The translations under genes and the position numbers were made by a program. A DNA stretch of 64,000 bases from Brevibacillus sp. DP1.3A. Lineage in GTDB: Bacteria; Bacillota; Bacilli; Brevibacillales; Brevibacillaceae. The notes under the pieces are model-generated. The model did not search any database. It was not told where the DNA came from and saw only the letters and a program-made list of their open reading frames with translations. Of this stretch, positions 1 through 64,000 are shown one piece after another. The number at the start of each line of letters is the position of its first letter. Within the stretch, counting starts at the first letter, position 1. The stretch is taken from NCBI RefSeq assembly GCF_013284245.2, contig NZ_CP085876.1:2277001-2341000 (forward strand), in the 5' to 3' direction.

Positions 1-2
1 GT

Positions 3-455
3 CCTATTTTGACTGTACCGGAGACAATCTCGATCAGCCGGTTGTTGACCATGCTGCAAAAACAACGAGGACAAATGGCAATTATCATAGACGAGTATGG
101 GGGCACTGCCGGGCTGGTGACCCTTGAAGATATAATGGAAGAAATTGTTGGTGACATTCAGGATGAGTTCGACGACGAGCGTCCAGAGGTGGAGCGCAGT
201 GACGGGATGCTGTCATTGGATGGGCGTATGCTACTGGAAGAAGTGGGCGATTATCTGGACATCGAATTGGAGTCAAGCGATGTAGATACACTAGCAGGCT
301 GGATTTACATGCAAATCGACCATCCGCCACGCGTGGGGGATCGAGTAAAAGAGGGGAAGTACGAATTTGTCGTGGGAGAAGTCGACCATTACAGAATTAC
401 CAGGGTATATGTAAATAAAATCGGCAAAGCAGAGGAAGAAATCAGTTCCACGTAA
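3..455 (+). CDS. CorC/CNNM-family (HlyC/CorC) membrane protein, C-terminal part only
   Basis: The frame is already open at the window edge, so only about the last 150 residues are visible. They contain the end of a CBS domain (IIDEYGGTAGLVTLEDI, then EEIVGDIQDEFD) and a CorC_HlyC-type C-terminal domain ending in HYRITRVYV. Full-length relatives have an N-terminal DUF21 membrane domain, two CBS domains and this tail, and are linked to magnesium or divalent-cation export and tolerance. The same arrangement occurs complete at 23544-24902, which supports the family call. The membrane part must lie upstream of the window. Transport specificity cannot be judged here. Confidence 0.9.
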   Translation, partial: PILTVPETISISRLLTMLQKQRGQMAIIIDEYGGTAGLVTLEDIMEEIVGDIQDEFDDERPEVERSDGMLSLDGRMLLEEVGDYLDIELESSDVDTLAGWIYMQIDHPPRVGDRVKEGKYEFVVGEVDHYRITRVYVNKIGKAEEEISST

Positions 456-470
456 GTGAGGAAAGGGGGC

Positions 471-499
471 TTCTCAATGCGTAATATAATTGCTATAAT
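471..499 (+). promoter_or_regulatory. Candidate sigma-A promoter of the ABC importer operon
   Basis: A perfect -10 box TATAAT (494-499) lies 17 bases after TTCTCA (471-476), a 4/6 match to the -35 consensus. It sits 88 bases before the first lipoprotein gene. I saw no T-box or other riboswitch structure in the leader. Confidence 0.5.
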
Positions 500-586
500 G
501 GGACACAAGTTGCATAGATGGCAATGAGCCTAATTGCTTAGGGTGATTAGAGCAGCAGAGAGTAGAGACTAGAGGAGGAAGTACAG

Positions 587-1591
587 ATGAGACGAGCAGT
601 CAGTATGGTACTGACCGCATTGCTGGCGTTTTCTTTGGCAGCATGTGGCAACGAAACAGGTGGGAAAACAGAAACAGCAGCAACGACAGGCCAAGGGCAA
701 ACAGTGAAGCTGGGGCTGACGCAATTCGTGGAGCACCCTGCACTGGATGCGATTCATAAAGGAATTTTGGATGGTCTGAAGGATGCTGGCTACGAAGAGG
801 GCAAGAACTTGGAGGTAGACTCCCAGAACGCCCATGGTGACATGAACAATACGGTCTCGATCGCACAGAAGTATGCCGGAGATAAAAAGGATCTTGTCGT
901 AGCGATTGCGACGCCATCCGCTCAGGCTGCAGCCAAAGCGATTGCTGACAAACCTGTTGTTTTCAGTTCCGTAACAGACCCGATCTCGGCTCAACTGGTT
1001 GGCAGTCTGGAGAAGCCAGACAAAAATGTGACCGGGACGTCCGATAAAGTATCGATGGAACAACAATTGAAGCTGGTGAAAGCCTTCCTGCCTGAGCTGA
1101 AAAAGCTGGGCGTGATCTATACAACCTCCGAAATTAATTCAGAGGTACAGGTCAAGGAATTGGAAGAAGCAGCGCAAAAAGAAGGCGTAGAAATCATCAA
1201 AGCAGGCATTTCGCAGCTATCCGAAGTGCAGCTGGCAGCTCAAGGGCTTGCTAGTAAAGCAGATGCCATTATTATCCCAATTGACAACACCGTCGTATCT
1301 TCGTTTGAAGCGGTACTCGGAGCAGCAGAGGGAAACAAAATCCCTGTATTTGCTTCTGACACCGATACAGTAAAACGTGGAGCGGTTGCTACGTATGGGA
1401 TTGATTACTACCAAATCGGTAAACAAACAGGCGATATGGCTGCCCGTATTTTAAAAGGGCAAAGTGTTGCTGATACTCCTGTAGAGATTTCGAAACAAGC
1501 TGATTTGTATATCAATGAAACAGCTGCTGCAAAGTTTGGGCTCACTATTTCTGAGGCACTCAAACAACAGGCGAAAGAAATCATCAAGTAA
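587..1591 (+). CDS. ABC transporter substrate-binding lipoprotein (TrpX-like family), copy 1
   Basis: This 334-residue exported receptor has a lipoprotein signal peptide with lipobox LAAC, giving lipid-modified Cys20. The mature part is a periplasmic-binding-type fold of the ABC_sub_bind family, which includes the pneumococcal tryptophan receptor TrpX. It shares FVEHPALDA, conserved VTDP and TGTSD motifs and a C-terminal TYGIDYYQIGKQTGDMA segment with its paralogue at 1684-2739. The start follows GAGGAGG at good spacing. It opens a receptor-receptor-permease-ATPase cluster, so it most likely feeds the permease at 2768. The ligand (aromatic amino acid or similar) is an inference from the family. 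Confidence 0.88.
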   Translation: MRRAVSMVLTALLAFSLAACGNETGGKTETAATTGQGQTVKLGLTQFVEHPALDAIHKGILDGLKDAGYEEGKNLEVDSQNAHGDMNNTVSIAQKYAGDKKDLVVAIATPSAQAAAKAIADKPVVFSSVTDPISAQLVGSLEKPDKNVTGTSDKVSMEQQLKLVKAFLPELKKLGVIYTTSEINSEVQVKELEEAAQKEGVEIIKAGISQLSEVQLAAQGLASKADAIIIPIDNTVVSSFEAVLGAAEGNKIPVFASDTDTVKRGAVATYGIDYYQIGKQTGDMAARILKGQSVADTPVEISKQADLYINETAAAKFGLTISEALKQQAKEIIK

Positions 1592-1618
1592 AAAGAGAGC
1601 GTCATGCTCTCTTTTTAT
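1591..1618 (+). terminator. Rho-independent terminator after receptor copy 1
   Basis: The inverted repeat AAGAGAGC/GCTCTCTT around a GTCAT loop runs into a T-rich tail. It begins at the stop codon of the first receptor gene, so the second receptor and the permease probably depend on read-through or on their own promoter. Confidence 0.8.
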
Positions 1619-1683
1619 TCTTTTAAAACCGTTTTATCCATGTTAAAATTGTAGAAAAAAATTCACGAGGGGGAATTCACTAA

Positions 1684-2739
1684 ATGTTCAAACAAAAGAA
1701 GAGTATTAAAATTTTTCAGAGTTTTTTATTTCCTTTATTGCTTTTGTCTGTTACCGCTTGTGGACAGCAAAGCGCTACCCCTGCAAACAATTCTACACCC
1801 GCTCCTGCAACCACGACGGCACCTGCTCCGTCTACTGAAACCAAGCAGCTGACAATTGGAATTGCCCAATTCGTTGAACACCCTGCTTTGGATGCAGCAA
1901 GAGAGGGCTTTATCAGCCAATTGGCTAAAAACGGCTACGAAAAAGACAAGCAAGTAAAAATCGATGTGCAATCCGCTCAGGCGAGCATGGATACAGCCAT
2001 TCAGATTGCCCAAAAATTCGAGGCTGACAAAGTAGATTTGGTGTTGGCCATTGCGACTCCAACGGCACAGGCTGCCGCACAAACCAGTAAAGAAATTCCG
2101 ATCCTGTTTACTGCGGTTACTGATCCGGTAGAAGCTGGTCTGGTTGCAGCGATGGACAAGCCAGGAGCGAACGTAACTGGTACATCGGATATGAACCCTG
2201 TCGAAGAGCAATTGAAGCTGATCAAAGAAATGAAAGCTGATGCGAAATCTGTTGGAATCATTTATAGCTCAGGTGAAGTCAACTCCAAAGTACAAGTAGA
2301 TGCGGCAAAAGCTGTAGCCAGCAAGCTTGGTTTAGAAATCAAAGAAGCGGCCATTACGAGCGCGACAGAAGTGAAGCAAGCAGCTGAGTCCATGGTAGGC
2401 AAAGTAGATGCTTTCTATGTACCGACTGACAACATGGTCGTATCTTCGATTGCTGCTGTTATCAGTGTAGCGGAAGCACAAAAAATTCCGGTCATCGCTG
2501 GTGAAGAAAACTCTGTGAAGAGCGGAGCGATTGCCACTTATGGGATCGACTACACGAAGCTGGGCGAGCAAACAGCTGATATGGCAGCAAAAATCCTGAA
2601 GGGTGAAGCAAAGCCAGCTGATATGGCTGTTGAAGTGCAAGCAGACATGAAGCTCGTATTGAATAAGAAAGCAGCGGAAAAAATGGGTGTGACGATTCCG
2701 CAAGCCATGCTCGACCGTGCTGGACAAGTGATCGAGTAA
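1684..2739 (+). CDS. ABC transporter substrate-binding lipoprotein (TrpX-like family), copy 2
   Basis: This is a 351-residue paralogue of the preceding receptor. The signal peptide ends in VTAC (lipidated Cys26), followed by a Pro/Ala/Thr-rich linker and then the same ABC_sub_bind fold with FVEHPALDA, an AIATPTAQAA segment and TYGIDYTKLGEQTADMA. A GAGGGGG ribosome binding site precedes the ATG. The permease follows 28 bases after the stop, so this copy is the one most tightly linked to the transporter. Two receptors for one permease suggest either different ligand affinity or divergence in progress. Confidence 0.88.
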   Translation: MFKQKKSIKIFQSFLFPLLLLSVTACGQQSATPANNSTPAPATTTAPAPSTETKQLTIGIAQFVEHPALDAAREGFISQLAKNGYEKDKQVKIDVQSAQASMDTAIQIAQKFEADKVDLVLAIATPTAQAAAQTSKEIPILFTAVTDPVEAGLVAAMDKPGANVTGTSDMNPVEEQLKLIKEMKADAKSVGIIYSSGEVNSKVQVDAAKAVASKLGLEIKEAAITSATEVKQAAESMVGKVDAFYVPTDNMVVSSIAAVISVAEAQKIPVIAGEENSVKSGAIATYGIDYTKLGEQTADMAAKILKGEAKPADMAVEVQADMKLVLNKKAAEKMGVTIPQAMLDRAGQVIE

Positions 2740-2767
2740 TAAATGCAGTAATTGGAGGATTTCTTCT

Positions 2768-3703
2768 ATGAATCAACTGGCAGTAATGGGAGCCATTGAG
2801 CAAGGTTTACTATTTGGTATTTTGGCTCTCGGTGTATATCTGACCTTCCGAGTCCTAAACGTTCCTGACTTGACTGTAGATGGTAGTTTTGCCTTGGGAG
2901 GCGCAATCGCAGCCAAGTTCATTATCGATGGAACTAATCCGTTTTTGGCTACCCTGCTGGCTTTCATCGTAGGTGGTTTGGCAGGAGCTTTTACAGGCGT
3001 CTTGCATACCAAAGGAAAGATTAACGCACTTTTGGCGGGGATCTTGACGATGATTGCCTTGTACTCGATCAATTTGCGTGTCATGGGGAAAGCGAATCTG
3101 CCTCTTTTGAGGGAGGATACCCTGTTCACTTATGTGAAGGATATGGGCATTCCGAACCTGTCCGTAGGTGGAGTTACTTTGCTGTCTGGTGTAGCAATCG
3201 TCTTTATCGTAGGGGTTATGGTGTTGAAGCTCATCATTGACTGGTTCCTGCATACGGATATGGGTCTGGATTTGCGTGCGACAGGTGACAACTCGAAGAT
3301 GATCCGCAGCTTTGGGGTAAACACGGATTCGACAACGATCATCGGTTTGGCTCTCTCCAATGGCTTGGTAGCTTTAGCTGGTGCGTGGGTAGCCCAATAC
3401 CAAGGCTTTGCGGATGTAGGAATGGGGATCGGGATGATCGTCATCGGTCTCGCTTCCGTTATTGTCGGGGAAGTTTTGTTTGGTAGCTCTTCGATTTTCA
3501 GAGTGACGCTTGCTGTCATTCTCGGCTCGATTGTGTACCGCTTAGTCATTGCCCTGGCTCTGGATGCTGGGCTCAATCCTTCTGATATGAAGCTGATTAC
3601 TGCCCTGATTGTTATCATTGCCCTGACTGTTCCAACTGTGGCAAAAGGCATTTGGAAAAAGCAAGCGGGACGGACGGCAAGGGGAGGAAGCAGCGATGCT
3701 TAA
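2768..3703 (+). CDS. ABC transporter permease (BPD_transp_2 / TrpY-like)
   Basis: This 311-residue polytopic membrane protein has about eight to nine hydrophobic helices. The N-terminal GILALGVYLTFRVLNVPDLT motif and the cytoplasmic loop DLRATGDNSKMIRSFGVN are typical of the branched-chain/TrpY permease superfamily. It would form the membrane channel for substrate delivered by the two lipoproteins. The gene begins 28 bases after the second receptor behind GGAGG. Its 3' end overlaps the ATPase gene by eight bases, which indicates translational coupling. Confidence 0.9.
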   Translation: MNQLAVMGAIEQGLLFGILALGVYLTFRVLNVPDLTVDGSFALGGAIAAKFIIDGTNPFLATLLAFIVGGLAGAFTGVLHTKGKINALLAGILTMIALYSINLRVMGKANLPLLREDTLFTYVKDMGIPNLSVGGVTLLSGVAIVFIVGVMVLKLIIDWFLHTDMGLDLRATGDNSKMIRSFGVNTDSTTIIGLALSNGLVALAGAWVAQYQGFADVGMGIGMIVIGLASVIVGEVLFGSSSIFRVTLAVILGSIVYRLVIALALDAGLNPSDMKLITALIVIIALTVPTVAKGIWKKQAGRTARGGSSDA

Positions 3704-4493
3704 AATTACAAACGTCAACAAAGTATTCAACGCAGGAACTGTGAATGAAAAGATCGCGCTTCGAAACGTCAATCTGAACGTAAAGAAAGGAGAGTTCATC
3801 ACCGTTATCGGTAGTAATGGTGCCGGTAAATCGACGATGATGAACATGATCTCCGGTGGACTGACGCCAGATAACGGAAGCATTACAATTGACGGCAAAG
3901 ATGTCACGCGTTTAGCGGAGCACCAACGCGCAGGTCTGATCGGCCGTGTGTTTCAGGACCCAATGGCAGGTACAGCGCCGAACATGACGATTGAGGAAAA
4001 TCTGGCAATCGCTTTGGGACGGGGAAAACGTCGTACACTTGGATTTGGGGTGAATAACCATAAGCGAGAGTTGTTCCGCGAGCAGCTCAAGCAGCTGGAT
4101 CAAGGGCTGGAGAACCGTTTGAAGACCAAAGTTGGTTTTCTCTCAGGAGGACAGCGTCAAGCGCTTAGCCTGTTGATGGCTACCTTCACGGAGCCGAAGA
4201 TTTTGCTCCTCGATGAGCATACAGCAGCGCTTGACCCAAAACGGGCGCAGCTGATTGTAGATTTAACCGAAAAAATCGTGGAGCGCTATAAACTGACGAC
4301 AATCATGGTCACGCATAATATGGAACAAGCGTTGAACATGGGTAATCGTCTGTTGATGCTCCACGATGGGGGAATCATCCTCGACATTCCGGATGAGAAA
4401 AAACGGACGATGAAACCGCAGGATCTGCTTCGAGCATTCGAAACAGCCCGCGGTGGAGAAAGCTTCAGTGAAGATCGCTTCTTGTTAACCTAA
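3696..4493 (+). CDS. ABC transporter ATP-binding protein (TrpZ-like)
   Basis: This 265-residue ATPase shows all nucleotide-binding motifs: Walker A GSNGAGKS (residues 39-46), Q-loop VFQDP, signature LSGGQRQAL, Walker B ILLLDEHTAALDP and switch histidine MVTHN. The DEHTAALD variant, in place of the common DEPTAALD, is familiar in this subfamily. It would energise import through the permease whose end it overlaps. It is the last gene of the operon and is followed at once by a terminator lying inside the end of the convergent MFS gene. Confidence 0.93.
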   Translation: MLKITNVNKVFNAGTVNEKIALRNVNLNVKKGEFITVIGSNGAGKSTMMNMISGGLTPDNGSITIDGKDVTRLAEHQRAGLIGRVFQDPMAGTAPNMTIEENLAIALGRGKRRTLGFGVNNHKRELFREQLKQLDQGLENRLKTKVGFLSGGQRQALSLLMATFTEPKILLLDEHTAALDPKRAQLIVDLTEKIVERYKLTTIMVTHNMEQALNMGNRLLMLHDGGIILDIPDEKKRTMKPQDLLRAFETARGGESFSEDRFLLT

Positions 4494-4503
4494 TCGGATC
4501 GAA

Positions 4504-5727
4504 TCAGCCTTCCTGTTCAAGCGGGGAGGCTTTTTCGTTGTTGGAAAGATACACGTACATGAATCCGGCACCGATTAAGAGGATGCCTGCAACGATCGTG
4601 AAAAGCATCGCGCCGCCATAATGCAGCAAGACAAGGCTTCCCAAGTACGGTCCGCACATGCGGGAAATATCCCAGTGTGTTCCTGTGATCGCGAAGTACC
4701 GTCCGCGCATCGTGACAGGTGATATCCGTGTGACGAAGGCCATCAACTGAGTCAGACCAATACTCTCTCCGAGGACGAGCAACACTTGCAAAGCGAGAAG
4801 GACAGGCACGTTGTCAATGAAGGCATAGCCCAAGGATACGATGAGAAAACAAATATACGAGCTGCTAATCAACAGGCGAGCCGACAAGTGCTGGGTCCAT
4901 TTGACGAGCAAATACTCGAACAGGAGCAACAGTACCCCTTTTACCGCAATGAGCAAGGCGAGTGTCTGCAAATAGTCTGGTAGCGTGTATTTCAGATGAA
5001 GCTGGAGGTTCGTTTCGGTTTGCGCGTAAAACAGACTGATCGGCAAAGACAGCATCATAATGGCAAGGGCTGGTCGATAAACATGCCAGGAGCCGCGTGA
5101 ACGTACGTTTGCTGCTTCTTCGACAGGAGCCTCTGGCAGTGGTGTTTGAGGGATTTTCCACCAGACGGCAAGAGAATAGATCAATAGCGAGATCGCAGTA
5201 AACAAAAATGCCATAGCGGGATCGTACTTATAAATGACGACGCCGACTAAAGGGCCCAATGCGGCCCCGATACTGCTAGAAGTATTGAGAAGGGCAAAAG
5301 CACCGGCCATTTGTGCGGAGGAAATCGTATCAGCTAGATGCGCGCGGCTGGCAGGGATAAACAGGGATCGGCCAGCACCGTTGATGATGTACAGGATCGC
5401 AAAGCCCAGCATAGAGTCTGCCCAAGCCATTCCCAACATGGCGAAGCCTTGCAGAAACAAGGCGAGTAGCATGATCGTTTTTCGTCGATAGCGGTCCGTG
5501 ATGCCACCAGCAAATAGCGTCAGCAAAATCTCGGAGAAGGGTTGCAAACCAATAACGAGCATGGTCATAGTGACAGAGCCGCCGATGTTCTCGCTCAAGT
5601 ACAATACGAGAAACGGGGCGATCATGGCGCTGGATAAAGAGGTAAGCGTTTCGCCGAACAGACGGACCCAGAGGAGTGTCGGATACGCAGCAAAGAATCG
5701 ACTGAGTGCATGAGGGATGTGTGACAT
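4504..5727 (-). CDS. MFS transporter
   Basis: This 407-residue major facilitator protein has about 12 hydrophobic helices, an RLFGETLTSLSSAM first helix and a basic loop GGITDRYRRKTIMLLALF between helices 2 and 3, matching the MFS loop motif. The start chosen is the ATG preceding SHIPHALSRFF, which follows AGAAAGGA at seven bases; the frame is open further upstream but has no binding site there. It converges on the ABC importer operon and diverges from the SgrR-like regulator, which begins 132 bases away. That regulator may control it. The substrate is unknown; a small-molecule or drug exporter is a reasonable guess. Confidence 0.87.
   Translation of the reverse strand: MSHIPHALSRFFAAYPTLLWVRLFGETLTSLSSAMIAPFLVLYLSENIGGSVTMTMLVIGLQPFSEILLTLFAGGITDRYRRKTIMLLALFLQGFAMLGMAWADSMLGFAILYIINGAGRSLFIPASRAHLADTISSAQMAGAFALLNTSSSIGAALGPLVGVVIYKYDPAMAFLFTAISLLIYSLAVWWKIPQTPLPEAPVEEAANVRSRGSWHVYRPALAIMMLSLPISLFYAQTETNLQLHLKYTLPDYLQTLALLIAVKGVLLLLFEYLLVKWTQHLSARLLISSSYICFLIVSLGYAFIDNVPVLLALQVLLVLGESIGLTQLMAFVTRISPVTMRGRYFAITGTHWDISRMCGPYLGSLVLLHYGGAMLFTIVAGILLIGAGFMYVYLSNNEKASPLEQEG
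4505..4534 (+). terminator. Terminator of the ABC importer operon
   Basis: AGCCTTCC and GGGGAGGCT form a stem (one T-G pair) around TGTTCAAGC, followed by TTTTTCG. The hairpin overlaps the last codons of the convergent MFS gene. Confidence 0.75.
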
Positions 5728-5859
5728 AAGAAAGTCCTTTCTCCGGCTTTTCCGGTTAGTTGGTGTTTTTAGAATTGTAAGGTGGCAAAGACCGGAGAAA
5801 AAGCGTACGATTAGGCGAATAGCTTTTTCATGTTTTATGAGGAAATTGGTGGTGGCAAG

Positions 5860-7662
5860 ATGCAACTCGTTGAACAATACATGCGCTTATGTGCGGGTCG
5901 GCCTAATGAAACGATAGGGCATCCGCTTGACATATCGTTAGCTGAAGTTGCTTCGCTTTTATTTTGTACATTGCGGAATGCGACCTTGACCTTGAAAAAA
6001 ATGCAAAGCCGGGGATGGGTAGTCTGGCAGCCGGGGAGAGGGCGAGGAAATCGATCTGTAATGACATGCTTGCTAGTGCCCGAAGACCTGATCATGAGCG
6101 TAGCCAAGGAACTCGTGCAAAAAGGGGAGATTCGTGCTGCACGGGATATGATCGACGAATATGGGGTAAATGTGCCGGTTTTAGGTGAAAAATTTTCACG
6201 ATGGATGAATAGTCAGTTTGGACATCGTGTGAAGCGGGAAAAGGGAAGTAAGGGCAGAGGCGATACCTTGCGATTGTTTTACAGTCGACCATTCGCAGTG
6301 CTTGATCCGATTCATATTCTCCTGCGCTCCGAGTCACATATGGTCAAGCAGCTATTTGATTCTCTCGTCCAGTTTGATACAGTCACGAAACGGATTGAAC
6401 CCGCTATCGCTTTTTATTGGGAGGCTAGTGAAGAAGGAAAGCAGTGGACTTTTTATTTGCGGAAAGGTGTCTTATTCCATCATGGCCGTCCACTTGTGGC
6501 CGATGATGTGCGCTTTTCCTTGCTTCGATTGATGGAGCATTCCTATAAACATCGCTGGCTAGCTGCTTCAATCGAATCGATTACCGTCAAAGATGACTAC
6601 GTATTGATGATCTCTTTGCATATGCCGGATGAATTGTTTCTACAGGCACTGAGCAAGGAATATTTGGCGATTGTCCCCTGTGATTATGTTTTGGAGATGG
6701 GGGAGCAATTTACGCAAATGCCAGTAGGAACGGGGCCGTTTCGAGTAGTCCGTAACGATGATTCCATGCTCGTACTTGAAGCGTTCACGCCTTATTTTGG
6801 GGGGAGGCCGTTCTTGGACCGAATCGAAATCTGGTGCGTACCTGGAATGGCAGCAGAAGCACAGGTAGATGAGAGCTTGTTATCCGTAATGGCTATGGAT
6901 GATCATCGTGATATGAGCTTTCTGGCGTGGAGTGACGTTGACAGATTGGAAGAATGTTTTCAATACGTGAGCTTGAATGGAGCAAAAAATGGCCCGCTGT
7001 CACATAGCGAGTTTCGGAGTCTCATGGTGGCTATCATTTGTGGACAAGCCTTGAGACAAGAGCTACAGGGAACGAGAGAGCATGCAGTCATCTGGGGTGG
7101 AACTGATTCGTTCCAAGAAAAACGAGAGGTGCCGGATTCACAGGAGTTGGTTCGTATTTTCAAAGAGAGCGGATATCTGGGAGAGGCACTGTTGCTCTAT
7201 ACGTATCCAGATTCCGATCATATAGAAGATGCCCAGTGGATTCAGAAAACGTGCAAGGAATACGGAATTGCCATTGAGATCAGGTATGCATCCCCGGAGG
7301 AGCTTGCCTTGCCTTCGTTATTACAAGAGGCAGATTTGGTTGTAGATAGTGCCAATGTAGATGAAAGGGCGGAGCTGTCGTTACGAGAATTTCTATACGC
7401 TGGTGCGTTGAGTATTTCTCATCATTTAGATCCGCATGGAAAGGAAGAGATCGCGTATTGGATGAACCGCATGTCGTGCGTCCAAACAGCACAAGACCGA
7501 CAAGCTTGCGTGGACAGTATCATGCATACACTTGCGGCTTACAGTACGTTTGTCCCACTGTATTCGAATCGGGTAGAAATGCTTGCACATCCGCGGTTAT
7601 CTGGTGTAAGTCTGGATGCCTATGGCTGGATTGATTTCAGACGCATTTTTGTTAGGGAATAG
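5860..7662 (+). CDS. SgrR-like transcriptional regulator (SgrR_N HTH plus SBP_bac_5 domain)
   Basis: This 600-residue two-part regulator starts with about 110 residues resembling the SgrR DNA-binding domain (QLVEQYMRLCAG, SLAEVASLLFCTLRNATLTL, KKMQSRGWVVW). The rest looks like an oligopeptide/solute-binding protein (FYLRKGVLFHHGRPLVADDV, PVGTGPFRV) and has no signal peptide, as expected of an intracellular sensor. Enteric SgrR responds to sugar-phosphate stress, but Gram-positive homologues usually sit beside MFS transporters that they may control. Here it is divergent from the MFS gene at 4504-5727. The ATG at 5860 is preferred because the family N-terminus aligns there. Confidence 0.8.
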   Translation: MQLVEQYMRLCAGRPNETIGHPLDISLAEVASLLFCTLRNATLTLKKMQSRGWVVWQPGRGRGNRSVMTCLLVPEDLIMSVAKELVQKGEIRAARDMIDEYGVNVPVLGEKFSRWMNSQFGHRVKREKGSKGRGDTLRLFYSRPFAVLDPIHILLRSESHMVKQLFDSLVQFDTVTKRIEPAIAFYWEASEEGKQWTFYLRKGVLFHHGRPLVADDVRFSLLRLMEHSYKHRWLAASIESITVKDDYVLMISLHMPDELFLQALSKEYLAIVPCDYVLEMGEQFTQMPVGTGPFRVVRNDDSMLVLEAFTPYFGGRPFLDRIEIWCVPGMAAEAQVDESLLSVMAMDDHRDMSFLAWSDVDRLEECFQYVSLNGAKNGPLSHSEFRSLMVAIICGQALRQELQGTREHAVIWGGTDSFQEKREVPDSQELVRIFKESGYLGEALLLYTYPDSDHIEDAQWIQKTCKEYGIAIEIRYASPEELALPSLLQEADLVVDSANVDERAELSLREFLYAGALSISHHLDPHGKEEIAYWMNRMSCVQTAQDRQACVDSIMHTLAAYSTFVPLYSNRVEMLAHPRLSGVSLDAYGWIDFRRIFVRE

Positions 7663-7672
7663 CATAAATTTG

Positions 7673-7688
7673 TCACATAATTATGTGA
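7673..7688. promoter_or_regulatory. Perfect 16-bp palindrome, possible operator
   Basis: TCACATAATTATGTGA is perfectly self-complementary and lies between the SgrR-like gene and the TerB-like gene, upstream of the likely promoter of the latter. The TCACA/TGTGA half-sites recall CRP/FNR-type sites, but their order is the reverse of the usual one, so the binding protein is unknown. Confidence 0.35.
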
Positions 7689-7762
7689 AACCGCTTTCGT
7701 TTTTCATCGTATTATCATATGTAGTTATATATTATGCTCATAAAGTTTTTTGAGGAGGAACT

Positions 7763-8194
7763 ATGCCGGTGTATACCAAAATCGAAAAGGACAAACACAT
7801 TTTGTTTGCGTCCATTCGCTTGATGATCTGCGTCGGGCACGCCGATGGTTATATAGGAAATAAAGAAATGGATCGTATTCATGAAATCGTGAATTCGGAG
7901 CATTTTACATTGAAAGAACGACAAATTTTAATGGATGACATGGATTATCCGAAGCGTCCGGAGGTCATCGTGGAAGATCTGGTAGCCATGACGCAGGCCG
8001 AAAAGCTCGTTATGATGCGCAAGCTCTACCACATGGCATTGATCGATCGGAAGCTATCACCGTCGGAGACAAAAGAGATTGCCCGTATCGCATGCCTGAT
8101 CGGAATCTCGGAGGAAAAGCAGCGACAAGTAGAAGAGTGGATTCGCGAAGGGATTGTCTGGCGCGAACGCTGGAAAGATATCGTAGGCGAATAG
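7763..8194 (+). CDS. TerB-like domain protein
   Basis: This small soluble helical protein of 143 residues resembles TerB (tellurite-resistance B) domains. Acidic metal-binding-like motifs HADGYIGNKEMDRI (about residues 31-44) and LIDRKLSPSETKEIARIA recur at the expected spacing of an internal duplication. Stand-alone TerB proteins are common and their role is unclear; they have been linked to metal sensing and envelope stress. A strong GAGGAGG ribosome binding site precedes the ATG. The gene is monocistronic, with a terminator directly after the stop. Assignment rests on motif pattern only. Confidence 0.6.
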   Translation: MPVYTKIEKDKHILFASIRLMICVGHADGYIGNKEMDRIHEIVNSEHFTLKERQILMDDMDYPKRPEVIVEDLVAMTQAEKLVMMRKLYHMALIDRKLSPSETKEIARIACLIGISEEKQRQVEEWIREGIVWRERWKDIVGE

Positions 8195-8197
8195 CCG

Positions 8198-8228
8198 GGG
8201 CCCCAATATGATTGGGGTCCTTTCGTTT
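8198..8228 (+). terminator. Terminator after the TerB-like gene
   Basis: GGCCCCAAT and ATTGGGGTCC form a stem around ATG, followed by TTTCGTTTTA. Confidence 0.75.
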
Positions 8229-8326
8229 TAGGTGGAAGCGTGGCGCAGCCTCGTTATCTACAGTACAATAAGAAAAATAACGTCTCAGCGAGTGGCAACG
8301 CTATGGATGAAGGAGGAGACCCTATT

Positions 8327-9124
8327 TTGCGGATCTTGGTTACGAATGATGATGGCATCGATGCTCTTGGTATCAAGCGGTTGGTAGAAGCTTTGCTCAC
8401 TTTGGAGGAAGCGGAAGTCTATATAGTGGCACCGGTTGAAGAGAAAAGCGGGGTCGGACATGGAATCACTTATCGCAGTGCACTCGCGCCTGAACAGCGT
8501 GATTTTTACGGAATGCCGGTAAAAGCGTGGGCGGTCAATGGCAACCCGGCAGACTGTGTAAAAGCTGCTTACCATCTCCTGTTTGAACATGGGAAAAAGC
8601 CGGATATCGTATTCTCGGGGATTAACGTCGGGACGAATCTCGGACGTGATATTTATTACTCCGGTACGTGCAGCGGTGCCAGGGAGGCGGTAATCTTGGG
8701 TGTTCCCGGTGTTGCCCTTTCCTATGATAACTGGTTCGATCAAGACAACTACGGCGACGTAGTGGAGATGATTCGTCCGATTGTAAAAGAATTCAGCGAT
8801 CGTGCGGTCAAAGGAGAACTGGTTTCAGAGGTATTCTGGAATATTAATATCCCGCATGTACCGCTGGCTGAGGTGAAAGGAATGGTTCCCGCCACCTTGT
8901 CCATGAACCACTATGAAGACAAATATAGCGAAGAAGCAGAAGGCTATTATTTGGCACGCGAGTACCCTCAAGTCATGCCACTGGCAGAGCCGCTGGACTA
9001 TGATTTGCTCAAGCATGGCTATATTGCGATTACCCCTGTCCACATTGACGCGACAGATCGGACTCTCTTAAAACAAATGGACAATTGGGCATTGCTAAAA
9101 GCTTGGGGAAAACAGGAGGATTAA
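8327..9124 (+). CDS. surE: 5'/3'-nucleotidase SurE
   Basis: SurE removes phosphate from nucleoside monophosphates in a metal-dependent reaction. The protein begins RILVTNDDGIDALGI, which contains the NDDG metal-binding site; VNGNPADCVK and FSGINVGTNLGRDIYYSGT follow, all classic SurE active-site segments. The start is taken as TTG at 8327, which lies eight bases after AGGAGGAG and puts the conserved ILVTNDDG at residue 3. A longer in-frame reading from GTG at 8240 would add a non-conserved extension. Length is 265 residues. The next gene starts three bases after the stop, suggesting an operon. Confidence 0.93.
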   Translation: MRILVTNDDGIDALGIKRLVEALLTLEEAEVYIVAPVEEKSGVGHGITYRSALAPEQRDFYGMPVKAWAVNGNPADCVKAAYHLLFEHGKKPDIVFSGINVGTNLGRDIYYSGTCSGAREAVILGVPGVALSYDNWFDQDNYGDVVEMIRPIVKEFSDRAVKGELVSEVFWNINIPHVPLAEVKGMVPATLSMNHYEDKYSEEAEGYYLAREYPQVMPLAEPLDYDLLKHGYIAITPVHIDATDRTLLKQMDNWALLKAWGKQED

Positions 9125-9127
9125 CGC

Positions 9128-10168
9128 ATGAATGAGGAATTTTTCCCTCCGCTAACCCCCGATGACACCCTGTGTTCTCCAGATGAGTCAACACAGGGAG
9201 AGGTTCTTGATCCCGTGGTTTATCACGATTTGTACAAGCTGGCAGAAGAAGAGGGGCTTCCTTACTTTGTCCGTCTAAGTGGAACGGGCGAAGTGGAGCT
9301 ATATTTGGTATTCGAATCGGTGGATGCTTTCAGTGAGCAGACGAGAGATGCCGTTTCTCTCGAGTTCAAGACGTATCAAAATAAACTGCTCGCGGTCATT
9401 TGGACACTGTCGGACCCGCTGAATCCACTTGGTTTTCCCTTGACGTTTGACATAGCGCGTGCTGATGAGCGAAGCATGGCCTTGAAAATGATCGAGCAGC
9501 CGTATACCTTTTTGCACTACTTGGCTTACGCAGATCGAGAGCTTACCCACATCTATTCCGAATCCATCTCTTTTTCCCCAGCGGAAGTGGCTCGTACGCA
9601 TGTGATGATTCAGGCGCTCTATGAGGGAACACCCGATACACTTCCAGAAGAAGTGCAGGTGCGTGAGGAAGAGACCGAAAGCATCTCAGCGATGAGCTTG
9701 CCTGCATCTGTTTTTACAGAATCGGGGATGTCCTTCGTATTGCGTTACAAGCACATGAGAGATGTCCATGGTGAAGAAGGAGCCCAGCACTTATTGATGA
9801 GTACTGTGCAGCAAGCAGTGTGGGTTATACGCAGGCACGCCCGCAGCGAGGTCCGGGATACGTCCTTTACCATATGGGCTGCGGAAGCGGACGATTACGC
9901 GATGATCGTGTTGACGCCAAGTCTCTCGCATTTATTCGAGGTCGTTCATATGTCAGAGGATGAAGCGAATCCGTTCTCGCGCTTTTTGATGACCTTGCCG
10001 GAGTACGTGCAGACGCAGGACGCTTCTCCCTTGCAGTTGGGTGCCTATCCACTATTGCGTTATGAGAGCGGTCGCCTCTATCATTTGGAGCTGAATGAAG
10101 ATGTACAGAACCATCTCGCGCAGGTGTTTGCGAAAGCGTTTCCAGGAATGTCTATCCCTTACCTGTAA
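9128..10168 (+). CDS. Hypothetical protein, 346 residues
   Basis: I do not recognise this family. It is an acidic, soluble-looking protein without signal peptide or membrane helices. The N-terminus is rich in Pro, Asp and Ser (FFPPLTPDDTLCSPDE); the middle alternates hydrophobic strands and helices. It starts three bases after surE with the gene's own binding site AACAGGAGG, so the two are probably co-transcribed. No catalytic motif stands out. Confidence 0.65.
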   Translation: MNEEFFPPLTPDDTLCSPDESTQGEVLDPVVYHDLYKLAEEEGLPYFVRLSGTGEVELYLVFESVDAFSEQTRDAVSLEFKTYQNKLLAVIWTLSDPLNPLGFPLTFDIARADERSMALKMIEQPYTFLHYLAYADRELTHIYSESISFSPAEVARTHVMIQALYEGTPDTLPEEVQVREEETESISAMSLPASVFTESGMSFVLRYKHMRDVHGEEGAQHLLMSTVQQAVWVIRRHARSEVRDTSFTIWAAEADDYAMIVLTPSLSHLFEVVHMSEDEANPFSRFLMTLPEYVQTQDASPLQLGAYPLLRYESGRLYHLELNEDVQNHLAQVFAKAFPGMSIPYL

Positions 10169-10317
10169 TTGTTGAGAGATTGTGAAAAAAGACGCACCCC
10201 GGAATCTTTTGGTGTTCGATGAAATATGGGTAAATAAGTCATTTTTCAACAAAGGATATGACAAGCGGGAGTTCGAATTAGGTAAGATAGACAATTCATT
10301 GGGGAGAGGTGACGACG

Positions 10318-10800
10318 ATGTACGCTGTTGAACCCAATTTGTTCCAGGCTGTTTCTGAATGCGCCCACCGTTTTCAAGGGGAGATTGAGCAACTGGCACA
10401 ACGTCATGCGCTTACGATCGAAGGAGGGCTTCCTGCCTTGGAGCTGCAGGTACATCCGCAGTTTCAGGCTTTACTCGAGTACAATCTGTGGGGAGAAGCC
10501 GGTTTAGTTGTTATCCATGGGAAATTACATAAGCGCGATCACGTTTGGACAGATTCGTTTTCTGTCATGATGAAGTTTTCCTTGACGCATGATCCGAGTA
10601 TCGATATCGAAGGAAAGAAGCAGCGCATTGAAGAGTATTTATACGGGGAAGCAGAGTACTTCTGGAATATCCCTCCCGCTGGTCATGTCGGTCATAGTGA
10701 GCTGACCTTGCGTTTTACCTACCAGCCTGGATTGAACCTTCTTGCGGAATATGTCAGGAGTGTTTTGGGAATCGTAACCGGAAAGATGATGGCTGCCTAA
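10318..10800 (+). CDS. Hypothetical protein, 160 residues
   Basis: This protein is unrecognised. It is soluble, with a mixed helix/strand pattern and no signal peptide. The ATG at 10318 is preferred over the in-frame GTG nine bases earlier because GGGGAGAGGTG lies at proper spacing only for the ATG. It is followed by a terminator and then the 2H phosphoesterase gene. No function can be proposed. Confidence 0.6.
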   Translation: MYAVEPNLFQAVSECAHRFQGEIEQLAQRHALTIEGGLPALELQVHPQFQALLEYNLWGEAGLVVIHGKLHKRDHVWTDSFSVMMKFSLTHDPSIDIEGKKQRIEEYLYGEAEYFWNIPPAGHVGHSELTLRFTYQPGLNLLAEYVRSVLGIVTGKMMAA

Positions 10801-10818
10801 CGCGGCATGAAAGATAAA

Positions 10819-10849
10819 TGGCTCTCCGTCACAGGAGGGCTATTTTTTT
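10819..10849 (+). terminator. Terminator before thpR
   Basis: TGGCTCTCC and GGAGGGCTA pair with two wobble pairs around GTCACA, followed by seven T residues. Confidence 0.75.
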
Positions 10850-10864
10850 CGAAGGAGGACAGAA

Positions 10865-11461
10865 ATGCGCTTATTCATAGCACTGGATATTCCAGCTGAG
10901 GCTGCTGCTTATATTGCCGATGTTCAAAAACGGTTGAAGCAAGATGTGGCTGCGGACAGGTGGCAGTCTCTCGCTAACTTGCATTTGACTCTGCATTTTC
11001 TTGGAGAAGTGGATGAGTCACTCGTACCCGCTATCTGTGAGGATATGGATATCGTCAGCGCGATCATCCAGCCATTTACCCTGCGTGTTGGTAGCTTTGG
11101 AGTTTTTCCGAATGCCCTACATCCACGTGTGCTCTGGCTGGGACTGCGCGGCCAACTTTCTCCTCTCAAGCAGCTGCATTTGTTGTTGGGCAGACGATTC
11201 GAATTGCACGAAGGCTTGTCCTACGATCGGAAACAGTATCGGCCGCATATTACGCTGGCGCGCGGTCCGCATCGCAACGGAGATGAGTTGGCCCTCCTAG
11301 ACTGGAATGAACGTTATTTAGCGCAGGAGCCGCCACAATGGAAGGCACGGCATTTCCATTTGTATCGTTCCGAGCTGTTGCCAGAGGGCGCGGTACATAC
11401 GATGATCCACACGAGCACGTTTGATAAAGATCACAGCAAAAAACAAGCGTTGCCTGAATAG
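10865..11461 (+). CDS. thpR: RNA 2',3'-cyclic phosphodiesterase (2H family, LigT/ThpR)
   Basis: ThpR hydrolyses 2',3'-cyclic phosphate ends of RNA. The 198-residue protein starts MRLFIALDIP, the usual opening of the family, and has both catalytic HxTx motifs: HLTLHFLGE (around residue 40) and HITLARG (around residue 126). The length is normal. AAGGAGG precedes the ATG. The following hypothetical gene starts about 50 bases downstream on the same strand. Confidence 0.9.
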   Translation: MRLFIALDIPAEAAAYIADVQKRLKQDVAADRWQSLANLHLTLHFLGEVDESLVPAICEDMDIVSAIIQPFTLRVGSFGVFPNALHPRVLWLGLRGQLSPLKQLHLLLGRRFELHEGLSYDRKQYRPHITLARGPHRNGDELALLDWNERYLAQEPPQWKARHFHLYRSELLPEGAVHTMIHTSTFDKDHSKKQALPE

Positions 11462-11510
11462 ACTAAGAAGAAAGGATCAGGGAAGCCTTCCAGAAAGCGG
11501 TGGAAAGCGG

Positions 11511-12179
11511 ATGGGTGAGTTCACGACCGGCATTCTTTATCCACGCAAATACGAACCGAAAGTACTGATTGCCTTATCCAAGACAGAGCAGCCACACTTC
11601 CACAGAAACGTCAACAGCGACTGGAATGCATTTTTCCTGCAGGATGAGTGGCTGGAAACCTCCACGACGCTTGATTTTTTGCTGAGACTGTCCAAGCAAT
11701 TCGTACCCCTCCTCTGGTTTCATGACGCTGAGGACAACGGCTGGGGCTTTCGCTTGTTCGATGCAGGCTTCGAGGTTGCGTCAGCGACAATCAGCTACTC
11801 GCTCGATGTAGAAATGGCGGAAGCCGAGTTTGGCAGGCTTTATCCAGAGATCGACCTGCAGGAAGGAATCGTAGACAGCGAGGACGTTCGGCAAAAGTAT
11901 GAAGACATACTGGAGAGGGTAGTGCGTTCGGAGTTGTATCGGCGCGAGGTAGGTAAAGGAATCACACGTATCAAGCCACAGTCGTTTGGTCGGATCGTGG
12001 GTCCGAAGCAGATTCAGCAGTTACGTTCTCTTTTTGATTTGCAGTTGTTGACGAACGTCGATGACGACACAGGAGCTTCACTGTTGTACGACTCGGTTGA
12101 CCTGTTCAAAGAAATTTTGGGAATCGAAGAAATGGTATGGGTGAATTATGCGTATTTAGCAAGCGGAGGAAGAGAGTAG
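11511..12179 (+). CDS. Hypothetical protein, 222 residues
   Basis: I do not recognise this protein. It has no signal peptide or membrane segment. The N-terminus reads GEFTTGILYPRKYEPKVLIA and the body is rich in aromatic and acidic residues (LLWFHDAEDNGWGFRLFDAG). The ATG at 11511 is the first ATG; an in-frame extension to TTG at 11421 would overlap thpR and looks non-conserved. It ends 36 bases before the convergent CheW-like gene, with a hairpin between them. Confidence 0.6.
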   Translation: MGEFTTGILYPRKYEPKVLIALSKTEQPHFHRNVNSDWNAFFLQDEWLETSTTLDFLLRLSKQFVPLLWFHDAEDNGWGFRLFDAGFEVASATISYSLDVEMAEAEFGRLYPEIDLQEGIVDSEDVRQKYEDILERVVRSELYRREVGKGITRIKPQSFGRIVGPKQIQQLRSLFDLQLLTNVDDDTGASLLYDSVDLFKEILGIEEMVWVNYAYLASGGRE

Positions 12180-12205
12180 CCCAGTGCATCATCGCACTGG
12201 GCTTT
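12180..12205 (+). terminator. Hairpin between convergent genes
   Basis: CCCAGTGC and GCACTGGG pair perfectly around ATCATC, followed by CTTTA on the plus strand. There is no T-run on the minus side. Confidence 0.65.
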
Positions 12206-12215
12206 ACACTGCCAC

Positions 12216-12695
12216 TTACTTCTTTTTCCACTGTCCAAAAATTTCATCCACATCGAGCAGCATGATCAGCTTGTCGTTCATACGGGCAATGCCTTGCAAA
12301 TACTTGCCCTCTACACCAGCGATAATGGGTGGGGCAGGCTCGATCAAGCTCTGCGGAATATTCATGACCTCAGAGACCGCATCCACGATAATCCCGATGT
12401 TCAACCCATCCATCTGCAAATCGACAAAGCGAGTGTCATCCGTTTCTTCCAAAGGTTCCAAATCAAACATTTTTCGCAAGTTGATTATCGGTAAGATCCG
12501 CCCACGCAGATCAATGACTCCTTCGACATATGGTGGAGATTTTGGAAAACGTGTAATGGGCAGCGGCTTGATAATCTCACGTACGAGCGAAATCGACAGT
12601 CCGTAATATTCATTCCCCATTTTAAACAAAATCTGTTGGTCTACAGCTGCTTCTGTCTCCCAATCCGAACCGTTGCTTCTTTTCGTCATTTCCAT
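12216..12695 (-). CDS. CheW-like chemotaxis adaptor
   Basis: This 159-residue protein has a CheW domain over nearly its whole length: ILFKMGNEYYGLSISLVREI, then PPYVEGVIDLRGRILPIINLR (the conserved GxxdLRGxxlPvidLr core), and GIIVDAVSEVMNIP. CheW couples chemoreceptors to the kinase CheA. The start is the ATG at 12695, nine bases after GGAGGA. It is not near other chemotaxis genes here, so it may serve a dedicated receptor or act as a stand-alone scaffold. Confidence 0.88.
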   Translation of the reverse strand: MEMTKRSNGSDWETEAAVDQQILFKMGNEYYGLSISLVREIIKPLPITRFPKSPPYVEGVIDLRGRILPIINLRKMFDLEPLEETDDTRFVDLQMDGLNIGIIVDAVSEVMNIPQSLIEPAPPIIAGVEGKYLQGIARMNDKLIMLLDVDEIFGQWKKK

Positions 12696-12961
12696 GTGCA
12701 CTATTCCTCCCCGAACCGCTTTCCATGTCTTTACCCATATTGTACCATGGGCAAACCTACTCAGGACGTTTTTTTGTGACAGGCAAAGACTTATGAACTA
12801 GTTTCAGGGGATAATCTGCAAGGAAGCGAGAACACTTCGATAGTAGTAACACCCGCGAACGATCGGCAGCCTTTGCTCATGAGCAGGATTGTAATGCTCC
12901 CCGTTGTCAAGACACGATTTTTTGAGGAATAAGTTATGTCCTCCTTTTCGTAGTCCTAGTG

Positions 12962-12997
12962 TTTAGGATGCGATTTTTTCGATAGTATGGGCGTAAA
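12962..12997. repeat. 36-bp direct repeat, copy 1 (transposase 3' end)
   Basis: A 36-base block starting TTTAGGATGCGATTTTTTC is identical to 13446-13481. In both places it is the reverse complement of the last codons of a transposase. Confidence 0.85.
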
Positions 12998-13073
12998 ATT
13001 GATCGGGTCTTGCTTCATTTAGAGATTGATGAGGGCGCTCCTGGTTATAAAATTGGACATAACGAGCTATCTC
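12963..13073 (-). pseudogene. Remnant of a DDE transposase C-terminus (IS3-like)
   Basis: Read on the minus strand this gives about 35 codons, ARYVQFYNQERPHQSLNEA followed by RPDQFYAHTIEKIAS and a stop. The YNxxRPHQSL segment is diagnostic of the last part of IS3/IS481-type integrase-core transposases. The upstream frame ends in a stop next to the 13074-13337 gene, so the rest of the element has been deleted. It is a scar, not an active element. Confidence 0.8.
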
Positions 13074-13337
13074 TCAACTCTTAACGAACTTTATCATCAA
13101 TACACCATCTTGCAGTTCGGCAGAATAACAATTTTCGTTTAAATTTTCAGTTGAATATTGATATTCGAGAATTGCATCTGCCATTTCTTGAGTGAATCTC
13201 CCCTTAAAATACGGTATATTTAGCTTAGTTCCAACTTGAAAATCTTCATCACAACAATTAATATCAATGTGTTCTATTATCGTTTTAACTGGATCGCTTA
13301 AATCAGCCCATTTTAAATTACATTGATTATTCACCAC
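13074..13337 (-). CDS. Hypothetical protein, 87 residues
   Basis: This protein is unrecognised, acidic and soluble-looking. It is AT-richer than the core genes to the left. The start is the first of two adjacent GTG codons at 13337, behind AAGGGGGA. Its last codon abuts the transposase scar and a second copy of the scar lies about 110 bases beyond its start, so the gene is bracketed by the 36-bp repeats. It may be cargo of a decayed element. Confidence 0.55.
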   Translation of the reverse strand: MVNNQCNLKWADLSDPVKTIIEHIDINCCDEDFQVGTKLNIPYFKGRFTQEMADAILEYQYSTENLNENCYSAELQDGVLMIKFVKS

Positions 13338-13445
13338 TTTCTTCCCCCTTAAAATTATCTTTTCATTACATCAGAAGTTAAGTCATAAAGCACATTATTA
13401 TTACCCTCAAGTACGATATATCGATGATTGAATTCGTTCTTTGTT

Positions 13446-13481
13446 TTTAGGATGCGATTTTTTCGATAGTATGGGCGTAAA
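13446..13481. repeat. 36-bp direct repeat, copy 2 (transposase 3' end)
   Basis: This block is identical to 12962-12997 and in the same orientation. Beyond the repeat the two flanks differ. The rest of the gene-free stretch 13338-13864 shows no recognisable gene. Confidence 0.85.
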
Positions 13482-13864
13482 TTGGTTTCGTTTTTCCATG
13501 CTCTTATCATAACTTATTTTTTAACCTCCCGTGTCTCAGTCTATGGGAGCATTATAGATAGCTCAATAATTTTGCGAATACTCTACGTATGGAATTATTT
13601 TCGAAGTTCGTGAATAAGACGTTATCAGAAATTTCCTGAATGCATGTTCTTGAAGTAATACTCAGAGATAGTCGGACAACCACTACGCCAGTTTGAAAAG
13701 TGAAAAAAGGCACGAAACCCCACATAACACTAAGTTCACAATGCAGGCTTGCAGAAACTTGGGACTGGCAGAGTTTTTGGCAAAGGTTGCAGGGTGAGTT
13801 GTTAAGAAACGCTTTAAAGAAAACTTTAACTGAAAAATATAAATAGCATAGAAGGCGGTAATTT

Positions 13865-14335
13865 ATGAACTCGCTAACTAAAGAAACGGTGGATGAATTA
13901 TTGGCAGCAATGGACGCTTATAAAGTAATTGCGCAAGAACTCATTGACAAATTAATATTGGAAACGAACCAGCCTGAAAAATCAGAGATAATAAAAGGAA
14001 GTTACTACTTAATTTCAAATGCGGAATTACTAAACGATGAAGAACATTTAACCGGTAATTGGTACTTTGATGTTCATGGAGAGCATTGCATGTTTGAAAA
14101 CTTAGATACTGGACAAAAACTGGAGGTTTCCCTCGGGAATACAGACGATATTGGAAATGTGGATCCCTACTTTTTTTATGACTTCTTGAAAACAACTGAG
14201 AATTTTAAACACTTAATTCAATATTTTAAAAATTCATTTGGTGATATGTTGAATTTTTTTGAAGTATTAGAAAAGCGAAAAATACTTATACATATTCACG
14301 GTGTTGAATACAGAAAGATTCTTCAGAATGAATAA
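13865..14335 (+). CDS. Hypothetical protein, 156 residues
   Basis: I do not recognise this family with certainty. It is a soluble acidic protein with a helical N-terminus (DELLAAMDAYKVIAQELIDK) and a segment WYFDVHGEHCMFENLDTGQ that looks like a beta-sheet core. Size, charge and an accessory location are in keeping with an immunity-like protein, but no partner toxin is adjacent. GGCGG lies just before the ATG. Base composition is AT-rich compared with the flanking core genes. Confidence 0.55.
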   Translation: MNSLTKETVDELLAAMDAYKVIAQELIDKLILETNQPEKSEIIKGSYYLISNAELLNDEEHLTGNWYFDVHGEHCMFENLDTGQKLEVSLGNTDDIGNVDPYFFYDFLKTTENFKHLIQYFKNSFGDMLNFFEVLEKRKILIHIHGVEYRKILQNE

Positions 14336-14514
14336 TAATTTTGGTTCGTGAATAAGAGGTCTGAAATGATGTATCAGTCATCAATAAACGATTTATTGTA
14401 AGTGGATATGTTAGTGTATGTATAGGTATTTTCTTAATGACTGTTGCACTTTTTGGTGGTATTAAAGGTTTGTGATAACGCTTTAAGCTAATGGATACGA
14501 TAGCTCAATTAACC

Positions 14515-14558
14515 AGGCCAGTCTAACACTTTATTTTTGTGTTATGACTGGCCTTTTT
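14515..14558 (+). terminator. Strong terminator hairpin
   Basis: AGGCCAGTC...AACAC pairs with GTGTT...GACTGGCCT, followed by TTTTTG. It lies about 180 bases after the 13865-14335 gene in the otherwise empty stretch 14336-14667. Confidence 0.7.
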
Positions 14559-14667
14559 GTATGGAAGGATTGAATAGTCTAATACTTATTTTTCTAAGGT
14601 AAAGAGCTTTCTTAGACAGTAATAGCATCAAATCAACAACATCAGTCTAATACTTTATTTTCTCTGA

Positions 14668-15434
14668 ACACTAGATATCTTTTCCGGAAGGCCCAATCCT
14701 AAATGGATTTTGTCTGAGACCGAAGAGAAGGAACTACTCAAAATAATAACCTCCGACCCGACGCAAATTTCACCAGTGTATACCCCTGAGGAGGAGTTTG
14801 GTCTTGGCTATCGCGGATTTATTGTCCGCGAGATTAAGACGGATGAAGGGATTTGGAGCAGGACCAATCGGGAATTGGAAAGGCCACTCCCCATGGAGTT
14901 CCGTGTTGGAAGTAAACCAGCGAAGCAAGCCCTCGCTACTGAGTGGCTTTTGCGAACATCAGAAAAGAAAAACAGTAAAGTAACGGACCAACTGCGTGAA
15001 GAGGCTGCAAGAGGTGTCGTTTTATTACCTTCGCCAGTAATCATCTGGGGGGAGGGCGCTGGGCTCACCCTGGCCTCCGCGGAGGCCGTCCAGCAAGGGG
15101 AAATACCTGTAGTGAAGTGATAGGTGGTCTGTACGCCGATGGTTGGAGTCATCACTGCTCACCTAGCTCATTGAACGGATTGATGATTGGATGCGTAATG
15201 AAACCAGGCGGACCACTTGATTCGGATTTTCACTTCTATCGGCTTGTCACGGATGGATCTCATGGTGCGATGTGGGGCCACAAACCAGGAGCGACACCAG
15301 CTAAAAACAGAGATGATTGTGGGCGGCTTATTGCTTTTAGTTATGATCCAAGAACCATTTGCAGAGGCCGATACACTGAATTCTGTGGCTTTTTCTATCA
15401 TAATGGTCCAGTGGTATTCGTCAAATCTTATTAA
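14668..15434 (+). pseudogene. Broken gene of a two-part hypothetical family
   Basis: Two overlapping reading frames appear to be one decayed gene. The first (open from 14668 after a TGA, no normal start) reads LDIFSGRPNPKWILSE and later LGYRGFIVRE, an N-terminal domain I have seen in a family of bacterial hypothetical proteins. It stops at 15120. The second frame (15117-15434) gives FHFYRLVTDGSHGAMWGHKP and a TICRGRYTEFCGFF ending that resemble the C-terminal domain of the same family. The 5' end is missing and the join is frameshifted. Function is unknown. Confidence 0.55.
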
Positions 15435-15644
15435 CTATTCGATTATCTACTTTCTTTGAGGGGATAGTTATGCGATGCCAGGATACAAATGATAGGAAGG
15501 ATGAGGGCAGGGTAACCAAGACGCCAGGCTTCAGAGATTGTACCGAATGTTGGGACAACTTCAAGCTGAATCATCCTTTTGATTCAGCAGAACCTGACGG
15601 ATGAATGACGGCTCCTTTCTTCCTTTTTCATTTGTCTCACTAAG

Positions 15645-15684
15645 AACAGACCGACAAGCGTCAGGCTCGTCGGTCTGTTTTCTT
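15645..15684. terminator. Bidirectional terminator
   Basis: AACAGACCGAC-AGC and GCT-GTCGGTCTGTT form a long stem around GTCAG with T-rich sequence on the plus side and AAGAACAG on the other. It directly follows the minus-strand gene ending at 15687. Confidence 0.8.
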
Positions 15685-15686
15685 GA

Positions 15687-16208
15687 TTATGGTTCACGAA
15701 GATCGTTCAATGAGATTCCTTGCTCAAGCGCGAAATCAAAATCATCCACATCGTAAAATTGAACAGGCACGATATATTCCAATATCCGATCCTGATAATC
15801 AGGCTGGTCTGTGAGAAGTGGGGCCTCAAATTTCATGGCCGTCAACAATAGCTGTGTCTCTACGGGATCAAATATCTCCCCCCACATGGCGTTGTCCTCC
15901 ACTTTCACGACCGTCAGGGTCACACCGTTCGGAAAAGAAAAGGGAACCTTGGACCATGGGGCTATCAGTCCTTTTTCCATTCGCTTGCGATTGAATGGAT
16001 CGGCAAAAAATTGGCTCATTTCTTTCATAATCCGCCGGACATACTGATCATCAGTAGAGTAGGGCATGATAGGTTCAGGACTCTGGATAAATTCGTCCAA
16101 TTCATAGATTGTCGACGCGGGTATCAGATATTCTACTGGTTGCGATGGGACCATCAACTCCCCGTAGATAGCCAACATGATCGCTTCTATAACGAATTGT
16201 TTCGACAT
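15687..16208 (-). CDS. Hypothetical protein, 173 residues
   Basis: This is an unrecognised ADP-like soluble protein (family not identified). It has a helical N-terminus SKQFVIEAIMLAIYGELMVP, a middle segment FADPFNRKRMEKGLIAPWSK, and an acidic C-terminus YDVDDFDFALEQG. The start is ATG 16208, preceded by GAGGAGGG; the frame extends further upstream but without a binding site. It diverges from the TerC-family gene, with only about 95 bases between them. Confidence 0.6.
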   Translation of the reverse strand: MSKQFVIEAIMLAIYGELMVPSQPVEYLIPASTIYELDEFIQSPEPIMPYSTDDQYVRRIMKEMSQFFADPFNRKRMEKGLIAPWSKVPFSFPNGVTLTVVKVEDNAMWGEIFDPVETQLLLTAMKFEAPLLTDQPDYQDRILEYIVPVQFYDVDDFDFALEQGISLNDLREP

Positions 16209-16303
16209 TTCGACAACCCTCCTCGTTACCATCATACAAAAAATCAGGGGCACCGTACAAGGGTGACGAGTAGGGCTCAAAAAGTTTAGGGAGGGTGCAT
16301 CCT

Positions 16304-16975
16304 TTGTTTGAATCTGCCTTTTTTTCGTCATTGCTACTCATCATTACCATCAACATCGTATTAAGTGGAGATAATGCGGTGGTCATTGCCATCGCTTGTC
16401 GGAAGCTTCCGATCGAGCAACGAAAACGAGCCATATTGTGGGGGACGTTTCTTGCTATCATCGTACGCGTGATCGCTACGATTCTTGCTGTTTATTTACT
16501 GAAAATCCCGTATCTGTACATGATCGGCGGAGTTATCCTGCTATGGATCAGCTACAACCTGTTACGCGAGGACGAACAAGAGGAAGCAATCAACTCGAGT
16601 GAAGACTTAGTCCAAGCGGTCAAGACGATTGTCGTAGCAGATGTGATGATGGGGCTGGATAACGTACTCGCCATTGCAGGGGCAGCGCAAGGAGATATCG
16701 TCCTCATTGTGTTTGGCCTTTTGATCAGTGTGCCTCTCATGATTTTTGGCAGCCAGCTCATTCTAAAAGCAATGGAGCGCTTTGTATGGCTTGTTTATGT
16801 TGGTTCAGGTGTCCTAGCTGTGGCTGCGGTGAATATGATTCTAATGGAAGATACGATGCATGAGTGGATCGCCGGTAGGTTTTGGCTCGAATATGCAATC
16901 AAAATTGGGTTGGTCGCTCTCGTGTTAGCTGCGGGATATTTGCAGCGGACGAAAACAACGCGTACCCACGCATGA
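16304..16975 (+). CDS. TerC/YjbE-family integral membrane protein
   Basis: This protein of about 223 residues has seven hydrophobic helices and the TerC hallmarks INIVLSGDNAVVIAIA near the N-terminus and DVMMGLDNVLAIAGAA in the middle; each repeat has the intramembrane acidic pair (GDN, LDN). Family members are implicated in manganese export and in metalation of secreted enzymes. TTG at 16304 lies nine bases after GGAGG; an in-frame GTG at 16295 is possible but too close to the binding site. I found no convincing yybP-ykoY manganese riboswitch in the short upstream region. Confidence 0.85.
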   Translation: MFESAFFSSLLLIITINIVLSGDNAVVIAIACRKLPIEQRKRAILWGTFLAIIVRVIATILAVYLLKIPYLYMIGGVILLWISYNLLREDEQEEAINSSEDLVQAVKTIVVADVMMGLDNVLAIAGAAQGDIVLIVFGLLISVPLMIFGSQLILKAMERFVWLVYVGSGVLAVAAVNMILMEDTMHEWIAGRFWLEYAIKIGLVALVLAAGYLQRTKTTRTHA

Positions 16976-16979
16976 AAAA

Positions 16980-17008
16980 ACTGAGATGAATAATGAATCT
17001 CAGCTTTG
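16980..17008. terminator. Bidirectional terminator between terC-like and HD-GYP genes
   Basis: CTGAGAT and ATCTCAG pair around GAATAATGA. The minus strand has TTTTTTC after the stem and the plus strand CTTTGTTTT, so it can serve both convergent genes. Confidence 0.8.
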
Positions 17009-17016
17009 TTTTGGGC

Positions 17017-18105
17017 CTATAAGGTTTTGACGATCGTCACGCTCATCCATTCTTTATCGTAGAGATCGATTTCATAGGTGCTGGCTACTTCAGAGCCATC
17101 TTCATTAGTAAGAATACGGATCGTAGGTCGATTCACAGCCAATGGATTCACTTTGGAAACGACCCCGGTATGTCCTGTACTCAGTAATACAGTAGAAGCA
17201 ATTGGATAAATGGCGACGTGCTGCAAGAATAGCTTGAGCAGGTCGAGGTCGAAATAGGTGTTTCCTGTAGCGAACAAGTACTCGGTAGCATCACTTGGCG
17301 AGTAGCTTTTCCGAAATGGACGCGGAGAAACTAAGGCATCGTAAACATCAGCGATTGCCACGATTCGTGCATACTCGTGAATGTTTTTCTCACACAGCTG
17401 ACGAGGATATCCTGTTCCGTTGTATCTCTCGTGGTGCTGAAGCGCACAGTGTGCGGAGACGACCGAGATGTTATGTTGATTCCGCAAAATATTGAAGCCT
17501 TCTTCGGTATGGTATTGGACACGTTGGCGTTCTTCTGCGCTTAACTCGGTACGCATGGTCCAGAGCTCCTTAGGAACCTGTGTCATGCCGATGTCGAACA
17601 AAAGCGCACCAATGCCCAACTCCATCATCTGCTGCTGGTTGTAGCCTTTGGCCATCCCTACCACACCAGACAGAATGGCGACATTGACAGCGTGATGAAA
17701 TAGGTAACCATCCAACACGTGAAGACTGGACAGGTTGACCAAGATATCTTTGCGACTGCTCAAATCTTGAAAGATTTCCCGAAACACCTTTTGAAAACTG
17801 CTCCCGAAATCAGGGGCGGACGTACGGCGCTTGATCTGCGGCTGATCCATGAGGGTGGTCATCGTTTTGTACACGGCATCCACGGCTTCTTTACGCGTCT
17901 CATCGCGGATTACATCTTCCGGCATGATATCTTCTGTGTGCTTGTCTTGAATGTAAAGGGTATCAATTCCCAATTGAACAAGCCGTTCAATGTAACGGGG
18001 GGTTAGTTGTACCCCGATCCCCAACAGAACGTTCCCATTTTCTTGGAACACGCTCTTGGCGATAACATCGCCTGGCTTTACCGAAGTAATATGCAATTTT
18101 CTCAC
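17017..18105 (-). CDS. HD-GYP domain protein with degenerate HD motif
   Basis: This 362-residue protein has about 130 N-terminal residues of unknown fold followed by an HD-GYP domain. HD-GYP proteins normally hydrolyse cyclic di-GMP. The GYP part is intact (HHERYNGTGYPRQL), as are HHAVNVAILS and IVAIADVYDALVS. However, the canonical HDIGK is replaced by FDIGM (about residue 170): the metal-ligand histidine and the lysine are both lost. It may therefore be a c-di-GMP binder or scaffold rather than an enzyme. It is monocistronic; GC-poor spacer follows on the upstream side. Confidence 0.85.
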   Translation of the reverse strand: MRKLHITSVKPGDVIAKSVFQENGNVLLGIGVQLTPRYIERLVQLGIDTLYIQDKHTEDIMPEDVIRDETRKEAVDAVYKTMTTLMDQPQIKRRTSAPDFGSSFQKVFREIFQDLSSRKDILVNLSSLHVLDGYLFHHAVNVAILSGVVGMAKGYNQQQMMELGIGALLFDIGMTQVPKELWTMRTELSAEERQRVQYHTEEGFNILRNQHNISVVSAHCALQHHERYNGTGYPRQLCEKNIHEYARIVAIADVYDALVSPRPFRKSYSPSDATEYLFATGNTYFDLDLLKLFLQHVAIYPIASTVLLSTGHTGVVSKVNPLAVNRPTIRILTNEDGSEVASTYEIDLYDKEWMSVTIVKTL

Positions 18106-18259
18106 AACGAAAGCCCCAGTCCTTTTTTGGTGGAATGTAAATAGTCCTGATTTTCAGTCAGTTCATGTAGTACCATTTTATCACAGTAGAACATGGGGAG
18201 ACTACCGCTGTTGAGGTACTTCTCTCAATTGTCATTTTTTTCCGTATCAAAAAACACGA

Positions 18260-18877
18260 TTATTGCTCGGCTGCGCGATCTGAACGTGTAAACCAGCGGA
18301 AAGGGTTGAGTGACCAGCGAGGTTCGTAGCGGGCATAGCGCTCCTTGCGACGAGTCAAGCGCTGCTGCATGAGATCTAGTTCAAAAGTAACGCGACGCAT
18401 TTCTAAGCGAAGGGACTCTTGCATTTCTTCAATATCGGCAATCTTTTGCAGAATGGTCGATTGCATATGATTCATAGAGGAGAGCTGTGTGAGCTCCTGC
18501 TGAAATTGGACGAGTGTCTCGTGGACCGTCACTTCCACTTCTCGCATGCCCATTCCCAGCTTGTTTGTGGCGCTGATCGTAACGGCGGTTTCTTCCGCCC
18601 CTACGAGTTCTTCTTCCAGGAGCATTTCCTCAGACAGGCGTCCTTCTTCTATCAATTGGCGCTGAATATCTTTTAACGAGCTGTTGCCGTTGTCTTTTCT
18701 TTCCTTTACTTCCTTGAGAAGTTCAAAGCCTGCTTCGCTGATCAAATAGTGACCCTGCGGATTTTTCAGACGTTCCTGTGCAGGTACGAACAAGTCCAGC
18801 CAGTTACGCAGTGTACGAACATGCACATCAAGGCGATCAGCTACCTCTTTTGAAGCCATCCAAACTTGTACATCCAT
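18260..18877 (-). CDS. MerR-type HTH/coiled-coil protein, RacA-like
   Basis: This 205-residue protein has an N-terminal MerR-like winged helix (WMASKEVADRLDVHVRTLRN, then NPQGHYLISEAGFELL). A long heptad-rich coiled coil follows (about 110-180), and the tail WSLNPFRWFTRSD is aromatic and basic and could touch membrane. This layout resembles RacA, the chromosome-anchoring protein of sporulating bacilli (184 residues in B. subtilis). Alternatives are a phage-type or replication-associated MerR/coiled-coil protein. It is divergent from the ZIP transporter. Confidence 0.65.
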   Translation of the reverse strand: MDVQVWMASKEVADRLDVHVRTLRNWLDLFVPAQERLKNPQGHYLISEAGFELLKEVKERKDNGNSSLKDIQRQLIEEGRLSEEMLLEEELVGAEETAVTISATNKLGMGMREVEVTVHETLVQFQQELTQLSSMNHMQSTILQKIADIEEMQESLRLEMRRVTFELDLMQQRLTRRKERYARYEPRWSLNPFRWFTRSDRAAEQ

Positions 18878-18986
18878 CCCGAATCACTCCTTTTTTCCTC
18901 TCGGTATTCCCGGTGGACTCATTATAGCACCAAAATTTTCCGGGCAAGAGAGAATCGACAAAGGTTCTAAAAACTAGTGATCTTTC

Positions 18987-18999
18987 GTCCGATTCGGAC
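18987..18999. promoter_or_regulatory. 13-bp palindrome upstream of the ZIP gene
   Basis: GTCCGA-T-TCGGAC is a perfect inverted repeat 14 bases before the -35 box of the ZIP promoter and could be an operator. The regulator is unknown. Confidence 0.35.
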
Positions 19000-19012
19000 A
19001 GATCGTCGTATT

Positions 19013-19040
19013 TTGTCAAATTTGGTTGTCTGCTCATAAT
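19013..19040 (+). promoter_or_regulatory. Candidate promoter of the ZIP gene
   Basis: TTGTCA (19013-19018) and CATAAT (19035-19040) are separated by 16 bases, each one mismatch from the sigma-A consensus. It lies 69 bases before the ATG. Confidence 0.55.
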
Positions 19041-19109
19041 GACCGGGACAGGCGCGTACATATGGAAGGAGTAAGCATGTTTTTGCTCGTTGGGTGAGGA
19101 GAGGACCGG

Positions 19110-19835
19110 ATGATGCAATCTGTTTTCTGGATTGTCCTTTTGACTGCTGCCTTGGCGAGCAGTATCGGGGGACTGCTGTTATGTCTGCGTGCCTGGTCAT
19201 CCGAGGCATTGTTTGCGATGATCAGTGCAGGGGCTGGGTTACTGCTGGCGATTACGCTGCTAGATTTGATGCCACATGTCTTTTCTGACAAGAGCTTATG
19301 GTTGATGCCATTTGTGCTTGTTGGCTTTGTGACGCTTTTTGCTCTGGAATTAATCAGCAAGTCGAGCGGAGAATTTGGCTCCACGGGAATTATCGGGGTC
19401 ATGACGGGTTTTTTATTGCATGCATTTGTCGAAGGCGTCTCATTAGTCGCTAGTTTGCGGATGGATTCAGAAGTAGGGGTATCCGTATTGGTGGCGATGC
19501 TGCTGCACAAAATTCCGGATGGCGTAACCATTGCCTCGCTTTTGCTGGCAGCGACCAATTCGAGAAAGAAAGCATTTTGGGGGGCGACATCGCTTGGAAT
19601 CGCGACGATTGCAGGTGCTCTTAGCTTTGGTTTTGCCGAGCAAATGTTTCCACCGAATTGGTCTGGCATTATGTTGGCGATGACGACCGGTATATTTTTG
19701 TATGTATCCGCCAGCCATCTCGTCCCCTATATCGGACAAACCAAAAAGGCACAGTATGGAGTTTATTTTGTTGGTGCCATGGCCGTGTATCTGATTTTGT
19801 CTGCCTATTTGCACGCGAACCACTTGCATGCATAA
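19110..19835 (+). CDS. ZIP-family metal transporter
   Basis: This 241-residue polytopic membrane protein has about eight helices. The ZIP metal-path motifs are clear: LLHAFVEGVSL in helix 4 and LLHKIPDGVTIASLL in helix 5, with a His/Pro-Glu/Asp-Gly arrangement. ZIP proteins move zinc, iron or related divalent metals into the cytosol. The C-terminus is histidine-rich (LHANHLHA). GAGGAGAGG precedes the ATG. It could form a short operon with the small gene at 19875. Confidence 0.85.
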   Translation: MMQSVFWIVLLTAALASSIGGLLLCLRAWSSEALFAMISAGAGLLLAITLLDLMPHVFSDKSLWLMPFVLVGFVTLFALELISKSSGEFGSTGIIGVMTGFLLHAFVEGVSLVASLRMDSEVGVSVLVAMLLHKIPDGVTIASLLLAATNSRKKAFWGATSLGIATIAGALSFGFAEQMFPPNWSGIMLAMTTGIFLYVSASHLVPYIGQTKKAQYGVYFVGAMAVYLILSAYLHANHLHA

Positions 19836-19851
19836 AAGGTCCTATTCCTAG

Positions 19852-19865
19852 CCAGTCTAGACTGG
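19852..19865. promoter_or_regulatory. Palindrome overlapping a ribosome binding site
   Basis: CCAGTCTAGACTGG is a perfect 14-bp inverted repeat. Its last two bases are the first two of the GGAGG that serves the small gene at 19875, so in RNA the hairpin could affect that binding site. Confidence 0.4.
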
Positions 19866-19874
19866 AGGAAGGGA

Positions 19875-20042
19875 GTGTGGACTGACAGTATGAACCATCA
19901 AGAGCAATTGCAAACAGACGATCTCTTGCAGTCACTGACTGAATTCCCGGTCATGGGGACATCGTTGAATCCATTGCAGGAATCGTGGGCTTCCTCTGAC
20001 GCTCTAACTGCGCTAACCGATCAGGCCGGAAGTACCGATTAA
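19875..20042 (+). CDS. Small hypothetical protein, 55 residues
   Basis: A GTG start at 19875 lies six bases after GGAGG and opens a 55-codon frame. The protein is acidic and polar (MNHQEQLQTDDLLQSLTEF after the first residues) with no membrane segment. It begins 39 bases after the ZIP gene and ends 95 bases before fabI. I do not recognise it. The evidence is the ribosome binding site and uninterrupted frame only. Confidence 0.5.
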   Translation: MWTDSMNHQEQLQTDDLLQSLTEFPVMGTSLNPLQESWASSDALTALTDQAGSTD

Positions 20043-20137
20043 ATGTTTTTGTACTGCCCCTCTCGTTTATCCCTCGTATCCATGGACAAGATCGGTTATA
20101 ATGCAGGGGAATAAGTTGGGAAAGGGGCAGATACATA

Positions 20138-20911
20138 ATGAATACATTGTTGCAAGGAAAGAACATCGTCATCATGGGCGTAGCAAACCACCGCAGCATT
20201 GCCTGGGGAATTGCGCAATCCTTACATAATGCTGGAGCGAATCTGATTTTTACCTACCAAGGGGAGCGCCTGCGTGAAAACGTGGCGGCACTCACAGAAA
20301 AATTGGGAGTAGAAGCGCTGTTGGTAAATTGCGATGTCACGAAGGATGAGGATGTCGAAGCGGCTTTTGCTGTGATCAAAGAAAAAGTGGGCGTTATTCA
20401 TGGTCTAGCGCACTGCATCGCGTTTGCGAAAACGGAAGAGCTCGAAGGCGAGTATGTTAACACATCCCGCGAAGGATACGCACTGGCACAAGACATTAGC
20501 GCATTCTCCCTGGTAGCAGTTGCTCGTGCTGCTCGTCCTTTGATGACCGAGGGCGGTAGCATCGTGACCTTGACTTACCTTGGCGGTGAGCGCGTGATTC
20601 AAAACTACAACGTAATGGGTGTAGCCAAAGCTGCGCTTGATGCATCTGTTCGTTATTTGGCAAACGACTTGGGCAAAGAGAACATTCGTATCAATGCGAT
20701 CTCTGCTGGTCCAATCCGTACGCTTGCTGCAAAAGGAATCCGCAATTTCAACACCGTACTGAAGGAAATTGAGGAAAAAGCGCCATTGCGCCGCACGATT
20801 GACCAATCGGAAGTAGGCGACACCGCTCTCTTCTTGTTCAGCAATCTCTCCCGAGGAATCACGGGTGAAATTCTGCACGTTGATGCTGGCTACAGCATTA
20901 TGGGCGGCTAA
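20138..20911 (+). CDS. fabI: Enoyl-[acyl-carrier-protein] reductase (NADH) FabI
   Basis: FabI catalyses the last reduction of the type II fatty-acid elongation cycle. The 257-residue SDR protein begins LLQGKNIVIMGVANHRSIAWGIA, the FabI version of the nucleotide-binding motif. YNVMGVAKAALDASVRYLA carries the Tyr-(6)-Lys pair and RINAISAGPIRTLAAKGI is the substrate-loop region typical of FabI. A TATAAT box at 20097 gives a possible promoter, with a poor -35. I saw no FapR-type palindrome. GAAAGGGG precedes the ATG, and a strong terminator follows. Confidence 0.95.
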   Translation: MNTLLQGKNIVIMGVANHRSIAWGIAQSLHNAGANLIFTYQGERLRENVAALTEKLGVEALLVNCDVTKDEDVEAAFAVIKEKVGVIHGLAHCIAFAKTEELEGEYVNTSREGYALAQDISAFSLVAVARAARPLMTEGGSIVTLTYLGGERVIQNYNVMGVAKAALDASVRYLANDLGKENIRINAISAGPIRTLAAKGIRNFNTVLKEIEEKAPLRRTIDQSEVGDTALFLFSNLSRGITGEILHVDAGYSIMGG

Positions 20912-20938
20912 TCAGAAGTAATTTTCCCGAAAAAGAAT

Positions 20939-20994
20939 AACAGGCCCCGCTTTCTCGCATACTATACCCAAAATGCGTGAAAGGGGGCCTGTTT
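20939..20994. terminator. Long terminator hairpin after fabI
   Basis: AACAGGCCCC-GCTTTC-CGCAT pairs with ATGCG-GAAAG-GGGGCCTGTT around a 12-base loop, followed by TATT. The stem is about 20 pairs, and its symmetry may also block antisense transcription from other directions. Confidence 0.8.
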
Positions 20995-21060
20995 ATTATG
21001 TTTCCATTGATTACGAACATGGAAGAATTCTTGATTTATATGGGCGGCGGCTTTCAGTAC

Positions 21061-23475
21061 TTACCTGCCCATCTCGGCGATGAAGCGGGAGGTGCGGGTC
21101 TTTCGTCCGAATCGCTCTCGGGGGATACCGATACACAAGCTGTGACGGGCCCGGGTAATCGCGACGTATAAGAGACGACGTTCTTCTTCAAGCGCACCCG
21201 AGCCGCCTTTTCGTAGCTCATCCAATGTGTACTCATGAGGAAGGGCACCTTCTACCAGATCAGGCAAGAAGACATGGTCATATTCGAGACCTTTTGCCCG
21301 ATGGATACTTAAAACATGAACAGCTTCGTCCGGGAGTGGTCGCATCGTGCGCCACTCTTTTTCTTGTCGCGCCATTTGATCGATATAAGCTAAAAAATCG
21401 CTGATTGTCGCATGGCGCTTAGAAGCTGCCAGTATTTGCTGCAGCTCATCGCTCCAACGTTCCCGGCCATCTTCCCGGTCTTTCGCGCGTTTTTTTAGAT
21501 AGTCACGCAGTTTGCCGTCCTCATAGATGAGCTCCAACGCCTGAGCAGGTGGAACCTCCTTACACGCGGTGAGAATCTCATTGATTTGCTGCATGTGCTT
21601 GCGCTGATACGGTTTGAGCTGTGTCAAATGCGGAAGAACGTGCAGAATCGGCTTGTCCTCAATGATTGCTTGACTGCGCAAGGCATTCCACATTTCGGCT
21701 GAGATGTAGAGGGTCGACAATATTTCTTTTAGTGCATCGGTGTCATCTGGGTTTAACGCGAGCCGCAAATAATTCAGCGTCCAGCGAACCGTCTGGCGTT
21801 GGTAAAAGGAATCCTCCTCTTGCGTGTAATGAAAAGGAATTCCTGCTTCGCTCAGGCGCTCCAAAATGGGGCGTGCAGATTCATTGGTGCGGTACAAGAT
21901 CGCGCATTCACCCAAAATGGCCCCTTGCTCACGACGATGGATAATTTCATCGACGATCCGGGAAGCTTGTTCTTCTTCGTCTTCCGGCTCGAATAAATAC
22001 GTGTCGCCTTCCTCGCGATGAAAGGACTGACAATCCTTTGCCCAACGCTCCCGGTTGTGGCCGATCAGCGAGTAGCCAAGACTGACAATCGAGGAATGGG
22101 AACGGTAGTTGACCTCGAGTGTAAATGTCGACGCCTGCGGAAAGTCTTTGGTGAAGCCCAAGATGTACTGAGGATCACTGCCACGAAAGCCGTAAATGGA
22201 CTGGTCGTCGTCCCCGATGACACACAAATTGTTTTGTGGAGCGGCTAATAGCTTGACCGTCTCATACTGAATGCGATTGATATCCTGAAACTCATCGACC
22301 ATTACATAGGTGATGCGTTCCTGATAACGGCGAAGGAGTCCTGGATCATCGCGCAGCATTTCGTAGCAGCCAATGAGCATGTCGTCAAAGTCAAACCATT
22401 GATGCTTTTTCTTCGTGTCCTCATACAGAGGATAAAGCTGGATCGCCCGTTTTTCTGCATCGCTCGTTGCTTCCCGATACGCGACCTCATGGGGGAGGAT
22501 GTATTCGTTTTTCCAACGACTGATGATGCCGAGTGCTTCGGTGATCTCTGTTTCTTTTAACGTGGCAAGGTCGTCATGACCGAGCAGTGCACCGGTCTCG
22601 CGCATCAACCGCCATTTTTGCCAATCCTTTTTCAAGAGGCGCTGCTGATCCCAGCGTTCTGGCTGGTGATGCAGGAGCATTCGGTAAAAGATGCTGTGGA
22701 ACGTACCGGCAATCAGCTCACGTGCTTGTCCAGCGGGTAGTTGCCGGGCAATGCGCTGACGAATTTCATCGGCGGCTTTGGTCGTAAAGGTCACGACCAT
22801 GATTTGATTCGGCTTTACACCCAAGTCTGAGATCAAGTGAGTCGTGCGTGCAGTCATGACGCGCGTCTTGCCACTTCCGGCTCCCGCGAGGATGAGAAAA
22901 GGCCCCTCGGTAGCGTGAACCGCTTGCTGTTGTCCCGGGTGCAGCGATTGATCACGCATTTGCTCAGCCATGTGAGAGATGGTCTTCTTCGGCATCAAGC
23001 GTTTGCGGAAAATCGGTGGCTTCGGTGCAGGCGGGGGAGGCGTCGTGCTCGTGCCAATCGTTCTCTTTTTTGGAAGGCGAAAGGAGCCGATGGTCTTTGT
23101 ATTTTCTTCGTCTATGGATGCCTCGCTGTGCTCCTTGGTTGAGAAAGCGAGTGGTTCTTTCGTGTTATCGTCGCTGTGCTCCTTTTCGACCGTAGCAGCC
23201 AAGACAGCCTGAAAGGCAGTGGCAGCCGTCTCATTAATCGCTTGTAGCGAATCGAGAGAAGCAGGACCACTTTCCGTCAGAAGCGGGCACTCTGCTCCTT
23301 CAGGATGGAAGAAATGCGGCTCGAAGCTGATGCCAGCATGAAGACGAAGCGCCGATGCACAGGCAGGACAACGTACCTTGTCCTGCCGGGCAGCCATGCG
23401 CCAAAACGGTATGCGGTTGTAGTTCTCTGGTAGCAACAGGATGGGTTTGTTGTCTAGTAAAGCGTAGTTCATCAT
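21061..23475 (-). CDS. UvrD/PcrA-family superfamily 1 DNA helicase with N-terminal zinc-finger-like region
   Basis: This 804-residue ATP-dependent 3'-5' helicase has Walker A LILAGAGSGKTRVMTART (about residue 205), Walker B YVMVDEFQDIN, motif III CVIGDDDQSIYGFRGSD, and motifs V-VI VHVLSIHRAKGLEYDHVF and LLYVAITRAR. The first 70 residues are unusual: CPAC...HFFH...C looks like a small metal-binding module of the type seen at the start of CoiA-like proteins. A low-complexity Pro/Thr/Lys linker (about 110-170) follows. Start is one of two adjacent ATGs after GAGGTG. Confidence 0.9.
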   Translation of the reverse strand: MMNYALLDNKPILLLPENYNRIPFWRMAARQDKVRCPACASALRLHAGISFEPHFFHPEGAECPLLTESGPASLDSLQAINETAATAFQAVLAATVEKEHSDDNTKEPLAFSTKEHSEASIDEENTKTIGSFRLPKKRTIGTSTTPPPPAPKPPIFRKRLMPKKTISHMAEQMRDQSLHPGQQQAVHATEGPFLILAGAGSGKTRVMTARTTHLISDLGVKPNQIMVVTFTTKAADEIRQRIARQLPAGQARELIAGTFHSIFYRMLLHHQPERWDQQRLLKKDWQKWRLMRETGALLGHDDLATLKETEITEALGIISRWKNEYILPHEVAYREATSDAEKRAIQLYPLYEDTKKKHQWFDFDDMLIGCYEMLRDDPGLLRRYQERITYVMVDEFQDINRIQYETVKLLAAPQNNLCVIGDDDQSIYGFRGSDPQYILGFTKDFPQASTFTLEVNYRSHSSIVSLGYSLIGHNRERWAKDCQSFHREEGDTYLFEPEDEEEQASRIVDEIIHRREQGAILGECAILYRTNESARPILERLSEAGIPFHYTQEEDSFYQRQTVRWTLNYLRLALNPDDTDALKEILSTLYISAEMWNALRSQAIIEDKPILHVLPHLTQLKPYQRKHMQQINEILTACKEVPPAQALELIYEDGKLRDYLKKRAKDREDGRERWSDELQQILAASKRHATISDFLAYIDQMARQEKEWRTMRPLPDEAVHVLSIHRAKGLEYDHVFLPDLVEGALPHEYTLDELRKGGSGALEEERRLLYVAITRARHSLCIGIPRERFGRKTRTSRFIAEMGR

Positions 23476-23492
23476 GACACCTCGGAAACAAG

Positions 23493-23520
23493 AAGTGCCC
23501 CCTGTCGGCAGGGGACACTT
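23493..23520 (-). terminator. Terminator of the CorC-like gene
   Basis: On the minus strand AAGTGTCCCCTG pairs with CAGGGGGCACTT around CCGA, followed by CTTGTTT. It lies between the minus-strand gene at 23544 and the helicase gene downstream of it. Confidence 0.65.
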
Positions 23521-23543
23521 GCCATTTTGGTTGTTCTTTTTGA

Positions 23544-24902
23544 TTAAGAGTGCAGCGACACGATATCCTCGGGAAGAGCGGACGAATCTTCTGCTCCCAA
23601 ATACGTGATGCTCACGCGTGTAATGCGATGGTTTTCTAGTTCACTGATCGCAAAAAGATAGCCTTGGAATGTGACGGTTTTGCCTTTCGCGACCTCTTCA
23701 TTTAACTGGCTGTAGAGCCATCCGGCAATGGTGTCGACTTCGTCGGAAACGACTTCAATCGATATGTAATCATTCAGTTCTGTCAAGAGAGTTTTGCCGG
23801 AAACCGAGAGCGTATTGCTGGAGCTTTCTTCAATTTCAGGGCGCTCATTTTCATCGAACTCATCCTGAATATCACCGACGATTTCCTCCAAAATGTCCTC
23901 CATCGTTAACAACCCTGCTGTACCGCCATATTCATCAATCACGATGGCGAGCTGGGAACGGCGCTTTTGCATTAAGCGCAAGACGTGGCTAATTTCCATG
24001 GACTCCGGCACCGTCAATAATGGACGGAGAAAATCAGTTAACTCTGCTTTCCCTGTCGTTAGTGCAGAAAGGTAAAAATCAGAGGTGTGCACAAAGCCAA
24101 TCAGCCTGTCCTTATCCTCATGAGCAACGGGAAAGCGTGAATGGCGAGACTCTCTCATGATTTCGAGGTTTTCGTCAAACGTGTTGTCGTCGTAGAGGCA
24201 GATCATTTCGATTCGTGGGATCATAATTTCCCGGGCAAGACGTTCGGAAAACACGAAGACATTGTCGACGAGAGCCATCTCGGTCTGGTCAATGTGACCA
24301 CTTTTATGACTCTGGTTCATGAGCAGGCGGATTTCTTCTTCTGTATGAGCAGATTCGTTTTCGGTGGCAGGCTCGACTCCAAGGCGTCTGATGAGTATAT
24401 TGGCTGCTCCGTTTAAAAACCAGATGAGCGGATAGCTCAGCTTGTAAAAAAACGTGAGTGGTGCGGCAGTCCATAGGGAAGTGGCCTCCGCTTTTTGAAT
24501 CGCCAAAGACTTGGGAGCAAGCTCTCCGAAGACGATATGTAAAAATGTGATGATAGCAAAGGCGATCGCAAGTGAGGTCGGACCGACCAAGTAAGATGGG
24601 AAATGAAAAAATGCCATGACGGGCGCGACGTAATGGGCGACGGCAGGTTCACCGACCCAACCTAACCCCAGCGAAGCCAGCGTAATTCCGAGCTGGCAGG
24701 CGGACAGATAGGCGTCGAGCTCACGTGTGACTTTTTGCGCGTAGCGGGCACTTTTGTTATTGCCTTCACTGACGAGCTGGGTCAGACGAGTTTGGCGAAC
24801 TTTTACTAACGAGAATTCTGCTGCGACGAAGAAGGCGTTCAGAAGAACCAAAAATACCACGAGCAGCAGATTCAGCGTAATCTCCCCTATCGGACTCTCC
24901 AA
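23544..24902 (-). CDS. CorC/CNNM-family (HlyC/CorC) membrane protein
   Basis: This full-length 452-residue protein has a DUF21/CNNM membrane domain (NLLLVVFLVLLNAFFVAAEF at the N-terminus), two CBS domains (second one ending IVIDEYGGTAGLLTMEDI) and a C-terminal CorC_HlyC domain. Relatives take part in magnesium or cobalt efflux. It is a paralogue of the truncated gene at the left edge. TTG at 24902 is preferred because GGGAGGCGGAGG lies just upstream and the membrane domain begins there; an in-frame GTG at 24944 would need an initiation site inside that purine tract. Confidence 0.9.
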   Translation of the reverse strand: MESPIGEITLNLLLVVFLVLLNAFFVAAEFSLVKVRQTRLTQLVSEGNNKSARYAQKVTRELDAYLSACQLGITLASLGLGWVGEPAVAHYVAPVMAFFHFPSYLVGPTSLAIAFAIITFLHIVFGELAPKSLAIQKAEATSLWTAAPLTFFYKLSYPLIWFLNGAANILIRRLGVEPATENESAHTEEEIRLLMNQSHKSGHIDQTEMALVDNVFVFSERLAREIMIPRIEMICLYDDNTFDENLEIMRESRHSRFPVAHEDKDRLIGFVHTSDFYLSALTTGKAELTDFLRPLLTVPESMEISHVLRLMQKRRSQLAIVIDEYGGTAGLLTMEDILEEIVGDIQDEFDENERPEIEESSSNTLSVSGKTLLTELNDYISIEVVSDEVDTIAGWLYSQLNEEVAKGKTVTFQGYLFAISELENHRITRVSITYLGAEDSSALPEDIVSLHS

Positions 24903-25192
24903 GCACACCTCCGCCTCCCGCAGTGCGAAAGGTGGAGAATTCACCTCCGATACGATAATGGTATTTTACATGTACGACCAAAAATGGATAAATATTCGAT
25001 CTGAAACCTGCAATGGATATGCTTTTCATGAGCCATGCTACAGGTTTTCTTGTTACTCGTAAGTATACCAATAGGTCAACCGAACAGTCAAAACGTTCCG
25101 ATTTGAACGAGCGCATTCTTAGGCAATGCTTGGACATACCTGCTTCTTTCCGATCATAAACTAAACGAGCACGGTCCAAGGAGGGGAGCGAC

Positions 25193-25894
25193 GTGTACTG
25201 GCTGCAAAAAAGTGTAGCGATTCTCACAGGAAGCGTGCTTCTTGGCATAGGAGTCAATCTGTTTTTGGTTCCGCATCGCCTGATGGACGGGGGCATGATC
25301 GGGATCGGTTTGTTGGCGACGTATTACATGCAGATGCCGCCAGGTCTCGTGATGATTTTTGTTAGTATCCCTGTGTATTTCATCGTCTTTTTTTATGATC
25401 GCAGATTGTTTTTTCACAGCTTTCACGGCATGCTGATTTCTGCCTTCTTTATAGACATTCTCTCGGATATGCGTGGTTGGAATCTATGGTCAACATCCTT
25501 TTCAGCAGTAACTGGCGGCGTGTTAATCGGAATAGGTATCGGCTTGATGCTTGCCTACGAGACGAATACGGGTGGGACAGACCTACTCGCGCAATTTCTT
25601 GCCAGGCGATACAAGCTGCGCGTTGCTTTGCTGATCTTTCTAATTGATGGGTTGATCGTACTCTGCTCGATTCAAACGATCGGGATGGAGAGAATGATAT
25701 TCTCTTTGCTGACAATCGTTGCCGTTGCGGCGACTACGCATATGTTCAGTGGACTCGGACGACCTCTGCCACCGTATACGATCATTGGCCCGCTTTTTTC
25801 TCATAAAATGGAGGGTCGCTCGTCGCGGCTCCAGGTAAACACGAACACGAGATATAGGAACAGGAAGGGGAAGGCGATATTTTGGAGAAAATAA
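25193..25894 (+). CDS. YitT-family membrane protein
   Basis: This 233-residue protein has five to six hydrophobic helices and an N-terminal YitT pattern (LLGIGVNLFLVPHRLMDGGMIGI; GIGLMLAYETNTGGTDLLAQ). These features match the YitT/DUF161 family of bacillar integral membrane proteins, whose role is not established. The C-terminal DUF2179 domain of longer family members is absent; the tail is short and very basic (RNRKGKAIFWRK). The GTG start follows GGAGGGGAGCGAC. The MBL gene starts about 30 bases downstream. Confidence 0.8.
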   Translation: MYWLQKSVAILTGSVLLGIGVNLFLVPHRLMDGGMIGIGLLATYYMQMPPGLVMIFVSIPVYFIVFFYDRRLFFHSFHGMLISAFFIDILSDMRGWNLWSTSFSAVTGGVLIGIGIGLMLAYETNTGGTDLLAQFLARRYKLRVALLIFLIDGLIVLCSIQTIGMERMIFSLLTIVAVAATTHMFSGLGRPLPPYTIIGPLFSHKMEGRSSRLQVNTNTRYRNRKGKAIFWRK

Positions 25895-25923
25895 ATAGGA
25901 AAAGGATGAAATGAGGGACTGTT

Positions 25924-26853
25924 TTGTCTGGACAAGCATTTCAAATGATAACGGAGCATGTTGGATATTTTCCCGGTCATGTTAACATAGGCCTTGTTAT
26001 TGGTGAGCATGGAGCGATCTTGATTGATTCAGGTCTGGATACCCAGAACGCAAAAAAAATCAAGAAAGGACTGGACGCTATCGCCCAGCCCTTGTGTGCA
26101 ATCATTCAAACACACTCTCATGCCGACCATTTCGGTGGCAACGCCTACTTGCTCGGATGCTGGCCCGAAGCAAGGGTCTATGCGCCACCGCTGGAAGAGG
26201 CGATCATTCGGAATCCGATACTTGAGCCTATTTACTTGAACATGGGTGCAGCACCACTTGAGGATCTCAAAAACAAGTTTTTGTTGGCGCAACCTTCTCG
26301 GGTGGACCACCACCTTCCACTAGATGAAGGGATCGAAATTGCTGGCGTACCTTTCTATATCCTTTCTCTGCCGGGGCATAGCTGGCAACAGGTTGGCGTC
26401 GTCTGTGACGAGATTTGCTTCGCTGCCGACAGTTATTTAGGCGAAGAGGTTTTGGAAAAGCACAAGCTGCCGTTTCTTGTGGATGCGCATGAGACCCTAC
26501 TCAGTCTTCATAAGCTGCTTGCAACCAACTACAAGGGATACTTGCCTGGGCACGGAGCATATACCACCACCTCTCATGATGCCGTGAACAAAAATATTGC
26601 TTGGCATGAGCGGATTTTCTCGGTGATCTGCAACATTTTAGTAGAGGAGAGGACACCAGAAGAAGCGTTAACTCTCCTGTGTGAGCGTTTACACATTTCC
26701 ATAGAAAATGCTTCGAGCTACGTCCTGTTTCGGACGGCGTTTATGGGTTACTTGGTCGGGCTGCAGAAAACAAAGAGGGTGGCATACCGGTTTGAACATA
26801 ATCGGTGGTTGTGGAGAACCGTTCAGGATGGAGCGGAGGGAGCAGACAGGTAA
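25924..26853 (+). CDS. MBL-fold metallo-hydrolase
   Basis: This 309-residue metallo-beta-lactamase-fold enzyme has the metal motif THSHADHFGG (about residues 60-69), ILIDSGLD before it, SLPGHSWQQVG in the middle and GHGAYTT as the later histidine motif. The final 80 residues are helical, like the winged C-terminal region of some MBL hydrolases. TTG at 25924 after GAGGGACTG is the likely start. The substrate cannot be deduced. The 3' end overlaps the convergent 26823-27185 gene by 31 bases. Confidence 0.85.
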   Translation: MSGQAFQMITEHVGYFPGHVNIGLVIGEHGAILIDSGLDTQNAKKIKKGLDAIAQPLCAIIQTHSHADHFGGNAYLLGCWPEARVYAPPLEEAIIRNPILEPIYLNMGAAPLEDLKNKFLLAQPSRVDHHLPLDEGIEIAGVPFYILSLPGHSWQQVGVVCDEICFAADSYLGEEVLEKHKLPFLVDAHETLLSLHKLLATNYKGYLPGHGAYTTTSHDAVNKNIAWHERIFSVICNILVEERTPEEALTLLCERLHISIENASSYVLFRTAFMGYLVGLQKTKRVAYRFEHNRWLWRTVQDGAEGADR

Positions 26854-27185
26854 TCGGCGATTTCTGCTAGCTTATGCTCTGCAGCTTCGCGGACGGCCTT
26901 GGGAATGAAAAAAACTTCTTCGGATGTGGTGTTCATATAGAACTTTGCTTCTAAATACGGATGACCCAGTTTGACATTCAGTTCCCCTTTTCCGGTTGTT
27001 GTGCTGGTGTAGTTCGTAGGGATACGCAAAAAATACGCGCTGCTACTGGCGGAATCGTACATGACGACATCGTACGTGGGCATACTGTCCCCGCCTGATC
27101 GATGAAAGCCTTGTTGTCGCAGCATTTTGTCAACATAAGAGAGTGGCTGAACGACACCGGTAAGGGTCTTGTTTTTTAACCGCAT
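26823..27185 (-). CDS. YugN-like family protein (tentative)
   Basis: This 120-residue soluble protein contains YDVVMYDSASSSAYFLRIP, a strand-rich core, and a C-terminal helix KAVREAAEHKLAEIADYL. The pattern resembles the YugN-like family of bacilli, which has no known role. The start is ATG 27185, six bases after GAGGAGG. The start region is divergent from the PHP gene (107 bases apart) and its 3' end runs into the MBL gene. Confidence 0.5.
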   Translation of the reverse strand: MRLKNKTLTGVVQPLSYVDKMLRQQGFHRSGGDSMPTYDVVMYDSASSSAYFLRIPTNYTSTTTGKGELNVKLGHPYLEAKFYMNTTSEEVFFIPKAVREAAEHKLAEIADYLSAPSAPS

Positions 27186-27291
27186 GGACATCCTCCTCGG
27201 TTCAACCATTGAGAAATCAAGCTTACTCCAATACTATGTACGGCAATACCGATTCAGACTTGTAGAAAAAGAAAAGAAGGAGTGGACGAGG

Positions 27292-28137
27292 ATGCAACTT
27301 ATGGCAGATTTGCATACACATACAAAAGCGTCAGACGGTACCTGCGAGCCTGCGGAAAACGTACGTTTGGCGAAGGAGGCGGGACTTGCTGCACTGGCAA
27401 TCACGGATCACGACACGGTAGCAGGGATTCCAGAAGCAATGGAGGCTGCCCGCGCACTCGACGTGGAAATCATTCCGGGAGTCGAAGTGAGCTCCGTAGG
27501 GAAGGGGCAGGATATTCACGTTCTTGGCTATTTTGTCCCGTATGAAGACCCAGCTTTTGAAGAGCGTCTCTTCCGTTTGCGAGAGACAAGGCATGAGCGT
27601 AACCAACTATTAATAGCACGGCTACAGGAGCTCGGTATCGACATTTCATTGGAAAAGGTATACCGCCGCAAGCAGGGCACGGACAAAAACATCGGGCGAC
27701 CACATATTGCTGAAGAACTGATAGAGCTGGGGGTCGTTTCTACGATTGAGGAAGCCTTCGATAAGTACTTGGGCAAAGGGGGAGCGGCTTATGTCAATCC
27801 TCCACGCATTACCCCGCAGGAAGCAATCACGCTGATCAAAGAGGCTGGCGGAGTGGCGGTGCTGGCTCATCCGGGTCTGTATGACGATGATGAGCTGGTC
27901 CAGGAGTTGATTATATTCGGATTGGACGGGATTGAAGTCAATCACCCGGATAACGATGAGGTCCAAAAAATGCGCTACAGCAAGTGGGCAGCACAACACG
28001 GGCTTGTTGTAACGGGCGGTTCTGATTTCCATGGCTGGCGTGGAGAGGAGCCGTTTCATGCGATGCTTGGCTCTCATACCGCAGCGATGGATGCTGTTGA
28101 ACAGCTACGTGCGATTGCGGCGAAGCGGAAGGTATAA
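27292..28137 (+). CDS. PHP-domain phosphoesterase (RNase AM/TrpH-like)
   Basis: This 281-residue PHP protein has DLHTHTKASDG (metal ligands), ITDHDTVAGIPEAM, PGVEVSSV, LAHPGLYDDD and GGSDFHGWRG, in the order of the YciV/RnaAM subgroup. Members hydrolyse 3',5'-nucleotide bisphosphates or 5'-ends of RNA. The start is ATG 27292 with AAGGAG nine bases upstream; the frame is open further upstream through the promoter area, which I consider non-coding. A terminator follows. Confidence 0.88.
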   Translation: MQLMADLHTHTKASDGTCEPAENVRLAKEAGLAALAITDHDTVAGIPEAMEAARALDVEIIPGVEVSSVGKGQDIHVLGYFVPYEDPAFEERLFRLRETRHERNQLLIARLQELGIDISLEKVYRRKQGTDKNIGRPHIAEELIELGVVSTIEEAFDKYLGKGGAAYVNPPRITPQEAITLIKEAGGVAVLAHPGLYDDDELVQELIIFGLDGIEVNHPDNDEVQKMRYSKWAAQHGLVVTGGSDFHGWRGEEPFHAMLGSHTAAMDAVEQLRAIAAKRKV

Positions 28138-28163
28138 TTCATTCATCCATACGTAACGGAAAC

Positions 28164-28197
28164 GACCCTCTTCGCTTTTATGGGAAGAGGGTTTTTG
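28164..28197 (+). terminator. Terminator after the PHP gene
   Basis: ACCCTCTTC and GGAAGAGGGT pair around GCTTTTATG, followed by TTTTTGG. Confidence 0.8.
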
Positions 28198-28203
28198 GTG
28201 AGC

Positions 28204-28626
28204 TTAAAACAATGCGAGCAGAAAGGATATTCCTAACCACAAGCATAGAGGGCTGAACAATGCTGTATCTTGACGGGCAAACTTCGTATTTTTTACTTTT
28301 TTAAAAAAGCCAATGTAGTTGAAGTCTCCTACAGCGCGCAGGACAAATACAGCTGCACAGATCATGCATCCCCATTGAATCAAAGAAGGGGCTATTACGG
28401 GCGAGAGATAACCGCTCTGGGCGAGCAAAATGTAACCGGCAAAAGCCAATAAGCAGGCAACGACGATCGTTCCGCCTTTCCCAGGGGAAAAAGTTCGGCG
28501 TGAATGATCGGCTGTTGTGGGGATGACGGAATCGGTCCCCCATTTTCCTCCGAAGGCCCAATAAAAATGCAGCAAGGACACGATAACTAAGAAGATAGCA
28601 GATGAGATAGGGAAAACATGCGTCAT
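28204..28626 (-). CDS. DUF3995 small membrane protein
   Basis: This 140-residue protein has four hydrophobic helices, beginning SSAIFLVIVSLLHFYWAFGG (conserved HFYWAFGG) and with VLRAVGDFNYIGFFKK later, the pattern of DUF3995. Function unknown. ATG 28626 follows TAGGAGG. It is preceded by an operator matching the one in front of the neighbouring TetR gene, so it is probably the target of that regulator. Confidence 0.75.
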   Translation of the reverse strand: MTHVFPISSAIFLVIVSLLHFYWAFGGKWGTDSVIPTTADHSRRTFSPGKGGTIVVACLLAFAGYILLAQSGYLSPVIAPSLIQWGCMICAAVFVLRAVGDFNYIGFFKKVKNTKFARQDTALFSPLCLWLGISFLLALF

Positions 28627-28665
28627 GGGAATACCTCCTATTGATTCATAAGGTTTTTGCGGAAG

Positions 28666-28679
28666 ATACGTATCCGTAT
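28666..28679. promoter_or_regulatory. Predicted TetR operator, site 1
   Basis: ATACG-TATC-CGTAT is an inverted repeat with a 4-base spacer, in the 40 bases before the DUF3995 gene. The same half-sites and spacing occur at 29265-29278. Confidence 0.7.
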
Positions 28680-28733
28680 GTTTTGGGTGAAAAAATTCCT
28701 GCGCAAGACAATCTGTCAGGCAGGAAGGGGTAA

Positions 28734-29249
28734 TCAAATCCAAGTCATAAAATGATGCAAGGGTGCGGACATATCAAAAGGCGCTTCCAGCTCTCTGCGC
28801 ACGAGCCAACCAATATAGAGGAGGTACGCGAGCTGAGCACGTGTCTTTGCATCAGTGGGAGCCAGCCCTTTTTTCTCATACAAAGAGGCAACGAAGCCGA
28901 TCCTGCGCTTCTCGATTTCCACGAGACGTTTGGAAAGGGCAGGATGTTGCTTCGCCCAGTTGTAGATAGCGGCTTCGATTTTTCGCTCGCTGCTAAAAAC
29001 GCTCAACAACAGCTGTTCCAACGACATGTTGTCCGAGTGTGGCGCTCGAATGATCCGCTCGGTCGCATGCTCCTCCCAATAATCGACCATGGAGTCCAGT
29101 AACGCTTGACGATCTGAAAAGTGATGATAAAAGCTCCCTTTGCTGATCTTCAGTTTTCTGGCGAGAGGTTCCACACGGACAGTGTCAATACCTGCTTCAG
29201 CCAACATATCGAGCCCTGCCCGAATCCAATCTTCACGTACGTATTGCAT
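28734..29249 (-). CDS. TetR-family transcriptional regulator
   Basis: This 171-residue repressor has an N-terminal TetR HTH: ARKLKISKGSFYHHFSDRQALL (shown in part), a helix-turn-helix with the typical SFYHHF core, followed by an all-helical ligand domain (KRLVEIEKRRIGFVASL). It lies just upstream of the DUF3995 gene on the same strand. Both gene starts carry the ATACG-N4-CGTAT repeat, a sign of autorepression and of control of the membrane protein. The inducer is unknown. Confidence 0.88.
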   Translation of the reverse strand: MQYVREDWIRAGLDMLAEAGIDTVRVEPLARKLKISKGSFYHHFSDRQALLDSMVDYWEEHATERIIRAPHSDNMSLEQLLLSVFSSERKIEAAIYNWAKQHPALSKRLVEIEKRRIGFVASLYEKKGLAPTDAKTRAQLAYLLYIGWLVRRELEAPFDMSAPLHHFMTWI

Positions 29250-29264
29250 GGTTCACCTCAAAAG

Positions 29265-29278
29265 ATACGGTATCGTAT
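29265..29278. promoter_or_regulatory. Predicted TetR operator, site 2 (autoregulatory)
   Basis: ATACG-GTAT-CGTAT lies 16 bases before the TetR start codon. Flanking bases (AAG before, GTTT after) are also shared with site 1. Confidence 0.7.
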
Positions 29279-29436
29279 GTTTCTAGTTCCATGTTATTCC
29301 ACGGTGTGTGATGTGTCAAGAAGCATTGATTTTTGTATTGAGAAAGTAGCAGAGGGCTACGGTGATGACTCTTTTGAACGAGTGATTAGGCAATCCGGAA
29401 ACCGCAGGTGATTTCATACCTTTATCGGGTACCAAT

Positions 29437-29488
29437 GAAAAACAACCTCTCTTCGCATGATGATCATAGCGAAAACGAGGTTGTTTTC
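29437..29488 (-). terminator. Terminator of the GNAT gene
   Basis: AAAACAACCTC and GAGGTTGTTTT are complementary across a 27-base loop; on the minus strand the stem ends in a T-run. It lies about 30 bases past the GNAT stop codon. Confidence 0.65.
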
Positions 29489-29520
29489 CGACTAGGGGAT
29501 TGAGTTGCACGCAGCTTCAG

Positions 29521-29976
29521 TTATTCGCGAAAGGATTTTACCATCGCAATATGCTCGATACCCGCATCGTCGAATAAGTCGCCAAAAGGTTCATAGCCGA
29601 GCTTTTCATAAAACCGTTGGGCGTGCGTCTGTGCGTTCAGCTTCAAGCTGTCATACTCGTGCTGTTTGGCTAGCTCTTCCATAGCGAGCATGATTTGGCG
29701 GCCTAGCCCGGTACCGCGTTCTGTTTTAGCAACCGCCACCCGTTCAATTTTTCCCACGCCAGGTGCGTAGGTACGGATACGGCTCGCGCCCACTGGCTTT
29801 CCATCGCGGTAGGCCACAAAATGAATCGTCCCACCATCCAGTGTGTCATGCTCATCTATTTCCAACTCTTCCGGTACTTCCTGTTCCTCGATGAAAACGA
29901 CTCGGCGTACAGACAGGGCATCCGCCAATTCTTGTTCAGTGGTGACTTTTTGGATCTGGTAGGTTTGCAGGTTCAT
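29521..29976 (-). CDS. GNAT family N-acetyltransferase
   Basis: This 151-residue protein has the acetyl-CoA-binding signature KIERVAVAKTERGTGLGRQIM (R/QxxGxG/A as RGTGLG) and a C-terminal FYEKLGYEPFGDLFDDAG strand. It resembles the ElaA/YjcF-type GNAT subgroup (VRRVVFIEEQEVPEELEIDE). It transfers acetyl from CoA to an unknown amine. It is downstream of the YjcG-like gene in the same direction (78-base gap), so the two may be co-transcribed, as yjcF and yjcG are close neighbours in B. subtilis. Confidence 0.87.
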   Translation of the reverse strand: MNLQTYQIQKVTTEQELADALSVRRVVFIEEQEVPEELEIDEHDTLDGGTIHFVAYRDGKPVGASRIRTYAPGVGKIERVAVAKTERGTGLGRQIMLAMEELAKQHEYDSLKLNAQTHAQRFYEKLGYEPFGDLFDDAGIEHIAMVKSFRE

Positions 29977-30054
29977 CGGTATTCGTCCTTTGTTAGAAAA
30001 TATCCCTCCCTACGATGGATACGCAAGGAGGGTTGGTGATTGAGGAAAGGGTGT

Positions 30055-30564
30055 TTATTTTTTGAGAAGGAAAGTCTGGTAAACGCTCCAGATGCCATCC
30101 TCGAGCTGATAAATCAAGTGGAAGCGATCGATCTCGCTGTTCAGGTCAATTTTTGCCATGCTCAGTTGGCCGGTTACATCTCGCAGCTCATCGTCGGACA
30201 GGTCGCGCCCGATGGTCAGATGCGGTACGTATGCGTAGGTTTCTTTTTCATTCACACACTGATTAGCAATCTTTTGATGCAGCTCGTTAAATGGTTCTTT
30301 GTTTTGCACAGCCAAATAGATCACGTTGGTGGTAGGGTGGAAAGAAGATACTCGATGGAAATGAGCCGAAAAGCTGTCGGTAGAGGAGGCAACCTGCTCC
30401 AGATGGCTCACCAGCTCAGACAACTTGGCTTCGTCCAGCTCAAAGGCTTCCTTCAAACGGATATACGGAGGAACCAAAGCATAGCCCGGGTCATAACGTT
30501 TCCGGTAAGAGTTGGCTACTTCTTGCACCTTGCTAGATGGGAATATTACGATACTGTACATCAT
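30055..30564 (-). CDS. YjcG-like 2H phosphoesterase-fold protein with altered first motif
   Basis: This 169-residue protein resembles B. subtilis YjcG: SIVIFPSSKVQEVANSYRKR at the start and IDRFHLIYQLEDG near the end. The second catalytic motif is intact (VPHLTIG). The first, expected as PPHLTL, reads PPYIRL: the histidine and threonine are both substituted, so cyclic phosphodiesterase activity is doubtful. The start is the first of two ATGs, ten bases after AGGAGG. Confidence 0.8.
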   Translation of the reverse strand: MMYSIVIFPSSKVQEVANSYRKRYDPGYALVPPYIRLKEAFELDEAKLSELVSHLEQVASSTDSFSAHFHRVSSFHPTTNVIYLAVQNKEPFNELHQKIANQCVNEKETYAYVPHLTIGRDLSDDELRDVTGQLSMAKIDLNSEIDRFHLIYQLEDGIWSVYQTFLLKK

Positions 30565-30709
30565 CAGAACCACTCCTCCTTACTATCTATCGTGCTCTAC
30601 AAGAACTTATTTTAACAGAAAATTCTTCATTTGTGTAATGTTAAGCGTGGGTCCGTATATTCCTTGCGCCAAAGGAAAGACTGTGTAGTGCAAGGAGGTG
30701 CCGCACTGC

Positions 30710-30868
30710 ATGTATACGGCTATGATGATCACATTCATTTTTCTCGTTCTGCTTCTACTGTCTGTGCTGACCTTCACCATCTTGACTGCGATACGAAAAG
30801 GAGAATTCGAAGAGGCACTCGTATCGACTATCAAGGATGAAGGTCCACAAGAAGAACAGCCACGGTAA
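30710..30868 (+). CDS. Small single-helix membrane protein, 52 residues
   Basis: A clear AAGGAGGTG site lies before ATG 30710. The protein has one N-terminal hydrophobic helix (TFIFLVLLLLSVLTFTILTA) followed by a charged cytoplasmic-type tail ending in EEQPR. It resembles the many uncharacterised short membrane proteins of bacilli. It ends two bases before the convergent esterase gene. Confidence 0.65.
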   Translation: MYTAMMITFIFLVLLLLSVLTFTILTAIRKGEFEEALVSTIKDEGPQEEQPR

Positions 30869-30870
30869 GT

Positions 30871-31575
30871 TTACCCGTAAAGCGTCTTGAGCATACGCGG
30901 TAGATTGCGCTGCCAGTAGCCCCACGTATGGTCACCCTCAAACGTTTCATAAACGAGGGTGACTTTTTTCGTGCCCAAAATCTCGCGCAGTTCTTCATTC
31001 GCCGCTAGAAGATTCAAAGTGCCACGCCCCGTGCTTACTGCCGTTTCCTTTGTCCCAATTTCCAAATAAATGGTCTGCGGTACGGAAAAGTCAGCGTCAG
31101 CTACCAGACGATTTAGCTTTGCGTCCATGGCAATCGACTGGCAGGCAACTTGTCCAAACGTATGTGGATAGTTAAGAGCAGTGAACAGAGAGACAACCCC
31201 GCCCAAAGATTCGCCAAGAAGTGTTCGTGCGTTCCCTAAAGGATGTGTGGAGTAATGCGTATCGACATAGCTCACGACTTCTTCGGCGAGGAAGCGTCGG
31301 TAGGCCATGTGCTCTTTGCCATCCGGATGATAACGGTCATGCCGTTTGCTTTTCTCGACAGGGAGAAAGACAGCGATGATATCAGGCAGTTCTTTGTCCT
31401 GGTTCAATTGATCCAACAAAGTAGCCATCCTGCCCATTGCCAAGTAATCTTCTCCATCCTGTACGTAGAGGACGGGATACGAGTAGAGTGGCGAGTAGCG
31501 TTGGGGTGTGTAGACAACCAGCTTTTCCGGCGTCCCCAAATGCCGGCTTTTCAAGACGATTTCCTCAAGGGCCAC
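30871..31575 (-). CDS. Esterase-family alpha/beta hydrolase (esterase D/Fes-like)
   Basis: This 234-residue hydrolase resembles the PF00756 esterase family: YPVLYVQDGEDYLAMGRM near the N-terminus, nucleophile elbow LLGESLGGVVS (Ser about residue 122), and catalytic His in EGDHTWGYWQRNLPRML. No signal peptide is present, so it is cytoplasmic. Related enzymes cleave ferric-siderophore esters or acyl esters; the substrate is not determined here. GTG start after AAGGAGG. Confidence 0.82.
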   Translation of the reverse strand: MALEEIVLKSRHLGTPEKLVVYTPQRYSPLYSYPVLYVQDGEDYLAMGRMATLLDQLNQDKELPDIIAVFLPVEKSKRHDRYHPDGKEHMAYRRFLAEEVVSYVDTHYSTHPLGNARTLLGESLGGVVSLFTALNYPHTFGQVACQSIAMDAKLNRLVADADFSVPQTIYLEIGTKETAVSTGRGTLNLLAANEELREILGTKKVTLVYETFEGDHTWGYWQRNLPRMLKTLYG

Positions 31576-31631
31576 TGCGGTGTCCTCCTTATTGGGATAT
31601 TCTGTTCATTATTATACAGGAGGGAGCGTGC

Positions 31632-32345
31632 ATGCCCAAGAGTTTGGGTGCAGGGTCAGGCAGTGGGCGAAAGATTGTCGCAATTTGGTCAGCGTGTGAT
31701 ACTATGGTAGGAAACGACTTCACTCGATTTGTGGAAGGGGTTGTCTCTTATATGAAGAAGCAAGTACACAGCATCGAAGTCAGAAACGCTGCTCTCGCAC
31801 GTTTGGCAGAACGCGGAGTGACGTTGGATGATATCGCAGAGATCGTCTATCTCATGCAGTCGCCCTACCATCCAGATCTCACGATGGCACAGTGCATTGA
31901 GAGCGTGAAAGCGGTCTTGGAAAAAAGGGAAATGCAGCACGCCATCCTGGTTGGCGTTGAGTTGGATACGTTAGCAGAGAAGGGCCTCTTGTCCGAGCCG
32001 CTCCAATCCATCATCGCGTCAGATGAAGGACTATTCGGATGCGACGAAACATTGGCACTAGGCTCCGTGTTTGGATATGGAAGTATCGCTGTGACCACTT
32101 TTGGACATTTGGATAAGCACAAGGTCGGAGTGATTAAAAGGCTGGATACCAAGTCGGCAGAGGGACGCGTTCACACATTTTTGGACGACCTCGTGGCGAG
32201 TGTGGCAGCCAATGCATCTAGCCGCATGGCCCATCGGATGAGAGATGAGCAGGAGGCAGAATTGGCACGAAGTGAGGCGTTGAAGCAACAGGAAGCCGAG
32301 CTGCGTGTCGAGGAGAAAGGGAAAGGGACGGAGCAGGCGGGGTAG
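31632..32345 (+). CDS. Phosphatidylglycerophosphatase A-like protein (YutG family)
   Basis: The conserved part resembles YutG/PgpA-like phosphatases: RGVTLDDIAEIVYLMQSPY, then AILVGVELDTLAEKG and DEGLFGCDETLALGSVFGYG, and TTFGHLDKHKVGVIKRLD. Family members are linked to phosphatidylglycerol synthesis. ATG 31632 has a very good AGGAGGG site. However the family homology begins only around ATG 31752, and a TTGTCG-17-GATACT promoter-like pair precedes that codon, so the shorter form is possible. The tail (from about 210) is a charged coiled helix rich in Glu, Gln and Arg. Confidence 0.72.
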   Translation: MPKSLGAGSGSGRKIVAIWSACDTMVGNDFTRFVEGVVSYMKKQVHSIEVRNAALARLAERGVTLDDIAEIVYLMQSPYHPDLTMAQCIESVKAVLEKREMQHAILVGVELDTLAEKGLLSEPLQSIIASDEGLFGCDETLALGSVFGYGSIAVTTFGHLDKHKVGVIKRLDTKSAEGRVHTFLDDLVASVAANASSRMAHRMRDEQEAELARSEALKQQEAELRVEEKGKGTEQAG

Positions 32346-32646
32346 GTTAGGTTTGGGATGAGGGAGTTTGTTTCGATCGTTACCTAATTATCTTGTTTGT
32401 TTTAAACTCTATTGAATAGTTTTCAGCTTAGCAGGAGCCAATTCTTCACCGGTGTAGCTCATATGCTTGATGCGTCATGTATGATGTGATGCCATCATGT
32501 AGGTAATCCCCATGTTTTGTAGGGGATGTGGGCAGCAGCGGTGGGGAATGGCTTTTTACAAGGAAAAAACAAGCCTGATTTCACTGGGTTTTTTAGTGTT
32601 CTTTTGGTACGAGTGAAAATTTTTACAAGAAATTATTCATTTCCTC

Positions 32647-32675
32647 TTGAAATTCATTTTACGATACTGTATAGT
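32647..32675 (+). promoter_or_regulatory. Promoter of the tRNA pair
   Basis: TTGAAA (32647-32652) and TATAGT (32670-32675) are separated by exactly 17 bases, 31 bases before tRNA-Ile2. The rest of the 32346-32646 stretch holds nothing recognisable. Confidence 0.8.
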
Positions 32676-32705
32676 AATAAATGTGATCGACGTCCGATAC
32701 GATTC

Positions 32706-32782
32706 GGGCCCTTAGCTCAGTTGGTCAGAGCGGTCGGCTCATAACCGATTGGTCGTAGGTTCGAGTCCTACAGGGCCCACCA
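32706..32782 (+). tRNA. tRNA-Ile2 (anticodon CAT, lysidine type)
   Basis: This is a complete 77-base cloverleaf: acceptor GGGCCCT/AGGGCCC, D-arm GCTC/GAGC, anticodon loop CTCATAA, T-arm GTAGG/CCTAC, discriminator A and encoded CCA. CAT could indicate methionine, but the acceptor stem and the GGCTCATAACC loop region match the minor isoleucine tRNA whose C34 is modified to lysidine to read AUA, similar to ileX-type tRNAs, rather than elongator or initiator Met tRNA. Confidence 0.85.
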
Positions 32783-32807
32783 TTAAACGATCACACACAT
32801 ATCCCAT

Positions 32808-32883
32808 GATCCGGTAGCTCAGTTGGGAGAGCACCATCTTGACAGGGTGGGGGTCGCTGGTTCGAACCCAGTCCGGATCACCA
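32808..32883 (+). tRNA. tRNA-Val (anticodon GAC)
   Basis: This is a complete 76-base cloverleaf: acceptor GATCCGG/CCGGATC, anticodon stem CCATC/GGTGG with loop TTGACAG, T-arm GCTGG/CCAGT (G-T pair), encoded CCA. Its 3' end is duplicated in degenerate form at 35037-35094, marking it as the insertion site of an accessory element. Confidence 0.93.
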
Positions 32884-32897
32884 TAGTATGAACGTTA

Positions 32898-32928
32898 GAA
32901 CCCTTGAGGAATCAAGGGTTTTTCTTAT
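32898..32928 (+). terminator. tRNA operon terminator
   Basis: AACCCTTGA and TCAAGGGTT pair around GGAA, followed by TTTCTT. Near-copies occur at 35107-35133 and 38864-38890. Confidence 0.85.
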
Positions 32929-33183
32929 TTTACAATAGTTTCTAAAATGATGAGATGGCTTGATAAAACGGTTTTGGGGACAAATTGGGGCGGGGCATTC
33001 TAGGTTTCTTCTTTTATATTTCCCTGTTCTTTTCTTTGCGGGAAAACTTATCGCTTTCCTGCTGTTCGTTTCTTGACCTTTTTCGTAACGTGAACGTGTA
33101 TATCGGCAGAAGTGGATGACCTTATATCAGCAGTGGCAATAAGTAAAATCGATCGTATGACCTAAATTGTGAGTACAGAGTCA

Positions 33184-33212
33184 AAGCCCCTTGGCTATTC
33201 ACCAGGGGGCTT
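33184..33212. other. Stem-loop in the gene-free stretch 32929-33341
   Basis: AAGCCCC and GGGGCTT are complementary around about 15 bases with further CC/GG pairing inside. Orientation and role are unclear. Nothing else in this gap is recognisable. Confidence 0.4.
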
Positions 33213-33341
33213 GTCCACACTTCAGTGTTTACACAAAACTTTTGACAGAGCCGAAATGCACTTCCGACTACCACTTAAGAATCCCACTGATTCCCAAGGT
33301 TTCGCTTGCCCCTAGGGGTGGGAGTCTCAAATACTCAACTG

Positions 33342-33635
33342 TTACTTTAGTACAATTTCCTTTTTCCATACCAATTTTTGATTTGCTTCGTTTTTAAAAG
33401 TGAGCGTTAGGACACCCTTCTGACCCTTCATCTTTTGAGCATCATAATTAAAACTGTGTATCTGCAAGGAGCCACCGATCGTAAAATTAGGTTCTGTACT
33501 CTCAGAAAAATCGTTTTCCGCCGCTTGTTCAACTGTATTCACAATTGTTTTCTCATTTGATTTCCATTCCATCTTCTCAAGTGTGTAACCTTTTTGGAAT
33601 TTGTCTACGTAAAAAGTAAACGCATCTTTATTCAT
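33342..33635 (-). CDS. Hypothetical protein, 97 residues, paired with 33632-34168
   Basis: This protein is unrecognised. Strand-rich, lysine/glutamate-rich sequence ends in an immunoglobulin-like strand pattern (GVLTLTFKNEANQKLVWKKE). It has no signal peptide of its own. Its ATG overlaps the stop of the upstream exported protein by four bases (ATGA), so the two are translationally coupled. AT-rich compared with the chromosome on the left. Confidence 0.6.
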   Translation of the reverse strand: MNKDAFTFYVDKFQKGYTLEKMEWKSNEKTIVNTVEQAAENDFSESTEPNFTIGGSLQIHSFNYDAQKMKGQKGVLTLTFKNEANQKLVWKKEIVLK

Positions 33636-34168
33636 TGGATTGTAGCATCTTGATCGACTTTCACGCCGATCATCTTGTCGTTAATGGCATACACAGAGTA
33701 CTGCTCTTTCGTATTTTCTTGTGTATTTTTTGGTGCAATCCAAGCCTCACCTGTTCCAACCATTACCCCGGTATATTCCACAAAAAGCTCATTCACTTTT
33801 TGGTTTAAAAAAGCATCCTTGACGTTTTTGGTTAAAATTTGATCATATTTTTGGATAAATTCTTGCTTGGTTTTAATTATTATATCTATGTCTTCACCGT
33901 TCTTTTCGCTACTTACAGTCAACGGGAATTCGAAACGATTCGCCACACTATTTTTGTCTCCAGCTTTTATCTCTTTTTGCAGACTAGTAAAATATGACTC
34001 AAATGCCTTCGCATCATCAATGCCAGCGACAAAGTATGGATTCTTTTGTTCTACAGTTGGACTTGGATTTTTTACCGCAGCCGCTACAGACATTTCCTTT
34101 TGCAACCCCGGTAAAAAACCTACTGATAATACTGTTGCAACGATTATTGCATTTGTGACTTTTTTCAT
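33632..34168 (-). CDS. Secreted hypothetical protein, 178 residues
   Basis: A signal peptide is visible (KKVTNAIIVATVLSVGFLPG, cleavage probably after the SVAAA segment). The mature part alternates helices and strands with many lysines (FESYFTSLQKEIKAGDKNS; FPLTVSSEKNGEDIDIIIK), giving the look of a small exported NTF2-like or cystatin-like domain, but this is not certain. AGGAGGAG precedes the ATG. It forms an overlapping pair with the next gene, inside the tRNA-Val island. Confidence 0.65.
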   Translation of the reverse strand: MKKVTNAIIVATVLSVGFLPGLQKEMSVAAAVKNPSPTVEQKNPYFVAGIDDAKAFESYFTSLQKEIKAGDKNSVANRFEFPLTVSSEKNGEDIDIIIKTKQEFIQKYDQILTKNVKDAFLNQKVNELFVEYTGVMVGTGEAWIAPKNTQENTKEQYSVYAINDKMIGVKVDQDATIQ

Positions 34169-34338
34169 TTCAAACTCCTCCTAGATTTAGCATTAAAATA
34201 GATGTAAAAGTGTTGAACAGTGAGTCATCTTGCAAGAAATATCCTCGTTTAGAAATTAGTAACGTTGTTAATGCTAATCAAAAAATTAACCATTTTTTGG
34301 GCAAACGCTCATCTTCTTACCTTTCCTGGGAGGGAGGT

Positions 34339-34458
34339 TTATTTACGTTTGTTTTGGTTGATGGCAGTGACGATAGATTCACCCAGTCCCAGCAATGCGA
34401 TAATCAGCATGCCGAAACCAATCATAAGCGTCAAAGCATCTCTAACCTCCACAGGCAT
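34339..34458 (-). CDS. Putative holin-like small toxin (Hol_Tox type)
   Basis: This 39-residue protein begins PVEVRDALTLMIGFGMLI, followed by ALLGLGESIV and a basic tail (NQNKRK). The pattern of one hydrophobic helix after an acidic DALTLMI start with a Lys/Arg tail is that of the small holin-like toxins found in bacilli, some of which are type I toxins controlled by antisense RNA. Its ATG shares one base with the stop of a 35-codon upstream frame, which suggests coupled translation. No antisense RNA promoter could be confirmed by eye. Confidence 0.65.
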   Translation of the reverse strand: MPVEVRDALTLMIGFGMLIIALLGLGESIVTAINQNKRK

Positions 34459-34565
34459 CACTTCCCTTCCGAGAGGATAGCCGAACGTCCTTTCAAGAAT
34501 ATTCGATTGAGCAGGATTAGCATACCATTTATTTCCAATTGCAGGATGTACTTTTCTGCGCCCAA
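34458..34565 (-). CDS. Leader peptide coupled to the holin-like toxin, 35 residues
   Basis: A TTG start eight bases after AAAGGAGG opens a frame that reads GAEKYILQLEINGMLILL and ends SAILSEGK. The stop TGA overlaps the toxin ATG as TGATG. The strongest ribosome binding site of the locus serves this leader and not the toxin. The peptide itself is amphipathic. It could be a regulatory leader or a small protein in its own right. Confidence 0.5.
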   Translation of the reverse strand: MGAEKYILQLEINGMLILLNRIFLKGRSAILSEGK

Positions 34566-34686
34566 GCGATTCTCCTCCTTTATTTCGTGTGTATGATGAG
34601 TAAATGCAGAAAGGATTGTCCAATACTCGAATTTTTATTCGAAGACAAGTTTAATCTTCTGAATCCTTGCCCATCCTGAGGTATTC

Positions 34687-34911
34687 GTGTTTGGATTAAG
34701 AAAGAAAAGATCGAAGTTAGGAAAGCGGCTAGATAAGAGAGGATTTACCCAACAGTGGCTAAGCAAAGAATCGGGGGTAAACAATACTACTGTTTCGCGT
34801 CTAGCATCAGATAATGAATATCTAGCGACTATGAAAACTGCTCAACGAATACTGAATGCACTTAGAAGGGTAGACAAAAATGCGAAACAGGATGATTTCT
34901 GGACCATGTAG
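34687..34911 (+). CDS. Small XRE-type HTH regulator, 74 residues
   Basis: This is an XRE-type helix-turn-helix with KLGKRLDKRGFTQQWLSKES and then VNNTTVSRLAS, followed by a short basic tail. It is almost a bare HTH domain, like small regulators in phage or toxin-antitoxin loci. GTG start with GAGG five bases upstream. It is divergent from the toxin/leader pair and could repress it or itself. Confidence 0.75.
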   Translation: MFGLRKKRSKLGKRLDKRGFTQQWLSKESGVNNTTVSRLASDNEYLATMKTAQRILNALRRVDKNAKQDDFWTM

Positions 34912-35036
34912 GATAGTGGGGACGAATGGGGACAAAACTAACTTGAATCGTCAAAGATTCACTCAGATGCGAACGGATACGAACAGGAAAAACACTTGAT
35001 TTTCAAGGGTTTTACAGATCAATTAGGATTAAAAAC

Positions 35037-35094
35037 GATGACCCGGTCTCTTTGACAGGGGGGGGTGCTGGTTCGAACCGAGTCCGGATCACCA
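35037..35094 (+). pseudogene. Degenerate tRNA-Val 3' half (candidate att site)
   Basis: The anticodon arm, T-arm and acceptor 3' strand of tRNA-Val recur with CTTTGACAGGG, then GGTTCGAACCGAGTCCGGAT and CACCA; the D-arm is missing and a T-stem base pair is broken. It is the kind of scar left when an integrase inserts at the 3' end of a tRNA gene. The stretch 34912-35036 has no clear gene. Confidence 0.75.
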
Positions 35095-35106
35095 TTTAAC
35101 GAACTG

Positions 35107-35133
35107 AAACCCTTGGGAATCAAGGGTTTTTTA
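35107..35133 (+). terminator. Duplicate of the tRNA terminator
   Basis: AAACCCTTG and CAAGGGTTT pair around GGAAT, with TTTA after. Matches the tRNA operon terminator in sequence and position relative to the tRNA fragment. Confidence 0.75.
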
Positions 35134-35181
35134 TGTCCTCGTCCATCCACCCTGACAACATAATCCCTCTAAGCTGTCACT

Positions 35182-35290
35182 GGAGTCCTTGGCGCACTTC
35201 GGACAGCAAGCCCAGACACTAAAGCAAGCGATGCGGCACATTACGCAGCCGATGCATTGCGTGATGCAGCAGGAATCCAAAAAAATTGCG
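35182..35290 (+). pseudogene. Remnant of a gene 3' end, copy A
   Basis: The frame reads GVLGALRTASPDTKASDAAH, then YAADALRDAAGI. It is clearly related to the fragment at 36222-36350. It has no start and appears fused to the flank of the tRNA scar. Its gene family is not recognised. Confidence 0.5.
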
Positions 35291-35328
35291 AAGCCCTCCC
35301 TTCGGAATATTCCTGGGAGGGCTTTTCT
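35291..35328 (+). terminator. Terminator hairpin, copy A
   Basis: AAGCCCTCCC and GGGAGGGCTT pair around TTCGGAATATTCCT, followed by TTCTTA. A close relative lies at 36356-36396. The stretch from here to 35519 has no gene. Confidence 0.8.
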
Positions 35329-35519
35329 TATGTATTACGATTGTTCGTAACACAAATTATTGCTGCTAAGTAAAGAATTGATGCAACTATAGCTCTTAAA
35401 AAGAATCCTGATCCGTGTCATTGTTATAAATTGAAACAGAAGCAACTACCACAATGTGACCAATGACGTAGACAAGAATACCGTACAAAATTTTTAAAGC
35501 ATAGAAGACCATCCTAATT

Positions 35520-36227
35520 TTAGTAGTCAAAGCTATCGTAATCTGGAGAAGCCATTTCAATATCTGCAGCATAAGATACGTTCATGTTAACTGAAGGAGT
35601 AGAACTTCCAGAGAAGCCAATTTCAATACCACTCGCATGAATTTGAACATGTCCATATTCTCCAACAACATTTGCTGAGCCATCATCATCATTTTTATAA
35701 ACTTTTGCGGTCAGTACAATTTCGTAGTCGTTTTTCATTGAGTCAATATCTACATCATAGGCAATTCCTTTTTCTGGGTCAACATCATTTAGGGCAACGT
35801 CATCACGATCTGAGCCAAATTGTCTCATGATATAGCAGTCATCTTCGTATTACGTGAAATCATCTGACCAAGCTAGTGCAATTGCATCAGTAAATTCATA
35901 AAATGGGTTTGTCAGCCATTCACCAGTGGCTATAAATTTAAAATTATCTTTGCCACGCTTTTCATTAATTCTTTTAGCAACAACACTCATTTTAAAATCG
36001 TCTTTGTCTAATGTTCGTAGCTTAACCTCTCTGGTATCCTCTTCATCAAGGTTTCTATAAACCCCCTGAATACTAACAATTTCGCCCTCCTCTTTACTTA
36101 ATTCATAGATAGCAGCATCTGATAAACTATCAATTTGATCTTGAGTTATATGCTCAGCGAAATCCAATTTCTCTAGAGCTAAAATGCGTTCTACAGTTGA
36201 TAATGGCGTGAAATTATCTTTAAAGAA
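35520..36227 (-). pseudogene. Broken hypothetical gene with an in-frame stop
   Basis: One reading frame runs from just below 36228 (preceded by TGA, no start codon) to 35520, interrupted only by a TAA at 35850-35852. The parts read DNFTPLSTVERILALEKLDF, then DAIALAWSDDFT before the stop, and AYDVDIDSMKNDYEIVLTAK after it. The two halves are continuous in one frame without a ribosome binding site for the second, so this is a nonsense-mutated, 5'-truncated gene. It probably once had a signal peptide upstream. Function unknown. Confidence 0.7.
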
Positions 36228-36350
36228 TCAGCTGAAAAAGTGATTGTTGTCCTTGGTGCGCTATGGGCGGCAAGTGCCGATTCAAAAGTAAGGAATGCAG
36301 TCCATTATGCAGCAGTTGCATTGCGCGACGCTGTTGGTATCCCTATATAA
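36222..36350 (+). pseudogene. Remnant of a gene 3' end, copy B
   Basis: The frame reads KESAEKVIVVLGALWAASAD, then SKVRNAVHYAAVALRDAVGI and a stop. It shares LGAL-AS-D-K-A-HYAA-ALRDA-GI with copy A at 35182. It starts inside the 5' end of the broken minus-strand gene, showing a recombination junction. Confidence 0.55.
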
Positions 36351-36355
36351 TAGTG

Positions 36356-36396
36356 AAGCCCTCCTTCGGATCTGTGTCCGGGGGAGGGCTTTTTTA
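36356..36396 (+). terminator. Terminator hairpin, copy B
   Basis: AAGCCCTCC and GGAGGGCTT pair, followed by TTTTA. Same stem as copy A. The gap 36397-36581 shows no gene. Confidence 0.8.
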
Positions 36397-36581
36397 GTCT
36401 CAATCCCCTGAGCAATATGCATTAAAAGGATCGTGCAAGTATCGATTCATATTTTTCATAAAATGGTTCGAGCTGTCTTGACGTACACAGTAGACAATTC
36501 GAATAAAGAATTATGTTGTATGCATAGTTGTGTCTGCTGCGTTAATTGTTAGATACGAGAAGTGTGTGCATAAACTTCAAT

Positions 36582-36608
36582 AAAAAAACACCCATTAATC
36601 GGGTGTTG
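36582..36608 (-). terminator. Terminator of the 36633 gene
   Basis: On the minus strand AACACCC and GGGTGTT pair around GATTAAT and run into seven T residues. Confidence 0.8.
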
Positions 36609-36632
36609 AACAGACAAATACAATTAATTACA

Positions 36633-36875
36633 TTAAAAAATAGTTAAGTCTTGATATTTTCCTAAATCAAATAGATCTTTTAGTAAACAATCCTCAACTT
36701 TTACTAGACCGATATCATCAAGGTTCTTTATCTGTAGATAGTCTTCTTGATTGAATGTGGTGAAGTTCCAACATCCATTAGTTCGAGTAATGGAGTATCT
36801 TGATGCTTTATATTCAAACTCTATTTCACGTCCAATTTTCAAATCGGTCATTAAAGATTCATATGTATAGTCCAT
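36633..36875 (-). CDS. Hypothetical protein, 80 residues (possible immunity partner)
   Basis: This is a small acidic protein (DYTYESLMTDLKIGREIEFE; tail DLFDLGKYQDLTIF) with no signal peptide. ATG 36875 follows GGGGGAAG. It lies directly downstream of the secreted toxin-like gene on the same strand, the usual place for an immunity gene, but a strong terminator separates the two. Family not recognised. Confidence 0.55.
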   Translation of the reverse strand: MDYTYESLMTDLKIGREIEFEYKASRYSITRTNGCWNFTTFNQEDYLQIKNLDDIGLVKVEDCLLKDLFDLGKYQDLTIF

Positions 36876-36927
36876 ACTTCCCCCTATATTCACGGCTTGA
36901 TTTTTCTTAGTTTAATATCTTATTCAA

Positions 36928-36968
36928 AAAAAGTCGATGGGCGTTCATAATGCCCCATCGACTTTTTA
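36928..36968. terminator. Bidirectional terminator
   Basis: AAAAAGTCGATGGG and CCCATCGACTTTTT with GC/GC extension form a near-perfect stem around a short loop, with A/T runs on both sides. It follows the stop of the toxin-like gene. Confidence 0.85.
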
Positions 36969-36988
36969 AGTTTACTAGCTTGTTTGGA

Positions 36989-37501
36989 TTAGTACCATTC
37001 TCCTCTAGATGGAGGTCCAACTGGTGGCCAAAACCAATCGTGTCTGTGTGGAACGTTTGGATGGGTTTTTGGATTGCCATGGTTTGTGTAATCTATATCC
37101 ATTTCAGCTTTTCCGTCCCCATCATAATACCGACGCTGATAGAGTTCACCATCTTTAATCCAGTCTATTGAAGAATAAGCATCTTGGTCTTTTGACGGAG
37201 GGCTCTTAGTAGTTGTGGAATGATTAGCTGTTTCATCGCCGTCTTCCTTAGCTTTCTTATATGCATCTTTTGGCTTCGGTTTTGGCTTTGGTTTCTTTCT
37301 AAGTGGTTCTGCCTCTCCCGCTATTTTTTCTGGAGTAACGTTATCTTCTGTAACTTCTTTTGTAACACTGTCAGTTTCAATAGCTTCTTGAACTTGAACG
37401 GATTCGTTTGATGCCTGGATAGAAGATGTAGTAACGAAGTTTGGCAAAACTAAAGTTGTTGCTAGTAACGCTAATAAAGAAAGCCTTTTGATTTTAAACA
37501 T
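36989..37501 (-). CDS. Secreted protein with a polymorphic-toxin-like C-terminus
   Basis: This 170-residue protein has a signal peptide (LLALLATTLVLPNFVTTSS), an acidic linker, a basic KKPKPKPKPKDAYKKAK block and a C-terminal domain reading QRRYYDGDGKAEMDIDYTNH and VPHRHDWFWPP. The last block is a known type of ending in RHS/WXG-like polymorphic toxins (DIDY-N-H...PHRHDW). The histidines could be catalytic. Here it stands alone behind a Sec signal. The start is ATG 37501 with GGGGAG upstream. Confidence 0.65.
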   Translation of the reverse strand: MFKIKRLSLLALLATTLVLPNFVTTSSIQASNESVQVQEAIETDSVTKEVTEDNVTPEKIAGEAEPLRKKPKPKPKPKDAYKKAKEDGDETANHSTTTKSPPSKDQDAYSSIDWIKDGELYQRRYYDGDGKAEMDIDYTNHGNPKTHPNVPHRHDWFWPPVGPPSRGEWY

Positions 37502-37702
37502 GTACACTCCCCTTTTAAAAAAGTGCTAAACAAACCTCTTTTTTGGTATTTACCATTTTAAGGATTATCTTCCACATTTATACATTATTTTTTCGTATTT
37601 GTAAATGGTTTTAAAAATTTTTGAATATTACAATTTATTTATACGAATTTAATTATTAATAAAATCGGTATTAAACAAGTATTTTATTACTAAGTTCACT
37701 GT

Positions 37703-37730
37703 TTGCATTTGCTTATGTTGTTCGTATATA
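37703..37730 (+). promoter_or_regulatory. Promoter of the SOS-box operon
   Basis: TTGCAT (37703-37708) and TATATA (37725-37730) are spaced by 16 bases. The SOS box follows within five bases of the -10. Confidence 0.65.
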
Positions 37731-37734
37731 TACA

Positions 37735-37746
37735 GAACGAATGTTC
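37735..37746. promoter_or_regulatory. LexA (DinR) SOS box
   Basis: GAAC-GAAT-GTTC fits the Gram-positive LexA consensus GAACRNRYGTTC perfectly; the following base is the expected G, whereas the base before is A instead of C. It overlaps the likely transcription start. Confidence 0.75.
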
Positions 37747-37763
37747 GTGAAAGGGTGGTTGAT

Positions 37764-37946
37764 GTGGAGACAATCCAAGTAGTGATTGACGACCAACTAC
37801 AGGCTGTTCCGGTTTTAACCCTAAAGCATGTCAAAGCATTAAGCAAAATCCACACAGGTGGTAGCCCAGGATACGCGTCTGACATTCTCCGTGGTTTGAT
37901 AGAGGCTGGATTGGTGGAGGAGACTGCAAATGAGTTTGCTGTTTGA
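37764..37946 (+). CDS. Small SOS-regulated hypothetical protein, about 60 residues
   Basis: The protein (ETIQVVIDDQLQAVPVLTLK onward) looks like a small winged-helix or HTH fold: a helix-rich segment HVKALSKIHTGGSPGYASDI followed by a strand-like tail. GTG 37764 has AAAGG nine bases upstream; an in-frame GTG at 37755 is too close to it. The gene lies right behind a LexA box. It overlaps the next small gene. Not recognised; a DNA-damage-induced checkpoint or phage-derived role is possible. Confidence 0.6.
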   Translation: METIQVVIDDQLQAVPVLTLKHVKALSKIHTGGSPGYASDILRGLIEAGLVEETANEFAV

Positions 37947-38019
37947 GAATCACTATGAGCAAATGGTAAGTCCACTACCTCCGATCGATCCTGATTCAAA
38001 ATTAGAAAATTACTTTTGA
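37930..38019 (+). CDS. Very small protein, 29 residues
   Basis: A strong GGAGGAG seven bases before ATG 37930 initiates a frame reading SLLFENHYEQMVSPLPPIDP and ending LENYF. It overlaps the last 17 bases of the previous gene, as in a coupled operon. Too short for family recognition, but the binding site is convincing. Confidence 0.5.
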   Translation: MSLLFENHYEQMVSPLPPIDPDSKLENYF

Positions 38020-38152
38020 GAGTACAAATCTAAGGTTTGGGAGTATTAATTTGTAACGGTGTTCTGAGGATTCATTTTGATATATTTGGGGACTCTATGT
38101 GATCCGAGACTCTTTTTTCGGTGTATATTAATAGCATAGAAAGTTAATCACC

Positions 38153-38177
38153 AGCCGCCTACGGGCGGTATTTTTGC
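38153..38177 (+). terminator. Terminator of the SOS-box operon
   Basis: CCGCC and GGCGG pair around TACG, followed by TATTTTTGC. The rest of the gap 38020-38387 shows no gene. Confidence 0.7.
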
Positions 38178-38387
38178 ATTTTCAGAAAGGACAACTTGTT
38201 AATTCGACAAGGGATGAAAGTATGTGAAAAACTAAGGCTTGCTTTCGCGAAACGATTCCCATGAAATTTTAGCTGATCAATTAAAAAATTCCTTTACAAG
38301 CAAATAGTCAGAATTGAAAACATATTGCGCTCGAATTATAATTTTACTTAATTTACAATAAAATCCATACAGTGGAGGGATTGGTTA

Positions 38388-38723
38388 ATGAAACGATTCA
38401 TACCTGTTTTACATGCAGCTCTTGTAACCTCTGTACTATTCGGCTTGCAGGGAGTCAGCTTGGCACAGGAAAAGAATGGTGAAGCTATGGTGGAACAGCA
38501 GGAGATCGGGCTCATCGAAATCGGCATGGCCCAAGTGATTTACTTGGAAACGCCCCCAGGCTACTGGTATGCATTAAAGGAGGGAAAGCATGTCTACCTC
38601 GATTATGATAAAGGCTCCTTTCAGTATAAATTGGTGGCAGGATTGTCTAGGGGAACGGATTATCTGTATCAATATGACCAGAACGGAGTTTTGCTCAAAA
38701 CCATCAAAATAATTGTTAAATAA
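38388..38723 (+). CDS. Secreted hypothetical protein, 111 residues
   Basis: A signal peptide (FIPVLHAALVTSVLFGLQG, cleavage likely after LAQ) precedes a small strand-rich domain with IYLETPPGYWYALKEGKHVY. Not recognised. GGAGGGATT lies before the ATG. It is a single gene with its own terminator. Confidence 0.6.
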   Translation: MKRFIPVLHAALVTSVLFGLQGVSLAQEKNGEAMVEQQEIGLIEIGMAQVIYLETPPGYWYALKEGKHVYLDYDKGSFQYKLVAGLSRGTDYLYQYDQNGVLLKTIKIIVK

Positions 38724-38774
38724 ACAGGGTGTTTCCATCCAAAACTTTGACAGCTTTGGGCTGGTGAAGAGAAA

Positions 38775-38803
38775 ATAGGCCGATCACGGTCTATTTTTTA
38801 TTT
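38775..38803 (+). terminator. Terminator after the secreted protein gene
   Basis: ATAGGCCG and CGGTCTAT pair with one wobble around ATCA, followed by a T-run. Confidence 0.7.
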
Positions 38804-38863
38804 TATTGCATGAGCTGTAAGGAACGGGGAGGTTTTCGAGTATCCACTCGTAATAACATTTGT

Positions 38864-38930
38864 TAAAACCCTTGAGAAATCAAGGGTCATTTTTATTTCC
38901 TCAATCATCCACCCTGATTACATAACCCGC
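38864..38930. repeat. Third copy of the tRNA-Val downstream flank
   Basis: AAAACCCTTGAG-AATCAAGGGT repeats the tRNA terminator, and the following ATCATCCACCCTGATTACAT matches TCCATCCACCCTGACAACAT at 35139 in order and spacing. No tRNA sequence is left in front. The remaining bases to 39302 show no supported gene. Confidence 0.6.
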
Positions 38931-39302
38931 AGGGGTTATCGCATGCTAACATTTTTAACAGCTTTGATTCAACAAAAGCATCCTGAACGTCTTTGTTTCA
39001 TCTTTCTCTCGAAGTTGTCAGCAACTTCTTTAAGCAATTTTGAGACCACATGGCAATATTCATCCATCGTAATTCATGTCACGGGTATGTGGAGTGGGGC
39101 AGACTTCGTACCAAGTAAGACGGTTTTTTGAATATACAGGTGCATTTGGAACTTTATACCTATTGCTCGTGACCATTCTATATCCGATACCTCAAAACGT
39201 GGGCATTATTTCCTTTTTATATATAGATTGGATATCTGGCATGTCGATCACCATGAGCACCTTCCATCTGTATGAAATCCTTTACAGAGAGGAGGGGACT
39301 GA

Positions 39303-40592
39303 ATGCCCAATATTGAAGGTATCAACATCCAACAATCAAGTGCGGAACGCAAGAGCTACGTGGTTGTAGGAGCCATTCTATCATGTAGTAGTGGTAGTAA
39401 GCAGAGTAGGCTGAAAATGCCGTTCAGCCATGGTGTGTTCGTAAAAGGGAAGCCGCAAGTGAGCATCATGGATTTCGTCCCCAACATCAATATCATGCCA
39501 TTTGGAAAATGCAGCAGCTTGAAAAATCCCGCCGTCGCCTCTGCCACCGCCGCCAATAATGGTGTTCACACTCCAATGCCGTGCACACCTCTGACGACAA
39601 TGCCATGGATGGACGGGAAAGCGGACAAAATGGTCGGTGGCCATCCAGCATTGCTGAACAACTCAACAAATATGTGCTTCCATTGTGGGCTGATAAAGAT
39701 TGAAGATGACGGGCAGGATTTGGGTGGTGTGACGATAGGAAGTCAGTCGCCAGCAAATAGCGGACCGTCAGCTACCGGTTTTGGGCAAGGACCAGCTTGC
39801 GAGAAGCCACAGGAAAAGCCAAACATGTGGGATAACTTTGTCAAAGGAATCTCGAAGTTAGGAGACGTTCCTGCTGCGATGCAAAAAGCGGCAAGTGAGC
39901 TGCCAGGGGCTTTGGAGAAAGCTGCAAATGATTTGCCAAAAGGGTTGAAGAAGGCAGCAGAGGATTTGCCAAAGGGTATTGAAGTGTTTGTGAGGGAAGG
40001 TCATATCGAGCCAATGCAAGAAGACTTGGATACGTTGCGGGATGAGGATATCAATCTTGAGGATGCACTTGCAATCAGTGGGCTTGTCGTTCATGCACTG
40101 ACTTTGGGGAGAAGTAAAAACGTTAAGGATTTAGTGAAGGCGTTAAAGAAGGGAAAGAAGAGGACGGGTGATTTTAAGCCGATAAAAGAAGTAGAAATTG
40201 TAGATATGAATGGAAGACCAATCGGTGAGTTTGATGAGATAGACATGAAAAATGGCATTTTTTACGAGGATAAAACTGCAAAAGGACTAGACATTCTGAA
40301 TCCCAAAACTGGGCTACCAGCACAAACACCACAGCAATTTGCCGATAAACAAATATTGACGAAAACTAGGAATAGAATTAACAACCTTCACAAAAGTGCT
40401 GTGTCCTCAAGACCAGCAGCTAATGGAAGCCCAGAAGCACCCTCTCTTGAAGAAATTAAAGGCATACGACAGTTTGTTTTCAGGCTGGATGGAGACACAC
40501 CTGAGCTTAGAGAAGCTGTTGAAAAAAGCCTTGAGCAACTAAGAAAAGAGTTCCCAGAGTATACATTTAATGTTCAATTTGGAGGGAGATAA
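39303..40592 (+). CDS. DUF4280 (PAAR-like) polymorphic toxin
   Basis: This 429-residue protein begins with about 125 residues of DUF4280 (SYVVVGAILSCSSGSKQSRL, PMPCTPLTTMPWMDGKADKM, CFHCGLIKI), a PAAR-like spike-tip domain seen in contractile injection and related toxin systems. A linker (about 180-230) has four degenerate repeats built on KAA-LP-G (AMQKAASELPGALEKAA, LPKGLKKAAEDLPKG). The C-terminal domain carries EFDEIDMKNGIFYEDKTAKG, resembling a PD-(D/E)xK-type nuclease core. A DNase or RNase activity is inferred. GAGGAGGGG precedes the ATG. The likely immunity gene follows by two bases. Confidence 0.78.
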   Translation: MPNIEGINIQQSSAERKSYVVVGAILSCSSGSKQSRLKMPFSHGVFVKGKPQVSIMDFVPNINIMPFGKCSSLKNPAVASATAANNGVHTPMPCTPLTTMPWMDGKADKMVGGHPALLNNSTNMCFHCGLIKIEDDGQDLGGVTIGSQSPANSGPSATGFGQGPACEKPQEKPNMWDNFVKGISKLGDVPAAMQKAASELPGALEKAANDLPKGLKKAAEDLPKGIEVFVREGHIEPMQEDLDTLRDEDINLEDALAISGLVVHALTLGRSKNVKDLVKALKKGKKRTGDFKPIKEVEIVDMNGRPIGEFDEIDMKNGIFYEDKTAKGLDILNPKTGLPAQTPQQFADKQILTKTRNRINNLHKSAVSSRPAANGSPEAPSLEEIKGIRQFVFRLDGDTPELREAVEKSLEQLRKEFPEYTFNVQFGGR

Positions 40593-40594
40593 AA

Positions 40595-40924
40595 ATGTCA
40601 ATTTGTGCTTTTCTTCAAGAGCCTGAGAATGAATATGAAGAAAAATTTAATATTCCTGTTGCAACTGATTCTTTCTTTGAGGAATGTTGGAAGCCTGCTA
40701 TTGAAGAACTGAACTTAGAATGGGTTAATGTTTTTTCAGTTGGATTAGATATGGTGAAAGAAGACTTGCCGTTTGTGATGAAGGAACTATCTATGATAAA
40801 GGATTGGGCAAAAACAAATTTACCCAACGAAAAACAAGAAAAAATAATTGAAAGAATTGAATTACTTGAGGCTGAACTTCCTAATGCTTTTCGAAGAGAA
40901 GGTGCAGTAGTATTTATTGGCTAG
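40595..40924 (+). CDS. Putative immunity protein of the DUF4280 toxin
   Basis: This 109-residue acidic protein (SICAFLQEPENEYEEKFNIP; helical IKDWAKTNLPNEKQEKIIER) begins two bases after the toxin stop, behind GGAGGGAG that lies inside the toxin gene. Size, charge and position are typical of immunity proteins. The family is not recognised, so the role rests on context. Confidence 0.65.
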   Translation: MSICAFLQEPENEYEEKFNIPVATDSFFEECWKPAIEELNLEWVNVFSVGLDMVKEDLPFVMKELSMIKDWAKTNLPNEKQEKIIERIELLEAELPNAFRREGAVVFIG

Positions 40925-41114
40925 GTTTCAATAAGTAATGGTGGGGGCTACCCAGTGCCGAATGAGCCCTTCACCTTACAATCACTACTATAACCTTTAA
41001 TCTACCTGAGGAAGTTTAGAACGTCTGGAAAGAGTACACTTAACTATGATTTGAAGGTTGAACATATTTGACACATCTAAACACTCTATACTAAGGCTAC
41101 GCACGATGAATAAG

Positions 41115-41146
41115 CCGCTCGGGTAAATAACCGGGCGGTTTTTGCT
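41115..41146 (+). terminator. Terminator hairpin near the integrase scar
   Basis: GCCGCTCGG and CCGGGCGGT pair around GTAAATAA, followed by TTTTGC. It lies about 190 bases past the immunity gene. Confidence 0.7.
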
Positions 41147-41149
41147 TTG

Positions 41150-41370
41150 GGTACACGAATTTGGAAGGAGTAAGAGTATTGAGCCAATCGGATGGCTGCA
41201 TATCCTAATCTTTGACATACCACTTTAGGATTGACACCTTGAATAAGAAGAAGCGTAGCATGAGTATGTCTTATGTCATGGAAACGTATTTTTGGAATGT
41301 CTACGCTCTTTATGACTCGTTTGTACGTTCTCTTCAGATTCCAGGGGGATCCCAGCAGCGCTTGAACGCT
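41150..41370 (-). pseudogene. Remnant of a tyrosine recombinase (integrase) C-terminus
   Basis: Read on the minus strand: VQALLGSPWNLKRTYKRVIK, then IRFHDIRHTHATLLLIQGV, NPKVVCQRLGYAAIRLAQYS. The HDIRHTHATLLL motif contains the catalytic Arg and His and the last Tyr fits the nucleophile of phage-type integrases. The frame has no start and the gene body is absent. Integrases normally lie next to their att site, so this supports the island reading. The rest of 40925-41460 is empty. Confidence 0.8.
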
Positions 41371-41460
41371 CTAAAATGTCAAAATTGGTAAAAACAAGCA
41401 GGAATCTGTCGTTTTTAGTAGAATATAACCCTCAATAAGTAATTGAGGTGAAAAAGTTAA

Positions 41461-42117
41461 ATGCTGTTTGTCCTATTTTCAACATTAGAATACCTCGCAA
41501 TTTTTGCTCTTATGACTACGCTGTTTCGGTTTGGTTTTTTGGTGCATATCAACCGGATTCTCTTTGTGAGTTTGGTATTAATGCTTTTCTCGTTTGGGCT
41601 ACGACAATTTACGCCATATGAAGACTATGCAACCATAGCCCAAGTCGTCATAATCTTTGGGGCATTAATCTTAGTATGGAACGTGAATTGGGGGCATGCT
41701 GCCTTAATGACTATTATCACAGCAGGAATATACTTGGGTATTCAGATGATGGAAGTGTTCTTCCTGACCGTTATAGGAATCCTAGAGACAATTGAATCGT
41801 TAGGGGATCGAAGCATCAACACAGGGTTCATATTCCAGACAATCTCCGCATTCCTTACCTTTGCATTATGCTATGGACTTCGGAAATGTAGACTGCAATT
41901 TACATTTGTCAGAGACGGAGCGCCTTTCTTTATTCACCATAGAATCAACATGGTTATTTTGTCACTGATCATTGTAACAGGTGTATTGATAACGGTCTTG
42001 TTTAAATTAGCAAGTACATATGGAATTGCTTCCTTAGTGTGGATTTTCTTTGGGATGGCCATCGGAATCACTATACTGGCATGGCTGGCTATAAAAAGGG
42101 ATGGGGAATATGATTGA
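41461..42117 (+). CDS. Polytopic membrane protein of the agr-like operon (kinase-less AgrC sensor-like)
   Basis: This 218-residue protein has six to seven hydrophobic helices and ends in a short charged tail (IKRDGEYD) with no kinase domain. Length and helix number match the sensor part of AgrC-type histidine kinases (about 200 residues). It starts the operon behind GAGGTG, and its stop overlaps the AgrB start. The best guess is a membrane receptor-like or accessory protein of the peptide pathway; the resemblance is architectural and not proven. Confidence 0.6.
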   Translation: MLFVLFSTLEYLAIFALMTTLFRFGFLVHINRILFVSLVLMLFSFGLRQFTPYEDYATIAQVVIIFGALILVWNVNWGHAALMTIITAGIYLGIQMMEVFFLTVIGILETIESLGDRSINTGFIFQTISAFLTFALCYGLRKCRLQFTFVRDGAPFFIHHRINMVILSLIIVTGVLITVLFKLASTYGIASLVWIFFGMAIGITILAWLAIKRDGEYD

Positions 42118-42646
42118 AACTCTCGCTGAAAGAATAGCCATACAACTAAAGTCGATCAATCCGCATGAAACGAAGTCAGTCCCTACAATGAAGTTTGGGT
42201 TAATCCTTATCATCAACATGCTGCTCATCATTACGATTAGCCTTACCCTTTCACTCATGATAGGGACATTTCCAGGAACATTAATCACATTGGCCGGATT
42301 TTTAGTACTACGCCAATTTTCAGGAGGATTTCACTACTCATCGTCCGTCTACTGCACCATGACAAGTATAGTGGGAGCTGTATTAATCCCTCTAGTTCCC
42401 TTTCCTATTGAATTTGTCACCCCGATTATTATCATCACATTAGTCCTAGTAGCACTTTTTGCACCCCAAGAAATGGAAATGCAATCACGACTATTCAAAC
42501 AAAATCAGACGTTGCTCCTCAAAACCATCTCAATTATCATCGTCAGTTTATTATTTTTCATAGAAAGCGAGACGCTGGTAAAGACCTTCTTTGTGCAAGC
42601 GCTGACGCTAATTCCACTGAAAGGAGGTGGAAAAGATGAGAAATAA
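42110..42646 (+). CDS. agrB: AgrB-like peptide-processing membrane protease
   Basis: This 178-residue membrane protein carries the AgrB signature RQFSGGFHYSSSVYC: the His and Cys of the cysteine endopeptidase are seven residues apart, as in family members. AgrB cuts the C-terminal tail off AgrD and closes the thiolactone or lactone ring. Four to six helices follow. ATG 42110 aligns with the usual IETLAERIA start. It overlaps the upstream gene by eight bases and the AgrD gene by 11 bases. Confidence 0.87.
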   Translation: MIETLAERIAIQLKSINPHETKSVPTMKFGLILIINMLLIITISLTLSLMIGTFPGTLITLAGFLVLRQFSGGFHYSSSVYCTMTSIVGAVLIPLVPFPIEFVTPIIIITLVLVALFAPQEMEMQSRLFKQNQTLLLKTISIIIVSLLFFIESETLVKTFFVQALTLIPLKGGGKDEK

Positions 42647-42770
42647 AGCGATGATGTTCGTAGCGAAACATGTTTCAGCAATTGCTTCATTTGTTGCGGT
42701 ACTGGCGGTATCTACAGCATCCTTTGGTTTCGTGGGGAAACCTGAGATTCCAGAGGAATTAAAGAAATAA
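42636..42770 (+). CDS. agrD: AgrD-like cyclic lactone autoinducer precursor, 44 residues
   Basis: The precursor has a basic amphipathic N-terminal helix (FVAKHVSAIASFVAVLAV), a ring region STASFGFVG and the acidic recognition tail PEIPEELKK, the normal three-part AgrD layout. No cysteine exists; by position the ring would be SFGFV closed as a lactone through Ser29, as in Ser-type peptides of enterococcal Fsr. AAGGAGGTGG is an excellent ribosome binding site, and it lies within the end of agrB. Confidence 0.85.
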   Translation: MRNKAMMFVAKHVSAIASFVAVLAVSTASFGFVGKPEIPEELKK

Positions 42771-42902
42771 GAAGCAACGAACGGGGAAAAATGGTTGTCC
42801 CATTGCAATTCTGTAAATCTTTACTTTATGAACAGAACATCCGTGTATGATTATATTGTACTTATAGACTGCTTCTTTCAAATCATTACCAATAACCTCA
42901 TT

Positions 42903-42935
42903 CCCCTTGATGGACAAGGGGGTTCTTTTTTTATT
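42903..42935 (+). terminator. Terminator of the agr-like operon
   Basis: CCCCTTG and CAAGGGG pair around ATGGA, followed by GTTCTTTTTTT. Confidence 0.85.
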
Positions 42936-42992
42936 GCGCTTGGTTCATTGGCGTCTACAACACTGTTTTTTGAATCGTTAATGAATCCAAGT

Positions 42993-43032
42993 GGACTGTC
43001 TCTTAGTCGGAAAATCGACTTTCGAGACAGCC
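42993..43032. other. Long inverted repeat without T-run
   Basis: GGACTGTCTC and GAGACAGCC with inner AGTCG/CGACT are complementary across AAAAT. It may be the 3' end structure of the minus-strand gene or an element end; no T-tract is present. Confidence 0.45.
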
Positions 43033-43059
43033 CTCCTTATTTTTACATACGCTTAACGC

Positions 43060-43473
43060 TTAATGAAACTTGGAAAGAGCGAATTTAGCTGTAAAATTCA
43101 TTTTTTTCATATAGGAAGAGTTCGCTCCAGCTTGAAATTGTACAGAAATATTGCCGTCTTTTTCTGCTTGAAAGACGCGTCCGTAAGGTGAATTAGCAGG
43201 GTATGTACCAATCACTTGATTATCCGCATCAAAGACTGTATAAGAGATCGGGAATCCTGAATTGGTTACAAATATCGTAAGTTCTTCTCCCTTTTTAAGC
43301 GAGAAAGATTCTTTTTGCGTTACTTCGTATGAGCTCAGAGAATAGTATTTCGTAACCTCTTGAATGTCTAAAGCAGTTGTTGCTGCGCTAGCTTTTGAGA
43401 CTTCCAATCCTGGCAAATATACACCCGAAAGTAGTGCAATTCCTAATGCCCCTGCTAAAATGGCTTTTTTCAT
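43060..43473 (-). CDS. Secreted small protein with a Fur-box promoter
   Basis: This 137-residue protein has a signal peptide (KKAILAGALGIALLSGVYLP; cleavage near SKASAA). The mature part is beta-rich (SFSLKKGEELTIFVTNSGFP, YTVFDADNQVIGTYP), like small extracellular immunoglobulin-fold or Bacillus secreted domains; family not recognised. GGAGGAG precedes ATG 43473. The promoter overlaps a near-perfect Fur box, so expression is probably induced by iron limitation. Confidence 0.65.
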   Translation of the reverse strand: MKKAILAGALGIALLSGVYLPGLEVSKASAATTALDIQEVTKYYSLSSYEVTQKESFSLKKGEELTIFVTNSGFPISYTVFDADNQVIGTYPANSPYGRVFQAEKDGNISVQFQAGANSSYMKKMNFTAKFALSKFH

Positions 43474-43535
43474 AATCGTGGCTCCTCCTTTTTTGCTCAT
43501 CCATGAGCGAAAGTAAATATTTGGAAATTACACCC

Positions 43536-43564
43536 ATTATAATCTCGTTGAAAATGATTATCAA
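43536..43564 (-). promoter_or_regulatory. Fur-box promoter of the 43060-43473 gene
   Basis: On the minus strand TTGATA and TATAAT are separated by exactly 17 bases. Across the -35 lies TGAAAATGATTATCA (plus-strand 43549-43563), which matches the bacillar Fur/Per-type box TGATAATNATTATCA at all but one position. Confidence 0.75.
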
Positions 43565-43616
43565 TAAGTTTTTTTTAGATTTGTTAGATTACCTCGTACG
43601 GCGTGATAAACAGGGC

Positions 43617-43646
43617 ATAAAAAAAGAGAGTGATTCCATTGAATCA
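43617..43646 (-). terminator. Terminator of the active lipase gene
   Basis: TGATTC and GAATCA pair around AATG; on the minus strand CTCTCTTTTTTT follows. Confidence 0.6.
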
Positions 43647-44462
43647 ACATCCCCCTAAAAACGGCATACACATCCCTGTATCCGGACAAAACCCTTCATT
43701 CGCCGCACACAACCTCTCCGTAAACCCAGGCTCCTTCTGCGCCAGAAACTTAAAATAACAAACAATTTCATGATTCCTTACAGCTAGACTATTCAACTGA
43801 AAATCCAACACATACTTCCGATCCACATGCTGATAGTACAAGCCTTTCTTCGTAAACGGAGGAGGGTACACCTTTGATGGCAAAGTCGGAATAATATCAT
43901 GGACATTCACAATCCGAACACTGTTTTTTACTGTCTCATTAAACCGCGAAGCAAAGACAGGATCTCCGACACGAGGACTCCCATACGTATACACAACAGG
44001 TCGCATAAACTTCGTATTCACCGCAATATCCAAACCAGCAAGTGCGGCCAAACCTCCCCCTAAACTGTGCCCCGCAACAAATAGTCTTTTCGATCTTGAA
44101 AGCTTGCTCAACTCCCGAATCAATTCATCTCTCGCAGATTGATAAATACAAGTAAACCCACGATGGGTCTTTCCTGCCTTTTTGACAAAACGATAGGGGA
44201 CTTGATACAAATCTTGATCAGACTCATTGTCATTAAACGTGCGTGTTCCCCGAAAAGCAACAACAATACTGTCTGGAGACTCGGCTACAAAACCAAATAT
44301 CTCCTGCTCTGGAGTCTCAACACCAGCCAATGCTCGAATCGTCGAGCGCTGACGATACCCTTTTGGCAAGACAAGTGAATCTGTTTCAAAAAGCTGATAG
44401 GCCTGATGGATCATGGCCGCAAGTAAAATCGCATCTTCGCTGTTATATATACGATCGATCAT
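43644..44462 (-). CDS. Class 3 lipase (triacylglycerol lipase family), catalytically complete
   Basis: This 272-residue lipase has VVAFRGTRTF (oxyanion region), nucleophile elbow LFVAGHSLGGGLAALAGLDI, and later TYGSPRVGDPVF and NVHDIIPTLPS, with HVDRKYVL for the histidine: the Ser-Asp-His triad of class 3 lipases. The C-terminus is cysteine-rich (CPDTGMCMPFLGGC). No signal peptide is apparent. The start is ATG 44462 behind AAAGGGAGA. It is the downstream member of a tandem pair with the gene at 44501. Confidence 0.85.
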   Translation of the reverse strand: MIDRIYNSEDAILLAAMIHQAYQLFETDSLVLPKGYRQRSTIRALAGVETPEQEIFGFVAESPDSIVVAFRGTRTFNDNESDQDLYQVPYRFVKKAGKTHRGFTCIYQSARDELIRELSKLSRSKRLFVAGHSLGGGLAALAGLDIAVNTKFMRPVVYTYGSPRVGDPVFASRFNETVKNSVRIVNVHDIIPTLPSKVYPPPFTKKGLYYQHVDRKYVLDFQLNSLAVRNHEIVCYFKFLAQKEPGFTERLCAANEGFCPDTGMCMPFLGGC

Positions 44463-44500
44463 TCATGTGTCTCCCTTTCTGAGTTTCCAGGCTGTAAAAC

Positions 44501-45331
44501 CTAGCATTTGCCTTGAAACGGAATACACGTATCGGTATCGGGACAAAACCCGGGATTTTCCACACAGAGCGTTTGGGCATAATCAGGGTCAAGCTGAATG
44601 AGGCTATGAAAATAGCAGGCGATACTATCGTTGCGAGGCGTATTATTCAGTTGAAACGAGATCGGAAACTTGTTTTTTACATGTTGATAATAGATACCTT
44701 CCTGGGTAAAAGGAGGCGGATACTTTTGATCGGGGAATGTAGGAAAAGGGTCGTGAACATTTACAATGCGTAGACTATTGGCAACAACTTTATTAAAGCG
44801 TGAAGCGAAGTGGGGGTCACCAATACGCGGACTGCCATAGGTATAAACGATTGGTTGCCGAAACTGCGTGTTTTCCGCAATATCTAAGGCTGCCAGCACA
44901 GCTAGCACGCCACCGTAGTTGTGACCAGTAATAAACAGCTTTTTAGATGCTGAAAACTGATTTATTTTTCTGAGTAACCGATCCCGTGTTGATTGATACA
45001 GGCATGTAAATCCACGTGAGGTTTTCCCTGCATCTGTAACAAAAGGATAGGGGACTTGGAGGATGTCATAAGCTGCCAAAAGGTCTGCCGGATATGCTGC
45101 GTACCCTCTGAAGGCAATGATGATTTCATCTTTTGATTCTGCTACAAAACCATACACATGTTCCGTTGGATTCTCTACGTCAGCAAAAGCCCGAATGGTA
45201 TATCGAAGCTGAAAACCTTTGGGTAAGATAAGCTCCCCTTCAAAAAATAGGAGATAAGTCTGATAGCTCATGGCTGCAAGGAAAATGGCAGCCTGACTAG
45301 TAAACATGTTGTTTTCGTCCGAGAAAACCAT
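44501..45331 (-). CDS. Class 3 lipase paralogue lacking the catalytic serine
   Basis: This 276-residue tandem paralogue of the adjacent lipase has the same frame: IIAFRGYAAYPADLLAAYD, then LFITGHNYGGVLAVLAALDI, TYGSPRIGDPHF and NVHDPFPTFPD, with a CPDTDTC C-terminus. The nucleophile elbow GHSLGG is replaced by GHNYGG, so Ser is Asn and lipase activity is not expected. The fold is otherwise maintained. ATG 45331 lies ten bases after AAAGGA. It and its active neighbour are separated by 38 bases. Confidence 0.85.
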   Translation of the reverse strand: MVFSDENNMFTSQAAIFLAAMSYQTYLLFFEGELILPKGFQLRYTIRAFADVENPTEHVYGFVAESKDEIIIAFRGYAAYPADLLAAYDILQVPYPFVTDAGKTSRGFTCLYQSTRDRLLRKINQFSASKKLFITGHNYGGVLAVLAALDIAENTQFRQPIVYTYGSPRIGDPHFASRFNKVVANSLRIVNVHDPFPTFPDQKYPPPFTQEGIYYQHVKNKFPISFQLNNTPRNDSIACYFHSLIQLDPDYAQTLCVENPGFCPDTDTCIPFQGKC

Positions 45332-45566
45332 GTAGACAAATTCCTTTCCAAACAAGAATAAGGATCTAACACTTTTGAAAGGGCATATATCGAACTCTTG
45401 TCTCTCCCTCCCAAATGATAGCAGGGCAATTCTATTCGAATGACACTTACCATGAGCCTATGTTTTTACGATGGAATGCGTGCTTGTATGAAGAAAATAT
45501 ATGACTGCTTATCGGACAGGAGGGGAGGGGGCAATGACGAATTATAAAGTGGTGTGGAAGAAAAAG

Positions 45567-45598
45567 GAAAAGGGGCGCGTACGCAACGCTCCCCTTTT
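45567..45598 (-). terminator. Terminator of loaP
   Basis: On the minus strand AAAGGGGAGCG and CGCCCCTTTT form a stem with loop TTGCGTACG, followed by CCTTTTTC. It lies at the loaP stop codon. Confidence 0.65.
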
Positions 45599-46130
45599 AC
45601 AAAGGTTTTGAGAGGATTTCAATTCCCACATCTATTGTTTTCTCTACTCCCATAAAGGTTAAAAGTATTTTCGCTCTATTTTTGTGCCTATCCACTTTTT
45701 TGATAATGCCTTCCAGTCCTATTAGGGGACCCGCTTCTACGATCACTTTTGAATTTTCCAGATAAACTTTTGAATAATCGACAACCTCACCGTTTCCCAT
45801 GAGTTGGAGTATCAGGGTGATTTCTTTTTCGTCAATGCTCGAATAATAAGTGCCCTCATCTTGCGAATAGTAACTACCGTTATTGACCAAACGCAAGCTC
45901 CCAGGAATTTTTTTGATTTTATGGAACATTTCGTTAGTCATTTCAGTCTTAATAAGTACATACCCAGGAAAAATATTCTTGATGACATTATACACAATGC
46001 CTGCCTTTTTCTCAGGAACCAATCTCTTCGGCACAACGGACATTAAAGACTGCTCATTAAAATAGAGTTTGAGGTACTTTTGAACGACTTCTTCTTTACC
46101 AGATTCTACAAAGATGGCATACCATTTCAA
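45597..46130 (-). CDS. loaP: LoaP, NusG-family processive antiterminator
   Basis: This 177-residue NusG paralogue has an N-terminal NGN domain (KWYAIFVESGKEEVVQKYLK, IFPGYVLIKTEMTNEMFHKI) and a C-terminal KOW domain (VIVEAGPLIGLEGIIKKVDR, LTFMGVEKTIDVGIEIL). LoaP is known from bacillar polyketide clusters such as difficidin and macrolactin, where it keeps RNA polymerase from terminating in the long operon. TTG 46130 is taken as the start because AAAGGA lies nine bases upstream and family members begin there with a W-Y-A motif. It is divergent from the PKS operon. Confidence 0.88.
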   Translation of the reverse strand: MKWYAIFVESGKEEVVQKYLKLYFNEQSLMSVVPKRLVPEKKAGIVYNVIKNIFPGYVLIKTEMTNEMFHKIKKIPGSLRLVNNGSYYSQDEGTYYSSIDEKEITLILQLMGNGEVVDYSKVYLENSKVIVEAGPLIGLEGIIKKVDRHKNRAKILLTFMGVEKTIDVGIEILSKPL

Positions 46131-46285
46131 GGTGAGCAATCCTTTCATTATGAAGTGGATTCGTAAGTATCTGGAGCGCTGGCTGCTTTCCAAAAAAAAT
46201 GGGAATGATTGAGTAGATGAATTACCATTTTTTATGGTATTATCCTAAATATACCCAATTCTTTTGCGTTATGCAATAAAGGCGG

Positions 46286-46313
46286 TTGTTGTAACATTCT
46301 GTATAAATATAAA
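46286..46313 (+). promoter_or_regulatory. Candidate promoter of the PKS operon
   Basis: TTGTTG (46286-46291) and TATAAA (46308-46313) are 16 bases apart. The leader of about 190 bases that follows (to 46502) has short stem-loops at AAATCCC/GGGAATTT (about 46346-46362) and ACGTT/AACGT (about 46380-46394), where a LoaP recognition element could lie. The exact LoaP RNA motif was not identified. Confidence 0.5.
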
Positions 46314-46502
46314 GAGTTAGCGATATAAGTTTTTTATCGAAAGTAAAATCCCTTAGGGAATTTAAACGATGTTTCGGCACGTTAAAGGAACGTAGGGAGG
46401 TCATACGGAGAAACAGTAGTGTGTATATTTATTTACCCACGAACTGGGGAAGCTCTGCCCTTTGGCATAGTAGGAGAACGGAAGGCGGAGAGAGGATTGC
46501 AT

Positions 46503-47264
46503 ATGTTTCCACAGATATCTACCAGAGAATTCGTTATAAAAGGTACGGATAGAGAGTTTCGTGCGAGTTTGTGCATAGGCTACTTTTCTGTTCCCGCAGA
46601 TTTTTTAAAAATAGTAAAATTCCTGCACCCAAAAGAATTCGAGTACTATTTTCATCTGGAGTTTGAGCGGAGAGTAAAAAGCTACCTGACAGGGAGATAT
46701 GTCGCCAAAAGAGCTGTTTCGGTTTTGACTGGAGAAGACAGCTTAGAGCGAATATGTATGGAACAGGGCATTTTTCATCACCCTGTCGTGAACTTACCGA
46801 ATACAACTAATGTCCAAGTGAGTATCACCCACTGTGACGATCTTGCAGCCGCCATTGCTTTTTCGGAAGAGCTACCAATGGGGATTGATATGGAGAGAAT
46901 TAGTGTTGATAGAAATAAAGTTCTAGAGACGCAAATGACTGTGAAAGAGAGCAGCTTGTTTTCGTACTTGCCTTATTCCTATGAAACGAATCTTACTCTT
47001 TTCTGGACAGTCAAGGAAGCGTTATCCAAAATTTTGAAGACAGGCTTAACAACCTCTTTTCATATCTATGAAATAAGCCAAGTGGAGGCAAGGGACGGGG
47101 TTGTTTATAGTCATTTTGAAAACTTTCCTCAATACCATACGGCATCCTTTATCCTTGGTGACTATGTGTGCTCGATCACCTACCCGAAAAAGACAGAGTG
47201 GAGTGTTGCTGTAGTAAAGGATGTACTTCAGGAGATAGAACCATCCATGACAAATCTCGGATAA
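46503..47264 (+). CDS. Sfp-type 4'-phosphopantetheinyl transferase
   Basis: This 253-residue enzyme attaches the phosphopantetheine arm to the serine of carrier proteins. The transferase motifs are MGIDMERI (GvDiE) and LFWTVKEALSKILKTG (WxxKEA). A leading VSITHCDDLAAAIAF strand precedes the first. It opens the biosynthetic operon and would activate the ACPs of the PKS proteins. ATG 46503 lies after GAGAGAGGATT. The spacer to the AT gene holds a terminator-like hairpin. Confidence 0.9.
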   Translation: MFPQISTREFVIKGTDREFRASLCIGYFSVPADFLKIVKFLHPKEFEYYFHLEFERRVKSYLTGRYVAKRAVSVLTGEDSLERICMEQGIFHHPVVNLPNTTNVQVSITHCDDLAAAIAFSEELPMGIDMERISVDRNKVLETQMTVKESSLFSYLPYSYETNLTLFWTVKEALSKILKTGLTTSFHIYEISQVEARDGVVYSHFENFPQYHTASFILGDYVCSITYPKKTEWSVAVVKDVLQEIEPSMTNLG

Positions 47265-47310
47265 AAATTCCCCATTAGCGGTCAATTGACCAGGCTGTGG
47301 GGAGTTTTCT
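47264..47310 (+). terminator. Intra-operon terminator-like hairpin (candidate LoaP antitermination target)
   Basis: AAAATTCCCCA and TGGGGAGTTTT are complementary (one wobble) with the inner palindrome GGTCAATTGACC, followed by CTTTAT. It starts at the transferase stop and lies 39 bases before the AT gene. Confidence 0.7.
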
Positions 47311-47348
47311 TTATAGAAACCTTTATGAAAACAAGGGGTGCATCATAC

Positions 47349-50300
47349 ATGGAAAAGCCTGTTGTGTTTATGTTTTCTGGACAGGGGTCTCAGTACTATC
47401 AGATGGGGAAAGACCTTTTTGATCAGAATCCGGTATTTCGCAAATGTATGCTTAGGTTAGATGAAAAGGTACATTCCCTGATCGGGGAGTCTGTCCTTGC
47501 CCAGTTATATGATGACACGAAGCGTCGAGACGACATATTTGATCGCACCCTTTATACGCACCCCGCCATTTTTATGGTGGAATACGCTCTGGCCCAGGTT
47601 CTCATGGAAAGCGGAATGAAGCCCGACTATTGCCTGGGGAGCAGTTTGGGGGAGTTTGCGGCGGCGGCTGTGGCTGGGATCATGCCTGTGGAAGAATTAC
47701 TGCAACTCGTGGTTGAACAAGCCACCCTTTACGAAACGTATTGTCAGAAAGGGAGTATGCTTGCGATTCTCCACAATCCCGATCTTTATTATCAAGAGCC
47801 GCTCTTGCAGCGAAATAGTGAGTTGGTAGCGGTGAATTTTCATTCGCATTTTGTCATTTCCGGGAGCAGTCATCAGCTACAGCGCATGGAGGATTATGTA
47901 AAAGGCAAGGGGATTATTTGTCAACGACTACCTGTATCGTATGCGTTTCACTCATCTTACATCGATTCGGCTGAACCACATTATCGGGAGGTATTGAAAC
48001 ATAAATCGTTTGGAATTCCCCAGATTCCCTTTGTATCGTGTGTTCATGGCGAAATCATGAAGGAACTGCCAGCTGACTACTTTTGGCAAGTGGTAAGAAA
48101 GCCAATGCAGCTTCCAAAAGCTGTCCAAGAGCTGGAGAAACAGCAAAGTTATATTTATTTAGATTTGGGACCAGCAGGAAATTTGAGTAATTTTACAAAG
48201 CGAAATCTGCGGCAAGATTCACAATCAGAATGCCACTCGATTATCACTCCTTTTAAAAAGGATGGTGAAAATGTAGAGCGCATCAAGCAGCTATTCTCAA
48301 ATAAAAGGTTGAATACAAACAGAAAGGAAGGCAGAAAAATGACCACATATGTTTTCCCAGGGCAGGGCTCCCAAATAAAAGGAATGGGGGGCTCTCTTTT
48401 TGATGAGTTTCCAGAAATAACGGCCAAAGCTGATCAGATATTAGGTTATTCCATCAAAGAATTATGTCTGCATGATCCAGACAAACAATTAAGTAAAACG
48501 CAATTTACCCAGCCTGCTCTGTATGTGGTAAATGCGCTTAGCTATCTGAAAAAAGTGAAGGAAACCGGGAAAAAACCTGACTATGTGGCGGGGCACAGCT
48601 TGGGTGAGTACAATGCACTTTTTGCATCAGGGGCGTTTGATTTTGAGACAGGCTTACATTTGGTGAAAAAAAGAGGCGAGTTGATGAGTCTGGCCGTCGG
48701 TGGAGGGATGGCGGCTGTGATCGGGTTTACTTTGGAGCAAGTGGAACGCGTATTACATGAAAATAATTTGACCAGCATTGATATTGCCAATCACAATTCT
48801 CCCGCTCAATTTGTGATTGCAGGTCGAAAAGAAGATATCGAGCGTGCCAACCCTGTTTTTCAGGAAGCAGGCGTAAAAGTATACATACCGCTAAAGGTCA
48901 GCGGAGCATTCCATTCCCGTTACATGAGTGATGCGAAGCAGAGCTTTGAGGACTATTTGAATCAGTTTGCGTTTTCCAGTATGACCATCCCTGTGATTTC
49001 CAATGTTCACGCAAGACCCTATAAACAGAGCGATGTGAAACGAAATTTGGTTGAACAAATTACACACCCAGTGAAATGGAATGACACCATTCGATATCTC
49101 CTGGCCTTGGGGGAAAACGAAATAGAAGAAGTCGGCCCTGGTACTGTGTTGACCAAATTAGTTACTACGATCCGAAATGAAGCAGAGCCGCTGATCATAG
49201 AAGTGGAAGAAGAGAAAGAAAACATGGAGCAAGAGGCAAAGCCGGTTGCTATCACCGTACAGGCGGAAGAGATATCGAACCACATGGAGCAGCCAAAAGG
49301 AATTACCGCTTCTTCACTAGGAAATCAGCAATTTAAGCAGGACTACAAGCTGAAATATCCCTACCTGGCAGGAGCGATGTACAAGGGAATCTCATCGGAA
49401 AAGCTGGTCATTAAAATGGGGAAAGCCGGGATGATGGGTTTTTTCGGAAGCGGTGGCTTACAGCTAGAAAGAATCGAGCGTGCCATCCAACAGATTCAAC
49501 GTGAACTACAGCAAGGCGAGCCGTATGGGATGAATTTGCTGCATCATCCAAGCGACCCGTCGATGGAAGAAAAAACCGTCGAGCTGTATCTTGCTTATCA
49601 AGTGAGAGTGATTGAAGCATCTGCATTTATGGCGATTACCCCTGCGTTGATTATCTATCGGGCCAAGGGATTAAAGCGGACGATGAACGGGCAAGTGGAG
49701 GCGGCAAACAAAATTTTTGCCAAGGTATCACAGCCTGAGGTAGCGGAAGCCTTTTTAAGTCCGGCACCTGAGTACCTGATAGAAAAATTGCTGCAAGAAC
49801 AAAAGCTGACAAGGGAAGAAGCGAGTCTGTTACGAGAAGTTCCGATGGCGGATGAGTTAACGGTGGAGGCCGACTCTGGAGGAAATACTGATCACGGTGT
49901 AGCATCTGCTTTGATGCCAGCGATGATCAGGCTCCGAGATAACATGATGCACAAGTATGGATACCGTAAGCCGATCAGAATCGGGGCTGCGGGCGGCATT
50001 GGAACTCCTGAAGCTGCTGCGGTCGCTTTCATGCTTGGGGCGGATTATATTGTCACAGGTTCGATTAACCAGTGCACAGTGGAGGCGGCGACCAGCGAGT
50101 CGGTGAAGGATTCGTTGCAGTTGGCCAATGTTCAAGACACAGAGTATGCTCCAGCCGGTGAAATGTTTGAAATGGGAGCCAAAATTCAGGTGTTGAAAAA
50201 AGGCTTATTCTTTCCAGCGAGAGCGAACAAATTGCACGACCTCTATCGTCAATACAACTCGCTTGATGAAATCGATGAGAAAACCAAGAAACAGCTCCAG

Positions 50301-50651
50301 GAAAAGTATTTTAAACGCAGCTTTGAAGAGGTGTATGAACAGATGAAAACTACTTGCCCACCTCAGGAACTGAAAAGAGCGGAACGAACGCCTAAATACA
50401 AGATGGCGTTACTTTTCAAATGGTATTTTAACCGCTGTTTTGACTGGGCTTTGGATGGAGCCGAAAGCTATAAAGTGGATTATCAGATTTACTGCGGTCC
50501 TGCACTAGGTTCTTTTAATCAATGGGTGAAGGGAACGGCTATTGAAAACTGGAGAGACCGTCATGTTGATCAAATCGGTGAAATGATGATCAAGGAGACA
50601 GCCACCCTTTTGAATCAACGTATCTATGCCTTAACAGGTTCAAGTAAGTAA
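47349..50651 (+). CDS. Trans-acting AT-AT-ER protein (acyltransferase/acyl hydrolase, acyltransferase, enoyl reductase)
   Basis: This 1100-residue fusion is the trans-acting acyl supply for the PKS. AT domain 1 (1-310) has FMFSGQGSQ and [13 protein letters not shown] (Ser99); its GSSLGE elbow resembles the editing acyl-hydrolase ATs. AT domain 2 (331-630) has VFPGQGSQ and [15 protein letters not shown] (Ser417), the malonyl loader type. The PfaD/FabK-like flavin enoyl reductase (660-1095) has [20 protein letters not shown] and [20 protein letters not shown]. The start is ATG 47349 after AAGGGGTG. AT2 starts with an internal ATG and ribosome binding site. Confidence 0.93.
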
Positions 50652-50690
50652 ATAAGGAATGACTCTCAAATAAGAAAGGAACGGCGAAAA

Positions 50691-51485
50691 ATGAATTTGG
50701 AACTAGTAGAATACCACCCTAAAGGCGTTTCAAGCGAAGCGCCTCTTCTTTTTGTGCATGGAGCATGTCACGGAGCATGGTGCTGGGAAAAAAACTTCCT
50801 TCCTTATTTTGCTGAAAAAGGCTTTTCTTCCTATGCACTGAGCCTTCGCGGACACGGTGAAAGTGACGGCTTTGAAAACCTTCATTCCTACACACTACAA
50901 GATTACGCGGATGATGTTCTTGAAGTGATCGGGCGTCTAAAAAACAAGCCAGTGCTGATCGGACACTCCATGGGCGGAGGCATTGTGCAAAAGATCTTGC
51001 ACCAGCATCCAGATATAATCTCGGGTACCGTTCTCGTTGCCTCGATTCCTCCGCATGGCGGGATGCGCGACTTATTCCGATTGATGTTCAAAAATTTTAA
51101 AGAAGCTATGCAGCTATTTACATATAACGAAAAAAGAGATGCCTCACTACTCGCCAATGTCTTTTTTTCCAAGGAGCTGCCGATTGAAAAAAAGGACGAG
51201 TGGGTGAAGCTCTTGCAGCCTGAATCACTGAAAGCAAGAACCGAGATGAATGGAAAAATTGTTCCAAAAACCATCAGTGGGAAAGCTCCGATGCTGGTTC
51301 TCGGCTCCAAGCAGGATCGGATGATTTCTGAGAAAACAACGCGCCGAATTGGCAAAACATACGGAATCGAACCCGTTCTGTTCCAAAATATCAGTCATGA
51401 TATGATGCTTGATCCTGAATGGGAAGCTGTTGCTGGCCACATTTTGACTTTTTTGAGCGAATCTATATCTGAATGGCGGAGGTAG
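50691..51485 (+). CDS. Alpha/beta hydrolase of the PKS operon
   Basis: This 264-residue hydrolase has LFVHGACHGAWCWEK (oxyanion loop), nucleophile elbow VLIGHSMGGGIVQ, acidic residue in VLGSKQDRMISEK, and His in NISHDMMLDPEW. It resembles alpha/beta hydrolases such as salicylate-binding-protein or esterase-type enzymes. In the operon it could release, hydrolyse or proofread a polyketide intermediate. The end overlaps the next gene's binding site. Confidence 0.85.
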   Translation: MNLELVEYHPKGVSSEAPLLFVHGACHGAWCWEKNFLPYFAEKGFSSYALSLRGHGESDGFENLHSYTLQDYADDVLEVIGRLKNKPVLIGHSMGGGIVQKILHQHPDIISGTVLVASIPPHGGMRDLFRLMFKNFKEAMQLFTYNEKRDASLLANVFFSKELPIEKKDEWVKLLQPESLKARTEMNGKIVPKTISGKAPMLVLGSKQDRMISEKTTRRIGKTYGIEPVLFQNISHDMMLDPEWEAVAGHILTFLSESISEWRR

Positions 51486-51493
51486 GGAATAAC

Positions 51494-52309
51494 ATGGAAG
51501 GTTCTTATCAAATCGCAAACATTGCAACGAATGTTGAGGTAGAAATAGAACGTTTGAAATCTCAGGTGGAGTTGTTTTGGGATAAAGAGTTGAAGCATCA
51601 TATTGAGTTTGGTCTGACAGATGGGATGTCGGTCATAGAGCTAGGCTCGGGGCCAGGATTCGTAATGGAAAAGGTCATGCAGGAGTTTCCCAATTGCAGA
51701 ATGACGGGATTGGAGATTGATCCTCTTCTCATTGATTATTCCAGAAACTATTTGACACAAAAGCAATCTGATCGATTTGAGATTGTCGCGGGATCGATTA
51801 TGGAAACGGGCTTACCTAGCGATTCCTATGATTTTGCCATTACTCGACTCGTATTGGAACATTTACCCGACCCAGTCGGTGCGGTTCGTGAAGTTGCGAG
51901 GTTGTTAAAACCAGGTGGCAAAGCGGTATTTATCGACAATGATTTCGAGATGCACATCATGACCACCCCACATGTACCAGAATTGCGAGAGCTGTATGAT
52001 GCCTACTGCGCGGCACGCTATGCGGAAGGCGGCAACCCGAAAATCGGTCGTGAACTGCCAACGGTCCTCAAGCAAGGCGGACTTGGAAAAATAGATTTCG
52101 AAGTCATTTGCGCTCACAGTGAGCTTCTCGGGTACGAAATGTTCCTAAAGTCGGAGGGTGTAGGCATTCCTGTGCAGTTGGTGCGTGATGGTTATTTATC
52201 CAGCAAGGCACTGGGCAAGCTATCTGTTGCATGGCGAAACATGCTGAATACGGAAGGTCATTCTATTCTCAGACAGCTATACATGGCTGTTGGTGAGAAA
52301 TCGGTGTAG
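51494..52309 (+). CDS. SAM-dependent methyltransferase of the PKS operon
   Basis: This 271-residue class I methyltransferase has motif I VIELGSGPGFVMEKVM, the acidic residue in MTGLEIDPLLIDYSRNYL, then DFAITRLVLEHLPDPVGAVR and LLKPGGKAVFIDND. It is probably an O- or N-methylating tailoring enzyme for the polyketide. ATG 51494 lies behind GGAGGTAGGG, which begins inside the hydrolase gene. The PKS gene begins 20 bases after its end. Confidence 0.88.
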   Translation: MEGSYQIANIATNVEVEIERLKSQVELFWDKELKHHIEFGLTDGMSVIELGSGPGFVMEKVMQEFPNCRMTGLEIDPLLIDYSRNYLTQKQSDRFEIVAGSIMETGLPSDSYDFAITRLVLEHLPDPVGAVREVARLLKPGGKAVFIDNDFEMHIMTTPHVPELRELYDAYCAARYAEGGNPKIGRELPTVLKQGGLGKIDFEVICAHSELLGYEMFLKSEGVGIPVQLVRDGYLSSKALGKLSVAWRNMLNTEGHSILRQLYMAVGEKSV

Positions 52310-52329
52310 AAGAAAGGGGGGAGTCGAGT

Positions 52330-55300
52330 ATGAAGGTACTTTTTCATTCATTTCATGATATGGAAACCATTGTGAAAGAAGTAATGACCGACTTATTAAA
52401 AGATACGACGAATCCCTTGGATTTCGATAAAAGCTTTGTGGAGCTAGGTATCAGCTCGGTTTTGTCTGTAGAAATGATAGAGATGATTAATGAAAAGCTA
52501 GGCATTGACTTGGGGATTGAGGTCGTTTTTGATCATGAGAATACCAAACAACTAGCCACGCACATTTTCGAAAAATATCAGGAAATCGCTCCAACAACAG
52601 ATCGTACCCAGGCCGATAACGGTTCAACAACGATTGCGAGCAAGATAGGTAAAATCATTGCTCAGCTATTGGATACACCTGTGGAAACCTTGAATTTCGA
52701 TAAAAGTTTCATCGAGCTGGGGATCAATTCTGTGTTGGCGGTCGAATTAATAGAAGCAATCAATGCTGACTTGGGGATTCATCTCGGCGTAGAAGTGATT
52801 TTTGACTATACAGAGGTGGGTGAGCTGGCTGCATATATCTCTCTGCAATTTGCAACAGAGATGGCAGCAGATGACAGCCAAATCCTGCCTACTGTTTTCG
52901 GAAATGAACGGAATCATATAAATCATACAAGAAACGAAATTCGCCACTCTGATATCGCGATCATCGGAATAGCAGGCAGATTTGCTGGCTCGGATTCAGT
53001 GGAAGCGTTCTGGGAACATCTTGCGTCTGGCGACAGTTGTATCGAGGAAATAAAGCGCAGTGGCTGGGAAGCGGATCAATATTACGGCGGTCTACTCAAG
53101 GACATTGATCAATTTGATGCATCCTTTTTCAATATTTCTCCTGATGAAGCAAAAAGTATGGACCCTCAACAACGGTTGTTCCTGCAAGAATCCTATAAAG
53201 CTTTTGAAGATAGCGGATACTCTAGTGAACAGTTATCCGGGAGAAAAGTAGGTGTGTTTGTTGGGGGGCGCCATTCAGACTACAAAGAGAAATCCATGTT
53301 GGCCGAAGGTGTCTCTTCACAAACGATGCTAGGCAATGAAATGTCGATGTTAGGAGCAAGACTCTCCTACTTTCTAAATCTCAAGGGACTAAGTCTCGCA
53401 GTAGATACAGCTTGTTCCTCTGCTTTGGTAGCCATTCATTTAGCCTGCGACAGTCTTCGTAGGGGAGAAACCGAAATGGCTCTTGCAGGAGGAGTGGCGA
53501 TACACAGCTCCCCTGAATTTTTTGCGATGTCCTCGAAAATGGGGGTGGTCTCGCCCGATGGGACTTGCAACACTTTTGACAATGATGCAAACGGAATGGT
53601 GTTTGGAGAAGGCGTTGGAGCAGTCGTACTGAAGCCAGTTGCACAAGCAATGGAAGATGGCGACCATATTTATGCTGTCATCAAGGGCTCGACCGTGAAT
53701 CAGACAGGAAAATCAAACGGGATTACAGCACCGAGCATGCTTGCCCAGAAAGAATTGATTGTGGATGCCTATGAAAATGCAGGGGTTCATCCGGAGACGA
53801 TCAGTTATATCGAGACACATGGGACAGGAACGCAACTGGGTGACCCTATTGAAGTGAAGGCATTGATTGAAGCATTTCGTTCGTTTACGGATAAAGCGCA
53901 ATTTTGCGCGATTGGCTCACATAAGCCCAACATCGGTCATACTACGATGACATCGGGATTGGCGAGTCTGTTTAAAGTTGTCATGGCGATGAAATATAAG
54001 AAGATCGCGCCGACGATCAGCGTCAAGGAAGTCAATAAGCATATCAAATTGAACGGAAGTCCCTTTTTTATCAACACCGAGCTCAGAGAATGGAATACCA
54101 GTAGGGCCACTCCGCGAAGAGCAGGTGTGAGCGCTCTAGGATCGAACGGAACCAATTGTCATCTGATTATGGAAGAGGCTCCGACGGTACAACCGCAATC
54201 AAGCAATCAGCAAGTAGGAGCGTATTACTTGTTCCCGTTTTCAGCCAAGAGCGAGTCAGCTCTCACGCAAAAACTGGATGAAATGTCCCAATGGTTAGCA
54301 AAAGAAGCGGGACGTTTTCACGAACAAGATATTTCCTATACCTTGTTCACAGGAAGAAGTCATTTATCACACCGTTGCATGTTTATTGCCAAAGACGTAG
54401 ATGAATTGCGGCAAAAAATTGCGGAAGTAAAAGAAACGGGAACATCTACTGATTATTTTGTCCAGGATGAAACGGATTCCGTGCGGCTAGACAAGAGCTT
54501 GAAAGAGTTCGGAGAAAAATTAATGACAGAAGTAGCAGAGAACAGTTCGCTAACCACCCACGCAAGGAAAGAGAAGCTGTCCACGCTTGCTGATTTATTT
54601 ATAAAGGGATACAAGCTGGATTGGAGTTCCTTATATAAAACCGGCAGATACACCCGAGTGCCTCTGCCAGCCTATCCATTTAGAGGGGAACGCTATTGGC
54701 TGCCCAAAACAGAGAGACAGGATCGCTTGCCCAATACCCACCCCGAATTGTGGAAGGAGATGGACGAGCTTCTCTGCAAGCTGTTATGGGGGCAAATGCA
54801 GTCCATCGGTTGGTTTACTGACAAGAGTGTGAATGTCGCCGACCTTAAGGCAAAAACAGGCTTCCATCACCGTTATGAAAAATGGATGGAAGAAAGTATG
54901 GCGATGTTAACTCGTCATGGCTATCTTGATGGCTTTGATGGAGAGCAATGCCTGGTGGTTGATCCGACTTTGATCGAGGTAGAAGCTGTATGGGAAGAAT
55001 GGGATCGACGCAAGGTGGCGTGGCGTGAGGATGCCAATCTGGAAGTGCGGATAAGATTGCTGGAAGCTACGATGAAATCTCTGCCGCACATTGTAACAGG
55101 CAAGAAACTTGCTACGGATGTTATGTTTCCCGGCTCTTCTATGGAATTGGTCCAACATATTTATAAAAATAACCCGGTGGCGGATCACTACAATGAAGTG
55201 CTCGCGGAAACAGTCGCAACTTATGTGGAAGAACGCTTGAAAAAAGATCCTTCTGCAAAAATTCGCATCATAGAGATTGGTGCGGGAACGGGCGGAACGA

Positions 55301-58300
55301 GCACGTTTGTCTTTGAAAAGCTGAAGCCTTATCAGGAGTTTATTGAAGAATATTGCTATACCGACATCTCCAAAGCATTTTTGATGTTCGCGCAAAAGGA
55401 ATATGGACCGCACGTTCCGTATCTGACCTATCAAATTTTTAATGTGGAAGCGCCTTTTGCTGAGCAAGGAGTTCGAGAGGGCTATTACGATCTGGTGATT
55501 GCGGCTAACGTGTTGCATGCCACCAAAGATATTCGCAAAACCTTGCGCCATACCAAAGCTGTTTTGCGAGAAAACGGTTTGGTTCTTTTAAATGAGATTA
55601 GCAGTAATTCCTTGTTCCTTCATCTGACCTTTGGGCTTTTGGAGGGCTGGTGGCTGTCTGAAGATACGGATGTACGTATTCCTGGTTCTCCTGCCTTAAC
55701 TCCGGCATGCTGGCAAAAGGTACTGGAAAATGAAGGATTTCACACGATCTCTTTTCCAGCTCGGGAAGCTCATGATCTGGGACAGCAGATTGTCCTTGGA
55801 AAAAGCGATGGCGTCCTTCACCCTGATGTTCGCGTCGGTGCGAGTGTTTCGCCTATCGCACGTGAGACGGTTCAGCAGGCAAAAGTAGAAGGGAAAGTCT
55901 CTTCGCAGCCAGCGTCCCAAAACATCCGAAGCCAGTCTGTGGTGACCGAGCAGACGGTGACGGATTATGTGAAAGATATGATTATTGAAAAGCTGGTCAC
56001 TGCATTGGAAGTCGATGTCGATTCGGTCGATGTGGACGAGCCTTTCAGAGATTATGGATTGGATTCCATTCTTGGCGTTAGATTGGTTCAAGAGATCAAT
56101 CAAGCGTTGATGATTGAAATTGAGACGACGATTCTTTTTGATTACAGTACGGTAAATCAACTAACAAGCTATATTTTGTCTGAGTACAAAGCGGTCATTG
56201 CTCAAGCGTTAGGGCAGAAGATCAGTCTATCTGAGCAGAGGGAAGATTTCGTCTCTGCTATTCAGACCGAGCCATTCATTCAAGCAGCTCCTATGCTTTC
56301 AGAGGAAAAAGGGAGCGTGTCAGAAAAAGCTTCGTTCCTCACTGAACCTATTGCGATTATTGGAATGAGCGGTACGTTTGCTTCATCTAACAACGCTGAC
56401 GACTTATGGGATCACTTGGTGAACGGTTCGGATTTACTTACGAAAGTGACTCGCTGGGATTTATCGGAGTACGGTCTGAATGAGGCAGAGGGTTATCAAT
56501 ACGGCGGGCTTGTAGAAAATATTGACTTGTTTGATCCGCTTTTTTTCAACATCTCCGGTTTAGAAGCTGACTATATGGACCCGCAGCAACGATTCTTTTT
56601 AGAGGAATCCTGGAAAGCGTTGGAGGATGCTGGCTATGCGGGTCAAGGCGTGCAAGGAATCCAATGCGGCGTCTACGCAGGATGTGCCAAAGGTGATTAC
56701 GATCGTCTCGTGGGAGAGAATCCTCCTGCCCAAGCTTTTTGGGGAAATATGGAGTCCATTGTGCCTGCTCGGGTTGCTTATCATCTGGACTTGCAGGGAC
56801 CTGCCGTCACGATTGATACGGCTTGCTCCAGTTCCTTGGTGGCGATTCATATGGCGTGCCAAGCCTTGCGGACAGGTGAGGTCGACATGGCATTGGCAGG
56901 TGGTGTCTTCATTCAATCTACGCCAGGATTTTATTTGTCTGCCAAGCGAGCAGGGATGCTGTCACCGACAGGACGCTGCCATACGTTTGATGAGCGTGCC
57001 GATGGATTTGCGACGGGGGAGGGCGCTGGTGTCGTTGTACTGAAACGTCTCTCGGAAGCTATTGCTTGCGGTGACCATATTTATGGTGTCATTCGAGGCT
57101 CGGGAATCAATCAGGATGGGATGACGAATGGGATTACGGCGCCAAGTGCGAAATCTCAGGAGCGCTTGGAACGCAATGTCTACGATACATTCGACATCAA
57201 TCCTGAGCAAATTACGATGGTAGAAGCTCATGGAACAGGAACCAAGCTGGGAGATCCGATTGAATATCAAGCGCTCACTCGTGCTTTTCGGGCCTATACG
57301 GATAAAAAAGAATTTTGTGCGATTGGATCGATCAAGACGAATATTGGTCATACCCAGATCGCAGCAGGTGTTGCAGGGGTTATCAAAATCCTTTTGTCAT
57401 TGAAGCACAAACAATTAGCGCCATCCCTGCATTTTGAAGCAGGAAACGCAAACATTAAGTTTGCAGACAGCCCTTTTTATGTCAATACAAGCCTGAAGGA
57501 ATGGTCAGTGGAGTCGCAAGCCAAACGTTGTGCGGCGATCAGTTCCTTTGGAGCCAGCGGTACAAATGCGCATATGGTAATCGAAGAGGCGCCTCAAGTA
57601 GAGCAGAATCATGCGAAAAAGCCAGGCTATTTGATTGTGTTATCGGCTCGTAGTTTTGAACAGCTACGCCAGCAGGTTGCCCAATTGCATTCGTTTTGCG
57701 AAAAAGCACCGGAGACGGATTGTGGAAATATCAGCTATACGTTGTTAGTAGGCAGAAAACATTTCCATCACCGCTTCTCTTGCATCGTTCAACATACAGC
57801 TGAGCTAGTTCAGCTTTTGAAAAAGTGGCTGGAAACAGGAAAAGCATCTCAGGCTTTTGTTTCCGAGTTACATGAAAAAGATCATCGTGAACAAACCGCA
57901 TTGAAACGTTACGGAAATCAAAGCATCGAGAATCTGCATGTGACGAGTCAGGCAAGTGAATATTTGGAGCAGTTGTCTGTGATCGCGGAATTGTTTGGGC
58001 AGGGATATGGATTAGATTATGACAAGCTGTTTGCGAACGATCCGTATTCTCGTATTTCACTTCCCACGTATCCTTTTGCCAAAGAACGCCATTGGGTAAT
58101 GGAGAGTGAAACAAAAGCAAATGCAAGGGGAACGGCAAAAACTACCACAGCGTCCGTGATACATCCCATGCTGCATCAGAACACTTCTACTTTTTCTGAG
58201 CAACGGTTTAGCTCCACCTTTACGGGAGAAGAGTTTTTCTTGGCGGATCACGTAGTCAAAGGGCAGCGGGTGTTACCGGGAGTTGCCTATCTGGAGATGG

Positions 58301-60585
58301 CAAGAACCGCGATGGAGCACGCTGTAGGAGAGAACGCCCACGGGGATACGGCAATTAAACTACAAAATGTCGTATGGGCTCGCCCGATCGTTGTAGGCGA
58401 TCAGCCTGTTCGGGTACATACGGGTCTCGTTCTCGAAGAAGATGGTGAGGTATCCTACCAAATCTATAGCGAGGCAGAGGGTAGTGATGCCGAGATCGTG
58501 GTACACAGTCAAGGAAATGCTGTGCTTACCCCGCACGCGGAGTTGCAAATGCTTGATTTGCCTGTTTTGCAAGAGCAGTGCAGCGAGCAGGTGATTTCAT
58601 CCGAGGAATTCTATGCGTTCTTCAGAGCGATTCACATTGAATATGGACCCGGACATAAAGGAATAGACAAGGTATATGTCGGGCCTGGACAAGTCTTGGC
58701 AAAGCTTATTCTACCGTTGTCGGTCACCGGCTCAGAGGATCAGTATGTCTTGCATCCAAGCTTGATGGATTCAGCTTTGCAGGCCTCTGTGGAGTTGACA
58801 CTCTCTTCCCGTCATGTGATGTCGTCGGATAGTATGGCAAAACGCAAGCCAGTGATGCCTTTTGCCCTGGAGGAGATTGAAATCATCAGCCCGTGCACCT
58901 CTGAGATGTGGGCATATGTGCGCTACAGTGACGGCAGCCAAGCAGGGGATAAGGTAGAAAAATACGATATGGATCTATGTGATGACACTGGAACGATTTG
59001 TGTACGTATGAAGGGATTCACATATCGGGTATTGGAAAGAGAGATTCAAACCCATCGTACAGCAACAAAAGCGCCAGTTGAGACCTCCAGCGAATCGCTG
59101 ATTGGAACCATGCTGCTCAGCCCTGTATGGGAAGAGGTTGTGTTGACCAGAGGTTCGGAAATGCCACTTGCAAGCGATCAGATTCTGATTGTTTGTGCAG
59201 ATGACGAGAACCGAAGCCTTGTTCAACAACGCTATCCTCGGGCAGCTGTTATGGAGATTACACCCGCAGAAAGTATGGATGAAATAGCGGTGAAGCTTGC
59301 GCAGATTGGTTCGATTGATCATATCATCTGGATTGCGCCATGGATTGATTTAGAATACTTGGCAGAAGAGGCACTTATCATCGAGCAGGAGCGCGGTGTA
59401 TTTCATGTGTTTCGCTTGCTAAAAGCCCTGCTCAAATTGGGCTACGATACCAAGGAGCTAGGATGGAGTCTCGTAACCTTCCAGACCCAACCGATTCATC
59501 CAAACGATGTGGTCAATCCTATTCATGCCAGCCTTTACGGATTAGTCGGTTCGATGGCAAAAGAATACACAAGCTGGCGTATCCGACTTGTTGATCTGGA
59601 AGCTGGTCGTGCTTGGCCAATAGAAGAGGTTTTCACACTTCCGCCAGATGCTGAGGGGAATGCATCGGTTTACCGCGGAGGGAAATGGTATCGTCAGGAA
59701 TTGATTCCATTGCGTCAACCACAATGGGAACCGGCTTCCTACAGACAGGGTGGAGTCTATGTGGTGATTGGAGGTGCTGGCGGTATTGGCGAAGTCTGGA
59801 GCGAATACATGATCAGCACGTATCAAGCGCAAATCATCTGGATTGGACGCCGAGAAAAGAATGCAGAAATTCAAGCCAAAGTGGATCGACTGGCTACGCT
59901 CGGACCTGCTCCCGTCTATATTGCGGCGGATGCGACGAATCGCAAGTCCTTGTATTTTGCCTATGAAGAGATTAAAAAACGATATAAACAAGTGAACGGA
60001 GTCATTCATTCCGCGATTGTTCTGCTAGATAAAAGTCTTGCAAATATGGACGAAGATCGCTTCCGTGCCGGACTTTCGGCAAAGGTAGATGTAAGCGTGC
60101 GGATTGCTCAAGTATTTGATCGGGAGCCATTGGATTTTGTCATGTTCTTCTCATCCATCAATTCATTTACCAAGTCTCCTGGACAAAGCAATTATGCGTC
60201 AGGTTGTACGTTTAAAGATATATTCGCGCACCAGCTTTCGTTGCATAGCCTCAGTGCAGTGAAGGTTATGAATTGGGGATACTGGGCGAACGTAGGCATT
60301 GTTGCCACCAAGGATTATCAGGAGAGGATGGCACAGGCAGGATTAGGCTCCATTGAACCTCGCGAAGCGATGGCGGCCTTGGAAAACCTGCTTGCTGGAC
60401 CGATGAATCAGGTCGCGTTGGTGAAAACAACGAGATCACAGGCCATGCTTACGATAAATCCGGATAAATCAATTCACATCTATCCAGAAAAACTGGTATC
60501 CCACATCGAACGTGTAAAGAATGATATGCCCAAACTAGCGTTTTCGTCTCAACGCAGACAATCTGAAATGGAGGCTTATAAATGA
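52330..60585 (+). CDS. Trans-AT polyketide synthase 1: ACP-ACP-KS-MT-ACP-KS-DH-KR
   Basis: This 2751-residue type I PKS lacks AT domains, fitting the discrete AT-AT-ER protein. ACP1 (Ser43, LGISS) and ACP2 (Ser134, LGINS) open the chain. KS1 (208-620) has DTACSSA (Cys362). A C-methyltransferase (about 800-1150) has IIEIGAGTGGTS. ACP3 carries YGLDS (Ser1246). KS2 (1340-1765) has DTACSSS (Cys1499). DH (1935-2235) has His1974 in DHVVKGQRVLPG and Asp2147. KR (2360-2690) has GGAGGIGE and Tyr2622 in QSNYAS. It ends in KR with no carrier; the next protein starts with MT-ACP. Confidence 0.95.
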   Translation: MKVLFHSFHDMETIVKEVMTDLLKDTTNPLDFDKSFVELGISSVLSVEMIEMINEKLGIDLGIEVVFDHENTKQLATHIFEKYQEIAPTTDRTQADNGSTTIASKIGKIIAQLLDTPVETLNFDKSFIELGINSVLAVELIEAINADLGIHLGVEVIFDYTEVGELAAYISLQFATEMAADDSQILPTVFGNERNHINHTRNEIRHSDIAIIGIAGRFAGSDSVEAFWEHLASGDSCIEEIKRSGWEADQYYGGLLKDIDQFDASFFNISPDEAKSMDPQQRLFLQESYKAFEDSGYSSEQLSGRKVGVFVGGRHSDYKEKSMLAEGVSSQTMLGNEMSMLGARLSYFLNLKGLSLAVDTACSSALVAIHLACDSLRRGETEMALAGGVAIHSSPEFFAMSSKMGVVSPDGTCNTFDNDANGMVFGEGVGAVVLKPVAQAMEDGDHIYAVIKGSTVNQTGKSNGITAPSMLAQKELIVDAYENAGVHPETISYIETHGTGTQLGDPIEVKALIEAFRSFTDKAQFCAIGSHKPNIGHTTMTSGLASLFKVVMAMKYKKIAPTISVKEVNKHIKLNGSPFFINTELREWNTSRATPRRAGVSALGSNGTNCHLIMEEAPTVQPQSSNQQVGAYYLFPFSAKSESALTQKLDEMSQWLAKEAGRFHEQDISYTLFTGRSHLSHRCMFIAKDVDELRQKIAEVKETGTSTDYFVQDETDSVRLDKSLKEFGEKLMTEVAENSSLTTHARKEKLSTLADLFIKGYKLDWSSLYKTGRYTRVPLPAYPFRGERYWLPKTERQDRLPNTHPELWKEMDELLCKLLWGQMQSIGWFTDKSVNVADLKAKTGFHHRYEKWMEESMAMLTRHGYLDGFDGEQCLVVDPTLIEVEAVWEEWDRRKVAWREDANLEVRIRLLEATMKSLPHIVTGKKLATDVMFPGSSMELVQHIYKNNPVADHYNEVLAETVATYVEERLKKDPSAKIRIIEIGAGTGGTSTFVFEKLKPYQEFIEEYCYTDISKAFLMFAQKEYGPHVPYLTYQIFNVEAPFAEQGVREGYYDLVIAANVLHATKDIRKTLRHTKAVLRENGLVLLNEISSNSLFLHLTFGLLEGWWLSEDTDVRIPGSPALTPACWQKVLENEGFHTISFPAREAHDLGQQIVLGKSDGVLHPDVRVGASVSPIARETVQQAKVEGKVSSQPASQNIRSQSVVTEQTVTDYVKDMIIEKLVTALEVDVDSVDVDEPFRDYGLDSILGVRLVQEINQALMIEIETTILFDYSTVNQLTSYILSEYKAVIAQALGQKISLSEQREDFVSAIQTEPFIQAAPMLSEEKGSVSEKASFLTEPIAIIGMSGTFASSNNADDLWDHLVNGSDLLTKVTRWDLSEYGLNEAEGYQYGGLVENIDLFDPLFFNISGLEADYMDPQQRFFLEESWKALEDAGYAGQGVQGIQCGVYAGCAKGDYDRLVGENPPAQAFWGNMESIVPARVAYHLDLQGPAVTIDTACSSSLVAIHMACQALRTGEVDMALAGGVFIQSTPGFYLSAKRAGMLSPTGRCHTFDERADGFATGEGAGVVVLKRLSEAIACGDHIYGVIRGSGINQDGMTNGITAPSAKSQERLERNVYDTFDINPEQITMVEAHGTGTKLGDPIEYQALTRAFRAYTDKKEFCAIGSIKTNIGHTQIAAGVAGVIKILLSLKHKQLAPSLHFEAGNANIKFADSPFYVNTSLKEWSVESQAKRCAAISSFGASGTNAHMVIEEAPQVEQNHAKKPGYLIVLSARSFEQLRQQVAQLHSFCEKAPETDCGNISYTLLVGRKHFHHRFSCIVQHTAELVQLLKKWLETGKASQAFVSELHEKDHREQTALKRYGNQSIENLHVTSQASEYLEQLSVIAELFGQGYGLDYDKLFANDPYSRISLPTYPFAKERHWVMESETKANARGTAKTTTASVIHPMLHQNTSTFSEQRFSSTFTGEEFFLADHVVKGQRVLPGVAYLEMARTAMEHAVGENAHGDTAIKLQNVVWARPIVVGDQPVRVHTGLVLEEDGEVSYQIYSEAEGSDAEIVVHSQGNAVLTPHAELQMLDLPVLQEQCSEQVISSEEFYAFFRAIHIEYGPGHKGIDKVYVGPGQVLAKLILPLSVTGSEDQYVLHPSLMDSALQASVELTLSSRHVMSSDSMAKRKPVMPFALEEIEIISPCTSEMWAYVRYSDGSQAGDKVEKYDMDLCDDTGTICVRMKGFTYRVLEREIQTHRTATKAPVETSSESLIGTMLLSPVWEEVVLTRGSEMPLASDQILIVCADDENRSLVQQRYPRAAVMEITPAESMDEIAVKLAQIGSIDHIIWIAPWIDLEYLAEEALIIEQERGVFHVFRLLKALLKLGYDTKELGWSLVTFQTQPIHPNDVVNPIHASLYGLVGSMAKEYTSWRIRLVDLEAGRAWPIEEVFTLPPDAEGNASVYRGGKWYRQELIPLRQPQWEPASYRQGGVYVVIGGAGGIGEVWSEYMISTYQAQIIWIGRREKNAEIQAKVDRLATLGPAPVYIAADATNRKSLYFAYEEIKKRYKQVNGVIHSAIVLLDKSLANMDEDRFRAGLSAKVDVSVRIAQVFDREPLDFVMFFSSINSFTKSPGQSNYASGCTFKDIFAHQLSLHSLSAVKVMNWGYWANVGIVATKDYQERMAQAGLGSIEPREAMAALENLLAGPMNQVALVKTTRSQAMLTINPDKSIHIYPEKLVSHIERVKNDMPKLAFSSQRRQSEMEAYK

Positions 60586-63500
60586 ATACAATGGATAAGC
60601 TTCTCAGTGAACTACTCTATGGTCAATTACAATCAATCGGGCTGTTCACGGTAAAAAAACAGACAATAGCAGAACTCAAAGCCAAATTGCATGATAGGTA
60701 CGGCAAATGGTTGGAAGAAAGCATAGCCGTTCTCGTGCAAAACCATTATCTTGTGTACGATGGAGAGTCACTCATCGCAAACGATGCCACTCCTATCGAT
60801 CTCGATACAGCATGGGAAAAATGGAAGGAAGAAAAAACAGCATGGCTAAACGAACCGAATAGTAAAGCTCAGGTGATTCTGGTTGAGGCAACCATGCGTG
60901 TACTGCCAGAGATTTTACTAGGAAAGATTCCCGCTACAGAGATCATGTTCCCTAATTCCTCGATGGAATTGGTGGAAGGGATTTATAAACACAACGAGGT
61001 TGCGGACTACTTTAACGAAGTGCTCGCGAATACGATTGTTACCTATGTGAAGCAGCGTACGGAGCAAGATGCTTCTGCGCGGATTCGAATTTTGGAAATC
61101 GGGGCGGGTACAGGTGGAACTAGTTCGATCGTACTGCCAAGGCTAAACCCCTTTCAGAAGCATATCGAGGAATATTGTTATACCGATATTTCGCAAGCCT
61201 TTTTACTTCACGCCGAAAAAGAATACGGAGCCGAAAATCCATATCTCACGTATCGGATTTTTAACGTGGAAAAGCCTGTGGAGGATCAGGATATCGCTGC
61301 GGATACCTATGATCTGGTGATTGCAACAAACGTTTTGCATGCTACGAAAAATATTAGCCAAACCTTACACCACGCCAAAACAATTTTACAGAAAAATGGC
61401 TTACTGATTCTGAATGAGTTGACCAGCAATACCTTGTTTGCTCACTTGACGTTTGGCTTGCTGGATGGTTGGTGGCGCTATGATGATCCAGAATGGCGTA
61501 TTCCCGGTTGCCCCCTGTTAACGGTTGAAACATGGCAAAAGGTGTTGAAGAAGGTAGGATACCGATCTGTTTTCTTGCCAGCTGAAGAGCAATTGGATTT
61601 ATGCCAACAGATTATTGTGGCAGAAAGTGATGGGGTTATTCGTCGCAGCAGTCAACCGAGGCAGTCGGCGGTTACAGTTGCGTATTCGCCTGCAAAAAAG
61701 CAAGCCTCAAAGTTGAAGGTGAAGCCACTCAAAAAACAAGTGCCTGTTCGCACAACACCAGCGAAAAAGTCAGGCAGAGTCACTGAGGCATTGCTTCGTG
61801 AAAAAAGTACGGCTTATATCAAAAAGTTAATTGGTGAAACGCTTAGAATTCCGACCCAACAGATAAAATCATCAGCCCCATTAGAACAATATGGGATTGA
61901 TTCGATTCTGGTTGTGCAATTGACCAATTCGCTTCGCAAAGATTTTTCGAATATGAGCAGTACGATATTTTTCGAGTATCAAACGATTGATGCCTTGGTA
62001 GAGTATCTCATAGAGACGCAAAAGGAAGCGTTGATCAAGGTAATAGGATTTGAAGCACAAGAAGCAATTGACGAAACATATCCGAGCGAGATAGAGAATG
62101 AGGAAATGACCGTCTCTGCTTCAACGGCGTACACCAATCTTCCTGTGAGAAAAACGAGACGCTTTTTATCCGTTCGGGAACAAGAGAGCAAGGAATCCAT
62201 TTCGCCTTTATCTGTGGTGCGGGATGTGGCGATCATCGGTCTTTCCGGGCGTTATCCGCAGGCGAAAAATGTGGATGAATTCTGGAATCATTTAAAAGAG
62301 GGGAAAAACTGCATTTCTGAAATCCCTAAGGATCGCTGGGATTGGAAGAACTATTTTGACGAAGAAAAAGGCAAAAAGGAATCTATGTATACAAAATGGG
62401 GCGGATTTATCGAGGATATGGATAAATTCGATCCCTTATTTTTTCAAATCTCCCCAAAAGAAGCCGAGGAGATGGACCCGCAAGAACGGTTATTTTTACA
62501 AGAAGCCTATGCGAGTATTGAGGACGCTGGATATACGCCTACAACTCTGTGTGAAAGCAGAAAAGTAGGCGTTTTTGTCGGCGTGATGAATGGTAATTAT
62601 CCGACGGGAGCCACTTATTGGTCGATCGCGAACCGACTCTCATATCTATTAAACTTTCAAGGTCCAAGTGTGGCGGTGGATACGGCTTGCTCCGCTTCTC
62701 TCACAGCGATTCATTTCGCCTTGGAAAGCCTGTACAGCGGTACAAGCGAGTGTGCAATCGCAGGGGGAGTCAATCTCATTGTCGATCCTGTCCACTATAT
62801 GAAATTGTCAGCTTTGACGATGCTCTCTCCTACGAATCAATGCAAATCCTTCGGCGATCAAGCGGATGGCTTTGTGGATGGAGAGGGTGTGGGCGCTATC
62901 GTCTTGAAGCCTTTGGATAAGGCGATAGCCGATGGTGACCATATTTACGGAGTCATCAAAGGAAGCATGATGAATACCGGTGGGAAAACGAATGGCTATA
63001 CTGTTCCGAATCCGCAGGCACAGGCGCAATTAGTGGCAGATGCCTTACAACGTGCCAAGGTACATGCAAGAACGGTCAGTTATCTGGAAGCACACGGAAC
63101 AGGAACGGAGCTGGGCGACCCGATCGAGGTTGCTGGACTTACTCGCGCCTTTGAAAAAGACACCCAGGACAAACAGTTCTGCGCATTGGGATCAGCGAAG
63201 TCGAATATTGGACATTGTGAGAGTGCGGCAGGAATTGCTGGCGTAACGAAAATATTATTGCAGTTGAAGCACGCGCAATTAGTGCCTTCCTTACATTCCA
63301 GCACGCTCAATCCCAATATTGATTTCACCAAGACTCCGTTTGTGGTTCAGCAAGAGTTGGCGGAATGGAGAAGACCGATTGTAGAGATCAATGGCACAAC
63401 CAATGAATATCCACGAATTGCAGGGATTTCCTCGTTTGGTGCAGGGGGAAGCAATGCCCATGTGATTATTGAAGAATATATTGCGGAAGAGCAACAGCGA

Positions 63501-64000
63501 TCCAGTAGGATGATCACCCCTCAGAACCCAGCTATTCTTGTTTTGTCAGCAAAGAATGCGGAGAGGTTGTATGAGAAAGCACAGCAGTTGTTAGCTTTTA
63601 TCCAAGAACATTCCTTATCTGATGCGCACTTAGCAGACATGGCGTACACGCTTCAGATAGGACGTGTAGCCATGGAAGAGCGTCTTGCTGTCCTTGCTGG
63701 CTCTATGAAGGAGTTGCAACAAAAACTAACAGCTTATGTAGAAGGGCAAGAGCATATTGCTGATTTGTATCGTGGTCAGGTAAACCGAAATCAGGAAATG
63801 CTGGATATTTTGACGTCCGATGATGAATGGGAAGAAACGATTGCGAGGTGGATGGAACGCGGTAAATATAGCAAGCTTCTCGACCTGTGGGTGAAGGGCT
63901 TACCTATCGATTGGAACAAGCTTTATCAGGAAGAGCGACCGAGTCGTATCAGTTTGCCAACGTATCCTTTTGCCAAGGAATCTTATTGGATCGAAGCCAA
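60582..64000 (+). CDS. Trans-AT polyketide synthase 2 (3' part beyond window): MT-ACP-KS...
   Basis: ATG 60582 overlaps the previous stop (ATGA) behind ATGGAGG and opens a frame that runs off the window, 1139 codons so far. An MT domain (about 1-355) has ILEIGAGTGGTSS and matches the MT of the first protein (LLYGQLQSIGLFTVKK start). An ACP (400-475) has YGIDS (Ser441). KS3 (546-965) has DTACSAS (Cys703), HGTGTELGDPIE and NIGHCE. The frame then reads into the linker ISLPTYPFAKESYWIEA. Together with KR of the previous protein, the MT-ACP completes a split module. Confidence 0.93.
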   Translation, partial: MNTMDKLLSELLYGQLQSIGLFTVKKQTIAELKAKLHDRYGKWLEESIAVLVQNHYLVYDGESLIANDATPIDLDTAWEKWKEEKTAWLNEPNSKAQVILVEATMRVLPEILLGKIPATEIMFPNSSMELVEGIYKHNEVADYFNEVLANTIVTYVKQRTEQDASARIRILEIGAGTGGTSSIVLPRLNPFQKHIEEYCYTDISQAFLLHAEKEYGAENPYLTYRIFNVEKPVEDQDIAADTYDLVIATNVLHATKNISQTLHHAKTILQKNGLLILNELTSNTLFAHLTFGLLDGWWRYDDPEWRIPGCPLLTVETWQKVLKKVGYRSVFLPAEEQLDLCQQIIVAESDGVIRRSSQPRQSAVTVAYSPAKKQASKLKVKPLKKQVPVRTTPAKKSGRVTEALLREKSTAYIKKLIGETLRIPTQQIKSSAPLEQYGIDSILVVQLTNSLRKDFSNMSSTIFFEYQTIDALVEYLIETQKEALIKVIGFEAQEAIDETYPSEIENEEMTVSASTAYTNLPVRKTRRFLSVREQESKESISPLSVVRDVAIIGLSGRYPQAKNVDEFWNHLKEGKNCISEIPKDRWDWKNYFDEEKGKKESMYTKWGGFIEDMDKFDPLFFQISPKEAEEMDPQERLFLQEAYASIEDAGYTPTTLCESRKVGVFVGVMNGNYPTGATYWSIANRLSYLLNFQGPSVAVDTACSASLTAIHFALESLYSGTSECAIAGGVNLIVDPVHYMKLSALTMLSPTNQCKSFGDQADGFVDGEGVGAIVLKPLDKAIADGDHIYGVIKGSMMNTGGKTNGYTVPNPQAQAQLVADALQRAKVHARTVSYLEAHGTGTELGDPIEVAGLTRAFEKDTQDKQFCALGSAKSNIGHCESAAGIAGVTKILLQLKHAQLVPSLHSSTLNPNIDFTKTPFVVQQELAEWRRPIVEINGTTNEYPRIAGISSFGAGGSNAHVIIEEYIAEEQQRSSRMITPQNPAILVLSAKNAERLYEKAQQLLAFIQEHSLSDAHLADMAYTLQIGRVAMEERLAVLAGSMKELQQKLTAYVEGQEHIADLYRGQVNRNQEMLDILTSDDEWEETIARWMERGKYSKLLDLWVKGLPIDWNKLYQEERPSRISLPTYPFAKESYWIEA

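Follow-up and report, generated by a model that had tools for sequence, protein, structure and literature searches.

In Brevibacillus sp. DP1.3A, three overlapping genes on the forward strand at 41461–42770 of the window (the whole 64,000-nucleotide stretch of DNA that was analysed) probably constitute a kinase-less variant of agr, in which the first gene product, the membrane protein MemP, would act as the peptide receptor, by direct control of a LytTR protein in four-gene relatives and through an unlinked partner in the window; the probability of this reading is put at roughly 0.6. The textbook peptide quorum system of Gram-positive bacteria, agr, is understood as a two-component phosphorelay. 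Judged by gene content, the three genes of the window represent one version of a four-gene cassette that is widespread and reads as agr minus its phosphorelay parts, that is, an AgrC without the kinase and an AgrA without the receiver.

The operon and its signal-making genes

The initial annotation had placed here an agr-like operon of three overlapping genes with no agrA or agrC kinase ahead of the terminator, and both points hold: MemP, AgrB, and AgrD follow one another on the plus strand, and no kinase or response regulator is encoded between them and the strong intrinsic terminator at 42902–42932 (CCCCTTGATGGACAAGGGG, then a T run) that ends the operon. On the upstream side, a terminator-like hairpin with an 11-pair stem and a T-rich tail (41112–41141) bounds the unit. 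An upstream alignment of seven loci from the window clade, the group of Brevibacillus genomes that carry this operon, delimits a conserved leader or promoter block of about 90 nt (41372–41460), beyond which the sequence diverges between species. Within the block, a 7-bp inverted repeat (CCTCAAT-AAGTA-ATTGAGG, 41430–41448) overlaps the Shine–Dalgarno sequence of MemP; it is perfect in most aligned loci, weakened in B. fortis (L071) and in G019 (L030), and could be an operator or could mask the MemP ribosome site. Across the whole genome, AgrB, AgrD, and a sensor of the MemP type each occur once. In contig coordinates the operon spans 2,318,461–2,319,770 and falls inside the genomic island (2,311,687–2,324,264) on which the strain's sequencers, who also described a 44-kb circular element, reported a cyclic lactone autoinducer of TIGR04223 (PMC9867215), so the AgrD had already been flagged.

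AgrB (42110–42646), a predicted peptide-processing membrane cysteine endopeptidase, matches PF04647 with an E-value of 4.7e-18, and its His and Cys, His75 and Cys82 in the numbering of the 178-aa form, do not vary, either in phage copies or in relatives with as little as 30% identity, which bears out its identification as a genuine AgrB. The ATG at 42110, which yields the 178-aa form, is the likelier start given that nearly all relatives begin with MIE; 42101 is also possible. The 44-aa autoinducer precursor AgrD (42636–42770) scores above the family cut-off of TIGR04223 (E 3e-11). As had been noted at the outset, it contains no Cys and carries Ser at the ring position, so that the predicted five-residue ring, encoded at 42720–42734, is Ser-Phe-Gly-Phe-Val. 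When 37 AgrDs from the same cassette family were anchored on the conserved C-terminal P-x-E/D-L motif, the ring column held Ser in 27, Cys in 8, and another residue in 2, that is, Ser or Cys in 35 of the 37; given this column and the Ser of the window, the predicted lactone is a well-founded assignment. The SFGFV core is identical in all window-clade species whose AgrD was read.

MemP, a relative of the AgrC sensor module

MemP (41461–42117) is a 218-aa protein without a match to any Pfam or NCBIfam domain, kinases included. A profile built from its relatives recovers many stand-alone proteins of about 220 aa and, in other Bacilli, the N-termini of proteins of about 410–430 aa encoded beside AgrB. 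In hhalign, the MemP profile aligns with these AgrC-type proteins over its first ~178 residues at a probability of 99.2% (E 1.4e-19), and at two of the loci (L144 and L145) the AgrC-type protein is followed by AgrB and then by a receiver-LytTR AgrA. The profile–profile comparison and this AgrC-AgrB-AgrA context establish, at the level of sequence, that MemP is homologous to the sensor module of AgrC-type kinases, and its most likely role, deduced from that homology, is that of the peptide receptor. Several of the AgrC-type proteins matched by the profile give weak kinase matches or no Pfam HATPase match, and a protein with a clear kinase (from G026) matches MemP weakly and partially. Given that MemP members do not match the staphylococcal AgrC model of NCBIfam, the link to AgrC rests on the AgrC-type proteins of Bacilli.

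The AlphaFold2 model of MemP (pLDDT 83.9, pTM 0.81) contains seven long helices. The original description of a six-helix protein of AgrC sensor size without a kinase domain is therefore upheld by hhalign as regards a kinase-less AgrC-sensor relative, and amended in its helix count. No hit under E 1 was returned by Foldseek for the model against PDB and BFVD, VIA-align gave Z-scores of at most 6.3, which are usual for unrelated helical proteins, and the PDB contains no sequence relatives of MemP.

A cassette family in Paenibacillales

The three-gene order, which the initial annotation had proposed to look for in related genomes, does recur there, with MemP beside AgrB-AgrD common in Paenibacillales. 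An AgrB-alignment scan of named genomes yielded 47 loci in Brevibacillus, Paenibacillus, Cohnella, Longirhabdus, and Caldalkalibacillus, and MemP adjoins AgrB in all 47 (one of them, L097, was the sole locus missed by a later script). MemP is present in 188 of 297 Paenibacillaceae genomes, a count that covers this family and not all AgrC, since the profile was built from such cassette loci. Among the matches listed, stand-alone frames of the MemP family measure about 207–324 codons, and none is of kinase length. Of 48 named AgrB genes, 36 have a stand-alone LytTR gene without a receiver after AgrD, mostly of ~110–135 aa, one has a receiver-LytTR gene, and 11 have no LytTR; the stand-alone form was also present at 19 of 20 loci sampled from the class and at nine of ten further Paenibacillaceae loci, and all 39 aligned copies match PF04397. 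MemP is a maintained family, and its usual gene order is MemP-AgrB-AgrD with a stand-alone LytTR gene behind it. No fusion of MemP to LytTR was found; the sole long candidate frame (324 codons, G497) has LytTR as a separate gene.

The constant adjacency of MemP and AgrB, which persists even at LytTR-less loci, is also what might be expected if MemP assisted AgrB/AgrD in processing or export, aiding maturation or release of the peptide, with the receptor located elsewhere. This account, an exporter version of which had been offered initially, finds its one support for export in that adjacency, and no further MemP-family sensor is encoded in the window genome. It is nevertheless unlikely, given that MemP shows homology to the AgrC sensor domain and to no transporter family in Pfam or NCBIfam, and that its usual downstream partner gene encodes a transcription factor. 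A receptor role for MemP is the reading retained here.

The family includes several variant loci. In Brevibacillus gelatini (L078:5677-7904), two more genes lie behind a complete four-gene cassette, one for a receiver-LytTR regulator and one for a small GHKL kinase of 277 aa whose membrane part is short. At the corresponding place in B. reuszeri (L047:7477-8100), a shorter protein of 207 aa resembles the B. gelatini kinase and is possibly a degenerate kinase. Two cassettes coexist in one strain of Brevibacillus porteri (L072 and L069): one is a three-gene operon as in the window, the other includes a receiver-LytTR gene. At L052:4881-6288, a tandem MemP pair stands ahead of a single AgrB, as though a single signal had two receptors.

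Cassettes in temperate phages

The same module is carried by the Brevibacillus phages Davies, Emery, and Abouo and the Paenibacillus phage Harrison, in which MemP, AgrB, AgrD, and stand-alone LytTR genes lie near integrase and repressor genes. Here, too, MemP is doubled, in tandem before one AgrB, in Davies (L151:4265-5669) and Emery (L152:3268-4669), again as if two receptors shared one signal. The viral contigs found contain the same module, a few of them with a receiver-LytTR gene. In all four phages (L151–L154) the LytTR product is annotated as hypothetical, except in Harrison (L154), where it is called a dipeptidyl aminopeptidase.

Passages of Hargreaves 2014 (PMC3901668) describe the membrane proteins of Davies, Emery, and Abouo as maybe AgrC homologues lacking the HTPase_C domain, so that AgrB, AgrD, and one or two AgrC-like membrane proteins of this kind are shared with the cassette; a LytTR gene directly downstream is not mentioned in those passages. 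A 2025 review (PMC11945551) states that AgrA is absent from phages with agr homologues. It appears that the phage LytTR gene beside the agr genes has been overlooked so far: kinase-less AgrC-like phage proteins were noted in 2014, and neither the LytTR gene nor the bacterial spread of the module was found described in the open-access literature, with PMC3901668 represented by the passages found. If the cassette works as proposed below, some temperate phages own a complete, self-contained peptide circuit, where the review has the regulator absent.

In the phage AgrDs (L151:6186-6305, L152:5188-5304, L153:5180-5308, and L154:5162-5290), the aligned ring position is occupied by neither Ser nor Cys; Lys or other residues lie nearby, and the AgrD of Abouo has a Ser one residue before that position. 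Because the aligned position lacks Ser and Cys, the phage peptide may be closed by another chemistry or be linear.

Upkeep and output of the operon in the window clade

Nine genomes of the same genus, that of DP1.3A included, have an intact operon, with MemP identities of 80–97% and median pairwise dN/dS values of 0.13 for MemP and 0.16 for AgrB, which indicates that both genes are under purifying selection in the window clade. That MemP is a truncated leftover was rejected on the same grounds, nine Brevibacillus species being intact at a dN/dS of 0.13. Nor do related strains possess an agrC/agrA pair of which MemP could be a remnant, a scenario that the initial annotation had named as one that would refute its proposal: MemP is a stand-alone protein in every Brevibacillus and Paenibacillaceae relative examined, and its full-length, AgrC-type relatives belong to more distantly related Bacilli.

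A profile search of the nine window-clade genomes for stand-alone LytTR proteins found none, only longer LytTR proteins of receiver or PAS type and one on the 44.6-kb contig of the DP1.3A genome; the LytTR proteins of this genome are unlinked to the operon, and no credible LytTR remnant is present downstream of AgrD. On the AgrB tree, the window clade is one supported group, and LytTR-less loci as a whole require two or more independent changes, with four needed on the best tree. The clade thus appears to keep signal and receptor without the LytTR partner gene. The recurrent change, together with a broken MemP in one B. reuszeri copy (strain NIT02; L076, contig C42 of G010, a decayed LytTR-less cassette whose second MemP copy is interrupted by stops), could be taken to mean that the operon is a decaying remnant of the four-gene cassette after loss of LytTR. 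This is the least probable of the accounts considered, in view of the intact genes and low dN/dS values across the nine species, the identical AgrD core, and the conserved leader. A signal-only or decoy locus, whose peptide would be aimed at neighbours while MemP soaks it up to protect the producer, accords with a clade that lacks a dedicated regulator partner; there is no known target system for such a peptide, and purifying selection on MemP at the level of AgrB is compatible with this idea but not specific to it, so it is held to be very unlikely.

A split AgrC, in which MemP would be the sensor subunit of an ordinary phosphorelay completed by an unlinked histidine kinase and response regulator, has more in its favour and is still an improbable account. 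It can draw on the B. gelatini locus, where a REC-LytTR regulator and the GHKL kinase follow the cassette, on the replacement of LytTR by REC-LytTR in B. porteri and some viral contigs, and on the second contig of the DP1.3A genome (G000 C2; 44,610 bases), where an agr-type receiver-LytTR regulator (L134:6379-7116) is 30% identical to that of B. gelatini. However, most cassettes have neither a kinase nor a receiver, and in most other window-clade genomes nothing corresponds to the second-contig regulator. This regulator adjoins a large protein of TPR-like appearance, and the only AgrB of the genome is not on that contig.

Proposed mechanism and relation to known systems

We return to MemP as a putative receptor in a kinase-less agr variant. 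AgrB would cyclize the core of AgrD to a lactone of the five residues Ser-Phe-Gly-Phe-Val, with a short tail on the N-terminal side, and the mature peptide would bind MemP from outside the cell. In four-gene relatives, MemP would then bind the small LytTR protein directly and thereby gate it, either keeping it at the membrane or releasing it; control by binding and not by phosphorylation is suggested because these cassettes lack both the AgrC kinase domain and the AgrA receiver domain. In the window clade, in which the LytTR gene is absent, the receptor would act via an unlinked partner. The ring chemistry, the receptor role, and direct MemP–LytTR control are all inferred. Taken more broadly, the cassettes may represent a widespread form of phosphorylation-free quorum sensing, in which a cyclic AgrD peptide acts on a kinase-less AgrC sensor that gates a bare LytTR, common in Paenibacillales, employed in the lysogeny region of temperate phages of Brevibacillus and Paenibacillus, and re-wired at its output in the window clade; this wider proposal is tentative, at somewhat under even odds.

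With agr (AgrBDCA), the operon shares the His/Cys pair of AgrB, the Ser/Cys five-residue ring and the acidic, PEIPEEL-type C-terminal tail of AgrD, and a putative receptor homologous to the AgrC sensor, and its four-gene relatives also share a DNA-binding LytTR protein comparable to AgrA's C-terminal half. It differs in that the histidine kinase and receiver domains are absent: AgrC is represented, by homology, by its sensor part, no REC-LytTR AgrA is co-encoded, and the window form lacks LytTR as well. Within the cassette family, the window has the kinase-less AgrC-sensor homologue bordering AgrB/AgrD and is without the downstream stand-alone LytTR, which is common but not universal. The agr1 locus of Clostridioides difficile, which consists of AgrB and AgrD only according to passages of PMC3901668, likewise has signal-making genes with no local kinase or regulator, but a MemP-type receptor gene is not described there in those passages.

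A precedent for the gating of LytTR by MemP is offered, by analogy, by the LytTR Regulatory Systems HdrRM and BrsRM, in which a LytTR regulator that lacks a receiver is kept inactive by a membrane protein, with no phosphorylation (Zou 2018, PMC6193735). A receiver-less LytTR protein and a multi-helix membrane protein encoded in one operon are common to these systems and to most relatives of the window operon, in contrast to the window clade, which has no LytTR. In the cassette, however, the membrane protein is of AgrC-sensor ancestry and is encoded upstream, and a peptide maker, AgrB/AgrD, is built in; PMC6193735 does not mention AgrB. LytTR Regulatory Systems also have direct repeats in their promoters, whereas repeats of this type (~12-bp spacer) upstream of MemP were in no excess over shuffled sequence in a crude test, and group alignments of this region revealed conserved blocks and no clear operator. 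Because such repeats were not found, membership is not claimed for the cassette, which at most may work like a LytTR Regulatory System.

In the open-access literature, a phosphorylation-free relay of a peptide signal appears to be undescribed, although an account in a subscription journal or preprint is possible. The cassette joins two fields that have been studied separately, agr and LytTR Regulatory Systems, and, as a natural version of agr without kinase and receiver domains, it permits a direct test of whether an AgrC-type sensor signals by binding its regulator.

Neighbouring genes

Downstream of the operon and convergent with it throughout the clade, a minus-strand gene at 43060–43500 encodes a 146-aa secreted protein with a signal-peptide-like N-terminus. 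It is followed at 43644–45355, on the same strand, by two class-3 lipase-like genes, the first of which matches PF01764; both features are syntenic across the eight window-clade loci compared, with an apparently reduced lipase pair in G002. The LoaP-controlled PKS locus had been placed about 3 kb away, and the LoaP gene does end about 2.8 kb downstream, but the association is not constant. Eight genomes, each of them with the operon, contain a close LoaP orthologue (89% or more), whereas the sister species G019 has the operon, the secreted gene, and the lipases without LoaP-PKS. Linkage to LoaP-PKS is thus not obligatory, and a functional tie was rejected. Given that the secreted gene stays with the operon, it deserves priority over the PKS as a candidate target. 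On the other side of the operon, the 39303–40924 region holds a gene for a PAAR-like DUF4280 protein, which has a long extension at its C-terminus, and a small gene behind it; the two resemble a toxin–immunity pair, and the sequence of this region varies between species as far as the conserved leader of the operon.
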